A DNA stretch of 64,000 bases from the NCBI RefSeq assembly GCF_943373825.1, contig NZ_CALSBP010000002.1:1725501-1789500 (forward strand), in the 5' to 3' direction. Below the pieces are notes generated by a model that saw only the letters and a program-made list of their open reading frames with translations, ran no database searches and had not been told where the DNA came from. The position numbers and the translations under genes are program-made. Positions 1-64,000 of the stretch are shown one piece after another (positions within the stretch are counted from its first letter, which is position 1; every line of letters starts with the position of its first letter). The DNA is from Aquimarina spinulae. Its GTDB lineage: Bacteria > Bacteroidota > Bacteroidia > Flavobacteriales > Flavobacteriaceae.

Positions 1-12
1 CTAGTTTTTTCA

Positions 13-1290
13 TTATTTATTTTTTACATATTCTTTTCCATTAAATTGTAATACTGTTGTTTTAGAAGAGGTTTTACTTTCTTCATCGCATTCTCCGTTT
101 TCATCTACAAAAGTTTTACTTTCCAGAACCTTGCTTTTTACAATAATATCAAAGTATGCATTGGTTTTTTCTTCAGACATAATGAATGTATTTTTAACAC
201 TCGTAGATTCTCCCGCACATTGAGTATCCCATTCTCCACCATAATCCTCTACGTCATAATTATGCAACGCTTTTTTTAAAGTATCTCCTGACTTTACAAA
301 CAAAGAAATGGTTCTGTTACTATATGGGTTTGGTTTAGACATGCCATAATGATGTACTCGTATCCCGAATGCTCTTTTGTCTTTGGCAACAATGTATGGG
401 GCTGTATCAATTGAAATTTCTGCAAGTACTATTGCATCAGAGACCCAACCATTTGTTTCAGAACTTTCAAAGTATTTGTGCGTTATTTTCCTTGTAATAC
501 TATTTACTACTATTATGTGGCTATTTAACTCAAAATGATATTCATCATTATGATCATCTACATATTCAGGAATAACGATAATGGTTTCTTGAGGATTGTT
601 AGGCATTACTTTGGTAACTAATAAATCGGTATTAACCTTTGAAATTTCTAAATTAAGTTGTTGTATTGCGCTATCAATAAGGTTTTCTTCTTGAGAAATA
701 GGTTCTATTTTTCCATTAGCTTTTATTTGAAATGATGTTGTTTCTACTTTCTTTTCATCAATCCATAGTATGTTATTAATGGTTAGCTCGTTTTCTTCAA
801 TTTTGGATTCAATTCTCGATTGACCTTCGGCTATTTCATCATAAGAAATGACTTTAGAATCGATAATATTTCCTTCTAAATCGTAATTAATTAGTACAGA
901 TTCCATTTCGTGGTCGCCTTTCAGAGTAGTTACTACAATAGAATAAAACTCTCCTGATATTTCTACTCTATAGGAAGCTATTGCTCTATAATGATGACCT
1001 TCTTTATTAAAATCAGGATATATATTTTCTAATTTTAACGCTTTAATATTTACTTTTTTATAATCATCTTCATCAATGAAGCTGTCAAAATTTGTAGCGT
1101 CTATTAGTGGGGTTGATTTGGTTTTAATTTCGCTAATGATCTTGTTAAAGCTTATAGGACTTACTTCTTTCGTCGAATCGATTGATTCTGCAACAGCATC
1201 TTGTGCTTTTACAACGGTTTCTTCTTTTTCTTTTGCCTTTTGAGAACAAGAGATTAATACAAGTAAGACTAGAATGTATCGATTTTTCAT
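13..1290 (-). CDS. Hypothetical lipoprotein, 425 aa
   Basis: Short hydrophobic N-terminus ends in a lipobox (LISC, Cys15), followed by a Lys/Glu-rich linker, so the mature protein should be anchored to a membrane and exposed to the periplasm or surface. No family is recognised in the remaining 400 residues; the sequence is acidic, beta-rich in feel and without repeats. It is the last gene of a minus-strand run of small envelope proteins (1329-1670 and 1686-2534 lie just upstream with short gaps), so it is probably co-transcribed with them. Function unknown. Confidence 0.75.
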   Translation of the reverse strand: MKNRYILVLLVLISCSQKAKEKEETVVKAQDAVAESIDSTKEVSPISFNKIISEIKTKSTPLIDATNFDSFIDEDDYKKVNIKALKLENIYPDFNKEGHHYRAIASYRVEISGEFYSIVVTTLKGDHEMESVLINYDLEGNIIDSKVISYDEIAEGQSRIESKIEENELTINNILWIDEKKVETTSFQIKANGKIEPISQEENLIDSAIQQLNLEISKVNTDLLVTKVMPNNPQETIIVIPEYVDDHNDEYHFELNSHIIVVNSITRKITHKYFESSETNGWVSDAIVLAEISIDTAPYIVAKDKRAFGIRVHHYGMSKPNPYSNRTISLFVKSGDTLKKALHNYDVEDYGGEWDTQCAGESTSVKNTFIMSEEKTNAYFDIIVKSKVLESKTFVDENGECDEESKTSSKTTVLQFNGKEYVKNK

Positions 1291-1328
1291 TTTTTTACTT
1301 TTTTCAATTATTTGGAGGGTTCTTTTTT

Positions 1329-1670
1329 CTAAATAACATCAACAACCTTCTCTAATACATAATGTATTACTGCCACAACCATAGTAATACCAATAAGAAA
1401 CATAAACCGAGTAATTGTTGCTTGTATATTGTTTTTTAATTTCTTTTTAAGGTAAAAAACATCCAATAGAATAAACAAAAGGGCGATTACACCTCCAATG
1501 CTTCCGCCTATATGAAGTAGGCCTAAATTGTAAAAAATATGGAGCAGATACCATAGACCATCCGAAGATACTTTGTTGGGACCTAAAAGAATACGCATAT
1601 AAACTATTCCCAGTATAAGTGATACTGCAATCCATATTAAGTAGGTTAAAACTTGTTTTAAGGCTTTCAT
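1329..1670 (-). CDS. Small inner-membrane protein, 113 aa
   Basis: Three hydrophobic segments are visible (about residues 7-29, 40-70 and 88-108), separated by a short basic stretch with KKKLKNN. No enzyme motif is seen. It lies between two lipoprotein genes on the same strand with gaps of 38 and 15 bases, which suggests one operon. Real coding is supported by the length of the open frame and the membrane pattern; function is unknown. Confidence 0.65.
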   Translation of the reverse strand: MKALKQVLTYLIWIAVSLILGIVYMRILLGPNKVSSDGLWYLLHIFYNLGLLHIGGSIGGVIALLFILLDVFYLKKKLKNNIQATITRFMFLIGITMVVAVIHYVLEKVVDVI

Positions 1671-1685
1671 AGTTTTGCTTTAGGT

Positions 1686-2534
1686 TTACTCTTTATTCAA
1701 TAACTCCATAAGATTATATTTTTTATTTAAACCAGGAAGTGCAGTCTTACCTAAATTAGTTTGTATTTCAGAAATACAAACGTCATCGTATTTACTTCCT
1801 TTGTAAAAGCTTATTGGTTCTAATGTAATTATATCGTTAGTTTTAAAAATTGCATTCACTTTAAATTCTTGCACTAAAGGTTTATCCATCAAAACTACTG
1901 TTTCTACATATTTATGATTAACATATACTTTTATTTCTTTAACTCTTGTGTTCTCATAAAAAAGCGCTTTTGATTTCACGTACCCATTAATTAAACTTAG
2001 TTTTATGGGATTCATAATAACCTCATTTGGATTCAGCAATTTTTTGTTTGAATACCTACCACTTAAAAAAGATTTACCCAGGTCTAATTGTATATTTATT
2101 TTGACTTTGGTATTAGGTTTAAAAACATAAGCTGTTGAATAATCGGTATCCGAAATATTTGTAATCAGATATTTTTCATTCTTAAAGTTGGAACTAATTT
2201 TATAAAACAAATTCTCGGTAAAAGTTAGGTCTGTATTTGAACAACATCTTCCAAATAATTTATCAGACCAGGCACTATGCTCTTCAATCAACTCTTGTTT
2301 ATAGTAATCGAAAATCGTGGGCAACTCATCATCTATATACTGTTTTATTTCTTTAATGCTTACAGAATCAATTGTAGCTAAGGTTACTTCTTGTTTTTCA
2401 TCCAATTCTGAAGTGATTATATGATCGCTTGTATCTATTTTGATAGTGTTAACAACTAGTACATCGGCACTTTTCTTTTTATTCGAATTACAAGCAATAC
2501 ATACTAACAATAAGATTATCAATTTTATTTTCAT
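1686..2534 (-). CDS. Lipoprotein with NADase-type glycan-binding-like domain
   Basis: The N-terminus has a lipobox (CIAC, Cys15). Residues from about 100 to 270 follow the pattern of the discoidin-like domain often called NADase-type glycan-binding: a TAYVF-like strand, an INGY motif, a 'YENTRVKEIKVYVN' stretch and a C-terminal 'YDDVCISEI' signature. Family members are exported proteins thought to bind carbohydrate; the ligand here is unknown. It is probably in an operon with the two genes downstream. Confidence 0.65.
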   Translation of the reverse strand: MKIKLIILLLVCIACNSNKKKSADVLVVNTIKIDTSDHIITSELDEKQEVTLATIDSVSIKEIKQYIDDELPTIFDYYKQELIEEHSAWSDKLFGRCCSNTDLTFTENLFYKISSNFKNEKYLITNISDTDYSTAYVFKPNTKVKINIQLDLGKSFLSGRYSNKKLLNPNEVIMNPIKLSLINGYVKSKALFYENTRVKEIKVYVNHKYVETVVLMDKPLVQEFKVNAIFKTNDIITLEPISFYKGSKYDDVCISEIQTNLGKTALPGLNKKYNLMELLNKE

Positions 2535-2591
2535 TCGAATGGATTCAATAGATTTGTATACTTAGTAAGTTAGTATAAAAAATGAACATAC

Positions 2592-2978
2592 TTACATAGC
2601 GGCTTTACTAATCACTGTTTCCAATTCTTGAAAAGCTTTTTCCTGAGCAGGAGCTAGTACTGTTTCCATTATTTTTCCTGCAATTATTTCAATTATATTT
2701 CTTCTTGCTTTAACACTTTTTCCAAAATAAGCATTCATGAGTGAACTTGGTATGATATGATTTATTTTTATTGTATTTTCTTTTGCAAAATATAGCTTTA
2801 CTGCATGCATTGCACTTTTTTTAAGAACAATACATTGCGCCATTTGCCCGTTGGCATCTGTTCTAACTTCCCAGTTATCATAGTTTTTATAACATTCGAA
2901 AGAAGAAGCTGTTTTTAAAAAATCATAAAGTGTATCTAACGAATTGTATTGATCTTTAACTGTAATTATTTTTTCCAT
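2592..2978 (-). CDS. Hypothetical protein, 128 aa
   Basis: There is no signal peptide or membrane segment, so it should be cytoplasmic. The N-terminal half looks like a small alpha/beta fold (DTLYDFLKTA, then strands), and the C-terminal third is predicted helical with alternating Glu/Ala/Lys. No family recognised. It sits between lipoprotein genes on the same strand with gaps of 57 bases upstream and 36 downstream. Confidence 0.6.
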   Translation of the reverse strand: MEKIITVKDQYNSLDTLYDFLKTASSFECYKNYDNWEVRTDANGQMAQCIVLKKSAMHAVKLYFAKENTIKINHIIPSSLMNAYFGKSVKARRNIIEIIAGKIMETVLAPAQEKAFQELETVISKAAM

Positions 2979-3014
2979 TGGTTTAATTTTTTTGGTTTTA
3001 GGTAATTCTAAATA

Positions 3015-3581
3015 TTAATAATCCATTTCAATAAGGTTACCATCTAACTTATAATTAAAAGTAAAAGTGGTCCCACCGCTTTCTGGTTTCAACATTACTA
3101 CATACTCAGCTTTGGTTATGTCTCCATTTTCTGGGAATTTTATAAATGCTATATGTAAAACTGGGTTTTTAATACTCTTTTCGGTTTTTAGTTGTACACT
3201 AGATTTTTCTACTAATTCTCCTAATTTTGAGAGACTAATCTTTTCGTTTAACTGAAACATAAAGTCTGCTGCCTTACTACCATCAGGAACTTCGAGAGTG
3301 ATTTCTGAAGTTTGTCTCCAAGAATCCTGAGATAAAAGCCATTCTCCCATTTTTAAAGATTCTGGCGCTTCTGTAACAGTAACTCCAATAGAATTTCCTA
3401 GAGATTCGTTATAAATAATATTCAATTTCGTGAAATAGGCATTTTCACCAAACTTGCTTTTTATTTCCTTTTCTATGGCTTCAAATCCTTGTGCATTGGC
3501 CGGTTCCTTACTAATTCTGCCACTACAAGAGATTAGCATAATTAATACTGTTACTATTACTGTAAATTTTAATACTTTCAT
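3015..3581 (-). CDS. Hypothetical lipoprotein, 188 aa
   Basis: Lipobox LISC (Cys19) after a 15-residue hydrophobic stretch. The mature part is about 165 residues of mixed alpha/beta character with no recognised motif. It is the first gene of the minus-strand run 3581-13 and is separated by 136 bases from the LytTR regulator gene, which is read in the same direction. Confidence 0.65.
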   Translation of the reverse strand: MKVLKFTVIVTVLIMLISCSGRISKEPANAQGFEAIEKEIKSKFGENAYFTKLNIIYNESLGNSIGVTVTEAPESLKMGEWLLSQDSWRQTSEITLEVPDGSKAADFMFQLNEKISLSKLGELVEKSSVQLKTEKSIKNPVLHIAFIKFPENGDITKAEYVVMLKPESGGTTFTFNYKLDGNLIEMDY

Positions 3582-3717
3582 TTTTAGCGTGTTTTTAGTT
3601 CATTTCAACACGATAAAAGTATATAGTACAAGTGGAGTAGGAAATAGGAAATCTATTTCTGAAGTTTTAGAATACATAAGTGCGGTACTTCAAAAAATAT
3701 CCGTAACAGAAAGAGGT

Positions 3718-4455
3718 TTAATTGTTATTCCAATTTAAAAAAGTGTTTACGAAGTGTTCCTTTTTTCGGGAAGATACAGGTATTTTTTTACCATTCTTTA
3801 AATAAATAACACCAGATTTATCATACTTATCTATAAATTTTAAGTTGACCATAAATGATTGGTGCGGCCGTGTAAAATTGGCTTTAGAAAGGCGTTCTTC
3901 AAATTCCTTTAAGGTTTTTGAAACCATATATTTTTTACTATCACTACAATGAAAAGTCGTATAGCCTTTGTCTGACTCACAAAATAGTAATTCATTTAAA
4001 TCTATAACCTGAAAACTATCATGAAGCGATAATATTAATGTAGAGTCTTCATTATTCCATACCTCTTTTACCGTTTTTATTTGCTTTTTTTGTTCTGTTA
4101 TCGGTAATGCAATGACTTTTTGTAATGCTATTTGTAATTCATCTATATCTACAGGTTTTAATAGATAATCTACCGCACCAATTTTTAAAGCTTGTAACGC
4201 ATGCTCTTCATAGGCCGTAATAAAGATCACTTTAAAATTTAGATTTTCTGTCTGCTTTAAAAAATCAAACCCAGTACCGTCGGTAAGATTTATATCTAAA
4301 AAAATCAATTCTGGTTTACAGGCGTTTGCTACAACAACAGCATCTTTTACCGATTCACATTCTCCTATTACTTCTATCTCGGCATCTATTAATTGTAATA
4401 GATTAAGTAAGCCTTTTCTAATGTATTCCTTATCTTCTACTATTACTGTTTTCAT
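3718..4455 (-). CDS. LytTR-family response regulator
   Basis: An N-terminal receiver domain (residues 1-120) carries the acidic pair ED7-8, the phosphoacceptor Asp54 (FLDINL) and a conserved Lys near 103 (LLKP). A C-terminal LytTR DNA-binding domain spans about 140-240 and includes the family pattern RPHQSFMVN. Its start codon shares one base with the stop of the kinase gene at 4455 (TAATG), so the two are translationally coupled and form a cognate pair. The regulator should bind DNA after phosphotransfer; targets are not visible. Confidence 0.93.
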   Translation of the reverse strand: MKTVIVEDKEYIRKGLLNLLQLIDAEIEVIGECESVKDAVVVANACKPELIFLDINLTDGTGFDFLKQTENLNFKVIFITAYEEHALQALKIGAVDYLLKPVDIDELQIALQKVIALPITEQKKQIKTVKEVWNNEDSTLILSLHDSFQVIDLNELLFCESDKGYTTFHCSDSKKYMVSKTLKEFEERLSKANFTRPHQSFMVNLKFIDKYDKSGVIYLKNGKKIPVSSRKKEHFVNTFLNWNNN

Positions 4456-6644
4456 TATACTTCCTGTATTTTATAAGGGATGATCAAAGTGACTAGTGTT
4501 CCTTGCTCGTTATATTTCTTTCTATCTTCAACAGAAATCGAGCTTTTCATTTTAAAATCTTTAGATAATATTTTTAATCGCTCAGAAGTTATCGTTGTAG
4601 ATAATGATTTTTTATTACCCTTTTTATTTTCTTTTTGAGAGTCAACCCCAATACCATTATCTGTAATGGTACAAATCAAATTTTTATTTGAATAAGACAG
4701 GTAAACATCAATTATCCTATTTTCTTTTTGATTTACAAATGCATGCTCTATAGCGTTTTCAACAAATGGCTGAATAAGCATAGGAGGTATTTTAAACACA
4801 GACACGTCTATAGTGTCCTCTACAAAAACAGTGTATTGATAGGTTTTGTTTTCTAAATTCTGAAGTGCTAAATAGCTTTTTATAGCTGTTAATTCTTGAG
4901 AAAGCAACACTATTTTGTCTCTAGAGTTTTCTAAAATAATACGAAGTAATTTTGAAAACTTTGACAAATAGGAAACAGACTTTTTTTCTTCTTTATTCAA
5001 TATCATTCCTTGTAATACAGAAAGTGAATTAAATATAAAGTGAGGGGTCATCTGTGAGCGCAGCAATTTCTGTTCTATGATTATATTTTGAGTTTTAGAT
5101 TTTTCATTCCTTAATTTTAAAAAGAAAATTGTTGCTCCTAAAATTAAAGTTGTAACTAAAAAAGCAATCACACCAAGTAATAAATTTCGTTGTGACCTCT
5201 CTAAGTTATTGGTTGTAGTTTTAACCGTTTGTGTAAGTCTTAGTTCTCTTTTCTCTGCAGATTCTAACTCATTTTTGTACTTATATTCATACTCTACTTC
5301 TGTAATTTTCTGAATATTTTCTCTATTAAAAAGACTGTCGTTCAATATTTTTAATTGCTGATTACTTAAAAGAGCTTTTTTGTGTTCTCCTAATTCATTG
5401 TTTATTTTGGAAAGCAATTCATAGGCATCACGTCGGTGTTTTAAAAGTTTATATGTATTTGCCAATTGAGCCCCTTTTTCAGCATTAATTAATGCCAGGT
5501 TGTATTTTTTCATATAGTAATATGCACATGCCATACCTATATGAGATTCTACTAATTCGTATTGTTTTTGATTAACAGAAGTAATTTTATTCGCTTCTTT
5601 AAAGCTAGCTAAAGCTTCAGAATATTTTTTAATACCCAAATACCCAAAACCTAAACCATTAAGACTAATCGCTAAATGTTCGTCATCCTTAATTTTTCTA
5701 CTAAGGGTAATTGTTTCCTTAAAATAAGAGATAGCATTAGCAAATTCTTTCTTATCGATATAGATCCCTCCAATATTATTTTTTATCGCAGTACTACTTT
5801 TACTATTGTGATTAGCCTGTTTAATAGCTAAAGCTTTTTTATAAAAATCTAGTGCTTTTTCATAAAGCTGTTGTTGTCTATAAATATTTCCGATATTATT
5901 TAATGACTGAAAAACACCAATGGAATCTTTAGATTTTTTGGCAATGTCTAATGATTTATGGTTGTATTCTATTGCCAGAGGATAATTACCTTGATCAAGA
6001 TACACTATAGCCATTGAATTCCAACAGCTAAGTATACCATATTCATTATTATTGCTTGTATATGTTTTTAATGCCTTTTTAAAATTTACTAAAGCTTCTT
6101 TATGTTTTCCCATACCAGAGTAAATACCACCAATATTATAGAGGTAATTAGGCATATTCTTTTTCACTCCCAGTTTCTGATCAATTGCTAAAGCTTTTTT
6201 ATAATATTTTAGAGCGAGTTTTTGATTACCCTTGTATTTATTTAGAACTCCCAAGGCATTATTACAACCTGCTAATCCTTTTAAATCATCTATAGATGTA
6301 TATAGTTCTATTGCTTTTTCATAATTAACAATAGAAGTTTTAAAATTAGCTTGTTCCATATAAGTAATCCCTTTCATATAAAAACTGCGGGCTTTTCCTT
6401 TTACGGATTTTATTTCATCGGCAAGCTTTCCTGCTTGTTCGGCATATGCTAATGATTGAGGAGGATTATTTCTATAGTGATAATAAGCTAAATGATTGAG
6501 GATTTTTACTCTAACAGTATCTTTTTTGGTATAAATTTTTAATTCTTTTTTTAAACTGTCTATCTTTTTATTCTGAGATAAAACAGTTACAGAAAAAGAC
6601 AAGAAACATAATAAGCAAATAATAGATGTATTTATTATTTTCAT
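4455..6644 (-). CDS. TPR-containing LytS-type sensor histidine kinase
   Basis: A signal-peptide-like N-terminus is followed by about ten tetratricopeptide repeats (residues 40-430; many A-x-x-Y-Y-K-K-A-L units), a coiled segment, one transmembrane helix near 485-507, a His_kinase domain with phosphoacceptor His535 in PHFIFNSL, and a GHKL ATPase domain with an N-box near NAIEHAF and a DNGIGVD G1 box. The TPR part is probably periplasmic. Coupled to the LytTR regulator downstream. This architecture is common in Flavobacteriaceae. Confidence 0.92.
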   Translation of the reverse strand: MKIINTSIICLLCFLSFSVTVLSQNKKIDSLKKELKIYTKKDTVRVKILNHLAYYHYRNNPPQSLAYAEQAGKLADEIKSVKGKARSFYMKGITYMEQANFKTSIVNYEKAIELYTSIDDLKGLAGCNNALGVLNKYKGNQKLALKYYKKALAIDQKLGVKKNMPNYLYNIGGIYSGMGKHKEALVNFKKALKTYTSNNNEYGILSCWNSMAIVYLDQGNYPLAIEYNHKSLDIAKKSKDSIGVFQSLNNIGNIYRQQQLYEKALDFYKKALAIKQANHNSKSSTAIKNNIGGIYIDKKEFANAISYFKETITLSRKIKDDEHLAISLNGLGFGYLGIKKYSEALASFKEANKITSVNQKQYELVESHIGMACAYYYMKKYNLALINAEKGAQLANTYKLLKHRRDAYELLSKINNELGEHKKALLSNQQLKILNDSLFNRENIQKITEVEYEYKYKNELESAEKRELRLTQTVKTTTNNLERSQRNLLLGVIAFLVTTLILGATIFFLKLRNEKSKTQNIIIEQKLLRSQMTPHFIFNSLSVLQGMILNKEEKKSVSYLSKFSKLLRIILENSRDKIVLLSQELTAIKSYLALQNLENKTYQYTVFVEDTIDVSVFKIPPMLIQPFVENAIEHAFVNQKENRIIDVYLSYSNKNLICTITDNGIGVDSQKENKKGNKKSLSTTITSERLKILSKDFKMKSSISVEDRKKYNEQGTLVTLIIPYKIQEV

Positions 6645-7115
6645 AAAATAAAGAACGGTTATTAAAATTTTAAATCAAAAAAATAGGGAATTATTCTACT
6701 CGATCTTGCTTTGTAGATTTTGATAAAAACACTAAAAAAAGAATTTGTATTAAGGTAAAGAAGAAAAAACGTTTATACATAATAGCAGGAACAGGAGTAA
6801 TTCCTTCACTACGCTTCGTCGTTGGTCTTTAAGAAAGGCATACACAATACCTGTCGTTTTTACAACTGGTTTTCTTCGTAGCACCCGAGCAACATCTTAT
6901 CGAACTTTTGGATTACTCATTCTAAATTAATTCTCTCAAAAACCAATTGATTTACAAAAATTATGTAAAACAGATTTTTTTGCTTTTTTACTAGCAAATT
7001 TATTTAATCAAATCTTCCAATCCTAAATTGTCCTATCTATTGGGAAGAGGTCACACCTTGATCTAAGGGACGAGAATTTTAGAGAATATTCACAATTAAC
7101 ATTAAACTTTCTTAT
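6645..7115. other. Intergenic region between divergent genes
   Basis: No open frame here looks coding. The region holds the degenerate tRNA-tail repeat at 6780-6833; the operator and promoter of the TonB receptor gene follow at 7116-7153. The upstream part should carry the promoter of the TPR kinase gene, but I could not identify it with confidence. Confidence 0.4.
6780..6833 (-). repeat. Degenerate tRNA-fMet tail repeat, copy 1
   Basis: The first 18 or so bases resemble the 3' end of the initiator tRNA (compare 58238-58256), and the following 35 bases match the sequence after the same tail at 36962-37014. The two copies agree at roughly 44 of 53 positions. This looks like an eroded scar of an integration or duplication event at a tRNA-fMet gene, or a dispersed repeat that includes the tRNA tail. 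Confidence 0.55.
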
Positions 7116-7153
7116 TGCAATAGTGTTGCATTAAATGTTTTTTTTTAAATTCG
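7116..7153 (+). promoter_or_regulatory. Zur-like operator overlapping TonB receptor promoter
   Basis: A perfect 15-base palindrome, TGCAATAGTGTTGCA (7116-7130), covers the TTG of a Bacteroidota promoter (TTG 7126-7128, 17-base spacer, TAAATTCG 7146-7153, one mismatch to TAnnTTTG). The same operator core (GCAA-N5-TTGCATT) and the same placement occur at 27779. A repressor bound here would block the -33 box. Identity of the regulator as Zur is inferred from the regulated genes. Confidence 0.6.
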
Positions 7154-7171
7154 TCCACTAAATAATCATAA

Positions 7172-9391
7172 ATGAAGCTACTTTTTTTTACCATTTCATT
7201 CTTACTGCTACATTATTCAATATATGCTCAAGTCTTAACCGGTACTGTGGTAAATCAAAATCAGCAAGCAATTAAGGAAGCTAATATCTTAAACAAAACA
7301 ACAAATGAACACACTCATACGAATACCCATGGTAGTTTTAGTTTAAAAAATATCTCTGTCGGTGACATTCTAAAGTTTTCACGTTTGGGATACCAAAGTG
7401 AAGAAGTAACGATCAAAGATTTAAGCACATCTTTGATTATTGTATTGTATCCAGAATCTATTAATTTAGATGAAGTAATTATTTCTTCAGAAGTTAATAC
7501 ACTTCAATTAATTACAGATGTAGATATACAAACCAACCCAGTAAATTCTTCCCAAGATATTTTGAGAAAAGTTCCTGGATTATTTATAGGGCAACATGCC
7601 GGAGGAGGAAAAGCAGAACAAATCTTTTTACGTGGTTTTGACATTGATCATGGTACTGATATTAACCTGACTGTTGATGGACTTCCTGTAAATATGGTGT
7701 CCCATGCTCACGGACAAGGATATGCTGATTTACACTTCGTAATTCCCGAAACTATTGATAGAGTAGATTTTGGGAAAGGGGTATATTATGAGGACAAGGG
7801 TAACTTTGCTACCGCTGGTTATGTAGACTTTAAAACCAAAGAAAACCTGAATACGAGTATGATCAAACTAGAGGCAGGGCAGTTTGACACGTATCGTCTT
7901 TTGGGGATGTTTAATATTATGAGTACTGCACAACACAATGCTTATGTAGCATCAGAATATTTATCTACTGATAGTTTTTTTGACAGTCCGCAAAACTTTA
8001 ATCGGATTAACATTTTAGGAAAATATACTGGTTTTATTACCGATAGCGATAAGCTTGGTGTTACTGTTTCTAACTTTAGCAGTAAATGGGATGCATCAGG
8101 ACAAATACCACAGCGAGCAGTCGATAGTGATTTGATTTCGCGATTTGGCGCTATTGATGATACAGAAGGAGGCAATACGTCAAGGACTAATTTTTTAGTA
8201 AACTATGATAAGATTATTAATGAAAAATCAACCTTAAAAAATAGTGTTTATTGGAGCGCCTATGATTTTGAACTCTATTCTAACTTTACTTTTTTATTAG
8301 AGGATCCTATTAATGGGGATCAGATTAGACAAAAGGAAGGTAGAACAATTTTTGGATTGAATAGTGAGTACCAAAAAGCATTTTCTGGTAATAAAGTGGA
8401 AGGAACTTGGCAAGCAGGGATTAGTCTTAGGAATGATCAAAGTAAAGACAATGAATTGTCTCGTTCACGTAACAGAATAGAAACCTTACAACAGATTCAG
8501 TTTGGAGATATTAACGAAACCAATTTTGGAGCTTACCTTGGGGCAAACATTCACTTGAATAAGTGGACATTCAACCCTTCTATAAGAGTGGATTATTTTG
8601 ATTTTCAGTATAACGATGCGTTATTAGGGCTTTATAAAACTCAGGAAGAGACAGAAGCTACCATTAGCCCTAAACTGAATATTTTTTATAATGCTTCAAA
8701 TGAATTACAGGTGTACGCAAAAGCCGGAAAAGGCTTTCACTCCAATGATTCGAGGGTTGTAGTTGCCCGAGAAGGCGAAACGATATTACCATCAGCTTTA
8801 GGAACTGATATAGGATTTGTTTGGAAGCCCACTTCTAAGATGCTTTTCAATCTTGCTTATTGGTATTTATATTTAGAACAAGAATTTGTATATGTAGGGG
8901 ACGCAGGGATCGTAGAACCTAGTGGAGAAACAAGACGTCAAGGAATCGATCTCAGTTACCGATACCAGATTTTCCCTTGGTTGTTTTGTAATTTAGATGC
9001 CAATTATACACAAGCTAGGTCTATTGATGGGCCTTCAGATGCAGATTACATCCCCTTAGCAGCAGATTTTACTTTGATAGGTGGATTTAATGTTCTCCAT
9101 AAATCAGGTTTTTTTGGGAGTGTCAATATTCGGCATCTAAATGATCGTCCTGCCAATGAAGATAACAGTATTGTAGCAGAGGGATATACTATCACGGATC
9201 TAAATGTAGGGTATAAATGGAAAAAAATGAGTTTGGGTATTCAAATACAAAACCTATTTGATCAAGATTGGAACGAAACTCAGTTCGCTACTGAATCGCG
9301 CTTGGCTGGCGAACCTCAATCTGTTGAAGAAATCCATTTTACCCCGGGGACACCTTTCTTTTTGAAAACAACAGTACAGTATAATTTTTAA
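7172..9391 (+). CDS. TonB-dependent receptor, probable metal uptake
   Basis: The protein has a signal peptide (1-19), a carboxypeptidase-regulatory-like domain (about 21-90), a plug domain (about 105-215) with the stretch LRGFDIDHG and the His-rich SHAHGQG, and a 22-strand-type barrel ending in aromatic Phe (VQYNF). It should import a ligand across the outer membrane using TonB energy. The substrate is not proven, but the operator it shares with the merC/folE/ABC locus and the nearby COG0523 GTPase suggest zinc or a zinc chelate. Transcription should start about 12 bases before the ATG. Confidence 0.9.
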   Translation: MKLLFFTISFLLLHYSIYAQVLTGTVVNQNQQAIKEANILNKTTNEHTHTNTHGSFSLKNISVGDILKFSRLGYQSEEVTIKDLSTSLIIVLYPESINLDEVIISSEVNTLQLITDVDIQTNPVNSSQDILRKVPGLFIGQHAGGGKAEQIFLRGFDIDHGTDINLTVDGLPVNMVSHAHGQGYADLHFVIPETIDRVDFGKGVYYEDKGNFATAGYVDFKTKENLNTSMIKLEAGQFDTYRLLGMFNIMSTAQHNAYVASEYLSTDSFFDSPQNFNRINILGKYTGFITDSDKLGVTVSNFSSKWDASGQIPQRAVDSDLISRFGAIDDTEGGNTSRTNFLVNYDKIINEKSTLKNSVYWSAYDFELYSNFTFLLEDPINGDQIRQKEGRTIFGLNSEYQKAFSGNKVEGTWQAGISLRNDQSKDNELSRSRNRIETLQQIQFGDINETNFGAYLGANIHLNKWTFNPSIRVDYFDFQYNDALLGLYKTQEETEATISPKLNIFYNASNELQVYAKAGKGFHSNDSRVVVAREGETILPSALGTDIGFVWKPTSKMLFNLAYWYLYLEQEFVYVGDAGIVEPSGETRRQGIDLSYRYQIFPWLFCNLDANYTQARSIDGPSDADYIPLAADFTLIGGFNVLHKSGFFGSVNIRHLNDRPANEDNSIVAEGYTITDLNVGYKWKKMSLGIQIQNLFDQDWNETQFATESRLAGEPQSVEEIHFTPGTPFFLKTTVQYNF

Positions 9392-9525
9392 AAAGAATTC
9401 TGAAACTAATGAAATGAGCTCAATAAAGCCTCTATTTTATAACTATATGTTTTGCTATAGAGAGCGGTTATCAATATAATATCTAACATACAACTATATT
9501 TATAAAGTCATAAATAAAACCAAAA

Positions 9526-11712
9526 ATGAAAAAACTCCTTTTTATTATTACAATAGTACTTTTTGGTGCTTGTAAAACTGAAACAAACAAAACTGAAAAA
9601 GACAAAACTAAAACGGAAGTATCATCACAAGTATCAGACAATCCATTTTATCAAGAATGGGATACACCATTTGGGGTACCTCCTTTTAACAAAATTAAGG
9701 ATGAGCATTATATGCCGGCGTTTAAAAAAGGTATGGAAGAAAACCTTGCCGAGATTGATGTAATCGTAAATAATCCTGAGGCGCCAACATTTGCCAATAC
9801 GCTTGAAGAATTAGAAAGAACTGGAAAGTTACTTACCAAAGCGCAAAGTGTTTTTTATAATTTAACAGGTTCAAATACCAACCCAAAATTACAAGAATTA
9901 CAACGTGAATTAAGTCCACTGATTTCTGCTCACTACGATAAAATAACGCTGAATGAAGATCTTTTTAAAAGAGTTGAAACAATTTATCAAGAGCGTGAGA
10001 ACCTTAACCTAAGTAACGAACAACGTAAACTTTTAGAAGATACTCGTAAGTCATTTGTTCGTAGTGGTGCATTGTTGGATAAAGAACAAAAAGTTAAAAT
10101 TACAGAAATCAATTCTAAAATTTCTGAGCTCACAACCGCATTTGGTCAAAATCTATTAGCCGAAACCAATGGTTTTGAGCTTATTTTGGACAAAGATCAT
10201 TTAGATGGCCTATCCGATGGTATTATAGCGGCGGCGGCAGAAACAGCTGCACAAAAAATGGAGAAAGCCGAAACTGACGAAGAAAAAGCAAAATACAAAG
10301 ACAAATATGTATTTACGCCGCATCGCAGCAGTATGTATCCATTCCTAACCGAATCCAACCGACGCGACTTACGTGAACAATTATACACAGCTTATGTACA
10401 ACGTGGTGATAATGATAATGAAACAGATAATAAAGAGGTTGCTGCAAAAATAGCAAAACTGCGTGCAGAGCGTGCTCAATTAATGGGTTACGAAACTCAC
10501 GCGCATTTTGTGTTAGAAGAACGTATGCTAAAAACACCAGCAGAAGTTTATGATTTATTAATGCGGTTATGGAAACCTGCATTGGAAAGAGCCAAAGTAG
10601 AAGTTGCCGATATGCAGGCAGTTGTAAATAAAGAGGGGCACGATTTTAAAATAGCAGCTTGGGACTGGTGGCAGTATTCTGAGAAAGTTCGAAAAGCTAA
10701 ATATGATTTAGATGAAGCTGCATTGAAACCGTACTTATCATTAGATAATGTGCTTAACGGTGTATTTGCAACCACAAACAAATTATGGGGCTTAACTTAT
10801 ACAGAGTTATTCGATATTAATGTTTATCATCCAGATGCCCGTGTTTGGGAAGTAAAAGATAAAGATGGTAGCCACCTAGGGGTTTTTATTGGCGATTATT
10901 TCACTCGTTCTAACAAACGTGGCGGAGCATGGATGAGTAGTTTTAAAGGACAATCAAATCTTGATGGCAAAGAACGCCCAATCGTAGTAAATGTATGTAA
11001 TTTCCCAGCACCTGTTGGCGATGATCCGGCGTTACTCAGTTTTGAAAACGTTACTACCTTATTTCATGAATTTGGTCATGCTATGCATGGTATTTTAACT
11101 AATGTTACCTATGGTAGTATGGCAGGTACATCTGGACCTCGTGATTTTACCGAGTTTCCAGCACAAATTCTTGAACATTGGGCAAGCGAGCCTGAAATCC
11201 TGAAATCGTTCGCAACTCACTATAAAACAGGCGAAGTTATTCCTGACGAATTAATCGACAAATTACTAAAAGCCTCTAAGTTTAATCAAGGTTTTGCAAA
11301 TACCGAATATTTGGCAGCATCATTACTGGATATGGATTGGCACACCATTAAAGCAGAAGAAGATGTTAAAAATACAGATGCTTTTGAAGAGGCTTCTCTA
11401 GCTAAAATTGGCTTAATTAACGAAATAGCACCTCGTTATCGTAGCACCTACTTTGCACATATCTTTGCAGGGGGATACGCTTCTGGATACTATAGTTATG
11501 TTCACTCTGCTGTACTTGACTCAGACGGTTTTGAAGCATTTAAAGAAGCAGGAAATGTATTTGACTCAGAACTTGCTGCAAAGTTAAGAACTCATGTTTA
11601 CGAAAAAGGCTCAACTGAAGAAGCAATGGAACTTTATAAACAATTCCGTGGACGTCAACCTAAAATAGACGCCCTACTGAAAGTGAGAGGGTTAGACGGT
11701 TCAACTGACTAA
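9526..11712 (+). CDS. M3-family zinc metallopeptidase (Dcp/oligopeptidase A type), lipoprotein
   Basis: A lipobox (FGAC, Cys16) precedes a full-length M3 peptidase of about 700 residues. The zinc site HEFGH begins at His514, and the third ligand is expected in the LEHWASEPE region. Family members cleave dipeptides or short peptides; with a lipid anchor this one should work in the periplasm or on the surface, like peptidyl-dipeptidase Dcp. The name dcp is possible but not certain. It is followed by a strong terminator, so it is probably transcribed alone or with the TonB receptor. Confidence 0.9.
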   Translation: MKKLLFIITIVLFGACKTETNKTEKDKTKTEVSSQVSDNPFYQEWDTPFGVPPFNKIKDEHYMPAFKKGMEENLAEIDVIVNNPEAPTFANTLEELERTGKLLTKAQSVFYNLTGSNTNPKLQELQRELSPLISAHYDKITLNEDLFKRVETIYQERENLNLSNEQRKLLEDTRKSFVRSGALLDKEQKVKITEINSKISELTTAFGQNLLAETNGFELILDKDHLDGLSDGIIAAAAETAAQKMEKAETDEEKAKYKDKYVFTPHRSSMYPFLTESNRRDLREQLYTAYVQRGDNDNETDNKEVAAKIAKLRAERAQLMGYETHAHFVLEERMLKTPAEVYDLLMRLWKPALERAKVEVADMQAVVNKEGHDFKIAAWDWWQYSEKVRKAKYDLDEAALKPYLSLDNVLNGVFATTNKLWGLTYTELFDINVYHPDARVWEVKDKDGSHLGVFIGDYFTRSNKRGGAWMSSFKGQSNLDGKERPIVVNVCNFPAPVGDDPALLSFENVTTLFHEFGHAMHGILTNVTYGSMAGTSGPRDFTEFPAQILEHWASEPEILKSFATHYKTGEVIPDELIDKLLKASKFNQGFANTEYLAASLLDMDWHTIKAEEDVKNTDAFEEASLAKIGLINEIAPRYRSTYFAHIFAGGYASGYYSYVHSAVLDSDGFEAFKEAGNVFDSELAAKLRTHVYEKGSTEEAMELYKQFRGRQPKIDALLKVRGLDGSTD

Positions 11713-11730
11713 CTCAGCTAAAACAATTTG

Positions 11731-11763
11731 AAAAGCGGTGCGGAAAACCGAGCCGCTTTTGTT
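11731..11763 (+). terminator. Rho-independent terminator after M3 peptidase
   Basis: AAAAGCGG at 11731-11738 pairs with CCGCTTTT at 11753-11760, followed by a T-rich stretch. It lies 19 bases past the stop codon, as expected for an intrinsic terminator. Confidence 0.75.
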
Positions 11764-11778
11764 TAAAATATCCCTGTT

Positions 11779-12537
11779 ATGCTTATGAGACTTCTTAAAA
11801 CTCTTATTTTCTGCGCCTTCTTGTGTTCTAGTTCTGTAATTTTCTCTCACCAACGAGACGAACTTGTTATATTAGAAATCGAACAGGGACAACTTGACTT
11901 CCAAGATCAAGGAATGACTGCCGAATATGAATATATTGCAGCCATAAAACGTCAGCGTATGCGTAAACTGGAGGCCATGCCTTGGCCAGAAAAATTTTTG
12001 TTATTTATTAAGGCAGGTGTTGAGCACATCATCCCGAAAGGTTTAGATCATATTCTTTTTGTGTTAGGGTTATTTTTTTCCAGTCTTATTTTAAGGCGCT
12101 TGCTTTGGCAGGTAACCGCTTTTACCCTTGCTCACACAATCACCTTAGCCCTGGCTGCGTTTGGTTTTGTACAGGTTCCAGTCGATATAGTCGAACCTCT
12201 TATTGCGCTTTCTATCGTTTGGGTAGCAGTCGAAAATTGTGTGTTTAAACAAGCAAACAAGTGGAGACCTTTCATCGTATTCAGCTTCGGCTTACTACAC
12301 GGCTTAGGCTTTGCGACTGTGTTAAGTGAATATGGATTACCTAAAAACAATTTTGTTCCTTCGTTACTAGCATTCAATATCGGTGTAGAAATTGGTCAGT
12401 TGCTAGTATTAGTTACTGCTGTCGCATTAGTATGGTTTATTCGACACAAGAGCTGGTATCGTCGACGGATACAAATTCCAGCATCTCTAATGATTGCCTT
12501 GGTTGGCCTATTTTGGTTTATCGAAAGAGTATTTTAA
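11779..12537 (+). CDS. HupE/UreJ_2-family membrane protein
   Basis: After an N-terminal signal-like helix and a short soluble part, the protein shows about six membrane helices and the family signatures PKGLDHILFVLGLF, AFTLAHTITLALA and GLLHGLGFA, in which His and Asp residues inside membrane segments are typical. HupE/UreJ proteins are associated with nickel or other metal movement. The start ATG at 11779 gives a proper signal helix; ATG 11785 is an alternative. Placed between a terminator and an inverted-repeat terminator, it is a single-gene unit in the metal region. Confidence 0.85.
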   Translation: MLMRLLKTLIFCAFLCSSSVIFSHQRDELVILEIEQGQLDFQDQGMTAEYEYIAAIKRQRMRKLEAMPWPEKFLLFIKAGVEHIIPKGLDHILFVLGLFFSSLILRRLLWQVTAFTLAHTITLALAAFGFVQVPVDIVEPLIALSIVWVAVENCVFKQANKWRPFIVFSFGLLHGLGFATVLSEYGLPKNNFVPSLLAFNIGVEIGQLLVLVTAVALVWFIRHKSWYRRRIQIPASLMIALVGLFWFIERVF

Positions 12538-12844
12538 GTGCAAATTTGGAACTTCAGAAACGAATTTATTATAACTGATTCGCATTTAATTGATTCAAGT
12601 TTCCGAAAAATAAGAGCAAAATGGATTTGTATTTTTAAGGTGCAAACCTTAACAACAGCCCAAAATACTCTAGGACAAAAGGAAATAATCTTGTCATTAG
12701 ATCACTACAGGACCTATTAAACACAGTAAAGATAAAAAATACGATATCTCAAAAAGATCACCAAAATCAATGTTTTACAACTTAAAAAGCCAAATTGAAC
12801 TCTAGGGAACGATTTGGCTTTTCTATAGCTTATATATGCTTATT
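12538..12844. other. Non-coding gap after HupE-like gene
   Basis: A short GTG-started frame occurs here, but it abuts the upstream stop codon, has no recognisable protein character and no promoter. Apart from the inverted repeat at 12784-12822 I see nothing in this stretch. Confidence 0.4.
12784..12822. terminator. Bidirectional intrinsic terminator
   Basis: AAAAAGCCAAAT pairs with ATTTGGCTTTT across a 16-base loop; A-run on one side and T-run on the other let it serve both the HupE-like gene (+) and the His-rich lipoprotein gene (-). Confidence 0.7.
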
Positions 12845-13357
12845 TTATTTTTTCTCTGAATTTTCTTCTTCAGTTGCTTTCTCTTGATCTTCTTTTATCA
12901 ATTTTTTATCTTCTTCTGTAATTCGTTTGTGCTCAGCAGCTATCCCCTGGTGTTCTTTCTCCATGTTTGCATGCTCTGTTTTCATAGACTCATGTTCTGC
13001 TGTCATCTGTTCTAAAGTAAATTCTCCAGAAGCATGTTTTGTTTCTAATTCACTATGTTTTTCTATTAATGATTTATGAGCTGCGATAAGTTCACTGTGT
13101 TTAGCCAATAAAACCGAATGATTCTTTTCGATTACTAGATGAATAGAATCATTTTCAATAGCTTTATGAGCATCTACCATTTGCTGATGATCATCTTTCA
13201 TAGTATTGTGTTCAGTAGCCATTGCTTCATGAGAAGTCTCCATTTCTTTATGCTCTTCTACCATGGCTTTGTGCTCTGGTGTTTCTGCTGGGTTTTGTTT
13301 ACAAGAAAAAAATACAGATAATACTGCGATAAATGTTAATTTGCTGAGTGTTTTCAT
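12845..13357 (-). CDS. Coiled-coil lipoprotein with a histidine in almost every heptad
   Basis: Lipobox FFSC (Cys19), then one long predicted coiled coil built from 7-residue units of the type H-x-x-M/L-x-x-E, for example HKAMVEE, HKEMETS, HEAMATE and HNTMKDD. Sixteen His residues occur, most at the same heptad position, interrupted near SIHLVIEKN and ASGEFTLEQ. No enzyme fold is present. The regular His ladder plus Glu/Asp suggests metal buffering in the periplasm, which suits the surrounding zinc-related genes, but this is inference. The C-terminus is Lys/Glu-rich without His. Confidence 0.8.
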   Translation of the reverse strand: MKTLSKLTFIAVLSVFFSCKQNPAETPEHKAMVEEHKEMETSHEAMATEHNTMKDDHQQMVDAHKAIENDSIHLVIEKNHSVLLAKHSELIAAHKSLIEKHSELETKHASGEFTLEQMTAEHESMKTEHANMEKEHQGIAAEHKRITEEDKKLIKEDQEKATEEENSEKK

Positions 13358-13638
13358 GATTTTGATAAATTAGTTAGACATTAACAAATGTAATATTTAC
13401 TAAATAATTGTTTAACATTACTGCCACCATATTTTTAATGTTTGCGTTATCATTAAATCTATCTAAAATTTTTAAGGAGTATTTCACGATTTTTTAGAGG
13501 TACCCATCTAATAAATTATAGTTTCCTTTTCAACGTTGTAGGTATCGTGTTAACCATTACAAGGTTTTACAAATCCAAAATTTTTGCCAAAACTTATTCC
13601 TTATAAATATCTTAAGATTTAAGAATCCAATTAATTAC

Positions 13639-13646
13639 TATATTTG
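13639..13646 (+). promoter_or_regulatory. Probable -7 promoter box
   Basis: TATATTTG fits the Bacteroidota TAnnTTTG consensus directly upstream of the 104-aa gene. No good TTG is found at the usual spacing (TTA at 13619), so the promoter may need an activator. Confidence 0.35.
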
Positions 13647-13650
13647 GCAA

Positions 13651-13965
13651 ATGAGAATGAACATTTGGAAAAATATAATTACTCTTTTTTTTCTATCCGC
13701 TTTTCTATTCCTTAGAATTGTTAATGTACATGCTATTTCTCATTTTTCTGATGACGATGATCAAATACATTGTGAGTTGTGTGAAATTATTGCGGTATCA
13801 TATAAACTTACTCCTTTTACAGATAGTACATTTGTAGAAGTAGAACAAAAATCTGTGATAGATTTCCATGAGTACAAAACCAATTTTTGTTACGAAACAT
13901 CGCAATACTGTATTACACTACCTAAAAGCATCTACAATAAACCTCCACCCAAATATTTAGGGTAG
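13651..13965 (+). CDS. Small exported/membrane protein with His/Cys motif, 104 aa
   Basis: An N-terminal hydrophobic helix (residues 7-28) is followed by HAISHFSDDDD, an H-C-x-x-C pair (HCELCEI) and a C-terminal NKPPPKYLG tail. This pattern resembles short Flavobacteriaceae proteins found beside TonB receptors and metal genes; no function is established that I know of. The TATATTTG -7 box at 13639-13646 is so close that the second ATG (13657) may be the true start. The His/Cys/Asp cluster could bind metal. Confidence 0.65.
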   Translation: MRMNIWKNIITLFFLSAFLFLRIVNVHAISHFSDDDDQIHCELCEIIAVSYKLTPFTDSTFVEVEQKSVIDFHEYKTNFCYETSQYCITLPKSIYNKPPPKYLG

Positions 13966-14122
13966 TTGTGTTTTATTTTTGAAAATTTTCTTTTTGTATG
14001 TTGATACTTCTAACCATATGATTTTATAAATCATATTGTAGTGTATACAATAGATCAATTACCCTTCTCTGTTAGTCAGAAAATTTTCTCCAAACATTTT
14101 TAATATTTAATTTTTTTTAGTC

Positions 14123-15340
14123 ATGAAAAAATTACCCGTTACTGTATTGAGTGGTTTCCTCGGTGCAGGCAAGACTACATTGCTTAACCATATTTTACAT
14201 AATAAAGAAGGGTTAAAAGTTGCCGTGATTGTCAATGATATGAGTGAAGTCAATATAGATAGCCAGCTCGTACAAAATGAAAATACCCTTTCTCGAACAG
14301 AGGAACGCCTCGTAGAAATGAGCAATGGTTGTATTTGCTGCACCCTTCGAGAAGACCTGATGATAGAAGTCGAAAAATTAGCTAAGGAAAACAGGTTTGA
14401 CTATCTAATTATCGAGAGTACAGGTATTTCAGAACCTATTCCTGTAGCTCAGACCTTTAGTTTTGCCAGTGAGGACGGCAGTATCGACCTAAGTCGCTTC
14501 AGTTATGTCGATACTATGGTTACTGTAGTAGATGCATATAATTTTTTGAAAGACTTTTCGAGTGCTCAATATCTATCCGATAGACAGCTTACAAATATTG
14601 AGAACGATGACCGTACAATTGTAAATCTACTTACCGATCAAATAGAATTTGCAAACGTGATTTTACTCAATAAAGTAGATCTGATTACCGAACAAGAATT
14701 AAAAAATGTGTATGATATTCTTCATAAATTAAATCCAGGAGCCAGAATATTTCCTACTAAAAATTCACAAATATCATTACAGGAAATTATCAATACAGGG
14801 TTGTTTAACTTTGAAGAAGCTGAAAATTCTGCAGGTTGGATACGAGAACTCGAAAATGAACATGTTCCTGAAACCGAAGAGTATGGTATTGGTTCCTTTG
14901 TATTCCGTAATAAAAAACCGTTTCATCCAGAACGGTTCCTCGACTATGTTTCTAACCATTTCCCCTCAAATATTATTCGAAGTAAAGGCCTGTTTTGGTT
15001 GGCCTCGCGTAGTAATCAAGCCTTGATCTGGAGTACGGCAGGAGGCTCTACAAAAATTGACCCTGCTGGAGTATGGTGGGCGTCTATGTCATTTGCAGAA
15101 CGAATTAGCTACCCTTCCTTTCTGAATAACCAAAAATCAATAGAGTCAGATTGGATAAACCCTTTCGGGGATCGAAAGATAGAACTCGTCTTTATTGGGC
15201 AGCATCTCGATGTTACCGCGATAACCCTACAACTTAAAAAATGTCTGCTTACTAATGAGGAGATACTGGACTGGAAAACAGGAGAATTCTCTAACATCGA
15301 CAATTGGCCCATCCCAAGCTATCAAGATTCAAACGTATAA
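14123..15340 (+). CDS. COG0523 (CobW/ZigA-like) metal-chaperone GTPase
   Basis: Full-length G3E GTPase of 405 residues: Walker [10 protein letters not shown] at residues 11-19, the metal-binding GCICC motif at 69-73, a SESG-like switch region (ESTGISEP), the NKVD guanine-specificity motif near 187, and a C-terminal CobW_C domain from about 265. Members hand zinc or cobalt to client enzymes, and the YciC/ZigA branch is induced when zinc is scarce. It heads a tight plus-strand series with an ABC exporter and a likely carbonic anhydrase, so a zinc-starvation role is likely. Confidence 0.88.
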
Positions 15341-15351
15341 ATAATAGTATT

Positions 15352-16068
15352 ATGATCATTATTAACAATCTTACAAAGAAATACAACGAACACGTTGCTC
15401 TGAACGAATTGAATCTTCAAATCAAAGAAGGTGAAATATATTGTCTTCTCGGAGCTAATGGTGCCGGAAAGACTACCACAATCAACCTCTTGCTAGGTTT
15501 TACGACACCAACCTCGGGCAATGCCTCTATAAACCAAATAGACGTACAGGAAAATCCCAAGGCAACCAAGCGTTTCTTAGCTTACATCCCAGAGAATCTA
15601 ATGCTATATCCAAGCTTAACCGCTTTGGAAAACCTCGATTATTTTTCTGGAATAGCAGGAAAGAAGCTTTCGACAAAAGAATTAAAAGGCTTTTTGGAAG
15701 AAGCAGGACTGCAGACAGAAGCCTTTGACAAACGTATCGCTGCATTTTCTAAAGGTATGCGCCAAAAAGTAGGAGTCGCTATTGCCTTGGCCAAAGATGC
15801 CAAAGTACTGCTGTTAGACGAACCCACTTCTGGTCTTGATCCTAAGGCTAGTAATGAGTTTGGATTGCTGTTGCATAAGTTAAAGTCAAAGGGGATAGCC
15901 ACCCTGATGGCGACACACGACCTTTTTCGTGCCAAGGAAGTAGCCACTCATATAGGTATCATGAAAGATGGCAAATTACGACAACAATTTGTGTCCGACG
16001 ATATTTCCCTTGCCGAGTTAGAAAAGGTATATCTCGATACCATGGACTATAAAGAAATATTATCATGA
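15352..16068 (+). CDS. ABC transporter ATP-binding protein
   Basis: Contains Walker A GANGAGKTTT (about residues 34-43), a signature SKGMRQK in place of LSGGQ, Walker B LLLDEPTSGLD and the switch His (ATHD). I start at ATG 15352 because the longer frame runs back into the CobW gene; this leaves 11 bases after its stop. The gene overlaps the permease by four bases (ATGA). It should power the ABC-2 type transporter formed by the next two genes. Confidence 0.9.
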   Translation: MIIINNLTKKYNEHVALNELNLQIKEGEIYCLLGANGAGKTTTINLLLGFTTPTSGNASINQIDVQENPKATKRFLAYIPENLMLYPSLTALENLDYFSGIAGKKLSTKELKGFLEEAGLQTEAFDKRIAAFSKGMRQKVGVAIALAKDAKVLLLDEPTSGLDPKASNEFGLLLHKLKSKGIATLMATHDLFRAKEVATHIGIMKDGKLRQQFVSDDISLAELEKVYLDTMDYKEILS

Positions 16069-17471
16069 TAACAAAAACTTTTCTTAAGGAAACCAAGGAA
16101 TTGTTGCGTGACGGTCGCGTTCGCATCTCCTTAATTATCGTATTCTTTTTATTAAGTGTGGCGGTATGGATCAGTGCTCAACAATACCAAAATGTAAACG
16201 CACAGTACTCGGCTGCTAAAACGGCAGAACGTGAGGTTTGGGATAATCAAGGTAAAAAGAACCCACATTCTGCAGCACATTATGGTACTTATGCCTTTAA
16301 ACCAAAATATCCTCTTTCGTTAGTAGATCAAGGCGTAGATAAATATACAGGCACCTCCATTTTTTTGGAGGCTCATAAACGTAACGAGGCACAATTCAGT
16401 GCAGCGGCAGATCAAACAGGCCTCGCTCGCTTTGGAGATTTGACACCAGATTTTATGTTGCTCTTCATCATTCCCCTACTCATTGTTCTTCTAGGTTATA
16501 ACGGTTTTACCAAAGAACGTGAAATGGGTACCTTAACATTGCTCAAGAGTCAAGGTATTTCCCAATGGAAATGGATCTGGGGAAAATGGATGGCACTTTT
16601 CTTCCCTATTTTGTTGATTACAGCTATTCTGTTCCTGGTAGCAGGTATCCTACTGTCTAACTTACAAGATTTTGGAGTGTTCAAATGGGAATCATTGTTC
16701 TTATTGTTTGTGATATATGTAGTTTACTATATTATCTTTATCAACCTGGTACTATTGATTTCTATCAAAACCAAAAAATCAGGTATCTCGCTCGTAGTGT
16801 CCCTATGTATTTGGATCATCGCCTGTTTGGCAGCACCAAAAGCGGCGAGTAACTTTGCCGAAAACAAGTATCCTTACCCAACACGACAAGAATTTACAGC
16901 CAATGTCTTAAAAGACAAAAAGTCTGGGCTCGATGGTCATAATCCCTGGAACAAGGAGGCCAAACTTCTAGAAGAAAAAATATTGAAAGAATACGATGTA
17001 GATAGCTTATCTCAGCTTCCCTTTAACTATGATGCCTATAGAATGCAAAAAGGCGAGGAACACCAAGCAAAGATCTATCTAAAACACTATAATCATCTCA
17101 AGAATCAATATGAGCAGCAGTCGGATGTATACAGGAATTTGGCACTTCTCTCCCCTTATCTTCCTACCCGATTTTTAAGTATGGCCATTGCCCAGACCGA
17201 TTATGCCACACATTGGGATTTTGCCGATGCTGCAGAGGACTATCGCATCGCTACTCAAAAATTTTTGAATGGTAATTTTGCTAAAAACTCAGAATATGGC
17301 AATTGGGGATACCAAGCAGATGCCGAAACCTGGGAACAGTTACCTGACTTTGACTACACTCCTCCTCAACTTGGAGTCATTCTAGAGCAAAATACTTCCA
17401 ACCTTATTGTCATAGGGCTTTGGTTCTTAGGCTCTTTTGGATTCCTTTTTTTCATTCCTAAAAATTTATAA
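16065..17471 (+). CDS. ABC-2 type permease, DUF3526 family (first)
   Basis: The topology is one N-terminal helix (about 20-40), a large extracytoplasmic domain, then five or six helices (about 140-265), a second soluble domain and a last helix near 445-465. This is the layout of DUF3526 ABC permeases. It overlaps the ATPase gene by four bases and is two bases from its paralogue, so the three form one transporter. The substrate is unknown; linkage to CobW and the metal genes hints at export of, or repair linked to, metal-dependent envelope components. Confidence 0.85.
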   Translation: MITKTFLKETKELLRDGRVRISLIIVFFLLSVAVWISAQQYQNVNAQYSAAKTAEREVWDNQGKKNPHSAAHYGTYAFKPKYPLSLVDQGVDKYTGTSIFLEAHKRNEAQFSAAADQTGLARFGDLTPDFMLLFIIPLLIVLLGYNGFTKEREMGTLTLLKSQGISQWKWIWGKWMALFFPILLITAILFLVAGILLSNLQDFGVFKWESLFLLFVIYVVYYIIFINLVLLISIKTKKSGISLVVSLCIWIIACLAAPKAASNFAENKYPYPTRQEFTANVLKDKKSGLDGHNPWNKEAKLLEEKILKEYDVDSLSQLPFNYDAYRMQKGEEHQAKIYLKHYNHLKNQYEQQSDVYRNLALLSPYLPTRFLSMAIAQTDYATHWDFADAAEDYRIATQKFLNGNFAKNSEYGNWGYQADAETWEQLPDFDYTPPQLGVILEQNTSNLIVIGLWFLGSFGFLFFIPKNL

Positions 17472-17473
17472 GT

Positions 17474-18898
17474 ATGTTCAGTTACAATTTTAAATATGAA
17501 TTAAAGCTGTTGCTCCGTAGCCGATGGATACAGCTCTTGAGTTTGATATTATTGCTTCTCTTTGGTTTTTCGGCCTTTAATGGAAAACAAAAAGTAGAGA
17601 AGCGTAAAAATGTCATTGTAAAGGCACAAGAAGAATTACAGGAAAGCGATGCCGAAATGTTAAAACTTCTCGACTCGGTACAACGTGGGATGGAAGTAAG
17701 TGCTTCTCGGTGGACCCTCCCCACAAGCCCAATGGCTGTAGGAAATTATCATCCCAGGATTGCTCCCATGGAACCCCAGCTTATGGCATTTGTATCAACG
17801 GGCCAGGCAGATCTTTTTACCCATTTTGTAAAACCAACGGCAACAGGCGATGATTTTGCTCTAAATTTTACCGAAATGACCAGCCCTGTGCAATTGCTGT
17901 TCGGCAGTTTTGATCTGGCATTTGTGATTGTGTATCTACTGCCTCTTTTGATCATTGCTTTTTCCTATAACGTGCTTTCTGCTGAGAAAGAAAGTGGTGC
18001 ACTACGATTGCTGGCCGCACAACCCATTGGTATTCCCAATTGGGTAATGCAAAAACTGGGATTACGTTTCTTCTGGATGTCGGTTTTGGTCATTGCAGCT
18101 TTAACACTTGTTTTTCTTATCATCGGTATTGACATCCTAAGCCACACGAGTTTAGTTTTAGGGCTATTTACTTTGGTGTTGGGATATATGCTCTTTTGGT
18201 TTACTCTAGCCTTTTTGGTCAACCTATGGGTAGGTAGTTCAGCCAAGAATGCCGTAGCTATGCTCGGACTTTGGGTATTGTTTGTATTATTGGTTCCTTC
18301 TGTATTAAACCAATTGGGAAGTACCCTTTATCCTATGCCATCGCGTACCCTCATGGTCAATGAGATGCGTGAAGTGAAAGTAGAAATCACCAAAAAACAG
18401 GATGAAATCCTTGACAATTATCTACGTGACCATCCAGAGTATGCGATTAATGACACTTCTCAAAAGAGGTCTTTTTGGCACAGGTATATGGCTTCGCAAC
18501 AGTTGGTCAAAGAAGAATTAGAACCGGTAGTAAGTTCTTTTGAGAACCAATTACAAAAACAACAAGACTGGATGAATAAATTCAAATGGATATCTCCGGC
18601 AATCACTGTTCAGGAGTCATTCAACCATTTGGCAGGAACTTCTACAGAAGACTACGAAAGTTACCGAAAACAGGTCATAGACTTTGCAGGAAATTGGCGG
18701 AAATATTTTGTTCCCCTTCTTTACAATAATAAAGAGTTTACGCAAAAGGACTATACTACATTACCAAAGTTTCAATATAGCCCAGCCTCATATCAATTGG
18801 TTCCAGTGGCTTTAATGCTCTACCTGATATCCACCGTCCTTTTTGGCCTTGGAATTTTCAGCTCGAAGCGTCTAAAAACAAAAGGCATACTCAATTAA
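17474..18898 (+). CDS. ABC-2 type permease, DUF3526 family (second)
   Basis: A paralogue of the preceding permease with the same layout: N-terminal helix (18-36), soluble domain, a membrane block at about 145-285, a helical soluble domain and a final helix near 445-465. It starts two bases after its neighbour and presumably forms a heterodimer with it. Confidence 0.85.
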   Translation: MFSYNFKYELKLLLRSRWIQLLSLILLLLFGFSAFNGKQKVEKRKNVIVKAQEELQESDAEMLKLLDSVQRGMEVSASRWTLPTSPMAVGNYHPRIAPMEPQLMAFVSTGQADLFTHFVKPTATGDDFALNFTEMTSPVQLLFGSFDLAFVIVYLLPLLIIAFSYNVLSAEKESGALRLLAAQPIGIPNWVMQKLGLRFFWMSVLVIAALTLVFLIIGIDILSHTSLVLGLFTLVLGYMLFWFTLAFLVNLWVGSSAKNAVAMLGLWVLFVLLVPSVLNQLGSTLYPMPSRTLMVNEMREVKVEITKKQDEILDNYLRDHPEYAINDTSQKRSFWHRYMASQQLVKEELEPVVSSFENQLQKQQDWMNKFKWISPAITVQESFNHLAGTSTEDYESYRKQVIDFAGNWRKYFVPLLYNNKEFTQKDYTTLPKFQYSPASYQLVPVALMLYLISTVLFGLGIFSSKRLKTKGILN

Positions 18899-18931
18899 GA
18901 AAATAATGTTCAATTTTTAAATACAACAATA

Positions 18932-19405
18932 ATGATTACTAAAGAAGAAGTACAAAAAGCACAAATGGAATGGGGCAACGGGGTTGTCGAGATCGGTGCT
19001 AAAAAAGATCAAAGAAAGGAATGCGAGCGTTTTACAAGCAAATTTCTGGATGAACGCTATGCTTTTGATAAAAAAAAGGTACTGTTCAAGCCCACCAAAA
19101 CATCGGTCATTCAATTTAGGCCTGATAAGGAAGGGGCACTTTCGTATTTTATTGCAGGAAACGATCAATACCCAGAGGATGGAGGTTTTGCTATTCAACC
19201 CTGGACCAAAGTACGCTTTGAAAACGAAGTTATGATACTCGAAGAAAAAAGAGCTTTGGCTATGGGCAACTATTACTTTACTGACCTAGATGGGCAGGAG
19301 GTCAAGGTTGAATATACCTTTGGCTATACTCTTGATTCTTCTGGAAAATTAAAGATAGACGTTCATCATTCCTCTTTACCTTATAATCCTGGGGCATCGG
19401 TATGA
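18932..19405 (+). CDS. Probable iota-class carbonic anhydrase (COG4337-like)
   Basis: A soluble NTF2/SnoaL-type protein of 157 residues. It carries the run of signatures I associate with iota-carbonic anhydrases: FKPTKTSVIQFR, LSYFIAGN, EDGGFAIQPWTKVRF, AMGNYYFT, VEYTFGY and the C-terminal HHSSLPY. Family members hydrate CO2, and some were reported to work without metal. It follows the ABC permease by 33 bases and overlaps the next gene by four (ATGA), so it is in the operon. A metal-free carbonic anhydrase would make sense under zinc starvation. Homologues are sometimes labelled phosphoribosyl-AMP cyclohydrolase, which the motifs do not support. Confidence 0.7.
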   Translation: MITKEEVQKAQMEWGNGVVEIGAKKDQRKECERFTSKFLDERYAFDKKKVLFKPTKTSVIQFRPDKEGALSYFIAGNDQYPEDGGFAIQPWTKVRFENEVMILEEKRALAMGNYYFTDLDGQEVKVEYTFGYTLDSSGKLKIDVHHSSLPYNPGASV

Positions 19406-19941
19406 TTTTCTTCGGTAAACAGCAAGAAAAAACCCTTTTTCTGGTTTGCCCTATGGATTTTATAGAACCCGTGATCAGGGAAAGGTATAAAGGAAATTCT
19501 TTTTTTTACACCGCCCTGGGGGTTTTTCTTGAGTTCGATGAATCCACCCAGTATAATCTTTATAAGCTAATAAAGAAAGAGAGGATCGATTATATCACAT
19601 TGGTTGCCAAGGCTGATGGGGATTTCTATCAGGGAGCATTGCTCGATTGGCAGACGCCATTGCACCTTCCTGTGGAGCAATCTTTAGCGCAATTGAAAAC
19701 TGGTATTGCTCCCAGAATAGAACGACAGAAAGGCTCTTTCTTAAAATCGAGAATGATTATAGGCGAACACCTCAACCAGCAAAGAGAACGTCTTCTTAAT
19801 ACTAAACTTTTAGGGATAGGATTGCTACGTAATGGGATAGGTGTAGATAGTCTTGTTTATGAACCTTCTAATAAAAGTTTTACAACTACTGGAGATGTTT
19901 TAAATAGGGCAAAATTATTTGATGGGATGATGGCTAATTAA
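19402..19941 (+). CDS. Hypothetical protein coupled to the carbonic anhydrase-like gene
   Basis: A soluble protein of 179 residues without signal peptide. I do not recognise the family. Visible parts are an N-terminal alpha/beta region with DYITLVAKADGDFYQG and a C-terminal region rich in Leu/Gly (LLGIGLLRNGIGVDS). The start codon overlaps the preceding stop (ATGA), so production is coupled to the iota-carbonic-anhydrase-like protein and the two may act together. Confidence 0.7.
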   Translation: MIFFGKQQEKTLFLVCPMDFIEPVIRERYKGNSFFYTALGVFLEFDESTQYNLYKLIKKERIDYITLVAKADGDFYQGALLDWQTPLHLPVEQSLAQLKTGIAPRIERQKGSFLKSRMIIGEHLNQQRERLLNTKLLGIGLLRNGIGVDSLVYEPSNKSFTTTGDVLNRAKLFDGMMAN

Positions 19942-20040
19942 AAAACGATATGAAATGAAAAACTCATGTTTTTAGTCTTTTTTCTTTGGAAGAAGATTCT
20001 CTATGCCATACAAAACGAGATAGACAACTTCCTGCTTCCA

Positions 20041-20071
20041 AATACCTATCATTATTTCGATGGTAGGTATT
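20041..20071. other. Intergenic hairpin
   Basis: AATACCTATCAT pairs with ATGGTAGGTATT (one T-G wobble) over a 7-base loop. It lies in the 253-base gap between the zinc-type operon and the phosphatase gene. No T-run follows, so it is not a classical terminator. Confidence 0.4.
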
Positions 20072-20194
20072 GGATATTGATGAAAAATTAGATAAATCCG
20101 ATTTTTTGAACTTAAGTCATTGAAAATAGAAAGTCCAAAACTGAAATTTAAAATCAATGAAAATAAAGCCTAAACAAAATAATATTATATCGCA

Positions 20195-21607
20195 ATGAAT
20201 CGAAGGCATTTTTTTAGAAATGGAACGCTTACCGCTCTTGGTGCAGCAATATTATCCCCATATGAATCTATCAGGGCCACCCAATGGGATGGTGTTCAGA
20301 AAAACAAAAAAGCCAAGAATATCATCATACTTGTTAGTGATGGTATGAGTACAGGTACCTTGAATATGACGGACCTCTATCTTGATCGAAAAACTGGAAA
20401 GGGCAGTAATTGGTTACAACTTTATAAAGAAAACAAAGTATCACGTGCTTTAATGGATATGGCTTCTGCCAGTTCTATCGTTACAGATTCTGCTGCGGCA
20501 AGTTCATCTTGGGGCGGTGGGGCACGGATCAGAAATGGGGGCATCAATATTGGGGTTAATGGTGAGCCCCACCTTCCCATTTGGCAAAAATTCAAGGCTG
20601 TAGGTAAAAAAGCAGGGTGTGTTACGACTGTACCTATAACCCATGCTACACCGGCCGGTTTTTGTATCAACCAAAAATCAAGAAACGACCAAGCCTCGAT
20701 TGCCGAAAAATATCTCGAACAGGGTTTTGATCTGTTGATGGGGGGTGGGAATAATTACTTTTCAACAGAAAAACGGAAAGACAAAAAAGATATGTATGAA
20801 GCTTTTATAGCTAAGGGCTATCATGTAGTTCGAAATCGTCATGAAATGTTAATGGCTCCAAATAGCAAGCCTCTTTTGGGTGTTTTTACCGATAATGGGC
20901 TTCCTTATACCAAGGATAGGGAGAGCAACCGGGAACTCTTAGAAAATGTTCCCAGTCTTGCAGAAATGACACAAAAGGCGATAAACGCATTAAAGGAGCA
21001 TCCAGAAGGTTTTGTGCTACAGGTAGAAGCAGGAAAAGTAGATTGGGCGGCCCACGGCAATGATATTGCTGGACTGATCTATGACCAAGTAGCCTTTGAC
21101 GATGCAATTAAAGTGGCTATCGATTTTGCTGAGCGGGACAACGAAACTCTGATCATCATTACCACCGACCACGGCAATGCCAATCCTGGAGTAATTTATG
21201 GATCAAATGCCAACCAACAGTTCGATTCTATTCAGAATTACAAACATACCAATGAATGGATTCTAAATGGGATAGGAAAGGAAAGCTCCCCAAATCAAGT
21301 TCGGGAACGTGTTGAGTATGCCAATGGATTTGGTTTATCCAATGAAAATGCCAAATTACTATTGAGCTATTATGACACTCTTAATAGGGAAGAAGGCCTG
21401 TACAACCCTAAAAGTTTACCGTTTAGAGTTTTGGCTGAAATCCAAAAAAAGCACAATTCTGTAGGTTGGATCAGTATGCACCACTCCGCAGATTATGTAG
21501 AATTGGCGCTATTTGGTCCGGGAAACCATTTATTGAAACCTTTTATAAAAAATACAGACCTACACTATCTTATGTTAGAGGCAGCAGAGGTTGAGAATAC
21601 ATTTTAA
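20195..21607 (+). CDS. PhoA-family alkaline phosphatase, Tat-exported
   Basis: A twin-arginine leader (RR at 3-4, then RHFFRNGTLTALG) directs folded export. Catalytic features of the family are present: metal Asp49 in ILVSDGMS, nucleophile Ser99 in TDSAAAS, the metal cluster TTDHGNA and a late HHSADYVELALFGPG. It should hydrolyse phosphomonoesters in the periplasm using two zinc ions and one magnesium. Length (470) is normal. It may belong to the same transcript as the lipoprotein 48 bases downstream. Confidence 0.92.
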   Translation: MNRRHFFRNGTLTALGAAILSPYESIRATQWDGVQKNKKAKNIIILVSDGMSTGTLNMTDLYLDRKTGKGSNWLQLYKENKVSRALMDMASASSIVTDSAAASSSWGGGARIRNGGINIGVNGEPHLPIWQKFKAVGKKAGCVTTVPITHATPAGFCINQKSRNDQASIAEKYLEQGFDLLMGGGNNYFSTEKRKDKKDMYEAFIAKGYHVVRNRHEMLMAPNSKPLLGVFTDNGLPYTKDRESNRELLENVPSLAEMTQKAINALKEHPEGFVLQVEAGKVDWAAHGNDIAGLIYDQVAFDDAIKVAIDFAERDNETLIIITTDHGNANPGVIYGSNANQQFDSIQNYKHTNEWILNGIGKESSPNQVRERVEYANGFGLSNENAKLLLSYYDTLNREEGLYNPKSLPFRVLAEIQKKHNSVGWISMHHSADYVELALFGPGNHLLKPFIKNTDLHYLMLEAAEVENTF

Positions 21608-21655
21608 GGCAAAAAACAAATCATCAATAAGGTAACTTCTAATACAGTTTTAATC

Positions 21656-22609
21656 ATGTTTAACCGAATCACTCTTTATATTTTTCTTTTGATGCTTTCA
21701 GTTTCTTGTAAAGATCAAGTGCAAAAAAAGGACGTACCACTTATAATTGACAAAGAAAAGATTGATGCTGCCTTTGGCAAGCATGTTTCTGCGATAATGT
21801 TGAATCATTTATATATAGTTCTGGATAGTCTCTCATATTCTAGTTTAACAAAAGACATTGGATGGGGCAAAACTTATGGAGCATTAGATAAAGGACTTCC
21901 TTCTTTTGCTCCAATAGATAATGATACACCTATGTGCTATCTGAGAGGGCATAAACATTATATTGAAATTTTAGGGCCTAACAATATATTCAACGAACCT
22001 ATTGGGAAAAGTGGCATAGGTTTTACTCTAGAGAATGATGATGAACATTTTCATTTAGGCGTTAAACCAAAGCTAAAAGTAGAAAATACTCGATTTCTTA
22101 ATGCTACAAAAACTGTAGATATGGAATTAAGTAAACAAAAGGAAACTTGGTTCAAAGCGTTTTATACCCCTAGTCCTGGTACTGCTTTACACACCTGGTA
22201 TGCTTTTTATAATCCTATTTTTCTTGATAGTCTTTACCAAAAACATCATCCTTTTTATTCGCGTGAAGCGTTTTTAGAACCTAACTACGCAAACCAAAAG
22301 CTTTTTAACAGTATAAAATCGATTGCAATGACCTGTACTACTGATGACTACATCCGTATTACACAAGAATTATATCACCTGGGGTGTAAATTATTAGAAA
22401 AAGACGGTCACATGCTTAGTATTGATGGAGGGGATATAATTATAAAAATTACGGCATCTAATGAGATTGAATATAGCCAAATCACCCAGATACGATGTCA
22501 TTTAAATAGAACTGACGATAGTGTAATTAATCTGGGAAATGTCACTATTGTCAACAAAGGGAAAGAATCTATATGGAATTTTGATAATCTTCATAAAAAT
22601 AACTTTTAA
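21656..22609 (+). CDS. Lipoprotein, DUF5829/glyoxalase-like
   Basis: A lipobox (VSC, Cys18) precedes a domain that begins MLNHLYIVLDSLSYSSL and continues with YLRGHKHYIEILGP and DDEHFHLGV, which resembles DUF5829, a vicinal-oxygen-chelate-like fold. The His/Glu residues might bind metal, but no reaction is known. It is followed 12 bases later by the next lipoprotein gene, so the two are probably one operon. Confidence 0.65.
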   Translation: MFNRITLYIFLLMLSVSCKDQVQKKDVPLIIDKEKIDAAFGKHVSAIMLNHLYIVLDSLSYSSLTKDIGWGKTYGALDKGLPSFAPIDNDTPMCYLRGHKHYIEILGPNNIFNEPIGKSGIGFTLENDDEHFHLGVKPKLKVENTRFLNATKTVDMELSKQKETWFKAFYTPSPGTALHTWYAFYNPIFLDSLYQKHHPFYSREAFLEPNYANQKLFNSIKSIAMTCTTDDYIRITQELYHLGCKLLEKDGHMLSIDGGDIIIKITASNEIEYSQITQIRCHLNRTDDSVINLGNVTIVNKGKESIWNFDNLHKNNF

Positions 22610-22621
22610 AATCAGATAAAA

Positions 22622-23440
22622 ATGAAAACTTATTATTTAACTACCGTAATCCTATCCTTATCTATTACTTTAATAGGGTGTAAACAACAAAAGAAAAATG
22701 TTACAGAAGAAGAAACTGCAAACCCATCTGTTGAAGAGTCTGTAGAAATTCAACAATCGATTACCATAGAAAAATTAGAAAACTCTCCTGTTTATACAGA
22801 TGCTGCACTTACTTTGGATTTACCTGAAACCATAAAAACTTCTCAGGGAGGTGATATGGATTTTGCATTTAATTTAGAGCATTATGAATTAGGTGCTCAA
22901 ACCCAGGGACCAAATTCTCTAAAGTTGGCAAATTCGGGCAAAGGGCAACATATTCATTTTATTTTGGATAATCAGCCCTACTCAGCACATTACGAACCTC
23001 GTTTTAAAAAAGAAATCCCCGATGGTGTGCATCATTTGGTTGCTTTCTTAAGTCGTTCGTACCATGAATCGGTCAAAAACGCAAACTCGGTGGTGGTTAG
23101 AAAACTTATGGTTGGTGCCAATCCTCAAGATTCTCTAGGGTTAGATATGAAAGCTCCAACCCTTATCTACAGCCGTCCTAAGGGAGAATATACCGGTAAG
23201 GATGCTGAGAATTTATTACTTGATTTTTTTGTATTGAATACCACTCTTTCTGAAGATGGGCATAAAGTTCGTGCTACTATTAATGGTGAAGAATTTATCA
23301 TTACAGAATGGGTTCCACAGGTTATCAAAGGGCTTCCAATGGGAGAAGTTAGCATTCAATTAGAATTGCTGGATGAAGCCGGAACACTGATTCCTGGTCC
23401 TTTTAATAAAGTCACTCGTACTGTACTATTAAAAGAATAA
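22622..23440 (+). CDS. Exported lipoprotein, DUF4399-like repeats
   Basis: Lipobox IGC (Cys20), a Glu-rich linker and two beta-sandwich-like halves. The first half contains GKGQHIHFILDNQPY and GVHHLVAFLSRSYHES, a His-bearing pattern seen in Flavobacteriaceae proteins often labelled phosphopeptide-binding; the second half lacks the His residues. The biological role is unknown. It lies 12 bases after the preceding lipoprotein gene. Confidence 0.65.
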   Translation: MKTYYLTTVILSLSITLIGCKQQKKNVTEEETANPSVEESVEIQQSITIEKLENSPVYTDAALTLDLPETIKTSQGGDMDFAFNLEHYELGAQTQGPNSLKLANSGKGQHIHFILDNQPYSAHYEPRFKKEIPDGVHHLVAFLSRSYHESVKNANSVVVRKLMVGANPQDSLGLDMKAPTLIYSRPKGEYTGKDAENLLLDFFVLNTTLSEDGHKVRATINGEEFIITEWVPQVIKGLPMGEVSIQLELLDEAGTLIPGPFNKVTRTVLLKE

Positions 23441-23629
23441 TAACACGGCTTATCTATTAGAGAATGGGTAAATCATTGATATTCCTAGTTTAGAAATGCA
23501 AAACTATCGCATTTGAATAAAGACCTATTTACGTTTCCTAAACGTTAAGACTTTTGATGGTAATAAAAAACGTTATCATTTATTTTTTTACAGTTACCAA
23601 AAAGTGAAACAATGTAATTAAATAATCAC

Positions 23630-24712
23630 ATGGAAAATCCAACCCTTGAATTTCTACCTAAGTATGTTATGTCTAAATACATACAGCATCAATTGTTAAC
23701 CAAGCCATTTGATGATTTGAAATATGATCAATTTGAATCGGTAATTAACACCCAAATGATAAAAGAGGCTAATGTTGAACAACAGGAGTTTCTGTATGTT
23801 TATACTGAAAAATGTATTATAGAGCCTACTTTTGGGTGGGCTCTTTCAGAAAATTTTCGGTTAATTGCAGAATCTTATCCTTATGCTCGATTTGTGCTTG
23901 ACCAGTTCAAACCAACTATTACAAAAACTCATTATTTTCGGCAAAAGAGAGTAACCCTAAACAAGGCTGTTTTGTTATCAGAAAATTACACAAACTATTT
24001 TCATTTTCTAAATGACTTTGTTGGACGATTAGCACTACTTGATCGTTTACATGTATCACGAGACATTCCTGTTATTGTATCTGAAGAATTAAGATCAAGT
24101 ACTTTTTTTCAGCAATTTAGCATGTTATGCCCAAAATTCTTCAATCGTAATTGGATATTTCAGGCTAAAAATGAATATTATGAAATTGAAGATGCTACTT
24201 ATTTTGTTCAAAACATAACCTGCAAACATGAAAATTTTCGGCCATTGCTTGATGAATTACCTTACGAAGAAAACACTGTTGCTTCTCCTGATAAAATATT
24301 TATTACCCGGCGAGGAATCTATGGAAGAGGTTTACTAAATTCTTTGGAAATTGAAAGCATTGCCAAAAACAATAATTTTAAAATAATCGACGCGCAGAAC
24401 TTTACCATTGCAGAACAAGTTAAGTTATTTACCAATGCTACTCATATCATCGGATTACATGGCGCAGGGCTTATGAACATGATATATTGCAAAAATAAGC
24501 ATGTTAAAATACTTGAATTATTCCCCGGAAACTTTTACAAAGCCGTTTACTATTGGCTTGCATCACAATTTTCACACAACTATAGTTGTATCAGGGGTTT
24601 GCCAACTACAGATAATGAGCAGACCATTACGTCAACATCTGTCATTTTTAAGAGTAATTTTTATATGCCTCCGGATGTTTTCTTGAATAAATTAATGGCA
24701 TGGCTTAAATAA
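23630..24712 (+). CDS. Glycosyltransferase family 61 (DUF563) protein
   Basis: The central to C-terminal part matches GT61: SENYTNYFHFLNDFVGRLALL, then ITRRGIYGRG, the long helix around SLEIESIAKN, and THIIGLHGAGLMNMIYC with a conserved HGAGL. Such enzymes transfer sugars, often xylose or N-acetylglucosamine, to polysaccharide or glycolipid. There is no signal peptide, so it acts in the cytoplasm. It stands alone, not inside a polysaccharide cluster. Confidence 0.85.
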   Translation: MENPTLEFLPKYVMSKYIQHQLLTKPFDDLKYDQFESVINTQMIKEANVEQQEFLYVYTEKCIIEPTFGWALSENFRLIAESYPYARFVLDQFKPTITKTHYFRQKRVTLNKAVLLSENYTNYFHFLNDFVGRLALLDRLHVSRDIPVIVSEELRSSTFFQQFSMLCPKFFNRNWIFQAKNEYYEIEDATYFVQNITCKHENFRPLLDELPYEENTVASPDKIFITRRGIYGRGLLNSLEIESIAKNNNFKIIDAQNFTIAEQVKLFTNATHIIGLHGAGLMNMIYCKNKHVKILELFPGNFYKAVYYWLASQFSHNYSCIRGLPTTDNEQTITSTSVIFKSNFYMPPDVFLNKLMAWLK

Positions 24713-25036
24713 TGATTTTGACAGGAAAGACTTAACCAAGTCTAAAAACCAATGCTGTAGGCACTAAAAAAGATTGGTTTAGACCGTTTACAGGTAAGCG
24801 TTCGGCAAACCACATATTCTTTAGTTTCTTTTTAGGTTTTAGTTTTGTGCTATGCAAAAAGAAGACACAAATAGAAAACAGGAAATGTATACTATTCTAA
24901 GGAAATGGAGAATAATAATATAGGCTTTAAGTATCTCTATTATGCAGAAATAATGACTGATATACTCTTACTAGATAAAAATCCAAACAAACTATTTTTA
25001 AAAAGAACAAACTCGAGTATCAACAGCTAAATAGAA
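24713..25036. other. Non-coding gap with inverted repeats
   Basis: No convincing gene here. An imperfect stem (GTCTAAA... at 24737 with ...TTTAGAC ending 24781) lies just after the glycosyltransferase gene and may end its transcript. GTAAGCGTTCGGCAA at 24794-24808 is repeated inverted at 25428-25442. A 24-codon frame at 24852 has weak resemblance to a transposase accessory N-terminus and was not called. Confidence 0.4.
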
Positions 25037-25066
25037 ATAACCAGAAGGAATATTCCTTCTGGTTAT
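25037..25066. terminator. Perfect 30-base palindrome after the peptide gene
   Basis: The sequence from 25037 to 25066 is fully self-complementary (ATAACCAGAAGGAAT and its complement, no spacer). It lies ten bases past the stop of the double-glycine peptide gene, so it probably forms its 3' end; the T-run is better on the plus strand. Confidence 0.5.
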
Positions 25067-25075
25067 ATTTTTAAA

Positions 25076-25243
25076 TTATCCAACATGACAAAATCCTGAT
25101 GCACAAGTCCAAGTATCAAGAGGGTTCCCAGCAGTAATACAATCGCCATTGTCTCTACATTCTCTAAGTCCTCCGCTAATAGTTTTTTGCTGCTTTTTTT
25201 TGAGAGCAGTAACACCGTTTAAAATCAAAATGTTTTTTAACAT
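25076..25243 (-). CDS. Double-glycine-leader peptide, 55 aa, four-Cys core
   Basis: A small frame from ATG 25243 to TAA 25076. The leader (residues 1-25) reads MLKNILILNGVTALKKKQQ then KTISGG, the double-glycine processing pattern used by C39-peptidase ABC exporters. The 30-residue core has four Cys (LREC, DNGDC, WTC, GFC), enough for two disulfides or thioether-type rings. Similar leaders with an L-N-G-V-x-x-L pattern occur on bacteriocin-like peptides of Bacteroidota. No processing or export gene is adjacent; a palindrome follows. Too short for most gene callers, but leader and Cys pattern make it credible. Confidence 0.7.
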   Translation of the reverse strand: MLKNILILNGVTALKKKQQKTISGGLRECRDNGDCITAGNPLDTWTCASGFCHVG

Positions 25244-25472
25244 AATAAAAATAATTTAAATGATTAATACTATAAAGTTTAAATAACTTCTAAATGTAGA
25301 TGTTATGAATGTAAAAAACGTTACTAACTATTTCGAAAAAAAATCTTTTTAGGAAGAACTTAACGTTATAGTGTCTAGAGCTACTTCGTTATTTGTTTAG
25401 CGTTTGGTAAATTACACAAAGAGTAGATTGCCGAACGCTTACATTTATAGAATATCTACTTAGTTACTTTTT

Positions 25473-25917
25473 TTTAATTTATCAACCTACCCGTCGCCTC
25501 TTTCAATATATAATTACAGTGATCTACATCATCTGTATTAAGTTCGAGAATACCTGTAACCTCTACAATTTGATCTGTTTTATACTTTGGTTTTTGTTTA
25601 AAAACAACTTCAACAATACTTTCTGGACCCGCTGCCCCGCAAAAAAAACAGGAAGACTTAGGGTTTTTAGAAATCAAATAAAATTCATCTTCTTCAATAG
25701 AAAAATCTAAAAAGTAACCTTTAATTTGAATTTGAGCACCTTGATATGACTTTATGATAGGCCCGAATCTTGGTTTTAGAAAGATATCATCATACTTTGC
25801 ACTGTAAACATTATAAAATTTTACATCGGCCAAATCGCGCCAAGTTAATGTTTCTTGAGAAAATAGATTAAATTTAGTTACTATAAAAAACAGGATTAGA
25901 AAGGCTATTTTATGCAT
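25473..25917 (-). other. See DUF3299 gene entry at 25474-25917
   Basis: Placeholder for start choice only: the reading frame of the DUF3299 gene could begin at 25938, but ATG 25917 gives a proper signal peptide. Confidence 0.05.
25474..25917 (-). CDS. DUF3299-type exported protein
   Basis: I choose ATG 25917 because it opens a clean signal peptide (MHKIAFLILFFIVTKFNLFSQ); an upstream in-frame start at 25938 lies deeper inside the permease gene. The mature part has TWRDLADV at its start, SCFFCGAAGPESIVEV in the middle (two Cys around Phe/Gly) and a C-terminal Asp/His pair (VDHC), the pattern of DUF3299. In Pseudomonas a DUF3299 gene belongs to a Zur-controlled MacB-like operon (PA4063-PA4066). 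The start overlaps the permease end by 8 bases. Confidence 0.75.
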   Translation of the reverse strand: MHKIAFLILFFIVTKFNLFSQETLTWRDLADVKFYNVYSAKYDDIFLKPRFGPIIKSYQGAQIQIKGYFLDFSIEEDEFYLISKNPKSSCFFCGAAGPESIVEVVFKQKPKYKTDQIVEVTGILELNTDDVDHCNYILKEATGRLIN

Positions 25918-27106
25918 CAGATATTGTTTTAGAAACATTTAATTTAAATAAAGGCAATGAGGCCAGGATTGCTGCCAGGAAGGTGGTTAGGATCACTAGT
26001 ATCAATATGAGTAGTTCTTTATTGGTAGGAAAGCTAAATACAAAATGGTATCCATATATATTTTCTGTAAAAACTGAAAAAAACCAGATACTTACTCTCC
26101 CTAAAAACCACCCTAAAATGGATCCTAACAGGGATAAAAAAAGTGCCTCCAGAAAGACCAATTTTATCAACTGAAAAGTGTTGGCCCCATAGGTACGTAA
26201 CAAGGCTAACTCTTGTTTTCTTTCTCTTACCGTTTTTATTAAGTTAATAAATATACTAAGGCCAGCTACCAGCAGTATTGCAATAGCAATACCATTAATT
26301 GCACGAAAACCAATTCCTAAAAACCTCATCAATCGCTCGATTTCAAATTTGGGGAGTGCCGCTTGCATGGTTGTTTTTTCATTAATACGTCTAGACATTT
26401 GCAAAGCCCCAAAAGGATTTCTAAATTTAACTAGTAAAGAGGTTATTTCTCTTTGTTCTTCATGCTCTTCTTCATGATGATTGTGTTCATCATTATGTTC
26501 ATGTACTTCCCAAATACTTTGCAGATTAGTGATGATAAGGTGATCAATAATCGCTCCTGTTGGTTTTAATATTCCAGTAACGATAAAAGGTTTCTCATCA
26601 TGAGTTTCTAATCCATTTTTGGCTAAACCATGTGCACTGGTAAAAGTATCTCCTATTTGTAGGTTAATTTTTTTTGCTACATCATTTCCAATAACTACCT
26701 CAAAAGGCTTTTCATATAACCTCCCTTCTTGCAAGGTTGCATCATACTTAGCCAAATACTCATTTGATGTACCTAAAACTCTATACCCTCTATAATTATC
26801 TCCATAAGAAACGGGTATCATTTCTTTAACCATAGGATTTCTAGCAATTTTTAAGGCTTCATCAAATGGTATATTACCTGTAGGATCATCAATGTGTAAA
26901 ACAGAAGACAACACTAATTGTAGCGGACTTCCTTTAGCACCAATAACCATATCAAATGGTTTAGTATTATTTTCTAAATGTTGGTTAAGTTGATTTCTTA
27001 CTTGCAAAACAAAAGTTGCTAACGAAATACTTAGCAACAATAGCAAAACACTCAAAATAGTATTTAAAGGTTTAGAAATCAGATTTCTGTAAGCCAGGTA
27101 TAACAA
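25910..27106 (-). CDS. MacB/FtsX-type ABC permease with His-rich loop
   Basis: Four membrane helices in the LolC/MacB arrangement (about 17-40, 270-295, 320-345 and 362-385) enclose a periplasmic MacB_PCD domain between the first two. Within that domain a loop near residues 195-215 reads HEHNDEHNHHEEEHEEQRE, an obvious metal-binding stretch. Together with the ATPase three bases upstream and the DUF3299 protein it matches the zinc-responsive MacB-like operon type. It probably moves metal or a metal-bound lipoprotein between the inner and outer envelope; the direction is unknown. Confidence 0.85.
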   Translation of the reverse strand: MLYLAYRNLISKPLNTILSVLLLLLSISLATFVLQVRNQLNQHLENNTKPFDMVIGAKGSPLQLVLSSVLHIDDPTGNIPFDEALKIARNPMVKEMIPVSYGDNYRGYRVLGTSNEYLAKYDATLQEGRLYEKPFEVVIGNDVAKKINLQIGDTFTSAHGLAKNGLETHDEKPFIVTGILKPTGAIIDHLIITNLQSIWEVHEHNDEHNHHEEEHEEQREITSLLVKFRNPFGALQMSRRINEKTTMQAALPKFEIERLMRFLGIGFRAINGIAIAILLVAGLSIFINLIKTVRERKQELALLRTYGANTFQLIKLVFLEALFLSLLGSILGWFLGRVSIWFFSVFTENIYGYHFVFSFPTNKELLILILVILTTFLAAILASLPLFKLNVSKTISDA

Positions 27107-27108
27107 TT

Positions 27109-27741
27109 TTATAAAATTATATGATTATCAAAATGTGATTTCACTCTTTTATCATGAGTTATGATCACTAAATTACTTTTACAGATTTGAGCCTCTTTTT
27201 TCAGTAGGGAAATAACTTTTTCACAATTCGTATCATCCAGGTTAGATGTGGGTTCATCTGCTAATATAACTTTAGGTTTATGTATAACTCCTAAGGCAAT
27301 AGAAAGTCGCTGTTGTTGTCCTTCACTTAATTGATACACTCTTTTGCTTTGAAGATCTGAGAGCCCTAACTGCGTGATTAATTCTTCTCTTCGATAACGA
27401 TCACTTTTCTTTTTGGAAAGTCGCTCGCGCAGCGTTAAATTCTCAAGTAAGGATAAAGATTTGATAAAATAAGCTCGTTGAAAAATTAGCCCAACATTTT
27501 GCCCTATGAAACAGTCTAATTGCTTTCGCGTAAGTTTATTTAAACAAGTATTAGCAATAAAAACATCTCCTTCTTTAGGAGGTAAAAGACCTGCCAAAAG
27601 ATGTAATAATGTCGTTTTGCCAACACCTGAAGGCCCTAAAATCAATATATTTTCTTTAGAAGGCAAATCAATATCTGGAAAACAAAAAGTACGATTTTTT
27701 GTATCGCTATAGGTAAACTGAAGAGATTTGGTTCGTATCAT
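27109..27741 (-). CDS. LolD/MacB-type ABC transporter ATPase
   Basis: A 210-residue ATPase with Walker A GPSGVGKTTLL, Q-loop, signature LSEGQQQR, Walker B VILADEPTSNLDD and switch His in ITHD. It is the first gene of the minus-strand operon and pairs with the permease that starts just after it. Its promoter (TATTTTTG at 27755-27762, TTG at 27780-27782 on the minus strand) is overlapped by the palindromic operator. Confidence 0.9.
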   Translation of the reverse strand: MIRTKSLQFTYSDTKNRTFCFPDIDLPSKENILILGPSGVGKTTLLHLLAGLLPPKEGDVFIANTCLNKLTRKQLDCFIGQNVGLIFQRAYFIKSLSLLENLTLRERLSKKKSDRYRREELITQLGLSDLQSKRVYQLSEGQQQRLSIALGVIHKPKVILADEPTSNLDDTNCEKVISLLKKEAQICKSNLVIITHDKRVKSHFDNHIIL

Positions 27742-27754
27742 AAAATGATTTTTT

Positions 27755-27815
27755 CAAAAATAGACAAATATTACTAAAGCAACAAGGTTGCATTTGCTAA
27801 ATAATACTATCTTTG
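27755..27815. promoter_or_regulatory. Bidirectional promoter with central Zur-like operator
   Basis: The 13-base palindrome GCAACAAGGTTGC (27779-27791) contains both -33 boxes: TTG 27788-27790 for the plus strand, 17 bases before TATCTTTG (27808-27815), and TTG on the minus strand (27780-27782), 17 bases before TATTTTTG (27755-27762). A single bound repressor would silence both operons. The core matches the operator at 7116-7130, with the same spacing to the plus-strand -7 box. Confidence 0.68.
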
Positions 27816-27835
27816 CCTATAAATACATTTTTCTT

Positions 27836-28240
27836 TTGAACATATCTCACATACGTAATAACTCAGATACTTTAGGAATTGTAGCAAGTAGCTTATGTTT
27901 GGCGCATTGCTTAATTACTCCTTTTCTTTTTATCGCTCATACTGGTTCGGTAATGTTACAAGATGTACATCCCGTTTGGTGGAAGTCTTTAGACATTATT
28001 TTTTTAGGATTTTCTTTTATAGCGATCAGTAGATCTGTTAAAACCACTACAAAACCCAAAATGAAATATGCTTTTTGGATAAGTTGGCTGCTGTTATTCG
28101 TTATTGTTATAAATGAAAAATTTTCCTTAATTTCTTTACCAGAAGCGCTCATTTTTGTAGCATCTCTATTATTAGTGGTTTTACATTTCTACAATCTAAA
28201 ATACTGTCAATGCAAACAAAAATGTTGTAAAACCAATTAG
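27836..28240 (+). CDS. MerC-domain membrane protein
   Basis: About four membrane helices with the MerC pattern near the N-terminus (SSLCLAHCLITPF) and Cys-rich C-terminus (YCQCKQKCC). The promoter's -7 box ends at 27815, so upstream TTG 27788 cannot be the start; TTG 27836, just before NISHIRNNSDTLGIV, is the best candidate and gives 134 residues. MerC was named for mercury uptake, but Bacteroidota copies beside folE and Zur-type genes probably act on zinc or similar metals. Followed by folE after 10 bases. Confidence 0.8.
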   Translation: MNISHIRNNSDTLGIVASSLCLAHCLITPFLFIAHTGSVMLQDVHPVWWKSLDIIFLGFSFIAISRSVKTTTKPKMKYAFWISWLLLFVIVINEKFSLISLPEALIFVASLLLVVLHFYNLKYCQCKQKCCKTN

Positions 28241-28250
28241 TACCAGTAAA

Positions 28251-28913
28251 ATGAATAGAAAGAAAATAGAATTGATAGGAGATGCACATATTTCTAATAC
28301 TATAGAAACTCCTTTACGAGAGGATGCTTTTGAAAAATCTGATAATGAAAAAATCAAAAACATTCAACATCACTTCTCTGAAATAATGAAAGAGTTGGGG
28401 CTCGATTTAACAGATGATAGTCTTTCGGGAACTCCGTACAGAGTAGCCAAGATGTATGTAAAAGAGCTTTTTTATGGTTTAAGTCCTAAAAACCGTCCAA
28501 AAATTTCAACTTTTGATAATAAGTACGGGTATCAAAAAATGTTGGTAGAGCATAATATTACTATTGATTCTGCCTGCGAGCATCATTTTTTACCAATAAT
28601 TGGTACTGCGCATGTAGGATATATTCCAAAAAATAAGGTAGTAGGATTGTCAAAAATTAACAGGTTAGTCGATTATTATTCACATCGGCCTCAAGTACAA
28701 GAAAGATTATGTCTGCAAATCCTAAAAGACTTACAACAAACTTTAGAAACCAAAGATGTTATTGTTGTAGTAAATGCTAAACACTTATGTGTTTCTTCCA
28801 GAGGAATTAAAGATAAAAGTAGTTTTACCACTACGATTGAGTATGGAGGGCAATTTATAGAACCTTCTCTACGAAATGAGTTTTTTGGGATTATTAAAAA
28901 AAACAATGAGTAA
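28251..28913 (+). CDS. folE: GTP cyclohydrolase I (FolE type)
   Basis: A 220-residue GTP cyclohydrolase I converting GTP to 7,8-dihydroneopterin triphosphate, the first step of tetrahydrofolate or pterin synthesis. Zinc ligands are present: Cys and His in CEHH and Cys in HLCVSSRG; DSACEHHFLP and GLSKINRLV are family signatures. Its position behind merC and a Zur-like operator suggests a second copy expressed when zinc is low, although this one keeps the zinc site. Confidence 0.9.
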   Translation: MNRKKIELIGDAHISNTIETPLREDAFEKSDNEKIKNIQHHFSEIMKELGLDLTDDSLSGTPYRVAKMYVKELFYGLSPKNRPKISTFDNKYGYQKMLVEHNITIDSACEHHFLPIIGTAHVGYIPKNKVVGLSKINRLVDYYSHRPQVQERLCLQILKDLQQTLETKDVIVVVNAKHLCVSSRGIKDKSSFTTTIEYGGQFIEPSLRNEFFGIIKKNNE

Positions 28914-28944
28914 TCTATTTCTTTGGTTCATACATCCTTCGATT

Positions 28945-29376
28945 TCAAGCGTTCCCTATAACACCGTGAAATAGCAGTATAGAATTTTTTGGATGTACTA
29001 TTATAGGATACTTGTATTTAGATCTCTCGAGTACTCTGCTTAAAATATTCTCAATAAAAAAAGCCTCAGCTGTAGTTCCTGACTCATTAGATTCTACATT
29101 TACTCGATAAATGTTTATTGCATTCAAAAGGTTTCCAAACCGAGGTTCATTTTCTAAAGCATTGACTATATCCGAGCAATTTGTATTAAAACTTCCATAT
29201 TCTATATCCCTATAATCCTCTGCGAGTAGCATTATATTTAGTCGCTTTGAGGCAGTTCTATTGATTTTAGAATCCCATTTTGACATAGGCAATTGATATT
29301 TCAAATCTATTGCGCATAAGGGTGAAAGTAAACAGGTGTTTTCCCCTTTTTGAATAGAGTTTAACCTATATTTCAA
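28945..29376 (-). pseudogene. Fragment of M64 (IgA peptidase-like) family protein
   Basis: The 143 residues align in pattern with the first half of M64 peptidases: an LNIMLLAEDYRD start, an NLLNAINIYRVNVESNESG stretch and a later PIIVHPKNS strand. The zinc motif HEFGH and the rest of the catalytic domain are missing, so this is likely a truncated remnant, or a small protein derived from one. There is no signal peptide. Identification rests on pattern memory and is moderate. Confidence 0.5.
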
Positions 29377-29478
29377 AATAGGATTTTAACTATCTAGAAG
29401 GAGGTGCTTCGTTTTCGAAAGAATAAAATAAATTCCACAGATTTTGATTATTTATAGTGAGATATGTTTAAACTTCTC

Positions 29479-29847
29479 TCAATTCTTAGATCGTTTTTTA
29501 ATGACTTTTTCAACTTCTTGTAGGATGTTTTTAGTAGAAATAATACTAGAAGAAGCTTTAATGTACCTAGTAATCTGAATATTTTTATCAGATATCAGTA
29601 TAAACTCGGTTGTTAACTCTTTTTTTGAAACTATTTTGATAATATCCAGTGCATTAAGATATGATAATTCATGGTTAAGAATGACAATATCTGGTTTTTT
29701 TGTAAGAATATGTCGTAAAGCTTTTATTCCAGAATTTGATATTTTTTTTGTTCGATAAAGTTTTTTTTGTAAAAGATCGTCTATCCCTTTAATCTCTGAA
29801 GGGTTTTGATGTACAATTAATATAGATATAGGGGTAAGAGAACTCAT
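29479..29847 (-). CDS. Pseudo-receiver protein lacking the phosphoacceptor Asp
   Basis: A stand-alone CheY-like domain of 122 residues. Aligned with the adjacent NarL-type regulator, the phosphoacceptor Asp58 is Asn58 (VILNHEL), and the acidic pair DD13-14 is absent (VHQNP). It therefore cannot be phosphorylated in the normal way and is probably a protein-protein switch or antagonist. Its own promoter carries the 18-base site shared with the curlin and astacin genes, so it is likely co-regulated with them rather than with the kinase operon. Confidence 0.75.
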   Translation of the reverse strand: MSSLTPISILIVHQNPSEIKGIDDLLQKKLYRTKKISNSGIKALRHILTKKPDIVILNHELSYLNALDIIKIVSKKELTTEFILISDKNIQITRYIKASSSIISTKNILQEVEKVIKKRSKN

Positions 29848-29855
29848 TTTTGCAG

Positions 29856-29924
29856 CAAAGATATTTTCTCTTATGTGTAGAAAAAATACGAGTTAGTACT
29901 TAAAATTTAAGTACTAGTACGTAT
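29856..29924 (-). promoter_or_regulatory. Promoter and regulon site of the pseudo-receiver gene
   Basis: TATCTTTG on the minus strand (29856-29863) is the -7 box. The site TTAAGTACTAGTACGTAT (plus-strand reading, 29907-29924) starts exactly 44 bases beyond the end of the -7 box, as at 34423-34491 and 35991-36059. No TTG is found at the usual -33 spacing, consistent with activator dependence. Confidence 0.65.
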
Positions 29925-29929
29925 AAAAA

Positions 29930-30580
29930 TTATAGTTCAAGAATGATATTTTTATGATTTAGCGTCCATTTTGTTAATGAGTTGGTTTCTCCTTCTAAGT
30001 CTAGTTTAGAAATAATATTACTACGATGTTTTTCTATTGTTCTTTTAGAAACACATAATGATTCTGCAATTTCCAAGGTTGAAATTTGTTGAGCAATGAG
30101 TTTCAAAATAACGGTTTCAGAAGGGGTTAAAAACTGAAACTTTTTCAATTCATCGCTAGCATTTTTAAGAAATGAAGTGTCAAAGGATTTACTAAAATAG
30201 ATTTCTCCATTAATTACTGTGTTGATGCATTTTTCAATCTCAAAAAAAGAGTCTTCTTTAAGCAAATACCCATATATACCCAGTGTTTTGGCTTGCGTAA
30301 TATATTCAGTTTCTTTATGAAAAGAAAGTACTATAAATTTGGTAGGAACTTCTTTTTCTTTTGCGGTCTTGACAACCTCAAAACCATTAAGTAAAGGCAT
30401 GTCTATATCTAATAATGCAATGTCTGGTTTTTGGATCAAGATTAATTCTAAAGCCTGCATCCCGTTACTTGCTTGACCAATCACCCTGTACTCGTTCGCG
30501 ACTAATTCATCATAAAGCCCTTTTAGTAACATAGGGTGATCATCTGCAACAACAATTGAAATATCTTTTTTGTGTATCAT
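29930..30580 (-). CDS. NarL/LuxR-family response regulator
   Basis: Receiver domain (1-125) with DD13-14, phosphoacceptor Asp58 (LLDIDMP) and a Lys in LLKED, then a LuxR-type helix-turn-helix at about 150-212 (TPSETVILKLIAQQ, SKRTIEKHRSNI). It overlaps the kinase gene by four bases (ATGA), so the pair is cognate. It is the best candidate for the protein that binds the 18-base site upstream of the curlin, astacin and pseudo-receiver genes. Confidence 0.92.
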   Translation of the reverse strand: MIHKKDISIVVADDHPMLLKGLYDELVANEYRVIGQASNGMQALELILIQKPDIALLDIDMPLLNGFEVVKTAKEKEVPTKFIVLSFHKETEYITQAKTLGIYGYLLKEDSFFEIEKCINTVINGEIYFSKSFDTSFLKNASDELKKFQFLTPSETVILKLIAQQISTLEIAESLCVSKRTIEKHRSNIISKLDLEGETNSLTKWTLNHKNIILEL

Positions 30581-32604
30581 GAGTATTTAGGTATAGTGAG
30601 TTGTAAGATTGTTCCTTTGTTTGGTGCGCTCTCGATCTTTAATGAAGAATGTATGATCTTAGCTCGTTCCATAAGAGTTTTCATACCAAGACTTGTTGAC
30701 TGCCTAATCTTTTCTAAAAATTCAAAGCCTTTACCATTATCCTTTACAATGGCTTTTATAGTAGTTGCATTCTTTTCTATGATTACAGAGGCGGCTTTTG
30801 CTTCAGCATGTTTTAGCATATTATTTAATGCTTCCTGTATAATTCTATATAGATGAATGGATGTTTCTTTGGTTACTTCCTGGTCTATATTATCAATATC
30901 ATGAGTAAAGAAAATATCTGTATTTACATCCATTTCATTAACTAAGGATTCTATAGCAGCAGTAATCCCTAATTTTTCGATGCTGGCAGGGTGTAGTCCT
31001 CTGGATATTGTTCTTAATTCCTCCAGCGTGTTTCCTGCTAGGCTTTCTATAACAGGGTCATCTAATGATTTTGTTTTTCTATTAAGTAACATGAGTTTTT
31101 GTCCCACACTATCATGCAATTCACGAGCTAATCGAACACGTTCTTCTTCCTGCCCTTTGATCAGATTCCTTGAAAATTGAGTTTGAAGCTTTTGTTTTTT
31201 TCGCGCAAAACTCCTAGAACGTAGTAAATATAAAATAGCAAATAAGGCAAACAGTCCTGTTCCTCCAAATAGAATCCATTGTGTTTTTATTTCGTTTTTG
31301 GTATCCAATAAGGTTATTTCAGAATTCTGAGCCTTAATTTTGGCATCTCTTTTTTCGGTTTCGTATAGCGTTTGATAATAGGCGAGGGCTTTGGTTTTTT
31401 GAACTGTTTCAATAGAATCTTTTATTTTTGAGAACTTTTTGTAATGTTCGTAAGCTTTGATATTATTACCCATAGCTTCATAGGTAGTATATAAAAAATT
31501 ATGTGCATCATAAATATTTTCAAAATGCTTAGAAGATTTGTGTTTTTCCAGATATTTTATACCTGATTCTAAAGCTAAAGGATAATCTCTCTGAGCATAA
31601 TAAAAGCTTGCTATAGCTTCGAGATACATTCCTTCAAAAACACCAGTAGTATTACGGTTGATGTTTTTTTGAATTTCCTTATGAATCATTTTCGCTTTAC
31701 TTAGATCGTTCATCCGAGAATATGCTTTTAATAAGGAGTTTAAAAGCCTAGGCTCATAAAGGTCAATTAGTTCTGTCGACTCCCTTGTATATTTCAAAGC
31801 CTTTTTTAAGTTGCTAATTTGCTTCTTAAAATTTTTTGTTTTTCGATTATCTATAGATGCATTATACAAGGCTGATAACAATGCCGGATAGTACTTAATC
31901 TTCTCAGTTAAAGCTATTACATCATTACGTTCTATTTCAGCTTCTTTAAAAAAACCATTCTGACTGTATAAATTAGCACGAGAATTTCTGGTTAGAATCA
32001 ATCGAGTCGTGTCGTTTATTTGTCGGTATATTTTTTCGGCTTCTTCAAGAAGTAATGAAGCTTTTACAAAATCCCCTTTATCAGAATAGGCATCTGCTTG
32101 ATATTCTTTTGCAGAGCCAAGTAACATAGAATCTTTAGATTTTATTGCATGACTTTCAGCGATTTTATATAAATCAATAGCTTTTTCCAGTTTTCCTGTA
32201 AAGTAATGACTATCTGCACCATTGATGTAGAGCTCTGCTAATATCCCTTCATGTTTTATATGAATATCTTTATTGATGAAGTCTTCAAAAAAATTTAATG
32301 CTTCTTCAGGTTTTCCCAACCTGTTACTTAAATAAAAAATAAGATGAGAAGTATGACGAGTTGCAATGGTAATAGAATCTAATTCAAAAGCATACTCAAT
32401 AGTATACCTTACAATAGAGTCATAATTAAATTCTTTTTTATTCCTGATGAATAACGATAAGCTATCCATCCATTTTAATTTCTCCCCTTTGTCAGACTGA
32501 TTAACTTTGTGTTTCAGCTTATTAACTAAAACCTCTGTATTAGTTTCCTGACCAAGAATTGAAATACTAAAGATGAAGATAAAAATAGGAGTTAAGAGTT
32601 TCAT
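30577..32604 (-). CDS. TPR-containing NarX-type sensor histidine kinase
   Basis: A signal-peptide-like start, tetratricopeptide repeats over about 90-420, one membrane helix near 445-465, a HisKA_3 dimerisation domain with His497 (ELHDSVGQK) and a HATPase domain with NNMLKHAEA and DNGKGFEF. It should phosphorylate the NarL-type regulator encoded immediately downstream. Such TPR kinases are common in Flavobacteriaceae and sense unknown signals. Confidence 0.9.
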   Translation of the reverse strand: MKLLTPIFIFIFSISILGQETNTEVLVNKLKHKVNQSDKGEKLKWMDSLSLFIRNKKEFNYDSIVRYTIEYAFELDSITIATRHTSHLIFYLSNRLGKPEEALNFFEDFINKDIHIKHEGILAELYINGADSHYFTGKLEKAIDLYKIAESHAIKSKDSMLLGSAKEYQADAYSDKGDFVKASLLLEEAEKIYRQINDTTRLILTRNSRANLYSQNGFFKEAEIERNDVIALTEKIKYYPALLSALYNASIDNRKTKNFKKQISNLKKALKYTRESTELIDLYEPRLLNSLLKAYSRMNDLSKAKMIHKEIQKNINRNTTGVFEGMYLEAIASFYYAQRDYPLALESGIKYLEKHKSSKHFENIYDAHNFLYTTYEAMGNNIKAYEHYKKFSKIKDSIETVQKTKALAYYQTLYETEKRDAKIKAQNSEITLLDTKNEIKTQWILFGGTGLFALFAILYLLRSRSFARKKQKLQTQFSRNLIKGQEEERVRLARELHDSVGQKLMLLNRKTKSLDDPVIESLAGNTLEELRTISRGLHPASIEKLGITAAIESLVNEMDVNTDIFFTHDIDNIDQEVTKETSIHLYRIIQEALNNMLKHAEAKAASVIIEKNATTIKAIVKDNGKGFEFLEKIRQSTSLGMKTLMERAKIIHSSLKIESAPNKGTILQLTIPKYS

Positions 32605-32711
32605 TTTTAAATCAATTGGCCCTTAAAGATACCAATTATTTACACTTTAATGAATATGTAAAACTACTTAAATTTAGTATGTTTTAGGTAGGTTATTATC
32701 GATGAGATAAC

Positions 32712-32748
32712 AAAAAAACACCCTTTTTCAATATTATCAAAGGGTGTT
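32712..32748 (-). terminator. Terminator of the curlin-repeat gene
   Basis: On the minus strand ACACCCTTT pairs with AAAGGGTGT, followed by seven T residues. It lies about 90 bases beyond the stop codon at 32840. Confidence 0.8.
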
Positions 32749-32839
32749 GGCAATTCTTAATAAAAAAATAAATGTTGATTCTTTGACCTAGAACTTATAA
32801 CCTCATTCATTTACTCCATGACGTCCTCATAGGGTGGTA

Positions 32840-34381
32840 TTAGTTATTGATCTGACTAACTGTAGCAACATTTCCTATTCCATTTTGCAGTACTGTACTC
32901 ATATGGGACATTCCTTCTTGTGTGACCATTGTCGAGTTGGTATCGCCTATTTGTGCTGTATTAGCAATATTAAGGGTGCCGGTTTGAAGAATGCTACCCA
33001 TATTATCATTTCCTGTTTGCAGAGAAATAGCAGAATTCTCATCTCCAGTCTGATTAATAATACTAGAGCTATCACTGCCTTGGTTCTGTGTACTTTGAGC
33101 AATGTTTAAATTTCCTAGTTGACTAATCTGGCTACTATGCATATCTCCGCTTTGAGAAGAAGTAGAGGTATTATCATCTCCTATTTGTGATGTATTAGCC
33201 ATATTCAGGCTACCAGTTTGAAACATACTACCAATATTGTTGTTTCCAGTCTGTAGAGAAACGGCAGCATTCTGATCACCTGTCTGAGTAATAGTACTTG
33301 TATTGCTATTACCTCCATTTTGAGTACTTTCAGCAGTATTTAAATTTCCTAATTGGATGATCTCACTACTATGCGTATCCCCGTTTTGTCTGGAAGTTGA
33401 AGTATTCTCATTTCCTTCTTGGTTGATAAGGCTGATATGATCGCTGTCATTTTGAGTATCTGTTGCGGTATTTAAATTCCCTAACTGAGCTATAGTACTG
33501 CTATTTCTTTGCCCTTTTTGGTTAGAAGTTGCAGTATTATCATCTCCGGTTTGAGTCTGGGATACGATATTATTAATACCTCTAAATGTATTATTCCCTT
33601 CCTGATTTGATGAAGCAGTATTGCGATTTCCTTCCTGAACTTGAGTGGTAAGATTATTATCTCCAAAAAAATTCACGTTTTGAACGGCTCTGGCATTATT
33701 GCCATCACCAGTCTGGCTTTGTAAGATCTGATTATCCCTTTCTTCTTGATTGGCAAACGCTGTATTGTCGTTCCCTAATTGTGTTTGACTGACCATTCCT
33801 CTCGTTGAGTTAAACGAATTACTTCCTTGAAGTGATGTGGCAGAATTGCTATTCCCTTCTTGTATAAGCGTGGTCACATTATCATTACCAAACTGTCTTG
33901 CACTACCAAAATTATGATCACCAATCCCTGTCTGCGTTACCTGATTTCTATTCCCGTTCTGTTGCGAGGTTACCGTATTGAAACTACCCTCCTGGGATTG
34001 AGTAGTACTATTATTTCCTCCGGATCGGGACAAGTTTTGAGTAAGAGAGGCATTATTACTATCTCCTATTTGAGTCTGAAAAGCCTGGTTATTTTCTCGT
34101 TCCTGTTCTACAGAAACGATGTTCTCATTTCCGGTTTGCACTTGTTGAATCAATCCTTCGGTAGCTACAGATAGTGTACCATCGGTTAGCACGCTGCCTT
34201 GTTGAGTAGTTGCCTGGTTAAGGTTACCTACTTGCTGGATGGTCACAGCATTAGAAGATCCGATCTGATTTACAGTGGTTGTGTTTTCATCTCCGGTAGA
34301 GTTGATACTAGATGTGTTTGATTGCGCCCTTAGCAGTGTTACACTTAATACAGCCGCCAAACTTAAAATTACATTTTTCAT
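32840..34381 (-). CDS. Curlin-repeat (CsgA/B-like) amyloid-type surface protein, 513 aa
   Basis: After a signal peptide (MKNVILSLAAVLSVTLLRA) the whole protein is built from Asn/Gln/Thr/Ser-rich repeats of about 22 residues carrying the curlin pattern Q-x-G-x-x-N, such as VNQIGSSN, IQQVGNLN, SQTQTGDDN and ITQTGDQN. Around 20 units are present, far more than in E. coli CsgA. It should be secreted and assemble into amyloid fibres or a matrix. No csgE, csgF or csgG is seen in the window. Transcribed alone, with promoter at 34423 and terminator at 32712. Confidence 0.9.
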   Translation of the reverse strand: MKNVILSLAAVLSVTLLRAQSNTSSINSTGDENTTTVNQIGSSNAVTIQQVGNLNQATTQQGSVLTDGTLSVATEGLIQQVQTGNENIVSVEQERENNQAFQTQIGDSNNASLTQNLSRSGGNNSTTQSQEGSFNTVTSQQNGNRNQVTQTGIGDHNFGSARQFGNDNVTTLIQEGNSNSATSLQGSNSFNSTRGMVSQTQLGNDNTAFANQEERDNQILQSQTGDGNNARAVQNVNFFGDNNLTTQVQEGNRNTASSNQEGNNTFRGINNIVSQTQTGDDNTATSNQKGQRNSSTIAQLGNLNTATDTQNDSDHISLINQEGNENTSTSRQNGDTHSSEIIQLGNLNTAESTQNGGNSNTSTITQTGDQNAAVSLQTGNNNIGSMFQTGSLNMANTSQIGDDNTSTSSQSGDMHSSQISQLGNLNIAQSTQNQGSDSSSIINQTGDENSAISLQTGNDNMGSILQTGTLNIANTAQIGDTNSTMVTQEGMSHMSTVLQNGIGNVATVSQINN

Positions 34382-34422
34382 TGTGTGAATATTTAGATTA
34401 TTTTATGGGTAATTACCTAAAA

Positions 34423-34491
34423 CAAAGGTATGTAGTCGGTGTATTTTATAAAATACGCATTAGTGCGTAAATACTTAGTAGTAGTACGTAT
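34423..34491 (-). promoter_or_regulatory. Promoter and regulon site of the curlin-repeat gene
   Basis: TACCTTTG on the minus strand (34423-34430) is the -7 box. CTTAGTAGTAGTACGTAT (plus reading, 34474-34491) begins 44 bases beyond its end. Between them lies a 16-base palindrome, GTATTTTATAAAATAC (34441-34456), which could be a second operator. No TTG at -33. Confidence 0.68.
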
Positions 34492-34570
34492 ACTATAGGT
34501 TTATAATATTAACTTACAGCAGGCTAACTCCTATAGATTCATACTTCAACCCGATTCGATGCGTGAGAAT

Positions 34571-34608
34571 AAAATAGTCTTTTTCAAGTGATTTTGAAAA
34601 AGACTATT
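34571..34608 (-). terminator. Terminator of the astacin gene
   Basis: ATAGTCTTTTTCAA pairs with TTGAAAAAGACTAT; on the minus strand a T-rich stretch follows. It lies about 70 bases past the stop at 34681. Confidence 0.7.
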
Positions 34609-34680
34609 GTGTATTCCCAATTTCCAAATTTATATAAGGTACTTTTTCTTTTTTTGGCTCATTTTAATTAACCACTGGTA

Positions 34681-35925
34681 TTACAATTTTTTATATACAA
34701 ATTTTTCCCAAGAACCTATTGATGAACGGTTGCAGGTCATGGATTTATTACCATTTTCAGAAGATAGGTATTTTCCGTTATTACCTTTTAAAGCAAATTG
34801 ATTTCCACTGGTTTTTTCGTATGTAAATATTTCCCATGATCCAACTCTGATCCTGTTACAAGTAACTGGTTTTTTACCATTTTCGCTACTGATAAATTTA
34901 CCATTATTGCCTTTAATAACTACTTTATTACCTCCTAAGGAATATATTCTAAATTTTTCCCAGGAACCAGCAGAAGAACGATTACAGTTTATAGCACCTT
35001 TGCCATTTTCTGAAGAAACGTATTTTCCATTATTACCTCGTAGTGAATATAGAGATATCTGCGTAGTTTCTGGGTACATTTTAGATACTCCTGCTATATC
35101 CCCTGTAGAGAGTCCGTTTCTTTGATAACTGTATGTGCTTCCATTTTTTTTGGTGATCGTTGGTTTGTTTTTGTTTTCTGCAAAAAAATATGCTCCATAC
35201 ATCATAATACTGCCAAAATCGAAATAGTTGGTATATTCATCACCTGCATATCCTCTTTCTATATATGTTTTAAAATTGTGTTCCTTGCCTTGTTGAATAT
35301 TATCTTCATGAATGGTGATGTATTTATCTCTATCCTTACGTGATTGTTCATGCCATAACCCTACAGCATGCCCTATTTCATGAATTACATTTCCTGTACT
35401 ACAATCGTCTCCTAGGTTAATAAACTGTTCCCCTCCTTGTTTTCCTACAGGTGAAGAGCAACCATTTGATTTTTTAAAACGTACATAATTGCTTTGATTG
35501 GTTCTTGGCACAAACCTAAAGTTGGTTCTATACTCCCAGTGGTTTATAGCATCTGATACTCTATGTTGACTAGGTAAATCTGAGTTAATTACATAATATA
35601 TAGTTCCATTTGGCCAAAATTTATTCGGATTACCTGTACTTTTACTATGGCTATTTAGATGATCTGGCGTAACTATAATATCGCCATCCACGATATATCT
35701 ATCTCCGATCTTTTCGGCAGTCATTGGGATGCCTCCTACAGTAATGGGTATCCATTCTCCTCGTACAGTTGGAGATGCCATTTCTGGTCTAGTTTCAAAA
35801 GAAGAATATTCAATATTGGTTATTTCTTTTTCAGAAGTTAAGTCTTCTTTTTCACAAGAAGTGAACATAAAAGTTAATAAAGCCATAAAGACTGCGATCT
35901 GTTTAATTTTAAGTTGATTTTTCAT
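34681..35925 (-). CDS. Astacin (M12A) metallopeptidase with fascin-like repeats
   Basis: Lipobox TSC (Cys24), a pro-region, then an astacin catalytic domain with the zinc motif HEIGHAVGLWHEQSR starting at His182 and a Met-turn (SIMMYG). From about 275 to the end are three repeats of some 46 residues, each with the pattern GNNGKY(V/F/L)SSENG and CNR...GSWE(K/I)F, as in fascin-like beta-trefoil domains. The enzyme should be a surface or secreted protease with a binding tail. The promoter shares the regulon site of the neighbouring curlin gene. Confidence 0.92.
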   Translation of the reverse strand: MKNQLKIKQIAVFMALLTFMFTSCEKEDLTSEKEITNIEYSSFETRPEMASPTVRGEWIPITVGGIPMTAEKIGDRYIVDGDIIVTPDHLNSHSKSTGNPNKFWPNGTIYYVINSDLPSQHRVSDAINHWEYRTNFRFVPRTNQSNYVRFKKSNGCSSPVGKQGGEQFINLGDDCSTGNVIHEIGHAVGLWHEQSRKDRDKYITIHEDNIQQGKEHNFKTYIERGYAGDEYTNYFDFGSIMMYGAYFFAENKNKPTITKKNGSTYSYQRNGLSTGDIAGVSKMYPETTQISLYSLRGNNGKYVSSENGKGAINCNRSSAGSWEKFRIYSLGGNKVVIKGNNGKFISSENGKKPVTCNRIRVGSWEIFTYEKTSGNQFALKGNNGKYLSSENGNKSMTCNRSSIGSWEKFVYKKL

Positions 35926-35990
35926 AATTAGTGAGTTTTAATTTTTAATACTACTTTGTATATATGAGTTCATAATATATTTGAACAGTT

Positions 35991-36059
35991 CAAAATTAGC
36001 AGGCATTTAAATTCTTCACAATACGAAGTACTACGGATATTTTAAGTAGCAGTACGTAT
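35991..36059 (-). promoter_or_regulatory. Promoter and regulon site of the astacin gene
   Basis: TAATTTTG on the minus strand (35991-35998) fits the -7 box; a TTG 20 bases upstream (36019-36021) is a weak -33 candidate. TTAAGTAGCAGTACGTAT (36042-36059) begins exactly 44 bases beyond the -7 box, as at the two other promoters; a related half-site (AGTACTACG) lies at 36027-36035. Confidence 0.65.
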
Positions 36060-36237
36060 GTTTTTAAGGTATTCCAATCGGTTTTAGGGATATAACTAAC
36101 AATTGTACTTGTGTAGAAAAGAGGAATTTTAATGGATGAAAATGTATTTAGAAATGATACAAAATTAAGATTCTCTTCGAGAGCTATTATATTTTCTACA
36201 CAGAAGACATACTATAGATTCATCGGGTGAACCTGGT

Positions 36238-36600
36238 ATGTCAATTATATTTCTTCTCAAAGATTATAACCTTAAATCTCATTACAACGAGTCTAATAAA
36301 TATTATAATCGACTCATGAACTACAATTGGCAACAACCAAATTGGACAAAATTGAGTTATGATCTACATGACGTAGAAGGTGCTCTTTGTGATTTTGTAG
36401 AAAAATCAGAATGCATCAGTGCTGTTCTAAAGGCTATACAAAAGCAAGAACACACCCAAACTCTTATCAATATTTTAGTTTCAGAGGCAATTAAAACTTC
36501 TGAAATAGAAGGAGAATATTTAAGCCGAAGAGATGTTGCTTCTTCCATTCGTAACAATTCAGGTTTTAATTGTTCATCCAGAATCTGTAAAGGATAAGAG
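36238..36600 (+). pseudogene. Truncated Fic/DUF4172 protein fragment
   Basis: The frame, probably really starting at ATG 36316 (MNYNWQQPNW), has the DUF4172 N-terminal pattern of Fic AMP-transferases: KLSYDL, then SEAIKTSEIEGEYLSRRDVASSIR. A frameshift near 36565 moves the continuing homology (VHPESVKDKRAKGMADL, another Fic-like stretch) into the next frame, and the catalytic HPFxxGNGR part is absent. A dead remnant. Confidence 0.65.
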
Positions 36601-36677
36601 AGCAAAAGGAATGGCCGATCTGATATAAAGCACCAAACAATTGAACGAAAAACCAATATCTAAGATCCAAGATACTA

Positions 36678-36834
36678 TTCGAACAATATCCAGACATTAA
36701 AAAAGCATATGAGTTAGTACAGGGGTTAAGAAATATATATTCACAATACAACTACTTCTATTCAAAGCGCTTATACCAAACTAGCACATTGGTATAAGGA
36801 TGTAGAGCACAATTCAGAGGAGTCAAAAATGTAG
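36678..36834 (+). pseudogene. Transposase remnant, ISL3-like
   Basis: Two overlapping frames give FEQYPDIKKAYELVQGLRNI followed by IQSAYTKLAHWYKDVE, which resembles the middle of ISL3-family DDE transposases. A frame change and stops show that it is broken. Neither end of an insertion sequence is recognisable. Confidence 0.55.
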
Positions 36835-36922
36835 AATTCTTTCTATTTAGATGAACCAGAATATTTGCATAAACACAACAATTGGTCTTGGTTCTGTTTT
36901 AGGTATGTTTTAAGAAAAGAAT

Positions 36923-37014
36923 AAAAAAAGGGCTTCAATCTCATGAAACCCTTGTCATTACTAGTAGCGGGAACAAGACTAACTCCTTCACTACGTTTTG
37001 TCGTTGGACCTTAA
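36923..37014 (-). repeat. tRNA-fMet tail scar with terminator, copy 2
   Basis: On the minus strand the last 19 bases of a tRNA-fMet (36962-36980, one mismatch to the real gene) are followed by a hairpin with a T-run (36923-36952), the normal layout of a tRNA 3' end. Upstream of the tail the sequence no longer matches the tRNA but matches the copy at 6780-6833. A scar of a lost or disrupted tRNA/att site. Confidence 0.6.
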
Positions 37015-37210
37015 AGGGGTGAGCTTGCACAAAGAAAAATAGTTTGCTAAAGAACTAAAAATATTTGGTTAACTTTAATCCAAATATATTAACGTATAAT
37101 TTCTCCCAAGAGTTGAAAATAAACGCTCCTAAATACCTCTTATGTTTTAAAGGAAGTTGAAATTATAAATTAGTTGTTTTCATACTAATTAATGAATTCT
37201 TAGATACATT
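37015..37210. other. Upstream region of the hybrid regulator gene
   Basis: No gene seen. The reading frame of the hybrid regulator is closed by a TGA at 37193, so its start must lie between there and 37211. Confidence 0.4.
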
Positions 37211-40200
37211 TTGAGAAAGACTGGATATAAAAAGAATATTATTAAGAAAACACCTATCTACACTGTTTTATTATTGTTGTTTTTAAATCTAAGCTTTTAT
37301 GTCGCTAGCTCTCAAGAAAAAAGCGAATATATAGATATTACTCCTCGGGAAATATGGAATTCTGGACTTCCACATATTGAAAATTACACTTCTGGAGATT
37401 ATAAAAGTAGCCCTCAAAATTGGGCATTTACAGAAAGAAACGATGGGTTCTTATATATAGGTAATACCGAAGGAATTATTCAATATGATGGGAATTCATG
37501 GAATACAATAGAACTTAAGAACAAAAGTATAGTTAGGTCTCTTGCTGCAACAGATAAAGGAGAAATCTTTGTAGGTGGAGTAGATGAATTAGGTTATCTC
37601 GCACCTGATAAAGTGGGGCAAATGAATTTTTATTCATTAAAATCTTTTTTGAATCTTGACAATCAGGATTTTGGTGATATATGGACAACGGTTACCTCGG
37701 GAGAACTAACGTTTTTTTCCTGCAGTAAATATCTTTTTAGGTGGAATGGAAAAAAGTTTGATGTTTGGAAACCAAAAGAAAATTTTGGCAATATTTTTAA
37801 AGTTAATTCTACTTTATATATTGAAAGCAAAGGAGTAGGGTTACATAAAATGGAAGAAGATTCTCTATACTTGGTTCCTGGAGGAGAATTTCTAAAGGAT
37901 ACAAAAGGTAAAATTGATGTAATGCTTCCTTATCAAAACGATAAAATTTTAATTGCTCATTCCTATTTGGGGCTTCTGCTATATGATGGTGAACATATAA
38001 CTTCAATTAGCCATAGAAACAACAATTTGTTTCAGAAAAATCGAATTTATAAAGGAGTAACTTTATCTAATGGGGATTATGCAATGGCAACATTAACCTC
38101 GGGGGTATATGTTATTGATGGTAAAACGGGAAAAGTAAAAAAGAGATTTGGAAAAAAACATGGATTAATTAGTGATGTACTATATAGTGTCTATGAAGAT
38201 CGTGGTGGAAATATATGGGTTGGTAGTGATAATGGGATATCTAAGATAGATTGGACATCTCCCTTTAGAGTATTTAATGAATTAGGAGGGTTAAAAGAGA
38301 GGATACGGTCACTAAAATATCATAATAACAGGTTTTTGGTAGGCAGTAAAGGAATGTATCAATTGGTAAAGAGTGATTCATATATCGAAAGTAATGAGCT
38401 TACTTTTAGAAAAATAGAAGGGATCGAAACTAATATTAGATATATCATTCCTGTGAATAATGATATCCTTGCTTTAGATTCTGAGTATATATATAAAATT
38501 GGCAGTTCAAACAAGGCGAAACTTATTAGAAAACAAGATTGGACTTTAACTTCAGTTGTAAAATCTACTATCGACAGTACCAAAATTTATGTTGGTACAA
38601 TAGATGGTAAACTGTTAGAGTGTAGATTATCAGAAAATCAATGGCATGTAAATCCTCTTTTACAAATTGATGCAGGAATACATGGTATTGTTGAAGAACC
38701 CAAAGGGAACCTTTGGCTCGAAACTTATTATAAAGGGATGTATTATGCCCAAAAACAATCTGGAAAACAAGATAAACATATCAGGTTCGAGCTTAAAAAG
38801 TATGATACCTTATTAGGACTCCCTTCAATGACTTATAATTTTCCTTATCAATTTGTGGATAAAGTATATGTTACGACTCAGGATGGTATGTATTGTTTTA
38901 ATCAAACAGACCAAAACTTTGTAAAAGATACGGTATTGATGAAACAATATGATAAGACCGTAGATGCATTTGGTTTTATGGGGCTTGATAAGGATGGGAA
39001 TATATGGCAAACCGTTAAATCTGGTTTCGAAAACAAAATCTATAAACTTTCTGAAAATAAATTATCTGAACTACAAGAATATAATGTCTTCAATGATTTT
39101 GAAACATATAGTATAGAATTTATGGATGATATCATTCTCTTTATAGGACCAAAGGGAATTTTAGGATATAATAAAAATAGTACAAGAATCCCTAATAAAA
39201 ACCTTACGACCAAATTAAGAAAGGTATGGGTTAATAACGATTCTTTGGTTTATGCAGGTGTAAATGCTCTAAAAAATAAGAATGAAAGCTTCGAAATTCC
39301 TTTTGTAAATAATACCTTGAAGTTTGAGTATACCTTACCCTTTTTTAGTAAACCAAAAAACAATGTATATCAGTATTTGTTGGAAGGTTTTGATAATGAT
39401 TGGTCAACTTGGTCTGCTGAAACGAAAAAAGACTATACTAACCTACCTGCAGGGGATTATAATTTTAAAGTACGTTCTAAAAATGTATTTAATCAAATCG
39501 CTGAAGAAGACAGTTTTGCATTTGTTATTATACCACCATGGTATCAAAGTTGGGCAGCTTATTTGTTTTATGGCATTGGGGCTATTGCCGTTTTGATTTT
39601 GTTTTCTAAATGGAGATCCCGAGAATTAAAGAAGAAAAATATTGCTTTAGAAGAAGTTATTAAAGAACGTACTCTCGAAATAAGCTATAAAAATGAATTA
39701 CTTGGTCAACAAACTGAGAAACTTATAGAGATGGGTAATGCCAAAACAAAGCTATACTCCAATATTACACATGAGTTTAGAACACCTCTTACAGTAATTC
39801 TTGGTATGGCAGACTCACTTCGGTTAAGTGTAGAGAATGAAAGTTTTGATGGGGCTGAAAAATCTTTAGAAATGATTCATCGTAATGGTGAGAGTTTGTT
39901 GCATTTGGTGAATGAAATGTTAGATCTAGCTAAGTCTGAAAGTGGAAATATGGAATTAAAACTTATTCAGACAGATGTAGTTCCTTTAGTAAAATACCTT
40001 AGTGAAAGTTTTCATTCTCTTGCAGAAGAAAACCAAATAAAATTAGCAGTGTACTCAGAAATAGACAAATTAGTAATGGATCTTGATCTTACAAAATTAA
40101 CATCAATCCTATCCAATATTTTATCCAATGCAATAAAATTTACTGCTCCTCTTGGTAAAATTATCGTACATATTAATACTGTTGTTCAAGAAAAGGAAGA

Positions 40201-41284
40201 ATGTTTATTAATTAAAGTTAAGGATGATGGGAAAGGCATTGCAGAAGAAGAATTGCCTAATGTTTTTAATAGGTTTTATCAAACAGAAGAGTCTTCTTCT
40301 ATACAAAATGGTGGAACAGGTATTGGCTTAGCATTAACCAAAGAACTTGTTGAACTAATGAATGGCACCATAAGTGTTAAAAGTAAACTGGAAACAGGAA
40401 GTGAGTTTAGTATTATGATCCCTGTAACTAGAAAAGCTCCAATTAAAAAAGACATTTCAACACCTATTAAATCACATATTTCGGATGCAGATTCTATACC
40501 TAAAAAAGTAGATCAAGTACAAATTAATGACCCAGAACTACCATTGGTTCTTATTATAGAAGATAATTTGGATGTAGCACATTATCTGAAAATATGTCTT
40601 AAAGAAACATATACCACCATACACGCCGTAAATGGTATTCAAGGAATAGAATTCGCATTAGAAAGAGTTCCCGACATTATTATTTGCGATGTGATGATGC
40701 CTGGTAAAAATGGTTATGAAGTATGTGCCACCTTGAAATCTGATGAGCGTACAGATCATATTCCTATTATAATGCTAACGGCCAAAGTAACTCAGGAGGA
40801 TAGAATTAGAGGGTTGTCGCATGGAGCTGATGCTTATTTGCCAAAACCTTTTAATAAAAAGGAATTATTTATACGATTGAATCAACTCGTTTTAGTACGA
40901 AAAAAATTAATAGAAAAAATCCAAAATAATGGATTTTACCAATTTTTGAATAAAAGTTCAGAGAAACCAGAAGCAAAGTTTCTTCAGAAAATAATTAAAA
41001 TAATTCATGAAGAAATGGATAATTCTAATTTTGGTCCTAGTGAGCTTGCAAAAAATGTACATTTAAGCGAATCTCAGGTTTATCGAAAATTGAAAGCTAT
41101 TACGGATAAATCTACAGCAGTTTTTATAAGGTCAATACGCCTTCAAAAAGCTAAAGAATTAATCATAACTACGGATAAAACAATATCTGAAATTGCATAC
41201 GATGTAGGCTTTAATGACCCTTCTTGGTTTAGTCGTGCATTTAAAGAGGAATTCGGCACTTCTCCTAGTGATATTGATAAGTAG
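37211..41284 (+). CDS. Hybrid two-component system regulator (HTCS), 1357 aa
   Basis: Domains in order: signal peptide (to about 34), two seven-bladed propellers (about 55-700), Y_Y_Y domain (about 705-765), one membrane helix (about 780-800), HisKA with His854 (ITHEFRTPLT), HATPase (about 950-1065, DDGKGIAEE), receiver with Asp1160 (CDVMMPGKNG), and AraC-type DNA-binding domain (about 1250-1357). It senses a periplasmic ligand and controls transcription in one polypeptide. The only workable start is TTG 37211, as a stop lies 15 bases upstream and the next ATG is far inside. HTCS genes usually sit beside SusCD polysaccharide loci; none is here. Confidence 0.93.
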   Translation: MRKTGYKKNIIKKTPIYTVLLLLFLNLSFYVASSQEKSEYIDITPREIWNSGLPHIENYTSGDYKSSPQNWAFTERNDGFLYIGNTEGIIQYDGNSWNTIELKNKSIVRSLAATDKGEIFVGGVDELGYLAPDKVGQMNFYSLKSFLNLDNQDFGDIWTTVTSGELTFFSCSKYLFRWNGKKFDVWKPKENFGNIFKVNSTLYIESKGVGLHKMEEDSLYLVPGGEFLKDTKGKIDVMLPYQNDKILIAHSYLGLLLYDGEHITSISHRNNNLFQKNRIYKGVTLSNGDYAMATLTSGVYVIDGKTGKVKKRFGKKHGLISDVLYSVYEDRGGNIWVGSDNGISKIDWTSPFRVFNELGGLKERIRSLKYHNNRFLVGSKGMYQLVKSDSYIESNELTFRKIEGIETNIRYIIPVNNDILALDSEYIYKIGSSNKAKLIRKQDWTLTSVVKSTIDSTKIYVGTIDGKLLECRLSENQWHVNPLLQIDAGIHGIVEEPKGNLWLETYYKGMYYAQKQSGKQDKHIRFELKKYDTLLGLPSMTYNFPYQFVDKVYVTTQDGMYCFNQTDQNFVKDTVLMKQYDKTVDAFGFMGLDKDGNIWQTVKSGFENKIYKLSENKLSELQEYNVFNDFETYSIEFMDDIILFIGPKGILGYNKNSTRIPNKNLTTKLRKVWVNNDSLVYAGVNALKNKNESFEIPFVNNTLKFEYTLPFFSKPKNNVYQYLLEGFDNDWSTWSAETKKDYTNLPAGDYNFKVRSKNVFNQIAEEDSFAFVIIPPWYQSWAAYLFYGIGAIAVLILFSKWRSRELKKKNIALEEVIKERTLEISYKNELLGQQTEKLIEMGNAKTKLYSNITHEFRTPLTVILGMADSLRLSVENESFDGAEKSLEMIHRNGESLLHLVNEMLDLAKSESGNMELKLIQTDVVPLVKYLSESFHSLAEENQIKLAVYSEIDKLVMDLDLTKLTSILSNILSNAIKFTAPLGKIIVHINTVVQEKEECLLIKVKDDGKGIAEEELPNVFNRFYQTEESSSIQNGGTGIGLALTKELVELMNGTISVKSKLETGSEFSIMIPVTRKAPIKKDISTPIKSHISDADSIPKKVDQVQINDPELPLVLIIEDNLDVAHYLKICLKETYTTIHAVNGIQGIEFALERVPDIIICDVMMPGKNGYEVCATLKSDERTDHIPIIMLTAKVTQEDRIRGLSHGADAYLPKPFNKKELFIRLNQLVLVRKKLIEKIQNNGFYQFLNKSSEKPEAKFLQKIIKIIHEEMDNSNFGPSELAKNVHLSESQVYRKLKAITDKSTAVFIRSIRLQKAKELIITTDKTISEIAYDVGFNDPSWFSRAFKEEFGTSPSDIDK

Positions 41285-41411
41285 TTGATTTGCAAATTCT
41301 TATTTCTTGTTTTTTTTAGTGATATGCATAAATACTCCAAAGAAATGAAAAAATAGTGCAAGCCTTTTAGGTAGATAAAATAGTCCTTTGACTCTATAAT
41401 TCAATAGTGTC

Positions 41412-43043
41412 ATGAAAACTACCAATATATCTAAGAATAACGTTTTTAAAGTAAGTTCAATTATTCTTTTATTAGCCATCTTTTTTAGTACTGGCTGTAG
41501 TAAGGATGATGATAATACTCCAGAGGTTAAAAGTTCTGAAAAGGAACTAATAAGTTTTAAGTTTTTGTCTGCTAATAATTCGGTGTTGTCTACAGATGTA
41601 ATAGCAAGTATAGATAACACAGCCAAAACCGTTATTGCAACATTACCAATTGATACTCCTTTATCTGCATTAACACCTACAATTGACGTATCTGTAAAGG
41701 CTAGTTTTAATCCTACCGGAGAGCAAAATTTTACCAATCCTCTAACTTTTACCATTGTTGCAGAGGATAGATCAACAACCAACTATTCGGTAACCATTAC
41801 TCGTGAATTAAGTGAAAAAGGAGTCCTGCAGCTTATTGTAGATACTAATCCTGATAACACTTTGGATTGGGATTTAGAAAACACTACCGACTTAAATAAT
41901 TTAAATGGGGTAACTCTTAATGCTCAAGGTAACATTAGTGAATTAGACCTGCCTAATAAAAATCTTGATGAATTACCCTTAGAAATAGGACAATTAACGA
42001 GTTTAGAAGTTTTACTATTAGGGGAGAATAATCTTAGTGTTTTACCAAAAGAAATCGGTTTATTATCAAGTTTGAAAGTATTGAATCTATCGGTAAATCA
42101 ACTTACCTCTTTACCTGATGAAATATCGCTGTTAACTGATTTGGAAGAACTATACTTAAATAGTAATCAATTTAGAACTCTACCATCAGAAATAGGAGCA
42201 TTGACTAAGCTCATAATTTTTTCACTAAACAATAATCAACTTAGTTCAATACCAGAAGAAATTGGAGCGTTGCGTAATCTAACTGATTTAAATTTAAATA
42301 TAAACCAACTTGAAAGTATTCCTTCAGAAATAGGTCAATTGAGTACTCTAGAGCGCCTGATTTTAAAGAATAATCGACTAACCACTCTACCCCAAGAGAT
42401 AGGCTTGTTAACGAACTTAAGTGTTCTTAATTTAGGCAATAATCAACTTAATTCTATTCCAGCTGAATTAGGTTTTCTCATCAACCTAAACTTCTTAGAC
42501 ATTACAAACAATGACTTAACAGTCGTTCCTCGATGTCTTCGATTTTTAGAGCTATTCGGTAATCCAAGCATGGATTTCTTACATGACCTTATCACGTTTC
42601 AATCCACTTCTCAAAAAGATGCACTTATTAGCATCTATAGTGCCAATCCTGGTAATACTTTAGAGTGGGGAGTCGATAATTTTCCTGATGTTGATTTTGA
42701 TGCAAATAATAACCCAACAGGTTTGCGAATAAGTAACAAAAACCTTACCCGATTGCCAGACTTTATAGGAGTACTCACTTCATTAGATATCATCCTCGCA
42801 AATAATAATAGTATAGAAGATATTCCAACATCTTTGGGAAATGTAAGTCCGTTAGTAGTTCTAGAATTTGGGAACAATAAACTAGCGACAGTGCCTTCAG
42901 AGCTAGGTCAATTGGGTAATCTACAACTATTAAATTTAACCAATAACCCATTAATAAATATACCTACCGAAGTCTGTGATTTACAAACATCAAACGGAGG
43001 AATACTTACAATAATCTCTGATACAGGAGAGGGATGTAACTAA
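41412..43043 (+). CDS. Leucine-rich-repeat lipoprotein (first paralogue)
   Basis: Lipobox TGC (Cys29), a DUF5018-like beta domain (about 38-135, ending in NYSVTI), then plant-type leucine-rich repeats of 23 residues with the pattern LTSLEVL-LGENNLSVLPKEIG. A break around 375-425 separates two LRR blocks, and the C-terminus ends CDLQTSNGGILTI...GEGCN. Probably a surface binding protein. It lies 127 bases after the HTCS gene, with a near copy downstream. Confidence 0.9.
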   Translation: MKTTNISKNNVFKVSSIILLLAIFFSTGCSKDDDNTPEVKSSEKELISFKFLSANNSVLSTDVIASIDNTAKTVIATLPIDTPLSALTPTIDVSVKASFNPTGEQNFTNPLTFTIVAEDRSTTNYSVTITRELSEKGVLQLIVDTNPDNTLDWDLENTTDLNNLNGVTLNAQGNISELDLPNKNLDELPLEIGQLTSLEVLLLGENNLSVLPKEIGLLSSLKVLNLSVNQLTSLPDEISLLTDLEELYLNSNQFRTLPSEIGALTKLIIFSLNNNQLSSIPEEIGALRNLTDLNLNINQLESIPSEIGQLSTLERLILKNNRLTTLPQEIGLLTNLSVLNLGNNQLNSIPAELGFLINLNFLDITNNDLTVVPRCLRFLELFGNPSMDFLHDLITFQSTSQKDALISIYSANPGNTLEWGVDNFPDVDFDANNNPTGLRISNKNLTRLPDFIGVLTSLDIILANNNSIEDIPTSLGNVSPLVVLEFGNNKLATVPSELGQLGNLQLLNLTNNPLINIPTEVCDLQTSNGGILTIISDTGEGCN

Positions 43044-43081
43044 TAAAGAGAGTTATCATCCATCCTTTTAAATATAAAATC

Positions 43082-44788
43082 ATGAAAACATATATACCTA
43101 GTAATTTTTATTTAGTTATTATCTCCTTACTTACTTTTTGTATCATAAGTTGTAGTAAAGATGATGAATCAGCTCCTGTCGATATTCTAAAAAGTAATGC
43201 CAAACAAATTACAAGTTTTGTATTTCTGCTTACCAATAATCCGATTGATGTAAATATAGTAGCTACAATAGATGAAGAAAACAAAACCATAGCAGCAACT
43301 ATGCCTGTAGGAACAGATGTTACCGGACTATTACCAGAAATTAAAACATCTACTCTGGCTACAGTAAATCCTGATACAGCAAAGGATTTTACAAATCCTG
43401 TAGAATATGTAGTAACTGCCGAAGATGGTAGTGAAGCAATATATACAGTAATTATAAATGTATTATTAAGTCAGCGGCAAATTTTACAAGCTATTTTGGA
43501 TGTCAATCCGGCAAGTTCCTTAGATTGGGATCTCCAGACCACAACTGATTTGGGTGATCTGAATGGCGTTGTTACAAATACAGAAAGCGAAATTATCAGA
43601 TTATCAGTGAATTCTAAAAATATCTCCGAACTCCCACCAGAAATAGGATTCTTGAAAAAGTTGAATTTTTTGGATGTATCTGGTAATACTATTACTGTTT
43701 TGCCTAATGAAATTACACTTCTAAGTAATTTATCCGAATTAAGGTTAGAAAGAAACCATATTGAAGCACTTCCTTTGGAAATAAGGCAGCTTGTCAATCT
43801 AGAGAAATTAAGTATTTCACAAAATAAATTGACACTCTTATCACCAGAAATAGGAAGATTAAACAAATTAACCATGTTAAATGCAGGTAATAACTCACTT
43901 ACCGTTTTGCCTAATGAAATAGGTCAACTAAGCAATTTGGAGGAACTTTATTTACAAGATAATAAACTTACTTCATTCCCTGAGGAATTTGGGCAACTTA
44001 CCAATATATCAAAACTAAAAATAGGAGGAGATACTTTTTCTACCTTTCCTCTAGAAATATTGCAATTAACAAAATTAGAAGTGTTAGCTATATATGCTAC
44101 CCAAATTAACGCTCTTCCGCCAGAAATAGGTATGCTAAGCAATTTAACTAGTTTAGAATTAATAGGTAATGAACAATTAATGACGATCCCCCCAGAAATT
44201 GGGTTTCTTTCTAATTTAGAAAGCTTAGCATATTATAATTTATTAGATTCTTATGCGTTACCAGAATCTGTTTGTAATCTTATTACCTATAATGGCTTAA
44301 GCATTTTATACTCCCCTATTCCAGGATTTGACTTTCATAATTGTGCAACTATTTCCCCAAAAGATGCCCTTATTAGTATATATACTGCCAACCCAGGTAA
44401 TACCTTGGGATGGAGTGTAGATAATTATCCAGAGGTCACTTTTCATACAAATGGTAATCCAAAAACTATAACCATGAATAACAAAAATATCACTCGAATC
44501 CCCGATAATATTGATCAACTCACAGGATTAGAAAGCTTAAATGTAAATAGTAATAATCTAGAGGTCATTCCCTCATCAATAGGTAATATGAATACTTTAG
44601 AGGTTTTAACATTGGCTAATAATCAATTGAGTACAGTGCCATCTGAGTTGGGGCAGTTAACAGGTTTGGCGCTATTAAGTTTAACAAATAATCCAATATC
44701 CAGTATCCCTTCAGAAGTCTGTGATTTGCAAACATCAAACGGAGGAATACTTACAATCCTAACGGATTCTGGAGAAGGATGTAACTAG
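43082..44788 (+). CDS. Leucine-rich-repeat lipoprotein (second paralogue)
   Basis: Same architecture as the preceding gene: lipobox ISC (Cys24), DUF5018-like domain, LRR block of 23-residue units, a short break and a second LRR block ending in the same CDLQTSNGGILTI tail. The 3' 70 bases are nearly identical to those of the neighbour, while the LRR faces differ. It lies 38 bases downstream and is probably co-transcribed. A tandem duplication with divergence of the binding surface. Confidence 0.9.
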   Translation: MKTYIPSNFYLVIISLLTFCIISCSKDDESAPVDILKSNAKQITSFVFLLTNNPIDVNIVATIDEENKTIAATMPVGTDVTGLLPEIKTSTLATVNPDTAKDFTNPVEYVVTAEDGSEAIYTVIINVLLSQRQILQAILDVNPASSLDWDLQTTTDLGDLNGVVTNTESEIIRLSVNSKNISELPPEIGFLKKLNFLDVSGNTITVLPNEITLLSNLSELRLERNHIEALPLEIRQLVNLEKLSISQNKLTLLSPEIGRLNKLTMLNAGNNSLTVLPNEIGQLSNLEELYLQDNKLTSFPEEFGQLTNISKLKIGGDTFSTFPLEILQLTKLEVLAIYATQINALPPEIGMLSNLTSLELIGNEQLMTIPPEIGFLSNLESLAYYNLLDSYALPESVCNLITYNGLSILYSPIPGFDFHNCATISPKDALISIYTANPGNTLGWSVDNYPEVTFHTNGNPKTITMNNKNITRIPDNIDQLTGLESLNVNSNNLEVIPSSIGNMNTLEVLTLANNQLSTVPSELGQLTGLALLSLTNNPISSIPSEVCDLQTSNGGILTILTDSGEGCN

Positions 44789-44943
44789 CGTTTTGGTTTG
44801 TTAATGTAGCTAATAATCTAATAAATAATACAATCTATTATCTCGATATTAAATTAAATCTGCTATATAATCAGAAGGGAATAAGATAATTAGATTTAGA
44901 TAAATATTCCTCAGTATAGAACAAGGATATCCATGTTGAATTC

Positions 44944-45789
44944 ATGGACTTACTAAAATTAATTTTTATGGATACACTCAATCAAATAGTAAGTATTAAC
45001 CCAAATTATATCGTTATTGGGTTACTAGTATTTTTCTTTTCACTAGAACAGCTAATGAAAAACCCATTTCGGTTTACAAACCGAGTAGGACATCTTTTTC
45101 AGAATATGTTGTTTCAGGTAACTCTTGTCATCCTTAATATATTCTTCGTTACTTTTCAGGTCTATTGTATAGAGTGGGTAAACAACAATGAGATAGGTGT
45201 TTTATATTTTATTGAGTTACCTTTTTGGAGCAAACTTTTTATTGCAGTAGCGCTATATGACCTAACGGCCTACTGGATACATAGAGCAACACATCGTATC
45301 CCCTTGTTATGGAGATTTCATCGGGTACATCATAGTGATACATCTATGGATTCCTCGACTGTATTTAGATTTCATCCAATCGAATTAATACTTGTTTTTG
45401 GAATTGGAAATATACTTACAGCGATAATTTTTGGTACAGATGTACTCGCTATGGCAGTATATTATTTGATTCTCTATGTATTTTTCTTTTTTGAACATTC
45501 AAATCTTAAATACCCAAGTTGGTTGAATACTACATTAGGATTAGTCTTTGTAACCCCAGATCAACATCGAGTTCACCATCAGCAGGATCAATTTTATACA
45601 GACTCCAATTATGCAGATATTTTTATCATATGGGATCGGTTATTTGGAACTTTTAAAAAATTACCACTAAGAGGAATAAAATATGGATTGAAAGAATTTG
45701 AAGAAGACAGAAAACAACAGTTTTTGTTTCTAATAAGAAGCCCTTTTATAAAAATTAAAAGAAATGTATCTGGACAAAAAAATGAATAA
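44944..45789 (+). CDS. Sterol desaturase/fatty acid hydroxylase family protein
   Basis: Integral membrane di-iron oxygenase type: about four membrane helices and the three histidine boxes HRATHR, HRVHHSD and HRVHHQQ in the expected order. Members hydroxylate or desaturate lipids; the substrate here is unknown. ATG 44944 is followed by a second in-frame ATG at 44968. It is 155 bases after the LRR pair. Confidence 0.88.
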   Translation: MDLLKLIFMDTLNQIVSINPNYIVIGLLVFFFSLEQLMKNPFRFTNRVGHLFQNMLFQVTLVILNIFFVTFQVYCIEWVNNNEIGVLYFIELPFWSKLFIAVALYDLTAYWIHRATHRIPLLWRFHRVHHSDTSMDSSTVFRFHPIELILVFGIGNILTAIIFGTDVLAMAVYYLILYVFFFFEHSNLKYPSWLNTTLGLVFVTPDQHRVHHQQDQFYTDSNYADIFIIWDRLFGTFKKLPLRGIKYGLKEFEEDRKQQFLFLIRSPFIKIKRNVSGQKNE

Positions 45790-45897
45790 AGTAAGAGAAT
45801 AACAGAATTTTAATTAATCGATAAAATCAATATATTCTGGCATTGAAGCATCTACTACAATATCAGTTCTCATAAATCTGGGGTTGTTAAGTTTTTA

Positions 45898-46041
45898 TTC
45901 GCTATTCAGCATGGTGTAGCTTGTCCAAATTTTAAATGGCGGTTCGCCAATTATATTAACCCAGTAATAGAACGAAGCACATATGTTTTACTTTCTAGCC
46001 TTTTACTACTGCTAATAGACCAATACTCTATTAATCAAAAA
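45898..46041 (+). pseudogene. Fragment of an NnrU/isoprenylcysteine methyltransferase-like gene
   Basis: Forty-eight codons without a stop read FAIQHGVACPNFKW, then VIERSTYVLLSSLLLLL, a match in pattern to the membrane methyltransferase family that includes NnrU and methanethiol S-methyltransferase. No start codon or remaining domain is present. It lies just outside the island and was probably truncated by recombination there. Confidence 0.55.
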
Positions 46042-46054
46042 AACCTTTGTCAAA

Positions 46055-46136
46055 TCAAGTTTTATCAAAACATTATGACAACAAAAAAAGCCTCACATTT
46101 CTGTGAAGCTTTTCTTTAGTAGCGGGAACAGGACTC
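46055..46136 (-). repeat. tRNA-tail plus terminator repeat, copy 3a
   Basis: About 80 bases that recur with few changes at 46178-46258. On the minus strand the unit consists of the last 19 bases of tRNA-fMet (46117-46135), a hairpin terminator (AAGCTTCACAGAAATGTGAGGC) with T-run and an ATAATG-containing tail. The tRNA homology stops after 19 bases, so this is a truncated copy. Confidence 0.65.
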
Positions 46137-46177
46137 CCTTCGTCTAGTACCTCGCTCAGGATAAACTTCTCGTCCTG

Positions 46178-46258
46178 TCAAGTTTTACCAACATTATGAC
46201 AACAAAAAAAACCTCACATTTCTGTGAAGCTTTTCTTTAGTAGCGGGAACAGGACTCG
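46178..46258 (-). repeat. tRNA-tail plus terminator repeat, copy 3b
   Basis: Second copy of the unit at 46055-46136. Here the tRNA homology continues to 46282 and forms the left attachment site of the island. The pair indicates repeated integration or duplication at this tRNA locus. Confidence 0.7.
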
Positions 46259-46282
46259 AACCTGTGACCTTCGGGTTATGAG
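46238..46282 (-). repeat. Left attachment site (att): 45-base copy of the tRNA-fMet 3' half
   Basis: Identical over 45 bases to 58238-58282, which is the part of the tRNA-fMet gene from the anticodon loop to the 3' end plus three bases. Homology ends sharply at both sides. The tRNA terminator copy follows on the minus strand, so before integration this was the natural 3' end of the tRNA gene. Confidence 0.85.
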
Positions 46283-46333
46283 GGTGAAATCCGATTTTAC
46301 AACAATTTGTTTATCAATATGTTATAAAATTAT

Positions 46334-46387
46334 GTGCGCGGAAAACAGCCAAAAACACCGCTAAAACCACGCACCAAAACCGCGCAC
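46334..46387. repeat. Inverted/direct repeats inside left island end
   Basis: GTGCGCGG (46334-46341) and CCGCGCAC (46380-46387) form an inverted pair, with CCACGCACCAAAACC between. The same CGCACC/CCAAAACC units occur at 58000-58027 inside the right end. Likely binding sites for the recombinase that moved the island. Confidence 0.5.
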
Positions 46388-46540
46388 TTGAATTATGGAA
46401 AAACACATATATTCTATTAATATTTTTGGCTTGAAATCTGGGGATTATTAATAAGAAAGAAATACAGTAAAAACAGTATTATGAAAACTCAATTGAATTA
46501 AGATTCATAATATGATTCTTTTACTTTTTAGTATTTTTTC

Positions 46541-46548
46541 TATCTTTA
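46541..46548 (+). promoter_or_regulatory. Probable -7 box of the defence operon
   Basis: TATCTTTA differs from TAnnTTTG only at the last base and is the best promoter-like sequence upstream of the methyltransferase gene. It would place the transcript start at the base of the large hairpin at 46552. Confidence 0.4.
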
Positions 46549-46551
46549 GAG

Positions 46552-46604
46552 AAATTACCCCTCAATTCGAATACTAAAACAGTATTCGAATTCTGGGGTA
46601 ATTT
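46552..46604 (+). promoter_or_regulatory. Large hairpin in the leader of the defence operon
   Basis: Two 24-base arms (46552-46575 and 46581-46604) are complementary except for a 2x2 internal mismatch, with a 5-base loop AAAAC. Outer stem AAATTACCCC/GGGGTAATTT, inner stem AATTCGAATACT/AGTATTCGAATT. A T-rich stretch follows. It lies 51 bases before the first gene, so it may act as terminator-attenuator, RNA 5' cap or protein operator. Confidence 0.7.
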
Positions 46605-46655
46605 TATTTATTTACATTAAAAATCAAATATATTCCTTTAAGACAATAATTATTA

Positions 46656-47639
46656 ATGAATGCCAAGACAAAAAAAGGGTACAAAATAAAATACGAAACT
46701 GATTCAGGAACTTTGATTCAGGGCAACTCTATCAAATTACTAAACAAAGAATTACGTGATAATTTAAAAGGAAAAGTAAATTTAATAATTACATCTCCTC
46801 CTTTCCCTTTAAACAAAAAAAAGAAATATGGGAATGAAAAAGGGGAAGAATATCTAAAATGGTTTGTTGAGATGGCTCCTATCTTTTCGAACCTTCTAAC
46901 TGAAGATGGTTCATTAGTAATAGAAATAGGCAACTCTTGGGAACCCGAAAGACCTATTCAATCACTGCTACATTTAGAGTGCTTAATGGGATTAGTTAAA
47001 CATCCAGAAGCTAACCTCCGACTAATACAAGAATTTATTTGCTACAATCCTTCTAAACTTCCATCACCTGCACAGTGGGTTACAGTGAATCGTTTAAGAA
47101 CAGTTGATAGCTATACACACATATGGTGGATTGCTAAATCAGACTTTCCAAAAGCAGATAATAGTAAAGTCTTAAGACCATATAGTAAGAGTATGCAAAA
47201 CCTTTTAAAACGACAAAATTATAATTCTGGAAAAAGACCATCTGAACACAACATAAGTGAGAAAGGGTTCTTAAAAGATCACGGCGGTAGTATAGCCCAT
47301 AATTTCTTCGAAATGGAGGCAGTGGATCAAAATAGAGATGTTAGACTTCCTCATAGTGTTTTAAGTTTTTCAAACACAAATTCAAGTGATTATTTCTTAT
47401 CAAAGTGCAGAGAAAAAAACATAACACCGCACCCCGCAAGAATGTCAGGAGGTCTTGTAAATTTTTTCATTCAATTTTTAACTGATGAAGATAACCTTGT
47501 TTTAGATCCATTTGGAGGCAGTAACACAACTGGTTATTGCGCGGAAAAATTGAAAAGAAAGTGGCTCTCTTTTGAATTAGATGACGGATATATTAAACAA
47601 GCAATACTAAGAATGAAAGATCCCATATTAAAAGAATAA
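46656..47639 (+). CDS. DNA methyltransferase (N4-cytosine/N6-adenine, beta-type order)
   Basis: The catalytic motif IV TSPPF occurs early (about residue 45-49) and the AdoMet-binding motif I DPFGGSNTTG late (Asp284), the order of beta-class amino-methyltransferases. The middle region (about 130-235) is the likely target-recognition part. Length 327 is normal. It is the first gene of a five-gene operon and is 12 bases from the HerA gene. It could mark self DNA for the nucleases encoded downstream. Confidence 0.88.
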   Translation: MNAKTKKGYKIKYETDSGTLIQGNSIKLLNKELRDNLKGKVNLIITSPPFPLNKKKKYGNEKGEEYLKWFVEMAPIFSNLLTEDGSLVIEIGNSWEPERPIQSLLHLECLMGLVKHPEANLRLIQEFICYNPSKLPSPAQWVTVNRLRTVDSYTHIWWIAKSDFPKADNSKVLRPYSKSMQNLLKRQNYNSGKRPSEHNISEKGFLKDHGGSIAHNFFEMEAVDQNRDVRLPHSVLSFSNTNSSDYFLSKCREKNITPHPARMSGGLVNFFIQFLTDEDNLVLDPFGGSNTTGYCAEKLKRKWLSFELDDGYIKQAILRMKDPILKE

Positions 47640-47651
47640 AATTAAAAATTT

Positions 47652-49673
47652 ATGAGTAATCTACGACAAGAACTTGAAAGTTTAGCCAAGGTCGATATTT
47701 TTGAAGTCGCTAAAGAAAAAAATAATTTTATTGGAAACCCTTTTAAAATAGATTTCAGCAGGACTAGTATTCTAACGTGTGATTATTGGAAGCATAGTGT
47801 TGGAGGTATAGCTCAGGGATGCTTTTTATTAGCCTTTTATGAGAATGATTTTGATGGAGAGGAAGTACATGAAGCTATACTTTTAAGAGCTTTAAAACCA
47901 TGTTCCATACCTAGCGATAGTAGCGTTATTAATTCTAGAATTGAATATTTTAAAGAAGAAATTAATACAGGTGGAAAAAACAGAGAAATTGACCCTTTCA
48001 CAAGATTTGAATTTAGTTGTTCGGGTTTAGAGTGTGCAATTTTAGGAACATTTTATAAAAACAAAAAAGGGCAAATTGAATTCGGAGCTGACATTGAAAA
48101 TTTTTTTTCTCCTCATCTATATAAGGTTTATAAACCGTCTGATGAATATCTCAGATTTATTGTAAATCTTCGTGATACCGATGGTCCATTGAAACCTAAT
48201 TCTAATTTCAAAATAGGCAAAGTAAGGTATAGCTCTACACGTAAAAACTATTCTGAAGAGGAAGACGAAAAAGAAGAAAATAATAAAGAAAGTGTATATG
48301 TTCACACAAAGGATGTTTTAGGTAAAAGAACAGCACTTTTTGGCATGACTAGAACAGGTAAATCTAATACTATAAAATCTTTAATTGAAGCTACTGTAGA
48401 GCTTTCTGAAAAATCCATCTTAGAATTGGATAAAGTCGAAGAAAAATTTGAAGAAAGTGCTAAACCATTTACTGAAGATGAAGTCCCAAAATATTCTGTA
48501 GGACAAATCATCTTTGATGTCAATGGGGAATATGCTAATAAAAATCTACAAGATGGAACAGCCATTTTTGAAAAATATTCATCTAATACTAAAAGATATA
48601 GCATTCTTGACAAAGAGCAAGAAGGGTTTTCAATAATGAAGGTTAATTTTTATAAAGATATTCAAACTGGATTTGAATATCTTCTTGAGTTTCTCCGAGA
48701 AGATAATAGTACTTTTTTAACAGGATTTAAGGTAATAGATTTTACAAGACCAGAAGAAAAAGATTATAATGGATGGAACATTTATAATAAGCATAAATCT
48801 ATCTATCTCTGTTGTTTAAAAAAGGCAGGTTTTGCCCCACCAATCTCTATAAAGGTTAAAATCAAGTCGAATGATAAGATAAATTCCATGATCAAAGAGT
48901 TTGATAAAGATTATGTACATCCTGCTGAACTTACTTTAGAAGAAGTCTATTATTTCTGGGAAATTATTTGGAAAAATAGAGACCATAAGTGTTTTACGGA
49001 ACTAAAGAAAGCTAACAAAGGAAACGACTGGTTAACTGAAGAAATTAGATCATTATTAGTCATGCTATTTCAGAAAAAAGAAAGTGGTCAAATGGTAGGT
49101 GGTTATCAAAAGTTTAAAGTCGCCTTAAAGCTGCATACAAGTTCGATTAATTCATCTTTTCAAAGAGATATTGTGACCCACCTAAGAAAAGGTGGGATTG
49201 TCATAGTAGATTTGTCCCAAGGTAGTCGCGAGGTGCAGCAGATTTTTTCTGAAAAGATTTGTTTAAGTGTATTTAATAGTTCTATGAATAGGTTTATTAA
49301 AGCAAAACCAAATAACTTCATCCAATTTTATTTTGAAGAAGCCCACAATTTATTTCCCAAGAAAGAGGATAAAGACTTAAGCCAAATTTATAATAAAATT
49401 GCTAAAGAAGGAGCTAAACTTAATTTAGGGATGATGTATGCAACCCAAGAAGTGAGTTCAATTAGCTCAAATATTTTGAAGAACACACAAAATTGGTTTA
49501 TTGCTCACTTAAATAATGAGGATGAAATTAAAGAGCTTAGAAAGTTCTATGACTTCAGTGATTTTGCAGATTCACTAATAAGGTTTAGTGCAAAAAATGA
49601 TAAGGGGTATGTCCGAATGAAAACCTATTCAAACCCTTTTATAGTGCCAACTCAAATTAAAAAATTTGTTTAA
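47652..49673 (+). CDS. HerA-type ATPase (DUF87 helicase/translocase)
   Basis: An N-terminal HAS-barrel-like region (to about 200) precedes a RecA-type motor with Walker A GMTRTGKSN (Lys237), a long insertion (about 245-480), Walker B-like FIQFYFEEAHNLFP, sensor-type MMYATQEVSS and a C-terminal arginine region. HerA forms hexameric rings that translocate double-stranded DNA and usually work with a NurA nuclease, which the next gene appears to encode. A poly-acidic linker (EEEDEKEEN) lies near 205-215. Confidence 0.88.
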   Translation: MSNLRQELESLAKVDIFEVAKEKNNFIGNPFKIDFSRTSILTCDYWKHSVGGIAQGCFLLAFYENDFDGEEVHEAILLRALKPCSIPSDSSVINSRIEYFKEEINTGGKNREIDPFTRFEFSCSGLECAILGTFYKNKKGQIEFGADIENFFSPHLYKVYKPSDEYLRFIVNLRDTDGPLKPNSNFKIGKVRYSSTRKNYSEEEDEKEENNKESVYVHTKDVLGKRTALFGMTRTGKSNTIKSLIEATVELSEKSILELDKVEEKFEESAKPFTEDEVPKYSVGQIIFDVNGEYANKNLQDGTAIFEKYSSNTKRYSILDKEQEGFSIMKVNFYKDIQTGFEYLLEFLREDNSTFLTGFKVIDFTRPEEKDYNGWNIYNKHKSIYLCCLKKAGFAPPISIKVKIKSNDKINSMIKEFDKDYVHPAELTLEEVYYFWEIIWKNRDHKCFTELKKANKGNDWLTEEIRSLLVMLFQKKESGQMVGGYQKFKVALKLHTSSINSSFQRDIVTHLRKGGIVIVDLSQGSREVQQIFSEKICLSVFNSSMNRFIKAKPNNFIQFYFEEAHNLFPKKEDKDLSQIYNKIAKEGAKLNLGMMYATQEVSSISSNILKNTQNWFIAHLNNEDEIKELRKFYDFSDFADSLIRFSAKNDKGYVRMKTYSNPFIVPTQIKKFV

Positions 49674-49677
49674 GCTT

Positions 49678-51027
49678 ATGTCTGATAATAAAAGTTTTGA
49701 GCGAGGAAGTAGAATTTCACATAGCTATATAATAAATGATGCAGAAGTAAAAGAGTATTTAAACAATTGTGAGATTCCAATCGAAGCAGAAAATGTAGAT
49801 TTAAATGATAGTCTAAAACACAATATAATATACCCGCGGAAAAATACTATAGAATTTATAGTTACGGTTGATGGTGAGAGTACGACTATTCCTGTAAAGA
49901 AAAGTTTTCCTTCTTCATTAATTACTTTTTTCCAATTCGGATCGCTTCTTATTCAAGGTTCCCATTTAGATGAAATGGAACAAAAACCTTTTGTTTCACC
50001 ATCAGACGTTAATCAATTAAAAAAAATAGAGAGAGAAAAATTTGTATTACCAACTAAAAATGTCGCGTTAAAAAAGGGAGTAGATTTTAGAACAATAGTT
50101 AGAGAAGCTATTCATGAATTCTTTAAAAAAGAGCATTCAGGAAATACACCTCTTCTAGCCACGTTATATTGGTTCATATTCAGATGTTATGATAAAACCT
50201 TAACTAAATCGTTTCATGAACTCTCAAAATGCCCACATTGTGAAACAAAGGATATTCATCTAGAAAGGGAAAAGATTGATTTTTCTAATTATTCTTGGAG
50301 TTGTACAGTTGATAAGTGTAAAAAAGAAATACTAATTACCGATGTATTCAGGCTCTTTGAAAAGGTTGACAAACACGAAAATGCTGATGCAACCTCTATA
50401 ACAACTTATTTAGAGAATGTTGTTGAAAGTTTTTTTATAGTCCATACTATTAAAAGTTTATTGGAAATTGAAGATGGATTGGTAAATCGTTTTTTATTTG
50501 TTAAAGACGGACCTTTGAGTTTTAGTGGAGAGACAGCGAATATGAATAGTCTAATGCAAAATTTAATAACTTACCTAAACAAAAGTAAAAGAATTAACTT
50601 GGTAGGTGTAGAAAATTCAGGGCCATTTGTGGATCATGCACGACAGATAAAAGATAATTTAGATCCGGGTCAAGTATTTCTTTTAAATAACGAACATATA
50701 TATAACTATATAAAATTTGGTAACCCTAAAGAACAACGTTATGGTAGTACATCATATTATAGTGGCAAATTTATTTATAAATCATTTGATGAAAGAATAT
50801 ATGTCTTAACCCTACCCGTTGAGAATCACAATACTTATTACGATCAACCAGAATTAGGTGACTTAAACAATATTGAAGAAATTCTTATGAATATTGATAA
50901 GTTAAGATGTGATATTTATGAAAACGCTATAATTCCAGTTGCTATTGCCAATAAACTTATCTCACTAACCAATCATCCAAGCACAGATATATTGGAGCGA
51001 TTTGCAAAAAAATCTATGGGAAGATGA
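49678..51027 (+). CDS. NurA-like nuclease with zinc ribbon
   Basis: I start at ATG 49678; the longer frame begins with TTG inside herA. Two Asp motifs spaced as in NurA are visible: FIVTVDGES (Asp65) and LFVKDGPLSF (about 275), followed by VGVENSGPFVDHARQI. Between them is an inserted zinc ribbon (CPHC...WSCTVDKC, about 185-215). NurA nucleases resect DNA ends within a HerA ring. Family assignment rests on these patterns and the gene order, since NurA sequences diverge strongly. It overlaps the next gene by four bases. Confidence 0.7.
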   Translation: MSDNKSFERGSRISHSYIINDAEVKEYLNNCEIPIEAENVDLNDSLKHNIIYPRKNTIEFIVTVDGESTTIPVKKSFPSSLITFFQFGSLLIQGSHLDEMEQKPFVSPSDVNQLKKIEREKFVLPTKNVALKKGVDFRTIVREAIHEFFKKEHSGNTPLLATLYWFIFRCYDKTLTKSFHELSKCPHCETKDIHLEREKIDFSNYSWSCTVDKCKKEILITDVFRLFEKVDKHENADATSITTYLENVVESFFIVHTIKSLLEIEDGLVNRFLFVKDGPLSFSGETANMNSLMQNLITYLNKSKRINLVGVENSGPFVDHARQIKDNLDPGQVFLLNNEHIYNYIKFGNPKEQRYGSTSYYSGKFIYKSFDERIYVLTLPVENHNTYYDQPELGDLNNIEEILMNIDKLRCDIYENAIIPVAIANKLISLTNHPSTDILERFAKKSMGR

Positions 51028-53141
51028 TAAAGATTGAAAAACAAAATGAGCCGGAATTTCTATCCTCGCAAACTGTTGAGTTGGCGAAGGAAAAAATGGA
51101 GGAATTTTTCACTTCTAAAAATAGAAGTCAAAAACGATATAATTGGCCTTTTAATAAAGAAATAGATAACCAGCTAAAAAGTCATCTTCATAATGAATTT
51201 CATGGAAAGTGTGGATACTGTGAAATTAAAATACAATCTCCTCAATTAGGTACAATTGATAGATATAGACCCAATAATGGAGTAAGAGACAAAAAGGAAT
51301 ACTATCAAGATTTATATTGGTGGTTAAACTTTAATTGGGAAAATTTAATCTATTCTTGTAAGGAATGTAACCAATATAAAGGAAACTATTTTCCCATTAA
51401 AGGAGTCAGAGCATTAGACAGAAAAAATAATTTTAAAAGTGAACACAGACTTTTGTTAAATCCACATCTAGATGAACCTAACAACCATCTAGGATACCAA
51501 ATACATGGGAAACCTTATCATATTCATGCAATTTCGGATGTAGGTAATCAAACTATAGAATTATTACGTCTGAATAGAACAAACCTTATTGAAGGTAGAA
51601 TAACGGCAAAAAACGAAATAGCTGAATCAATTAAATTATTTATTAGTGATACATCAAATAAGATAGTTAAAAATCGTTTGCGTAATATCTTTGAATTACA
51701 AGATCTTACTGAGGAATTTTTATCTTATAAAAGACAGGTTTTAATAAATGAAATAGATTCAACCCCTTTTTTAGGGGAATTATTAGGTCTGGAGGATTAT
51801 ACAGATGAAAAAAGTTTAATTGAAAAATTTGATTCTTCTTCGAGGGAAGCTTTTTCCAAAGCTGATGTTATAACTAGTGATTATTTTCCTATTGAATATG
51901 CACATATCAAAAACTTTAAATCGATTGATGACCTCAGAATTAATTTTAAAGATGATGAGTTAAATAAAAAATCTTGGTTATTCTTACTTGGTGAAAATGG
52001 AGTTGGAAAAAGTTCTATACTTCAGGCAATAGCTGTTGGTTTAAAGCTAGATAAAAAAAATATAGATAAAAATATAATTCATTCTTTGATTAAGAAAGGG
52101 AAACAAACTTCTGAAATTATAATCAAGGAAAGAAATAGTGAAAATATTATCAAAACTAAGCTAGTACGTAAATCGGGTACAGTTGAACAAAGTGGTAGTT
52201 TTAATTCTTATTTAATTGGCTATGGTTCATTAAGACTTTCAGTTGATGAAATAGAAAGTAATTCAAAAAAGGATACCTCAAAAATTAGTTACCAAAATCT
52301 ATTCAAACCAACTAAAGCTTTGAACGATGTAACTAAATGGCTTAGATCGATACATAAAAAGGATAAAGATTTTTTTGATCGTATAGCATTTTCAATAAAA
52401 CAATTATTGCCACATGACAATTTGGATAATACACTCTCAATTAAAAGCAATAATATTATTCTTGGTGATTCAGACTCATTATTTGGTGAATTAAGTGATG
52501 GATATAAGAGTACTATAATCTTAGCTATTGATATGATGATGAAACTCTCAGGCGCTCATTCCGATATGGATAAAATGTCCGGAATTGTAATTGTTGATGA
52601 ATTAGGAAATCAATTACACCCAAGATGGCAAATGCGAATTGTAAAACAGTTACGGAAAGTATTTCCTAATATAAATTTTATTATATCTACACATCATCCT
52701 CTTTGTTTAAGAGGGGCTGAGAAAGATGAAATATTATTATTAAAGAATATAGAAAATCAAGTAATAGCTGATTCTGAACTACCAAATCCAGCGACTTTAA
52801 GAGTTGATCAGATTTTAGCTTCAGAGTTTTTTGGCTTGAGTAGCCACATAGATCCCAAAATAGAAGCTAAATTTAATAGATATTATGAATTATTAGCAAA
52901 GAATGATAAGGTTAAGGATGAAGAAAAGATAGAGATAGACCAGTTAAAAGATTTTTTAAGAAATAAAAAACAATTAGGCAATTCTTTAAGAGAGGAATTA
53001 ATGTATGCTGTAATAGATAAATTATTAGCAGAAAAAGTCTCTTTTAATAAAAATTCAATAGATAGAGATACCTTAAAAGAGGAAGCTATTAGAAGAGTAA
53101 AAGAAGTTTGGAAGAATTTAAATCTTGATGATAATGATTAA
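51024..53141 (+). CDS. HNH endonuclease-AAA ATPase fusion (Septu-like parts)
   Basis: The N-terminal 200 residues carry an HNH domain of the PtuB/TIGR02646 type: CGYC (Cys63, Cys66), IDRYRP, WENLIYSCKECNQYKGN (Cys112, Cys115) and LLLNPHLDEP. From about 290 to 600 is an SMC/RecF-like ATPase of the PtuA/OLD kind: Walker A LLGENGVGKSS (Lys329), ABC-like LSDGYKS, Walker B GIVIVDELGNQLHP (Asp525) and STHHPL. In Septu these are two proteins; here they are one, nuclease first. It overlaps its neighbours by 4 and 14 bases. Confidence 0.85.
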   Translation: MIKIEKQNEPEFLSSQTVELAKEKMEEFFTSKNRSQKRYNWPFNKEIDNQLKSHLHNEFHGKCGYCEIKIQSPQLGTIDRYRPNNGVRDKKEYYQDLYWWLNFNWENLIYSCKECNQYKGNYFPIKGVRALDRKNNFKSEHRLLLNPHLDEPNNHLGYQIHGKPYHIHAISDVGNQTIELLRLNRTNLIEGRITAKNEIAESIKLFISDTSNKIVKNRLRNIFELQDLTEEFLSYKRQVLINEIDSTPFLGELLGLEDYTDEKSLIEKFDSSSREAFSKADVITSDYFPIEYAHIKNFKSIDDLRINFKDDELNKKSWLFLLGENGVGKSSILQAIAVGLKLDKKNIDKNIIHSLIKKGKQTSEIIIKERNSENIIKTKLVRKSGTVEQSGSFNSYLIGYGSLRLSVDEIESNSKKDTSKISYQNLFKPTKALNDVTKWLRSIHKKDKDFFDRIAFSIKQLLPHDNLDNTLSIKSNNIILGDSDSLFGELSDGYKSTIILAIDMMMKLSGAHSDMDKMSGIVIVDELGNQLHPRWQMRIVKQLRKVFPNINFIISTHHPLCLRGAEKDEILLLKNIENQVIADSELPNPATLRVDQILASEFFGLSSHIDPKIEAKFNRYYELLAKNDKVKDEEKIEIDQLKDFLRNKKQLGNSLREELMYAVIDKLLAEKVSFNKNSIDRDTLKEEAIRRVKEVWKNLNLDDND

Positions 53142-54090
53142 TGTTAAAAGATTAAGATGTCCAGATATTCTAAAAACCAATGCAAACCCTGAAAGCAAAG
53201 GTGAGTGGGAAACCAAAGATGCCATAGAATATTATCGAGATGCGGGAAATCTACAAAAAAAATACAAAAAGACAGGAAAAAAAGGAGATAGGACAAAACA
53301 AAGTTATTCGATATATACTCATAAAACTGTTAGAAATAAACTAAAAAAAATGTTTCATGATAAATGTGCGTATTGCGAAAGTAAAATAACAGCAATCTAT
53401 AATGGAGATATTGAACATTTTAGACCTAAAGGTAAAATTCAAGAAGCTAGCCCATCCAAACCAGGTTATTTTTGGTTAGCTTCAGAATGGGAAAATTTGT
53501 TATTTGCTTGCCCATTTTGTAACCAAACTAATACACACGAATTCAAAAACGGCGAAAAAGTTGAAGAAGCTGTGTTTGGCAAATTAGATCAATTCCCCTT
53601 ATTGTCTGAAAATCATAGACTTAATCACACTCATGGAACCACTTATTTTTCTAATAAAGAATTATATTCTCAATCATTTGACCAAGAGGAATCAGAAAGG
53701 TTATTGCTAAACCCTTGTAAGGATGAAAATATTGAGAAGTATTTTAAATATGATGATCATGGTGCGATAATAATTAACGACAATTTAAATCCGACAGAAG
53801 AAAAACGAGCGCAAACATCAATTTTCACATACGCATTACACAGATTACCTCTAACATTCGCAAGAGAAGAAAAAGTAATTGAAATTAAAGCACAAATTCG
53901 AAGAGTAGAAATTGCAGTAAAAAATTATAGTGACAATTTAGATACAACTGACGAGAAAAAAGTTTGGTTCGAGGGAATAATGCGTGAAGAAATGAAGATC
54001 CTTAAGAAATTTAAAGACATAAATCAAGAATATGCTGGACTTGCAAGACACATAATTAGCAAATATTTTGATGAAGCTAAATTTTTATGA
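53128..54090 (+). CDS. Second HNH endonuclease, PtuB/TIGR02646-like
   Basis: Begins at ATG 53128 (or ATG 53134) inside the end of the preceding gene. HNH features: CAYC (about 80-83), GDIEHFRPKG, WENLLFACPFCNQTN and LLLNPCKDE, the same scheme as the N-terminal domain of its neighbour, so the operon encodes two related nucleases. In retron- and Septu-type defence, such HNH proteins are the effectors. No membrane segment or signal. Confidence 0.85.
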   Translation: MIMINVKRLRCPDILKTNANPESKGEWETKDAIEYYRDAGNLQKKYKKTGKKGDRTKQSYSIYTHKTVRNKLKKMFHDKCAYCESKITAIYNGDIEHFRPKGKIQEASPSKPGYFWLASEWENLLFACPFCNQTNTHEFKNGEKVEEAVFGKLDQFPLLSENHRLNHTHGTTYFSNKELYSQSFDQEESERLLLNPCKDENIEKYFKYDDHGAIIINDNLNPTEEKRAQTSIFTYALHRLPLTFAREEKVIEIKAQIRRVEIAVKNYSDNLDTTDEKKVWFEGIMREEMKILKKFKDINQEYAGLARHIISKYFDEAKFL

Positions 54091-54624
54091 ATCGGATTAA
54101 AGTAAATAAACTTAAAAAGAATCGGTTCTTTATTTAAAAAGCAACTTTAAGCCAAATAAAAACACACCCTCAACCGCTTGATAAAGTAGCTAAACCCTTT
54201 TTTAAACTAAACCCAATCACCTTATTTACAATTAGTTATGTTAAAAAAATTGAATTGTGTAATTTTCTTTTTATAACCATAGAAATCTATAATTTTTGAC
54301 TTCAAAATAAAAAAACTACCACATAAACCTCCCACCTGAATTATGACAAATTTTAAAATTATGGAGTAGTTATTCAAATAAAGTTTTCATCATTTTTATT
54401 GTCCAAAATCTATATCTCCATCCCCATCAAAAGATATATTATCATTGAAGAAATCATAAAATATATAAGGTTAATTCTTAATAAATTAATATATTTATAA
54501 CACCCACAAAATCCCCACCTAATTTGTTTTAATCAATTAAGTATTAAACATTTCTGTTTTATACATTTTTTTGTCGTCATCATTGCACTGAAACATTCAT
54601 ATAATTTCAAAAAAAATTATTCTT
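54091..54624. other. Junction between the two island modules
   Basis: No gene is seen. The stretch 54283-54320 resembles 57965-58002 near the right end of the island (about 31 of 37 positions), and the following CCTGAATTATG resembles CTTGAATTATGG at the left end (46387). A weak stem (AAAGAATCGGTTCTTT) lies at about 54116-54131 and could end the defence transcript. The promoter of the next gene should lie in 54500-54620. Confidence 0.45.
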
Positions 54625-56406
54625 ATGAACAAAAGCGTAATGTTATTATTGATTTTATCATCTTTTGTAGGCTTTGGTCAAAGGAAAACAGATAAAACCA
54701 TCACATTAAATACACAAACGGGTAAAATTAGTGATGCTGACAAGCTTAAAATTCCATTTGATGAAGCCTTCTATATAACAGGAACCTTCACGAAAAGAGA
54801 GGTCAGTTCAGTACAATTAAAATATAAAATAAAAGGCTTTTGTAAAAAGAATAACGACCAGAAGAAAAATGATACTAAACAACAAAGAGATAATACTGAA
54901 CTTGGAAAAGATAGTATTATCAAATGTAATTACTACAAAAAGAAAGATCACTACTATCTCACAGATAATATCTATCCTATAGATTCTGATGGGTATATAA
55001 AGTTCCCAAAGACGAAAGTTGGCGAAAACAAAACTTTTGAAATTTTAATGGACCCTCTGCACGATAATGAAATATATATTCTGGAATTTACATTCTTTGA
55101 AAAAGTAGCTCTAGGTGAGAAAGTTCAAAAGACATTAAAACAAGAAATCCTTTCCGAGATTAACAAAACTTATGATCCAAAGAAAAATAAAATAGATGGA
55201 GGAGATTTTAAAGAATTAAATAAAAAATTAGAACAAATTGTAATTAAAAAATTAAAATCAGGTAAACTCTATGATGAAACTAATGAACCAATAAACTTAC
55301 AGCAACAGATCAGCGAAAACCTTGAGATAGATGCAGTCTTTAAAACAGCTAGTAAGAAAAATAATATCATTTATGCAATTTATGAGCAACTAAAATATGA
55401 AAGCAATTTTAATGCTTTTTCAATCGAAGAATTGATGAATTCTTTAGATCAAAAACGGGACACCATCTTGAGTGCAATTTCGAACATTTTAGACAAAAAA
55501 GAATTCGAAAAAAAAATAAAAAAACCAACAAATTCAGTAATAGATGAAAAAGCTACTTTGGAAAGTATGCTAAGTTTTATTTCAGACGATTTATACAGAT
55601 GGTCTTCCACATCGTTTCAGAACCCTGATACTTATATTTCTAACAGTTATATTCTGGAAATATTAATGGGTAGAGGAAAAATAGTTGGAAACATCATTAA
55701 AAACACCAACAAAAAATATGATTTAAAAAGTGGTCAGCTCTTACTTTCTACTTTTATCAACTTACAAAATATCAGGTACTCCAATAAATCAAGTGTAATA
55801 AATAAAAAGACATTATCAGATATTATTTCAAATCTAGAAAAATGGTGTGTACATATAGATAATATTGATAAAAACACAGGTATTCTAAGTAATCTGACTA
55901 ACAATTTTAAAGACTTATACACGAATGCTTATACTAAATATAAATTAACATTACCGATACATACAATCGAAAACATTGAAACAAAAGAGTCAAATTATTT
56001 TGGTTTTGATATTGGTTTAATGGTTGCCCCAAGTATTGGCTCTACTTTTTTCTTTGAAGGAGTAAATTTTCATATTAGACCGGTTAACAGGCATACAAAA
56101 TTTTCTCAGTTAAAACATAGTGATAGGATCTGGAAAAAATTAAGTTTTTTTCTGGGGATTGCACAAAGAATTGGTTCTTATGAAGATGATAGCTACAAAG
56201 AATTAATAGGAGTTGGTTCTCCATTTGTAGGTGCAGGTTGGCGTTTCCATAAAGGGTTCAGATTAAATGGAGGAATAATGTGGTATAAAGTAGATAATCA
56301 ACATCCATTAATTACAGAAAGTTCTGTTAATCACACTTACTTTTTATCGTTATCAGTAGATGCATCTTTTAAAGATATTATAAAAACAATAGCCGGGATA
56401 AAGTAA
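54625..56406 (+). CDS. Hypothetical exported protein with C-terminal beta-barrel-like part, 593 aa
   Basis: A signal peptide (MNKSVMLLLILSSFVGFG) is present. The middle (about 170-440) is Lys/Asn-rich and helical. The last 130 residues alternate polar and hydrophobic positions with many Gly and aromatics (YFGFDIGLMVAPSIGS, FVGAGWRF, GGIMWYKV), as in outer-membrane barrel strands, and end soon after SVDASF. No family recognised. It heads a three-gene unit with 18- and 1-base gaps. Confidence 0.75.
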   Translation: MNKSVMLLLILSSFVGFGQRKTDKTITLNTQTGKISDADKLKIPFDEAFYITGTFTKREVSSVQLKYKIKGFCKKNNDQKKNDTKQQRDNTELGKDSIIKCNYYKKKDHYYLTDNIYPIDSDGYIKFPKTKVGENKTFEILMDPLHDNEIYILEFTFFEKVALGEKVQKTLKQEILSEINKTYDPKKNKIDGGDFKELNKKLEQIVIKKLKSGKLYDETNEPINLQQQISENLEIDAVFKTASKKNNIIYAIYEQLKYESNFNAFSIEELMNSLDQKRDTILSAISNILDKKEFEKKIKKPTNSVIDEKATLESMLSFISDDLYRWSSTSFQNPDTYISNSYILEILMGRGKIVGNIIKNTNKKYDLKSGQLLLSTFINLQNIRYSNKSSVINKKTLSDIISNLEKWCVHIDNIDKNTGILSNLTNNFKDLYTNAYTKYKLTLPIHTIENIETKESNYFGFDIGLMVAPSIGSTFFFEGVNFHIRPVNRHTKFSQLKHSDRIWKKLSFFLGIAQRIGSYEDDSYKELIGVGSPFVGAGWRFHKGFRLNGGIMWYKVDNQHPLITESSVNHTYFLSLSVDASFKDIIKTIAGIK

Positions 56407-56424
56407 CATAAACTATAAATTAAT

Positions 56425-56799
56425 ATGAGCGTAAAAATTATCAACAAAGAAGAACTTGAAGAAATCCCTTTTTCAGCTTACAGTTCTAATGAATCTATAA
56501 GTCCATTTGTAAATTTTGTATTTGAGGTCAATGTCTCAGTAGGTAATAATACTTCTATTCTCCTTTCTCTTGAAAGAAATTTGGATGTATTTTTCATAAA
56601 CAGGAATGATAAACTCACAAGACAATTAAATTTTTATCCTTCCGTCACAGAAAACAATATTTTCCACCGAAGAATTAAGTTTTATACTCATTTACAAATT
56701 TCGGAAATAGACAATATGCCATTTATGCTATTTTTAAAACTTCCTACACCAAGTACTACTTGGCAAGATAGTACTACTTCTTACATTAAAACTATATGA
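56425..56799 (+). CDS. Hypothetical protein, 124 aa
   Basis: No signal peptide or membrane helix. A compact, beta-rich composition (VNFVFEVNVSV, ILLSLERNL) without Cys. No family recognised. It is placed between an exported protein and a lipoprotein with gaps of 18 and 1 bases, so it is part of the same operon and perhaps an accessory or immunity-like component; that role is speculation. Confidence 0.65.
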   Translation: MSVKIINKEELEEIPFSAYSSNESISPFVNFVFEVNVSVGNNTSILLSLERNLDVFFINRNDKLTRQLNFYPSVTENNIFHRRIKFYTHLQISEIDNMPFMLFLKLPTPSTTWQDSTTSYIKTI

Positions 56800-56800
56800 T

Positions 56801-57868
56801 ATGTTTTCGAAATTATTTACCAAAATAAACATTTTTTTATTTTACTGCTTCTTGTTTCTAAGTTGTAACGGGATAGATTCTGAAACTTTTAGCCCAGATG
56901 AAATCATAAAATTAGAAGTTTTGGATTTCGATGAAACACAAACAATTGATGAAGCTTTGGGTGATGGTGAAACAATAATTAAGCTGAAAGCAAAAATACC
57001 TTCCAATTCTGCATTTAAAACAGTTAAATTTGAATCAACAGGTGGCACTTTCACTTTAACAGGTACTATGTCTCACGAAAAAACGGTAGATAGTGAAGGT
57101 TATTCACAAGTAAATTTGAGGCTTCCTCTGGACAACCAACTTGTTTCCTTAACGGCTTATATTAATAACGACAATGAAACATTTTCTAGTACAAAATCCA
57201 TTGATCTTATTGGAGTTGATGAAGTAGTAACATTATCGCTTCTAAACAACATGGCAAATACTATTACCGATCCTATAAGGGCAGATGGTGTTACCATTGT
57301 AAAATTAAAGGCTACTATCAATCATAACAGAAATGTTTTCAATCAAGTAACGTTTACAACTTCAATGGGAGATCTTCAAGGAACTTCTCCAGTAAATACT
57401 GATGAGCAAAACAATGCATATATTGATGTTATAGTTCCCAAATCTGTCCAAAAACTATACTTTTCTGCCAGGGTAGGTAGTTCTAATAACTATTTTGACA
57501 ACAAAGAGTTAATTCTAGTTCCTTCTCATCCAGATTTTATTCTAATTGAACCATCAATGGTTTCAATGCCATTAAATTCAAGTAATCCAATAGATATATT
57601 TCTGAAAAAAAATATTGGTTTTGTGAGCTTAAACAGTACCATATCAATTAGAAGTTATCAAATTTCTGATGATAACTCTGAAGTTGAAGTTGGTAGATTT
57701 ACTGGACTTTCTAATGCTAGTTCAGACTCAAATGGACTGATTAAGGTAGTTTTCAAGACAGATACTAATGATATAAATGATTCCAAGTCTATTTTTATAG
57801 AAGTTATTTCTACAAATGATTTCGGAGAACCAATAAACTCAACTATTGAAATCAATATTAATCAATAA
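56801..57868 (+). CDS. Lipoprotein with bacterial Ig-like (invasin-type) domains
   Basis: Lipobox LSC (Cys22). Two domains of about 100 residues begin with similar ...D-G-x-T-I-V/I-K-L-K-A stretches (DGETIIKLKAKI and DGVTIVKLKATI), as in Ig-like invasin/BIG1 domains, followed by a third beta domain from about 240. Probably a surface-exposed adhesive or structural protein. It ends the three-gene module of the island. Confidence 0.7.
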   Translation: MFSKLFTKINIFLFYCFLFLSCNGIDSETFSPDEIIKLEVLDFDETQTIDEALGDGETIIKLKAKIPSNSAFKTVKFESTGGTFTLTGTMSHEKTVDSEGYSQVNLRLPLDNQLVSLTAYINNDNETFSSTKSIDLIGVDEVVTLSLLNNMANTITDPIRADGVTIVKLKATINHNRNVFNQVTFTTSMGDLQGTSPVNTDEQNNAYIDVIVPKSVQKLYFSARVGSSNNYFDNKELILVPSHPDFILIEPSMVSMPLNSSNPIDIFLKKNIGFVSLNSTISIRSYQISDDNSEVEVGRFTGLSNASSDSNGLIKVVFKTDTNDINDSKSIFIEVISTNDFGEPINSTIEININQ

Positions 57869-58193
57869 AAAATCAAAAAAGATGTTTAAAAATATAACTA
57901 TGAGAATTCTTATTCATTAAAAAAGATTAGAAAACTACAGTTCAATTTTATACTTATGACCACAAAAATCTATAGTTTTTGATTTTAAAATTAAAAATAC
58001 CGCGCACCAATACCGTGCACCAAAACCAAAAAAACAACACGATTATTTTTCAAAATAGATTATAAAAAACTCAATATCAATGTTTTAAACTATTTATTTA
58101 TTGTAAAATTAATATTTGTGATCTTCGGGTAGGTAACAGGAAGATTGTATATTTTTTATAGTAAAAAATAAGGTTTTCAAGTAAAATAGAAGT
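57869..58193. other. Right inner end of the island
   Basis: No gene. Contains the CGCACC/CCAAAACC repeats at 58000-58027 and the stretch 57965-58002 that is repeated at 54283-54320. AT-rich DNA fills the rest up to the tRNA terminator. Confidence 0.45.
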
Positions 58194-58232
58194 AAAAAAA
58201 AGGCTAAAACATTTTAAATCAATGTTTTAGCC
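58194..58232 (-). terminator. Terminator of tRNA-fMet
   Basis: On the minus strand GGCTAAAACATT pairs with AATGTTTTAGCC and is followed by eight T residues. It starts six bases past the tRNA tail and was brought in by the island. Confidence 0.8.
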
Positions 58233-58237
58233 TTTAC

Positions 58238-58282
58238 TAGTAGCGGGAACAGGACTCGAACCTGTGACCTTCGGGTTATGAG
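58238..58282 (-). repeat. Right attachment site (att) within tRNA-fMet
   Basis: The 45 bases identical to 46238-46282. They cover the anticodon loop (CTCATAA), the anticodon 3' strand, variable loop, T arm, acceptor 3' strand and CTA tail, a typical tyrosine-recombinase target. Confidence 0.85.
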
Positions 58283-58313
58283 CCCGACGAGCTGCCTACT
58301 GCTCTATCCCGCG
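58241..58313 (-). tRNA. Initiator tRNA-fMet (anticodon CAT)
   Basis: The full cloverleaf can be folded: acceptor CGCGGGA with TCCCGCT, D stem GAGC/GCTC, anticodon stem TCGGG/CCCGA around CTCATAA, T stem ACAGG/CCTGT with TTCGAGT. Initiator marks are the unpaired C1-T72, the A11-T24 pair and three G-C pairs next to the anticodon loop. The tail is CTA, so CCA must be added after transcription. 73 bases. Confidence 0.95.
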
Positions 58314-58500
58314 ATGTATATCATGTAAATCAGAAGTCTGATTTATAAATTTTATCTTGTAAAGAACTCTCGATTATCCCTTGTCATAACTCATCTCATA
58401 ATCGGAGTGCAAATATACAACCATTTTTAATTTAAACAATACTATTTTTATTAAAAAAAAGTAAAAATATCATAACCACCTTTAAGTAAGCTACTTAGTG

Positions 58501-58683
58501 TCATTGTTCAATATTTAATGCTTCAAAAGATACTAATTTCTGGTTCTCAAATCGAGGATGCAACTCCATAGGGTTACAACATACTTCGCAATCTTCAACA
58601 TATACCTGGTACGGTACAGAAGAATCCAAAAGCATCGAAATCTCCTCCCAGCAATATGGACATTGAAAATAGTGTTCGAACAT
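58501..58683 (-). CDS. CPXCG-motif Cys-rich small protein
   Basis: A 60-residue protein with two Cys pairs (CPYCWEEI and CEVCCNPME), a zinc-ribbon arrangement of the family called CPXCG motif-containing, and an YQVYVEDC strand between. Function is unknown; it is widespread in Bacteroidota and Gammaproteobacteria. The gene stands alone between the tRNA and the efflux operon. Confidence 0.85.
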   Translation of the reverse strand: MFEHYFQCPYCWEEISMLLDSSVPYQVYVEDCEVCCNPMELHPRFENQKLVSFEALNIEQ

Positions 58684-58848
58684 AAATTAAATATAATACC
58701 TCTTATTCTTTTGTGTAATCAAGAGTTTAATTTTAACAATTTTTGTTAAAAAACCTCACAAAACCACCAAAAAGGTGTCTTTAAATACTTTATATATTTG
58801 ATGCTTTAAAAAAGAAAAAAACAGGAGTATACTCTAATATTTTGTTCT

Positions 58849-60219
58849 TTAGAATTCTATATTCAACAATTGCCCTGTTAACTGCAATAGCTGAAGTTCT
58901 GCAATTTTAGCATCGTATTTTGCTGAATTCTTATTGGTTTCTGCCAAAATCAGGTTGATCTGCGCCTGCCTGAATTCTATAGAAGTGATTTGTCCTAGTT
59001 TAAAACGCTCTTGCGAACGCTCAAAATTATTTTGATTCGTGATTACATTCTGTTGCTGAATCTTAAACACGTTTAAACGGTTCTCATAATTTCCTAATGC
59101 ATTGGCAATATCTCTTTTTACCTCTTTCTCTATCTGACTTTTTATAATTTCCTGGTTATCCAATGCTATTTTAGCATTTTTTACTCTTGTGATTGTAGCC
59201 CCTCCATCAAAAAGATTCCAGGTAAGGCTTACTCCTGCTCCAAGTGTATAGGTATCCGAAATATTACCAGGAAAGAATGTTGATGGTGGATTTCGGTTTT
59301 GGTTCCAACCATAAGATCCCGTTAATCCAATCGAAGGTAAGTACCCAGATTTGCTCACTTTAATATCATAATCACTAATTCGAATATTACTTTCATTTTG
59401 TAAAAGTGTCACATTATTCTCTGTCGATTTTGATAGATACTCCTCTAGCTCCAGTTTTGGAATAAATTTTATAATGGTATCTACCTCAAATTCATATGCC
59501 AGGTCATTATCCAAAATTACATTTAGATCTCTTTTTGTATTTATTAATTGTTGCCGTGTATTTAGTAAATTAATACTATCATTAGCGACATCTACTTCTG
59601 CATTAAGTACATTAAGTTTTGTATTCTGGCCATACTCAAACTGATAATTAGATCTTAAAATACGTTCTTTCGAAATACGAAGTGTTTCTTCGAGAATCTC
59701 TACATTTTCAGACAGCCTGGCTACTTCGTAATATACAGAGAACAATTGCAAGATTGTATTTTCTATCGTCTCTCTGGCTTGTAATTCTGTAAGATTATAT
59801 TGTTCTTTTAATCTTTTATAATTATAAAAACGCCCGAGCCCATCAAATAAAGTATAATTAAGATTTAACCCTGCATTATACCGTTGCGTTTCGGCATCTT
59901 CGATCTTGATATCTGCTCGTGGCTCTCCTGTGTTTTGATCTATTGCTCCCTGAAAATTAGTATTCGATGTAGCCGATTGATAATTTGCTCCTGCATTACC
60001 GGTTAATGTAGGTAAATACCCAGAATTAAGAACTCCTTTATTGTTTTTTGCTACTTCTATGTTATTGGTAGCAATTAATATCCCAAAGTTATTTTCTAAG
60101 GTAAGTCGTATAGCTTCCTGCTTTGTTAATTGCTGACTGATTACATTTCCAGAAATCAAAAACAGAAAGAACACTAATTTTAGTATGCTACTACCCTTGC
60201 AATTCATGATGCTCTTCAT
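58849..60219 (-). CDS. TolC-family outer-membrane efflux protein
   Basis: Signal peptide, then two OEP repeats of long helices and short strands (for example GLNLNYTLFDGLGR near 120 and GVSLTWNLFDGG near 325), total 456 residues, as for TolC/OprM trimers. It forms the exit duct for the RND pump encoded just upstream; the genes overlap by 29 bases (17 if ATG 60207 is used). Confidence 0.92.
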   Translation of the reverse strand: MKSIMNCKGSSILKLVFFLFLISGNVISQQLTKQEAIRLTLENNFGILIATNNIEVAKNNKGVLNSGYLPTLTGNAGANYQSATSNTNFQGAIDQNTGEPRADIKIEDAETQRYNAGLNLNYTLFDGLGRFYNYKRLKEQYNLTELQARETIENTILQLFSVYYEVARLSENVEILEETLRISKERILRSNYQFEYGQNTKLNVLNAEVDVANDSINLLNTRQQLINTKRDLNVILDNDLAYEFEVDTIIKFIPKLELEEYLSKSTENNVTLLQNESNIRISDYDIKVSKSGYLPSIGLTGSYGWNQNRNPPSTFFPGNISDTYTLGAGVSLTWNLFDGGATITRVKNAKIALDNQEIIKSQIEKEVKRDIANALGNYENRLNVFKIQQQNVITNQNNFERSQERFKLGQITSIEFRQAQINLILAETNKNSAKYDAKIAELQLLQLTGQLLNIEF

Positions 60220-63200
60220 TCTCTTCTTTTTGTTCTTTAATGGCGCGTTCTACTTCTTCTTTGGTGATCTTATTTCCGGTAACTAACCACTTGGTTCTTA
60301 CTTTCACATTGTTACTAAACGATAAAAACAACGGTAATAGCAATAGGGTTAATACAGTTGCAAAACCAATCCCGTAAGCAATAGAAATAGCCATAGGTTT
60401 TAAGAATTGTGCTTGCCTGCTTTTTTCTAATAATAAAGGTGCTAACCCGGCAATAGTAGTAAGTGAGGTAAGAAAAATAGCTCGGAAACGTGATCTCCCA
60501 GCTTGGTAAATAGATTCATCAAAACTCAGCCCCTCCCGAAGATTACTATTAAACTTACCAATAAGTACCAAGCCATCATTAACCATAATACCTATAAGAG
60601 CAATAATACCCAACATGGATAATATATTGATAGGAAAATTATGTGCCCAATGTCCTAAAGCTACTGCTGGTAAACTTAATGGAATAAGTAACAAGAGTAA
60701 TAATGGTTGACTATAGCTTCTAAACGTAAATGCAATGGTTATGTAAATCAATGCAAGTACGGTAAGTCCCACAGGTCTTAAAGATCCCAAAAGCTTACCT
60801 GCTTCTCTATTTTGTCCTTCATAAGACGGTGTTACCGTTGGATATTTAGAAATAATCTCTGGCATAGTTACCGTACGAATTTCTTGTAAAATATCTGTTG
60901 CACTGGTAGTTTCTGCATCTTTTAAATCGGCAGAAATCTGTATTTCACGACGCCCTTCGAGGTGGTTAACCGCTACATCACCTCTTTCTATGCTATAGGT
61001 TGCAATTTCATTAAGTGGTACTCGTTCTCCACTAATTGTAGTAATACGCATATCATCCAGATTAGATATCGAAGAACGATTATCTCTATCATATCGAACC
61101 CAAACTCTAATTTCATCCTGTCCACGTTGGAAACGTTGTGCCTGCACTCCGAAAAACCCTGCACGAACCTGTGTCATAATATCCCGAAGATTTAACCCCA
61201 GTAAATATGCGTTTTCTTTTAATTCTATGCGAATCTCTTTAATTCCTGCTGGGTCATTATCTGTAACATCCTTCAGTAATGAATTATTCACTAATGCTCC
61301 TTTTAACTCAGCTTTAGCAGCTTTCAGCTCTGCTATATTATTTCCTAATAATGAAACTGAAACTGGTCTTCCTCCAAAGTTACCTCCACTACCATACACC
61401 AGACTTTCTACACCAGCTACTTCTCCCATTTTTTCACTTATAAGATCTGTAACCATAGCCGACCCTACCGCATCGGGACGCTCTTCTCCTGGTAGTAAAT
61501 TAACGACTAGTGAAGCCGAAGACGACCCGGGACCTATATTGGTAATCACATTTTTGAATAATTTCTTACCTGCATATTCGGGTCCTTTTAAATACTGTTC
61601 TGTTAGTTCTTCATTAGTTTCCCAGGCTTTTTCTGCGATCAAAGAGATGATACTATCCGTTATCTTTTCATTGGTTCCGTTGGGCATTGCCAGATTAATT
61701 GATATTCGATCACTTGCTATCTGAGGGAAAAAAGAGGTTCGAACGATTCCTCCTCCTACGGTACCTATAGTAAGAACAAGGAGAACAATAAAAAGCGAAA
61801 ACGTAAAGAGTTTATTTTGCAATGAAAAGCGTAATGCCGGGCTATACATTTTATCTCGCAACCATCTCATAATAGCATCTCCAAACGTATTGATATATCG
61901 TAATTTTGCAAATAGTTGTCCAATTCCTGTTTTAGGTTTTGAATCTTGTGGTTTAAGCGCTTTGGAATGTGCCAAATGAGCCGGTAGAATAATCAAAGCT
62001 TCGATCAGAGAAACTGATAATGTGAGAATTACAACTACAGAAACTTCTCCAAAAAATTCTCCTATACGACCATCTAAAAACAGAAAAATACCAAAAGCAA
62101 GTATTGTAGTAATAATAGCGGAAATAATGGGTGGTATTACTTCCATAGTACCATCTATAGCCGCTTGTACAGGGGTTTTTCCTTTCTCATAATGTTGATA
62201 GATATTTTCTGCTATAACAATACCATCATCTACCAGAATTCCAATTACGATGATCATTCCGAACAGAGATAATACATTTATAGTCACATCAAATGAACCT
62301 GCAAAAATAAACATTCCCAAAAAAGCTACGGGAAGCCCAAAAGCTACCCAAAATGCTAAGCGTGTATTAAGAAATAAGGATAAAAAAGTGAGTACCAGCA
62401 ACATTCCTATGATAGCATTTTCTGTAAGAAGTTCTGTACGTTGTACTAATGTAATAGATCGGTCACTAATCACATTAAGTTGTACGTTATTGTACTTCTG
62501 ATTAAATTCTGCTATATACTCTTTTGCCTTTTCAGCAGAAGAAATAAGGTCTTCGGTATTTGTGCTTGTGATTTCAACATTTACAGCTAAATCTCCATTA
62601 AAATAGGTAGCATTAGCGGTTTCTGAAAAACGATCACGTATCTCTGCTACATCTTTAAGACGTATCACACTTCCTGAAGCATCTGCACGTACGATTAGGT
62701 TAGAAAGTTCATTACCATAATACGAACGATTATTTGCTCTAATAAGATATTCTTCTGCGTCTGTTTTTATGGTCCCCCCGGTAGTTAGAATATTGGCTCT
62801 ACTTACTGCTTGTGCTACTTCGCTAAAACTAAGGTTATATGCAAGTAAGTTTTTTTCATCTATGGCTATTTCAATTTCTTCTGCAGGATAGCCACTCACA
62901 GAAATTTGGGAAATCCCTTCTATCCCACGAAGATCATTTTCTACCTGTCTTGCAATCTCTTTGAGAGTAACCAATGGTATATTATCTCCGCTTATAGAGA
63001 AATTGATGGTCGGTCGAATTGCTTCTTGTTTTGCGACTACCAAAGGTTCCATACCTGTTGGAAATGAAGGTACACGATCTACTGCATTTTTTACTTCTAA
63101 CAGCATGAAATCGATGTTCTTTCCTTTTTCAATTTCAACATTTATTGTTCCGTTATTTTCTCTCGAAGTTGAGGTTACTCGCTCTACTCCATCCAATCCT

Positions 63201-63418
63201 TTTAGGTTATCCTCTATCTTAAGCACAATCCCTTCTTCTACTTCTAATGGAGAAGCTCCTGGATACGTAATATTTATAGTGATGTTTTTGGAATCAATTA
63301 GCGGAAAAAAGGAAGATTTTAGGGATAGTGCTCCTACAACTCCAAATGCAAAAAACGCAAGTACAATCACATTTACCGCTACGTGATATTTAATAAAAAA
63401 AGCAATAATTTTACGCAT
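60191..63418 (-). CDS. RND efflux permease, AcrB/HAE-1-like
   Basis: About 1075 residues with the twelve-helix RND plan: helix 1 at 12-32, large periplasmic loops with the porter domain, a proton-relay region in helix 4 (GILVDDGIVIAENI, two Asp), a second half with GIMVNDGLVLIG. Start ATG 63418 is preferred over GTG 63421. It pumps drugs, detergents or similar compounds out of the cell by proton exchange together with the adaptor and TolC. The C-terminal tail is Glu/Lys-rich. Confidence 0.92.
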   Translation of the reverse strand: MRKIIAFFIKYHVAVNVIVLAFFAFGVVGALSLKSSFFPLIDSKNITINITYPGASPLEVEEGIVLKIEDNLKGLDGVERVTSTSRENNGTINVEIEKGKNIDFMLLEVKNAVDRVPSFPTGMEPLVVAKQEAIRPTINFSISGDNIPLVTLKEIARQVENDLRGIEGISQISVSGYPAEEIEIAIDEKNLLAYNLSFSEVAQAVSRANILTTGGTIKTDAEEYLIRANNRSYYGNELSNLIVRADASGSVIRLKDVAEIRDRFSETANATYFNGDLAVNVEITSTNTEDLISSAEKAKEYIAEFNQKYNNVQLNVISDRSITLVQRTELLTENAIIGMLLVLTFLSLFLNTRLAFWVAFGLPVAFLGMFIFAGSFDVTINVLSLFGMIIVIGILVDDGIVIAENIYQHYEKGKTPVQAAIDGTMEVIPPIISAIITTILAFGIFLFLDGRIGEFFGEVSVVVILTLSVSLIEALIILPAHLAHSKALKPQDSKPKTGIGQLFAKLRYINTFGDAIMRWLRDKMYSPALRFSLQNKLFTFSLFIVLLVLTIGTVGGGIVRTSFFPQIASDRISINLAMPNGTNEKITDSIISLIAEKAWETNEELTEQYLKGPEYAGKKLFKNVITNIGPGSSSASLVVNLLPGEERPDAVGSAMVTDLISEKMGEVAGVESLVYGSGGNFGGRPVSVSLLGNNIAELKAAKAELKGALVNNSLLKDVTDNDPAGIKEIRIELKENAYLLGLNLRDIMTQVRAGFFGVQAQRFQRGQDEIRVWVRYDRDNRSSISNLDDMRITTISGERVPLNEIATYSIERGDVAVNHLEGRREIQISADLKDAETTSATDILQEIRTVTMPEIISKYPTVTPSYEGQNREAGKLLGSLRPVGLTVLALIYITIAFTFRSYSQPLLLLLLIPLSLPAVALGHWAHNFPINILSMLGIIALIGIMVNDGLVLIGKFNSNLREGLSFDESIYQAGRSRFRAIFLTSLTTIAGLAPLLLEKSRQAQFLKPMAISIAYGIGFATVLTLLLLPLFLSFSNNVKVRTKWLVTGNKITKEEVERAIKEQKEENEEHHELQG

Positions 63419-63420
63419 CA

Positions 63421-64000
63421 CTATTGTTTTTTAGCTGTACTAGCAGAACTATCACTATGCACATTATTATTTTCTTTCTTTCCCTGGTAGATCTTTATCA
63501 GCATTCCTGCATATGCTCCCGGAACACTTTTAGATAAAATTATGGTCTCTTCGGGAACTCCCTTAAGTACTACTTTTTTATCAGAAAAATATACGGGTTG
63601 TACATCTATAACATCAAGAATACTATCTCTAACCACAAATATTTTGTCTCCTTCCTGAAGCAATCCTCTTTCGATTTCGATAGCATTTTCTTCTTTCTTA
63701 GCATCAAGATTGGCCTCGAGGTACATCCCTTCTCTAAGGGATGGGTCTGCTACTTCAATAAAAGTTGTAATGGTCTGGGTGGCTTGATTAACGCTACTAT
63801 TAATTCTGGACACCTTTCCTGTAAATGTCTTTGTTTTGTTAAGGTTAGAAAGTTCTACCGATTCTCCAACACGAAGCAGATCTCCATATTCCTTGCCTAT
63901 TGCAACCTGCATTTCATATACTTTGGTGTCGATGTACTCTCCTAATTTTTGTCCCTGCCGAATTAAAGTTCCTTCGGTGACCAGGGCTTCGGTAAGTACA
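63421..64000 (-). CDS. RND periplasmic adaptor protein (5' end beyond window)
   Basis: The frame is open to the window edge, so only the C-terminal 190 or so residues are seen: end of the lipoyl/hairpin region, a beta-barrel domain (GESVELSNLNKTKTFTGKV) and the membrane-proximal domain with GLLQEGDKIFVV. MexA/AcrA-type adaptor joining permease and TolC. It is the first of the three efflux genes and its stop is two bases before the permease ATG. Confidence 0.88.
   Translation of the reverse strand, partial: VLTEALVTEGTLIRQGQKLGEYIDTKVYEMQVAIGKEYGDLLRVGESVELSNLNKTKTFTGKVSRINSSVNQATQTITTFIEVADPSLREGMYLEANLDAKKEENAIEIERGLLQEGDKIFVVRDSILDVIDVQPVYFSDKKVVLKGVPEETIILSKSVPGAYAGMLIKIYQGKKENNNVHSDSSASTAKKQ

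Follow-up and report, generated by a model that had tools for sequence, protein, structure and literature searches.

A five-gene operon joining a HerA-NurA-methyltransferase set to Septu PtuA-PtuB in Aquimarina spinulae, a candidate two-layer defence system

Can a DNA methyltransferase, a HerA-like translocase, a nuclease and a Septu-like gene pair standing in one operon act as a single defence system? The question arises from positions 46656-54090 of the window (the whole 64,000-nucleotide stretch of Aquimarina spinulae DNA that was analysed), where a sequence-only reading had noted five genes in the same direction and named them methyltransferase, HerA, NurA-like, HNH-AAA fusion and HNH. We found all of these ORFs on the + strand at the positions it gave, and Pfam and a predicted fold bore out the gene identities. 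The features are as follows.

46656-47639, + strand: gene 1, beta-class DNA methyltransferase
47652-49673, + strand: gene 2, HerA/FtsK-family translocase, TdpA-like
49666-51027 (ORF; ATG at 49678), + strand: gene 3, NurA-family nuclease, TdpB-like
51024-53141, + strand: gene 4, PtuA with a fused N-terminal HNH-like domain
53125-54090 (ORF; ATG at 53128 or 53134), + strand: gene 5, PtuB-like HNH nuclease
51024-51027, + strand: ATGA overlap of the NurA gene stop and the PtuA gene start, with identical bases at 13/13 loci
46238-46282, - strand: island boundary, where the 3' part of tRNA-Met is repeated exactly over 45 bp
58240-58313, - strand: intact tRNA-Met (cat), the attachment site (ARAGORN, Rfam)

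The spacing also agreed with the earlier description, with gaps of 12 and 4 bases followed by an overlap of 4. The last overlap had been given as 14, which holds for one gene 5 start and becomes 17 or 8 with the others; alignment with relatives points to 53134 as the likely start.

Genomic setting

The operon had been described as lying in a tRNA-borne island, and it indeed sits in a ~12-kb island bounded by the tRNA-Met and the 45-bp repeat copy. In the same-species genome G743, the tRNA-Met and right flank are present, and no match to the DNA between the repeat copies was found (17 kb read, with the left flank outside it). In genomes G762 and G765, the copies of this repeat enclose different DNA; the tRNA-Met is a hot spot in relatives. 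The operon is a mobile block. None of the eight main ORFs in the island was recognised as an integrase or a type IIG enzyme, and none matched a reverse transcriptase; a search of the island with Rfam at gathering score found the tRNA alone and no msr-msd.

Identity of the five genes

Gene 1 matched PF01555 in Pfam (2.8e-29), and its top PDB match was M.PvuII (1boo; 1.3e-64). Its motif IV reads TSPPF and its motif I DPFGGSNTT; all motif residues except G287 were invariant in 11/11 aligned proteins, and the relatives were 77-88% identical to the window protein. The enzyme is probably of the N4-cytosine type and would mark host DNA as self.

Gene 2 matched PF01935 at 36.6 bits (Pfam cut-off 23.2) and carries a Walker A motif at 231-239, an EE pair at 562-563 and a sensor Q, with DUF87 residues G236, K237, S238, E562, E563 and Q599 invariant across 15 rows. 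Against PDB sequences the protein found TdpA at 6.5e-18, and a HerA profile built from 15 relatives found TdpA at 2.4e-35, the next match being at 1.3e-18. By sequence, TdpA is thus the nearest solved relative of this HerA. The NCBIfam antiphage HerA models matched weakly (47.4 bits against a cut-off of 800).

The profile check proposed beforehand left gene 3 with no family in PADLOC (E<=0.001) or NCBIfam (E<=0.01). A Pfam match at 0.058 was set aside as chance; PF09376 matched 10/86 gene 3 relatives at E<=0.01, and the window protein was not among them. Structure prediction, which had been suggested for the HerA-NurA pair, gave a NurA, RNase H-like fold for gene 3 that was closest to TdpB (chain G of 8wfd and 8wet, identified as TdpB from the entry titles) and carries a four-cysteine zinc ribbon. 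This model was built on a deeper alignment of 80 rows (68 of the best 120 of 413 relatives, plus 12 locus rows) and replaced a first model with a pLDDT of 69.5. Two acids are widely kept, D65 in 83/86 rows and D277 in 80/86, and would correspond to the active-site acids of NurA. In searches of PDB sequences, profile A1 of gene 3 found none at E<=1, and the broader profile A4 gave eight weak matches, the strongest at 0.026 and several to zinc-finger proteins.

The resemblance of genes 4 and 5 to Septu and retron effectors turned out closer than had been suggested: gene 4 matched the PADLOC PtuA model PDLC00292 over its full length (5.9e-222, residues 1-703) and gene 5 the PtuB model PDLC00319 (1.6e-93). 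TIGR02646 matched gene 5 at 53.9 bits (cut-off 52.15) and, under its cut-off, residues 45-192 of gene 4 (6.2e-11). The HNH-AAA fusion read in gene 4 is real, with AAA residues intact and invariant in 13/13; its HNH domain has Arg80 in place of the catalytic His. The catalytic residues of gene 5 are intact, H98, N124 and the zinc cysteines being invariant in 13/13. PtuAB is found without HerA-NurA elsewhere, and in this operon it is perhaps co-transcribed and nothing more.

Conservation and spread among relatives

Conservation of gene order had been named as a check, and the five-gene order was found at 11 distinct loci; the set therefore exceeds chance. HerA adjoins gene 3 at 28/28 loci with gene 3; at 22 of these, the pair also has a DNA methyltransferase next to it, its kind varying among loci. 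The pairing of methylase with nuclease that marks restriction-modification is thus present at the 11 five-gene loci and at 22/28 HerA-NurA loci. A control search for methylases, biased in that its baits came from the same loci, gave 27 matches in 532 ORFs of 32 loci (L057 included), 25 of which adjoin the pair or its remnant; the other two were an HsdM two genes away (L026) and a match at 201-1781 of L029. A methylase is not always needed, since HerA-NurA-PtuA-PtuB occurs in Puia dinghuensis (L020) with no relative of the gene 1 methylase in the genome, and on three cyanobacterial plasmids no methylase was found adjoining HerA-NurA.

Within the phylum, the presence of HerA-NurA is patchy, at 12/395 genomes, the window's own included. 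A scan of genome contigs with the single gene 3 protein returned nothing and one with the gene 3 alignment returned 8 loci; viral contigs gave none with profile A1. Among phage records, gene 3 relatives were found in 2 Vibrio phages, one of whose records, with an integrase gene, carries HerA-NurA-methylase; no gene 4 relative was found there at E<=1e-20. Plasmid searches from two distant NurA relatives returned the same five records. We dropped from the counts L057 (the same locus as L014), L062 and L063 (weak partial matches at 4.5e-5 and 2.1e-4, with no HerA found) and the second Vibrio phage (H7); the decayed loci L060 and L061 stand outside the 28, and the tree excludes L031, L051 and L060.

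Hypervariable stretches in HerA and PtuA

Two stretches of the operon vary strongly between loci L022 and L058.

48633-49232, + strand: HerA middle stretch, residues ~328-527
51606-51884, + strand: PtuA linker between the HNH and AAA domains, residues ~195-287

In HerA, identity falls to 34-41% in five central 40-residue blocks, against 92-100% before residue 240, 93-98% after 560 and 58-78% in the shoulders. In PtuA it is 24-32% inside the linker and 77-100% elsewhere, except for one shoulder block at 62%. The HerA middle domain, probably the DNA-capturing helical-bundle region, and the PtuA linker look like swapped cassettes. The PtuA linker also dips in L013/L014 and L015/L016, with no dip in L013/L016, but HerA shows little or no dip in L013/L014 and L015/L016 (at least 75% per block), and these pairs go against a uniform cassette story. 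Since the HerA stretch is variable and the methylase hardly changes, HerA probably does not read the methylase site through that stretch.

Proposed mechanism and alternatives

The identities, fold, order, overlap and modularity come directly from the analysis, and we give a probability of about 0.5 to the reading that the operon is one composite two-layer defence system. Its core would be HerA-NurA restriction gated by modification, and PtuAB would be an addition made in this clade, probably as a back-up. HerA-NurA has been reported to pump and cut DNA. In the first layer, the methyltransferase would mark host DNA, and HerA, as a hexamer capped by a NurA dimer, would capture DNA and pump it through ATP hydrolysis; the complex would cut both strands. 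Unmarked phage or plasmid DNA would be degraded, and methylation would block attack. In the second, PtuA-PtuB, an ABC-ATPase with an HNH nuclease, would be translated in step with NurA, be restrained by the HerA-NurA-methylase layer, and be freed as a cell-arresting tRNA or DNA nuclease once the first layer is engaged or inhibited. PtuAB toxicity has been reported, and is restrained in retrons; known PtuAB has been reported as a tRNA or DNA cutter, and that of retron Eco4 likely does not target tRNA (PMC11555353).

The genes may instead be two independent systems on a shared transcript, HerA-NurA-methylase restriction and Septu, which we hold to be possible, if at modest odds. HerA-NurA with a methylase occurs without a gene 4-5 relative nearby (L023-L025, L027-L031, L051-L053), and fused PtuA occurs on four plasmids without HerA-NurA; yet the order is conserved at 11 loci, the ATGA overlap at all 13, and among 380 same-phylum genomes the full-length fused PtuA was found in three, each time alongside this operon. 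Within the two-layer reading, a guarded form of restriction is a tentative, rather doubtful elaboration: the conserved methylase would be a fixed self-mark, exchangeable HerA and PtuA stretches would set invader recognition or inhibitor escape, and PtuAB would sense the state of HerA-NurA and respond to a phage's blocking of that complex with cell arrest.

An anti-phage role is not the sole reading, since a related Thermus HerA-NurA-methylase tRNA island is, by experiment, a DNA-donation machine (PMC5365140). This island, ICETh1, spans ~14 kb, lies in the 3' end of a tRNA and has repeats of 47 bp; its operon holds a type IIG enzyme, a NurA-like gene, the HerA-family TdtA and a PF01555 methylase, and efficient transjugation, with DNA donation as its role, needs the first three. 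DNA donation stands as the main rival. By description, the window island is similar in its size, its tRNA repeat and its HerA, NurA-fold and PF01555 genes, and HerA might export host or element DNA to a neighbour while NurA trims it and the methylase and HNH proteins mark and nick. We consider this unlikely: the island shows no recognised integrase or type IIG enzyme among its eight main ORFs, PtuAB is a known toxin/defence pair, and the integrase-bearing Vibrio phage with HerA-NurA-methylase fits superinfection resistance better. Least likely, and very improbable, is that HerA-NurA repairs DNA ends of host or element with the other genes as passengers, as archaeal HerA-NurA is reported to resect DNA ends (PMC12977600) and 3/5 plasmid relatives carry the RefSeq name "repair nuclease NurA", but the patchy occurrence, the island setting, the lack of a match at the same tRNA in the 17 kb read of G743, the linkage to methylases and the exchanged stretches all speak against it.

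If the two-layer reading is true, HerA-NurA, usually viewed as repair, would drive restriction under the control of ordinary methylation, and PtuAB would be a plug-in effector for retrons and now for a restriction core. Part exchange in a DNA pump would be a way to keep pace with phages. Septu would be, in some hosts, a regulated second layer and not stand-alone, missed by annotation of PtuA-PtuB only.

Comparison with known systems

Genes 4 and 5 match both PADLOC models of Septu (PtuA-PtuB) at full length, with AAA and PtuB HNH residues intact. Unlike in Septu, PtuA bears an N-terminal HNH-like domain whose catalytic His is lost in the window clade, and the pair sits within a HerA-NurA-methylase operon. 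Retron I-A and Septu type II differ in that no reverse transcriptase was recognised in the island. HerA-DUF4297 and SIR2-HerA, the two-gene HerA defences, likewise join a HerA ATPase to an effector, whereas the window has a NurA-fold nuclease and a methylase. Compared with ICETh1, as far as its description was covered, the window has PtuAB in place of the type IIG enzyme and integrase. Other HerA architectures are described in PMC10853773 and PMC12839542, neither of whose texts contains the term NurA.

The window HerA is nearest TdpA by sequence and gene 3 nearest TdpB by fold. In the Tdp system (TdpA-TdpB; An et al. 2025, Nat Chem Biol), DNA phosphorothioation reportedly keeps the pump-nuclease off self DNA. 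By contrast, the window has a methyltransferase where the phosphorothioation enzyme would stand, with PtuAB added; Pfam showed no such enzyme, TdpC, among the five genes. Iyer et al. 2004 reportedly proposed a NurA-superfamily nuclease as the endonuclease of a new R-M system of HerA-NurA type; the PtuAB layer and exchanged stretches of the window are not known to figure in that prediction.

The set had been thought to match no named system. None of the matches listed in the literature search describes it, nor do the covered parts of PMC10013915, PMC12948488 and PMC12198126, but genes 4 and 5 taken by themselves are Septu. The five-gene composite thus seems new to the literature searched, with parts and a core idea that were already known.

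Gene order and occurrence

The sequence-only reading had described a five-gene defence-like operon, and its genes were confirmed at their positions (window 46656–54090), all on the plus strand: a methyltransferase, HerA (TdpA-like), a NurA-fold nuclease (TdpB-like), a fused HNH-AAA PtuA, and the HNH nuclease PtuB. The most likely start of the NurA-like gene, ATG 49678, places it 4 bases after HerA; its last four bases, ATGA, are shared with the PtuA gene. This gene order proved to be conserved, being complete at 11 distinct loci: the window, L013–L018 (two Chryseobacterium, Pedobacter, Kaistella, and two uncultured genomes), L021, L022, L058, and L059. At L019 methylase remnants lie at a contig end, and L020 (Puia dinghuensis) carries the four genes other than the methylase, no relative of which was found in a search of that genome. 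The ATGA overlap was identical at all 13 loci. Downstream of PtuB, several loci carry long genes of no recognized family, with lengths of 538 and ~577 aa (L013 14447–17792, L014 14441–17771, L021 15530–17146, and L058 3053–4783); three of them, when scanned, had no Pfam or PADLOC match.

Among 395 same-phylum genomes, 12 (that of the window among them) held a relative of the NurA-like gene, as did 6 of 395 same-order genomes. Searches of 72,556 plasmid and 50,697 phage records gave 5 and 2, respectively, and named genome contigs gave 8 loci; the named relatives, from the same-phylum set, are Bacteroidota. A broader profile matched 16 of the 395 same-phylum genomes, four of them partially.

Insertion at a tRNA gene

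The proposed tRNA-borne island was borne out by an exact copy of the tRNA end. The features used here are as follows.

46238–46282, exact 45-bp copy of the tRNA-Met 3′ part, island end
48633–49232, hypervariable middle stretch of HerA
58240–58313, minus strand, tRNA-Met, island end

The tRNA and right flank were present in one same-species and one same-genus genome, and none of the sequence enclosed by the repeat copies had a match in the 17 kb covered of each; the left flank lay outside this stretch, so an empty site was not observed. Since copies of the same repeat enclose other DNA in two further relatives, the tRNA-Met site is an insertion hot spot. Among the eight main ORFs of the island no integrase was recognized, and the three outside the operon had no Pfam match (E ≤ 0.001). 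Additional direct repeats close to the ends of the island (46055–46136 with 46178–46257; 54261–54314 with 57944–57997), among them a second partial tRNA-end copy at 46117–46136, suggest nested or repeated insertions. Outside the island, two adjacent similar lipoprotein-like genes occupy 41412–44788; the first, the one scanned, has leucine-rich repeats by Pfam.

The HerA-NurA-methylase core

We compared 28 loci with a full-length NurA-like gene, comprising the 13 above, L023–L031, and L048–L053. HerA was adjacent at all 28, and a DNA methyltransferase adjoined the HerA-NurA pair at 22: the window type at the 11 five-gene loci, a D12 type at L023, L024, L025, and, convergently, L053, and a PF01555 methylase with a different motif order at L027–L031, L051, and L052. 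The adjoining methylases are thus of several kinds in two Pfam families, and not all are unrelated. At L026 a type I R-M operon lies immediately 3′ of NurA, with HsdM two genes distant; four loci, L020 and the cyanobacterial plasmids L048–L050, had no adjacent methylase. In a tree of 27 HerA proteins, parts of which four long branches make unsure, one change each accounts for the PtuAB group (weak support, 73/65) and the other PF01555 group (88/74), whereas D12 requires two.

Two further loci, L060 and L061, are decayed: they kept the methylase and lost HerA or most of NurA, as would be expected of a methylase with a host-protecting role (n = 2 only). At L061 (8547–9947), the NurA remnant (first ~107 model positions) continues in frame into the methylase, downstream of an intact HerA.

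Several loci have further features. The core also has a phage-borne copy, in a Vibrio phage record (L053 1–5750) that holds an integrase, HerA, NurA, and the convergent D12 methylase. The HerA gene of a Deferribacter megaplasmid (L051 4126–7924) is interrupted by a TnpB-carrying IS200/IS605 element. Toxin or restriction genes adjoining HerA-NurA encode AbiTii (L048 9372–10430), Fic (L024 7011–8153), PIN_8 (L029 9148–10176), and type I R-M (L026 10041–15271).

Nuclease residues and apparently exchanged stretches

The HNH-AAA label for gene 4 (PtuA, 51024–53141) holds for the domain, which retains its zinc cysteines and Asn107, but not for its catalytic histidine: residue 80, which we take to be that position, aligns as Arg in 9/13 proteins, that of the window and eight others, and as His in 4/13. 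In gene 5 (PtuB), His98 and Asn124 are kept in 13/13. Gene 5 is therefore probably the sole active HNH nuclease in the clade of the window, with the gene 4 domain as its platform. For Septu EcB88, defence is reported to have required PtuB HNH residues and PtuA Walker residues alike (PMC13096335).

The HerA proteins of L022 (6611–8614) and L058 (10031–12052), compared in 40-residue blocks, are 92–100% identical up to residue 240 and 93–98% after 560, but 34–41% over residues 321–520, with shoulders of 58–78%. A like dip separates the window HerA from L013, L015, L018, and L020 (15–32% in residues 361–480). Such a hypervariable middle stretch flanked by nearly identical ends looks like the product of a recombinational swap, although it is not found in every pair compared. 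A second dip occurs in the L022/L058 PtuA proteins (24–32%, residues 201–320; flanks mostly 90–100%), in the stretch connecting HNH and AAA, and recurs there in L013/L014 and L015/L016 (10–50%), whose HerA proteins show little or zero dip. L013/L016 show a mild HerA dip (50–65%, three of four blocks) and none in PtuA. NurA, PtuB, and methylase of L022/L058 have no comparable step, apart from the methylase's first 40 residues. The Walker A and Walker B motifs bracket the HerA stretch, a position held in HerA by the helical-bundle domain. The stretch may correspond to that domain, which in Thermococcus HerA is described as moving to capture DNA (PMC12977600).

Proposed mechanism

TdpAB is kept off self DNA by phosphorothioation. 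In the window operon, the methylase would mark self DNA, and HerA-NurA would capture, pump, and cut DNA, so that unmarked DNA would be degraded. Archaeal HerA-NurA is reported to feed DNA through the HerA ring and, with ATP present, to cut both dsDNA strands, requiring NurA Asp49 (PMC12977600). PtuAB would form a second layer, and, by analogy with retron PtuAB, the HerA-NurA-methylase layer may replace the retron as its sensor or restraint. By the available accounts, PtuAB of retron Eco7 causes growth arrest and tRNA-Tyr depletion and is neutralized by retron parts, tRNA is likely not the target for Eco4 (PMC11555353), Septu EcB88 cleaves tRNA-Tyr upon infection (PMC13096335), and in Ec83 msDNA keeps PtuAB inactive until the infecting phage promotes msDNA degradation (review, PMC12948488).

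Comparison with known systems

Scoring two candidates per genome, the PADLOC fused-PtuA model matched 17 of 380 same-phylum genomes (E ≤ 1e-40). Full-length fused PtuA occurred in three, all with a HerA-NurA-methylase operon; the other 14 look like plain PtuA, since their best matches begin at model position 292 or later. The window PtuA as query (E ≤ 1e-30) returned the same three genomes (3/395). Plasmids from other phyla carry the fused PtuA gene next to a second gene, without HerA-NurA; that neighbour is annotated as a retron HNH endonuclease (Priestia, Gluconobacter) or as hypothetical (Klebsiella, Rhizobium), and a retron reverse transcriptase lies beside the pair in Priestia and nearby in Rhizobium. 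PtuAB is therefore found in three settings: alone, near retrons, and with HerA-NurA. The PADLOC paper also describes Hma, a helicase-methylase-ATPase set, as frequent alongside Septu type I (PMC8565338).

The main rival explanation is that the island donates DNA, as does Thermus ICETh1. That island is described as spanning ~14 kb in the 3′ end of a tRNA gene, with repeats of 47 bp, and a single operon in it combines the HerA-family TdtA with a NurA-like gene, a type IIG enzyme, and a PF01555 methylase; donation is abolished or falls by orders of magnitude when TdtA, NurA, or the type IIG enzyme is deleted (PMC5365140). The window island resembles the published description of this element in site, size, and parts, but the PtuAB toxin pair, the lack of a recognized integrase among the eight main ORFs, the phage-borne core next to an integrase gene, and the exchanged stretches speak against donation.

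A NurA-type nuclease was reportedly predicted in a new R-M system by Iyer et al. in 2004. No paper describing the five-gene set was among the matches listed in a full-text literature search, with subscription journals mostly outside it, and PtuAB, HerA, NurA, and the methylase are each already known; the five-gene composite is therefore a variant of known parts.
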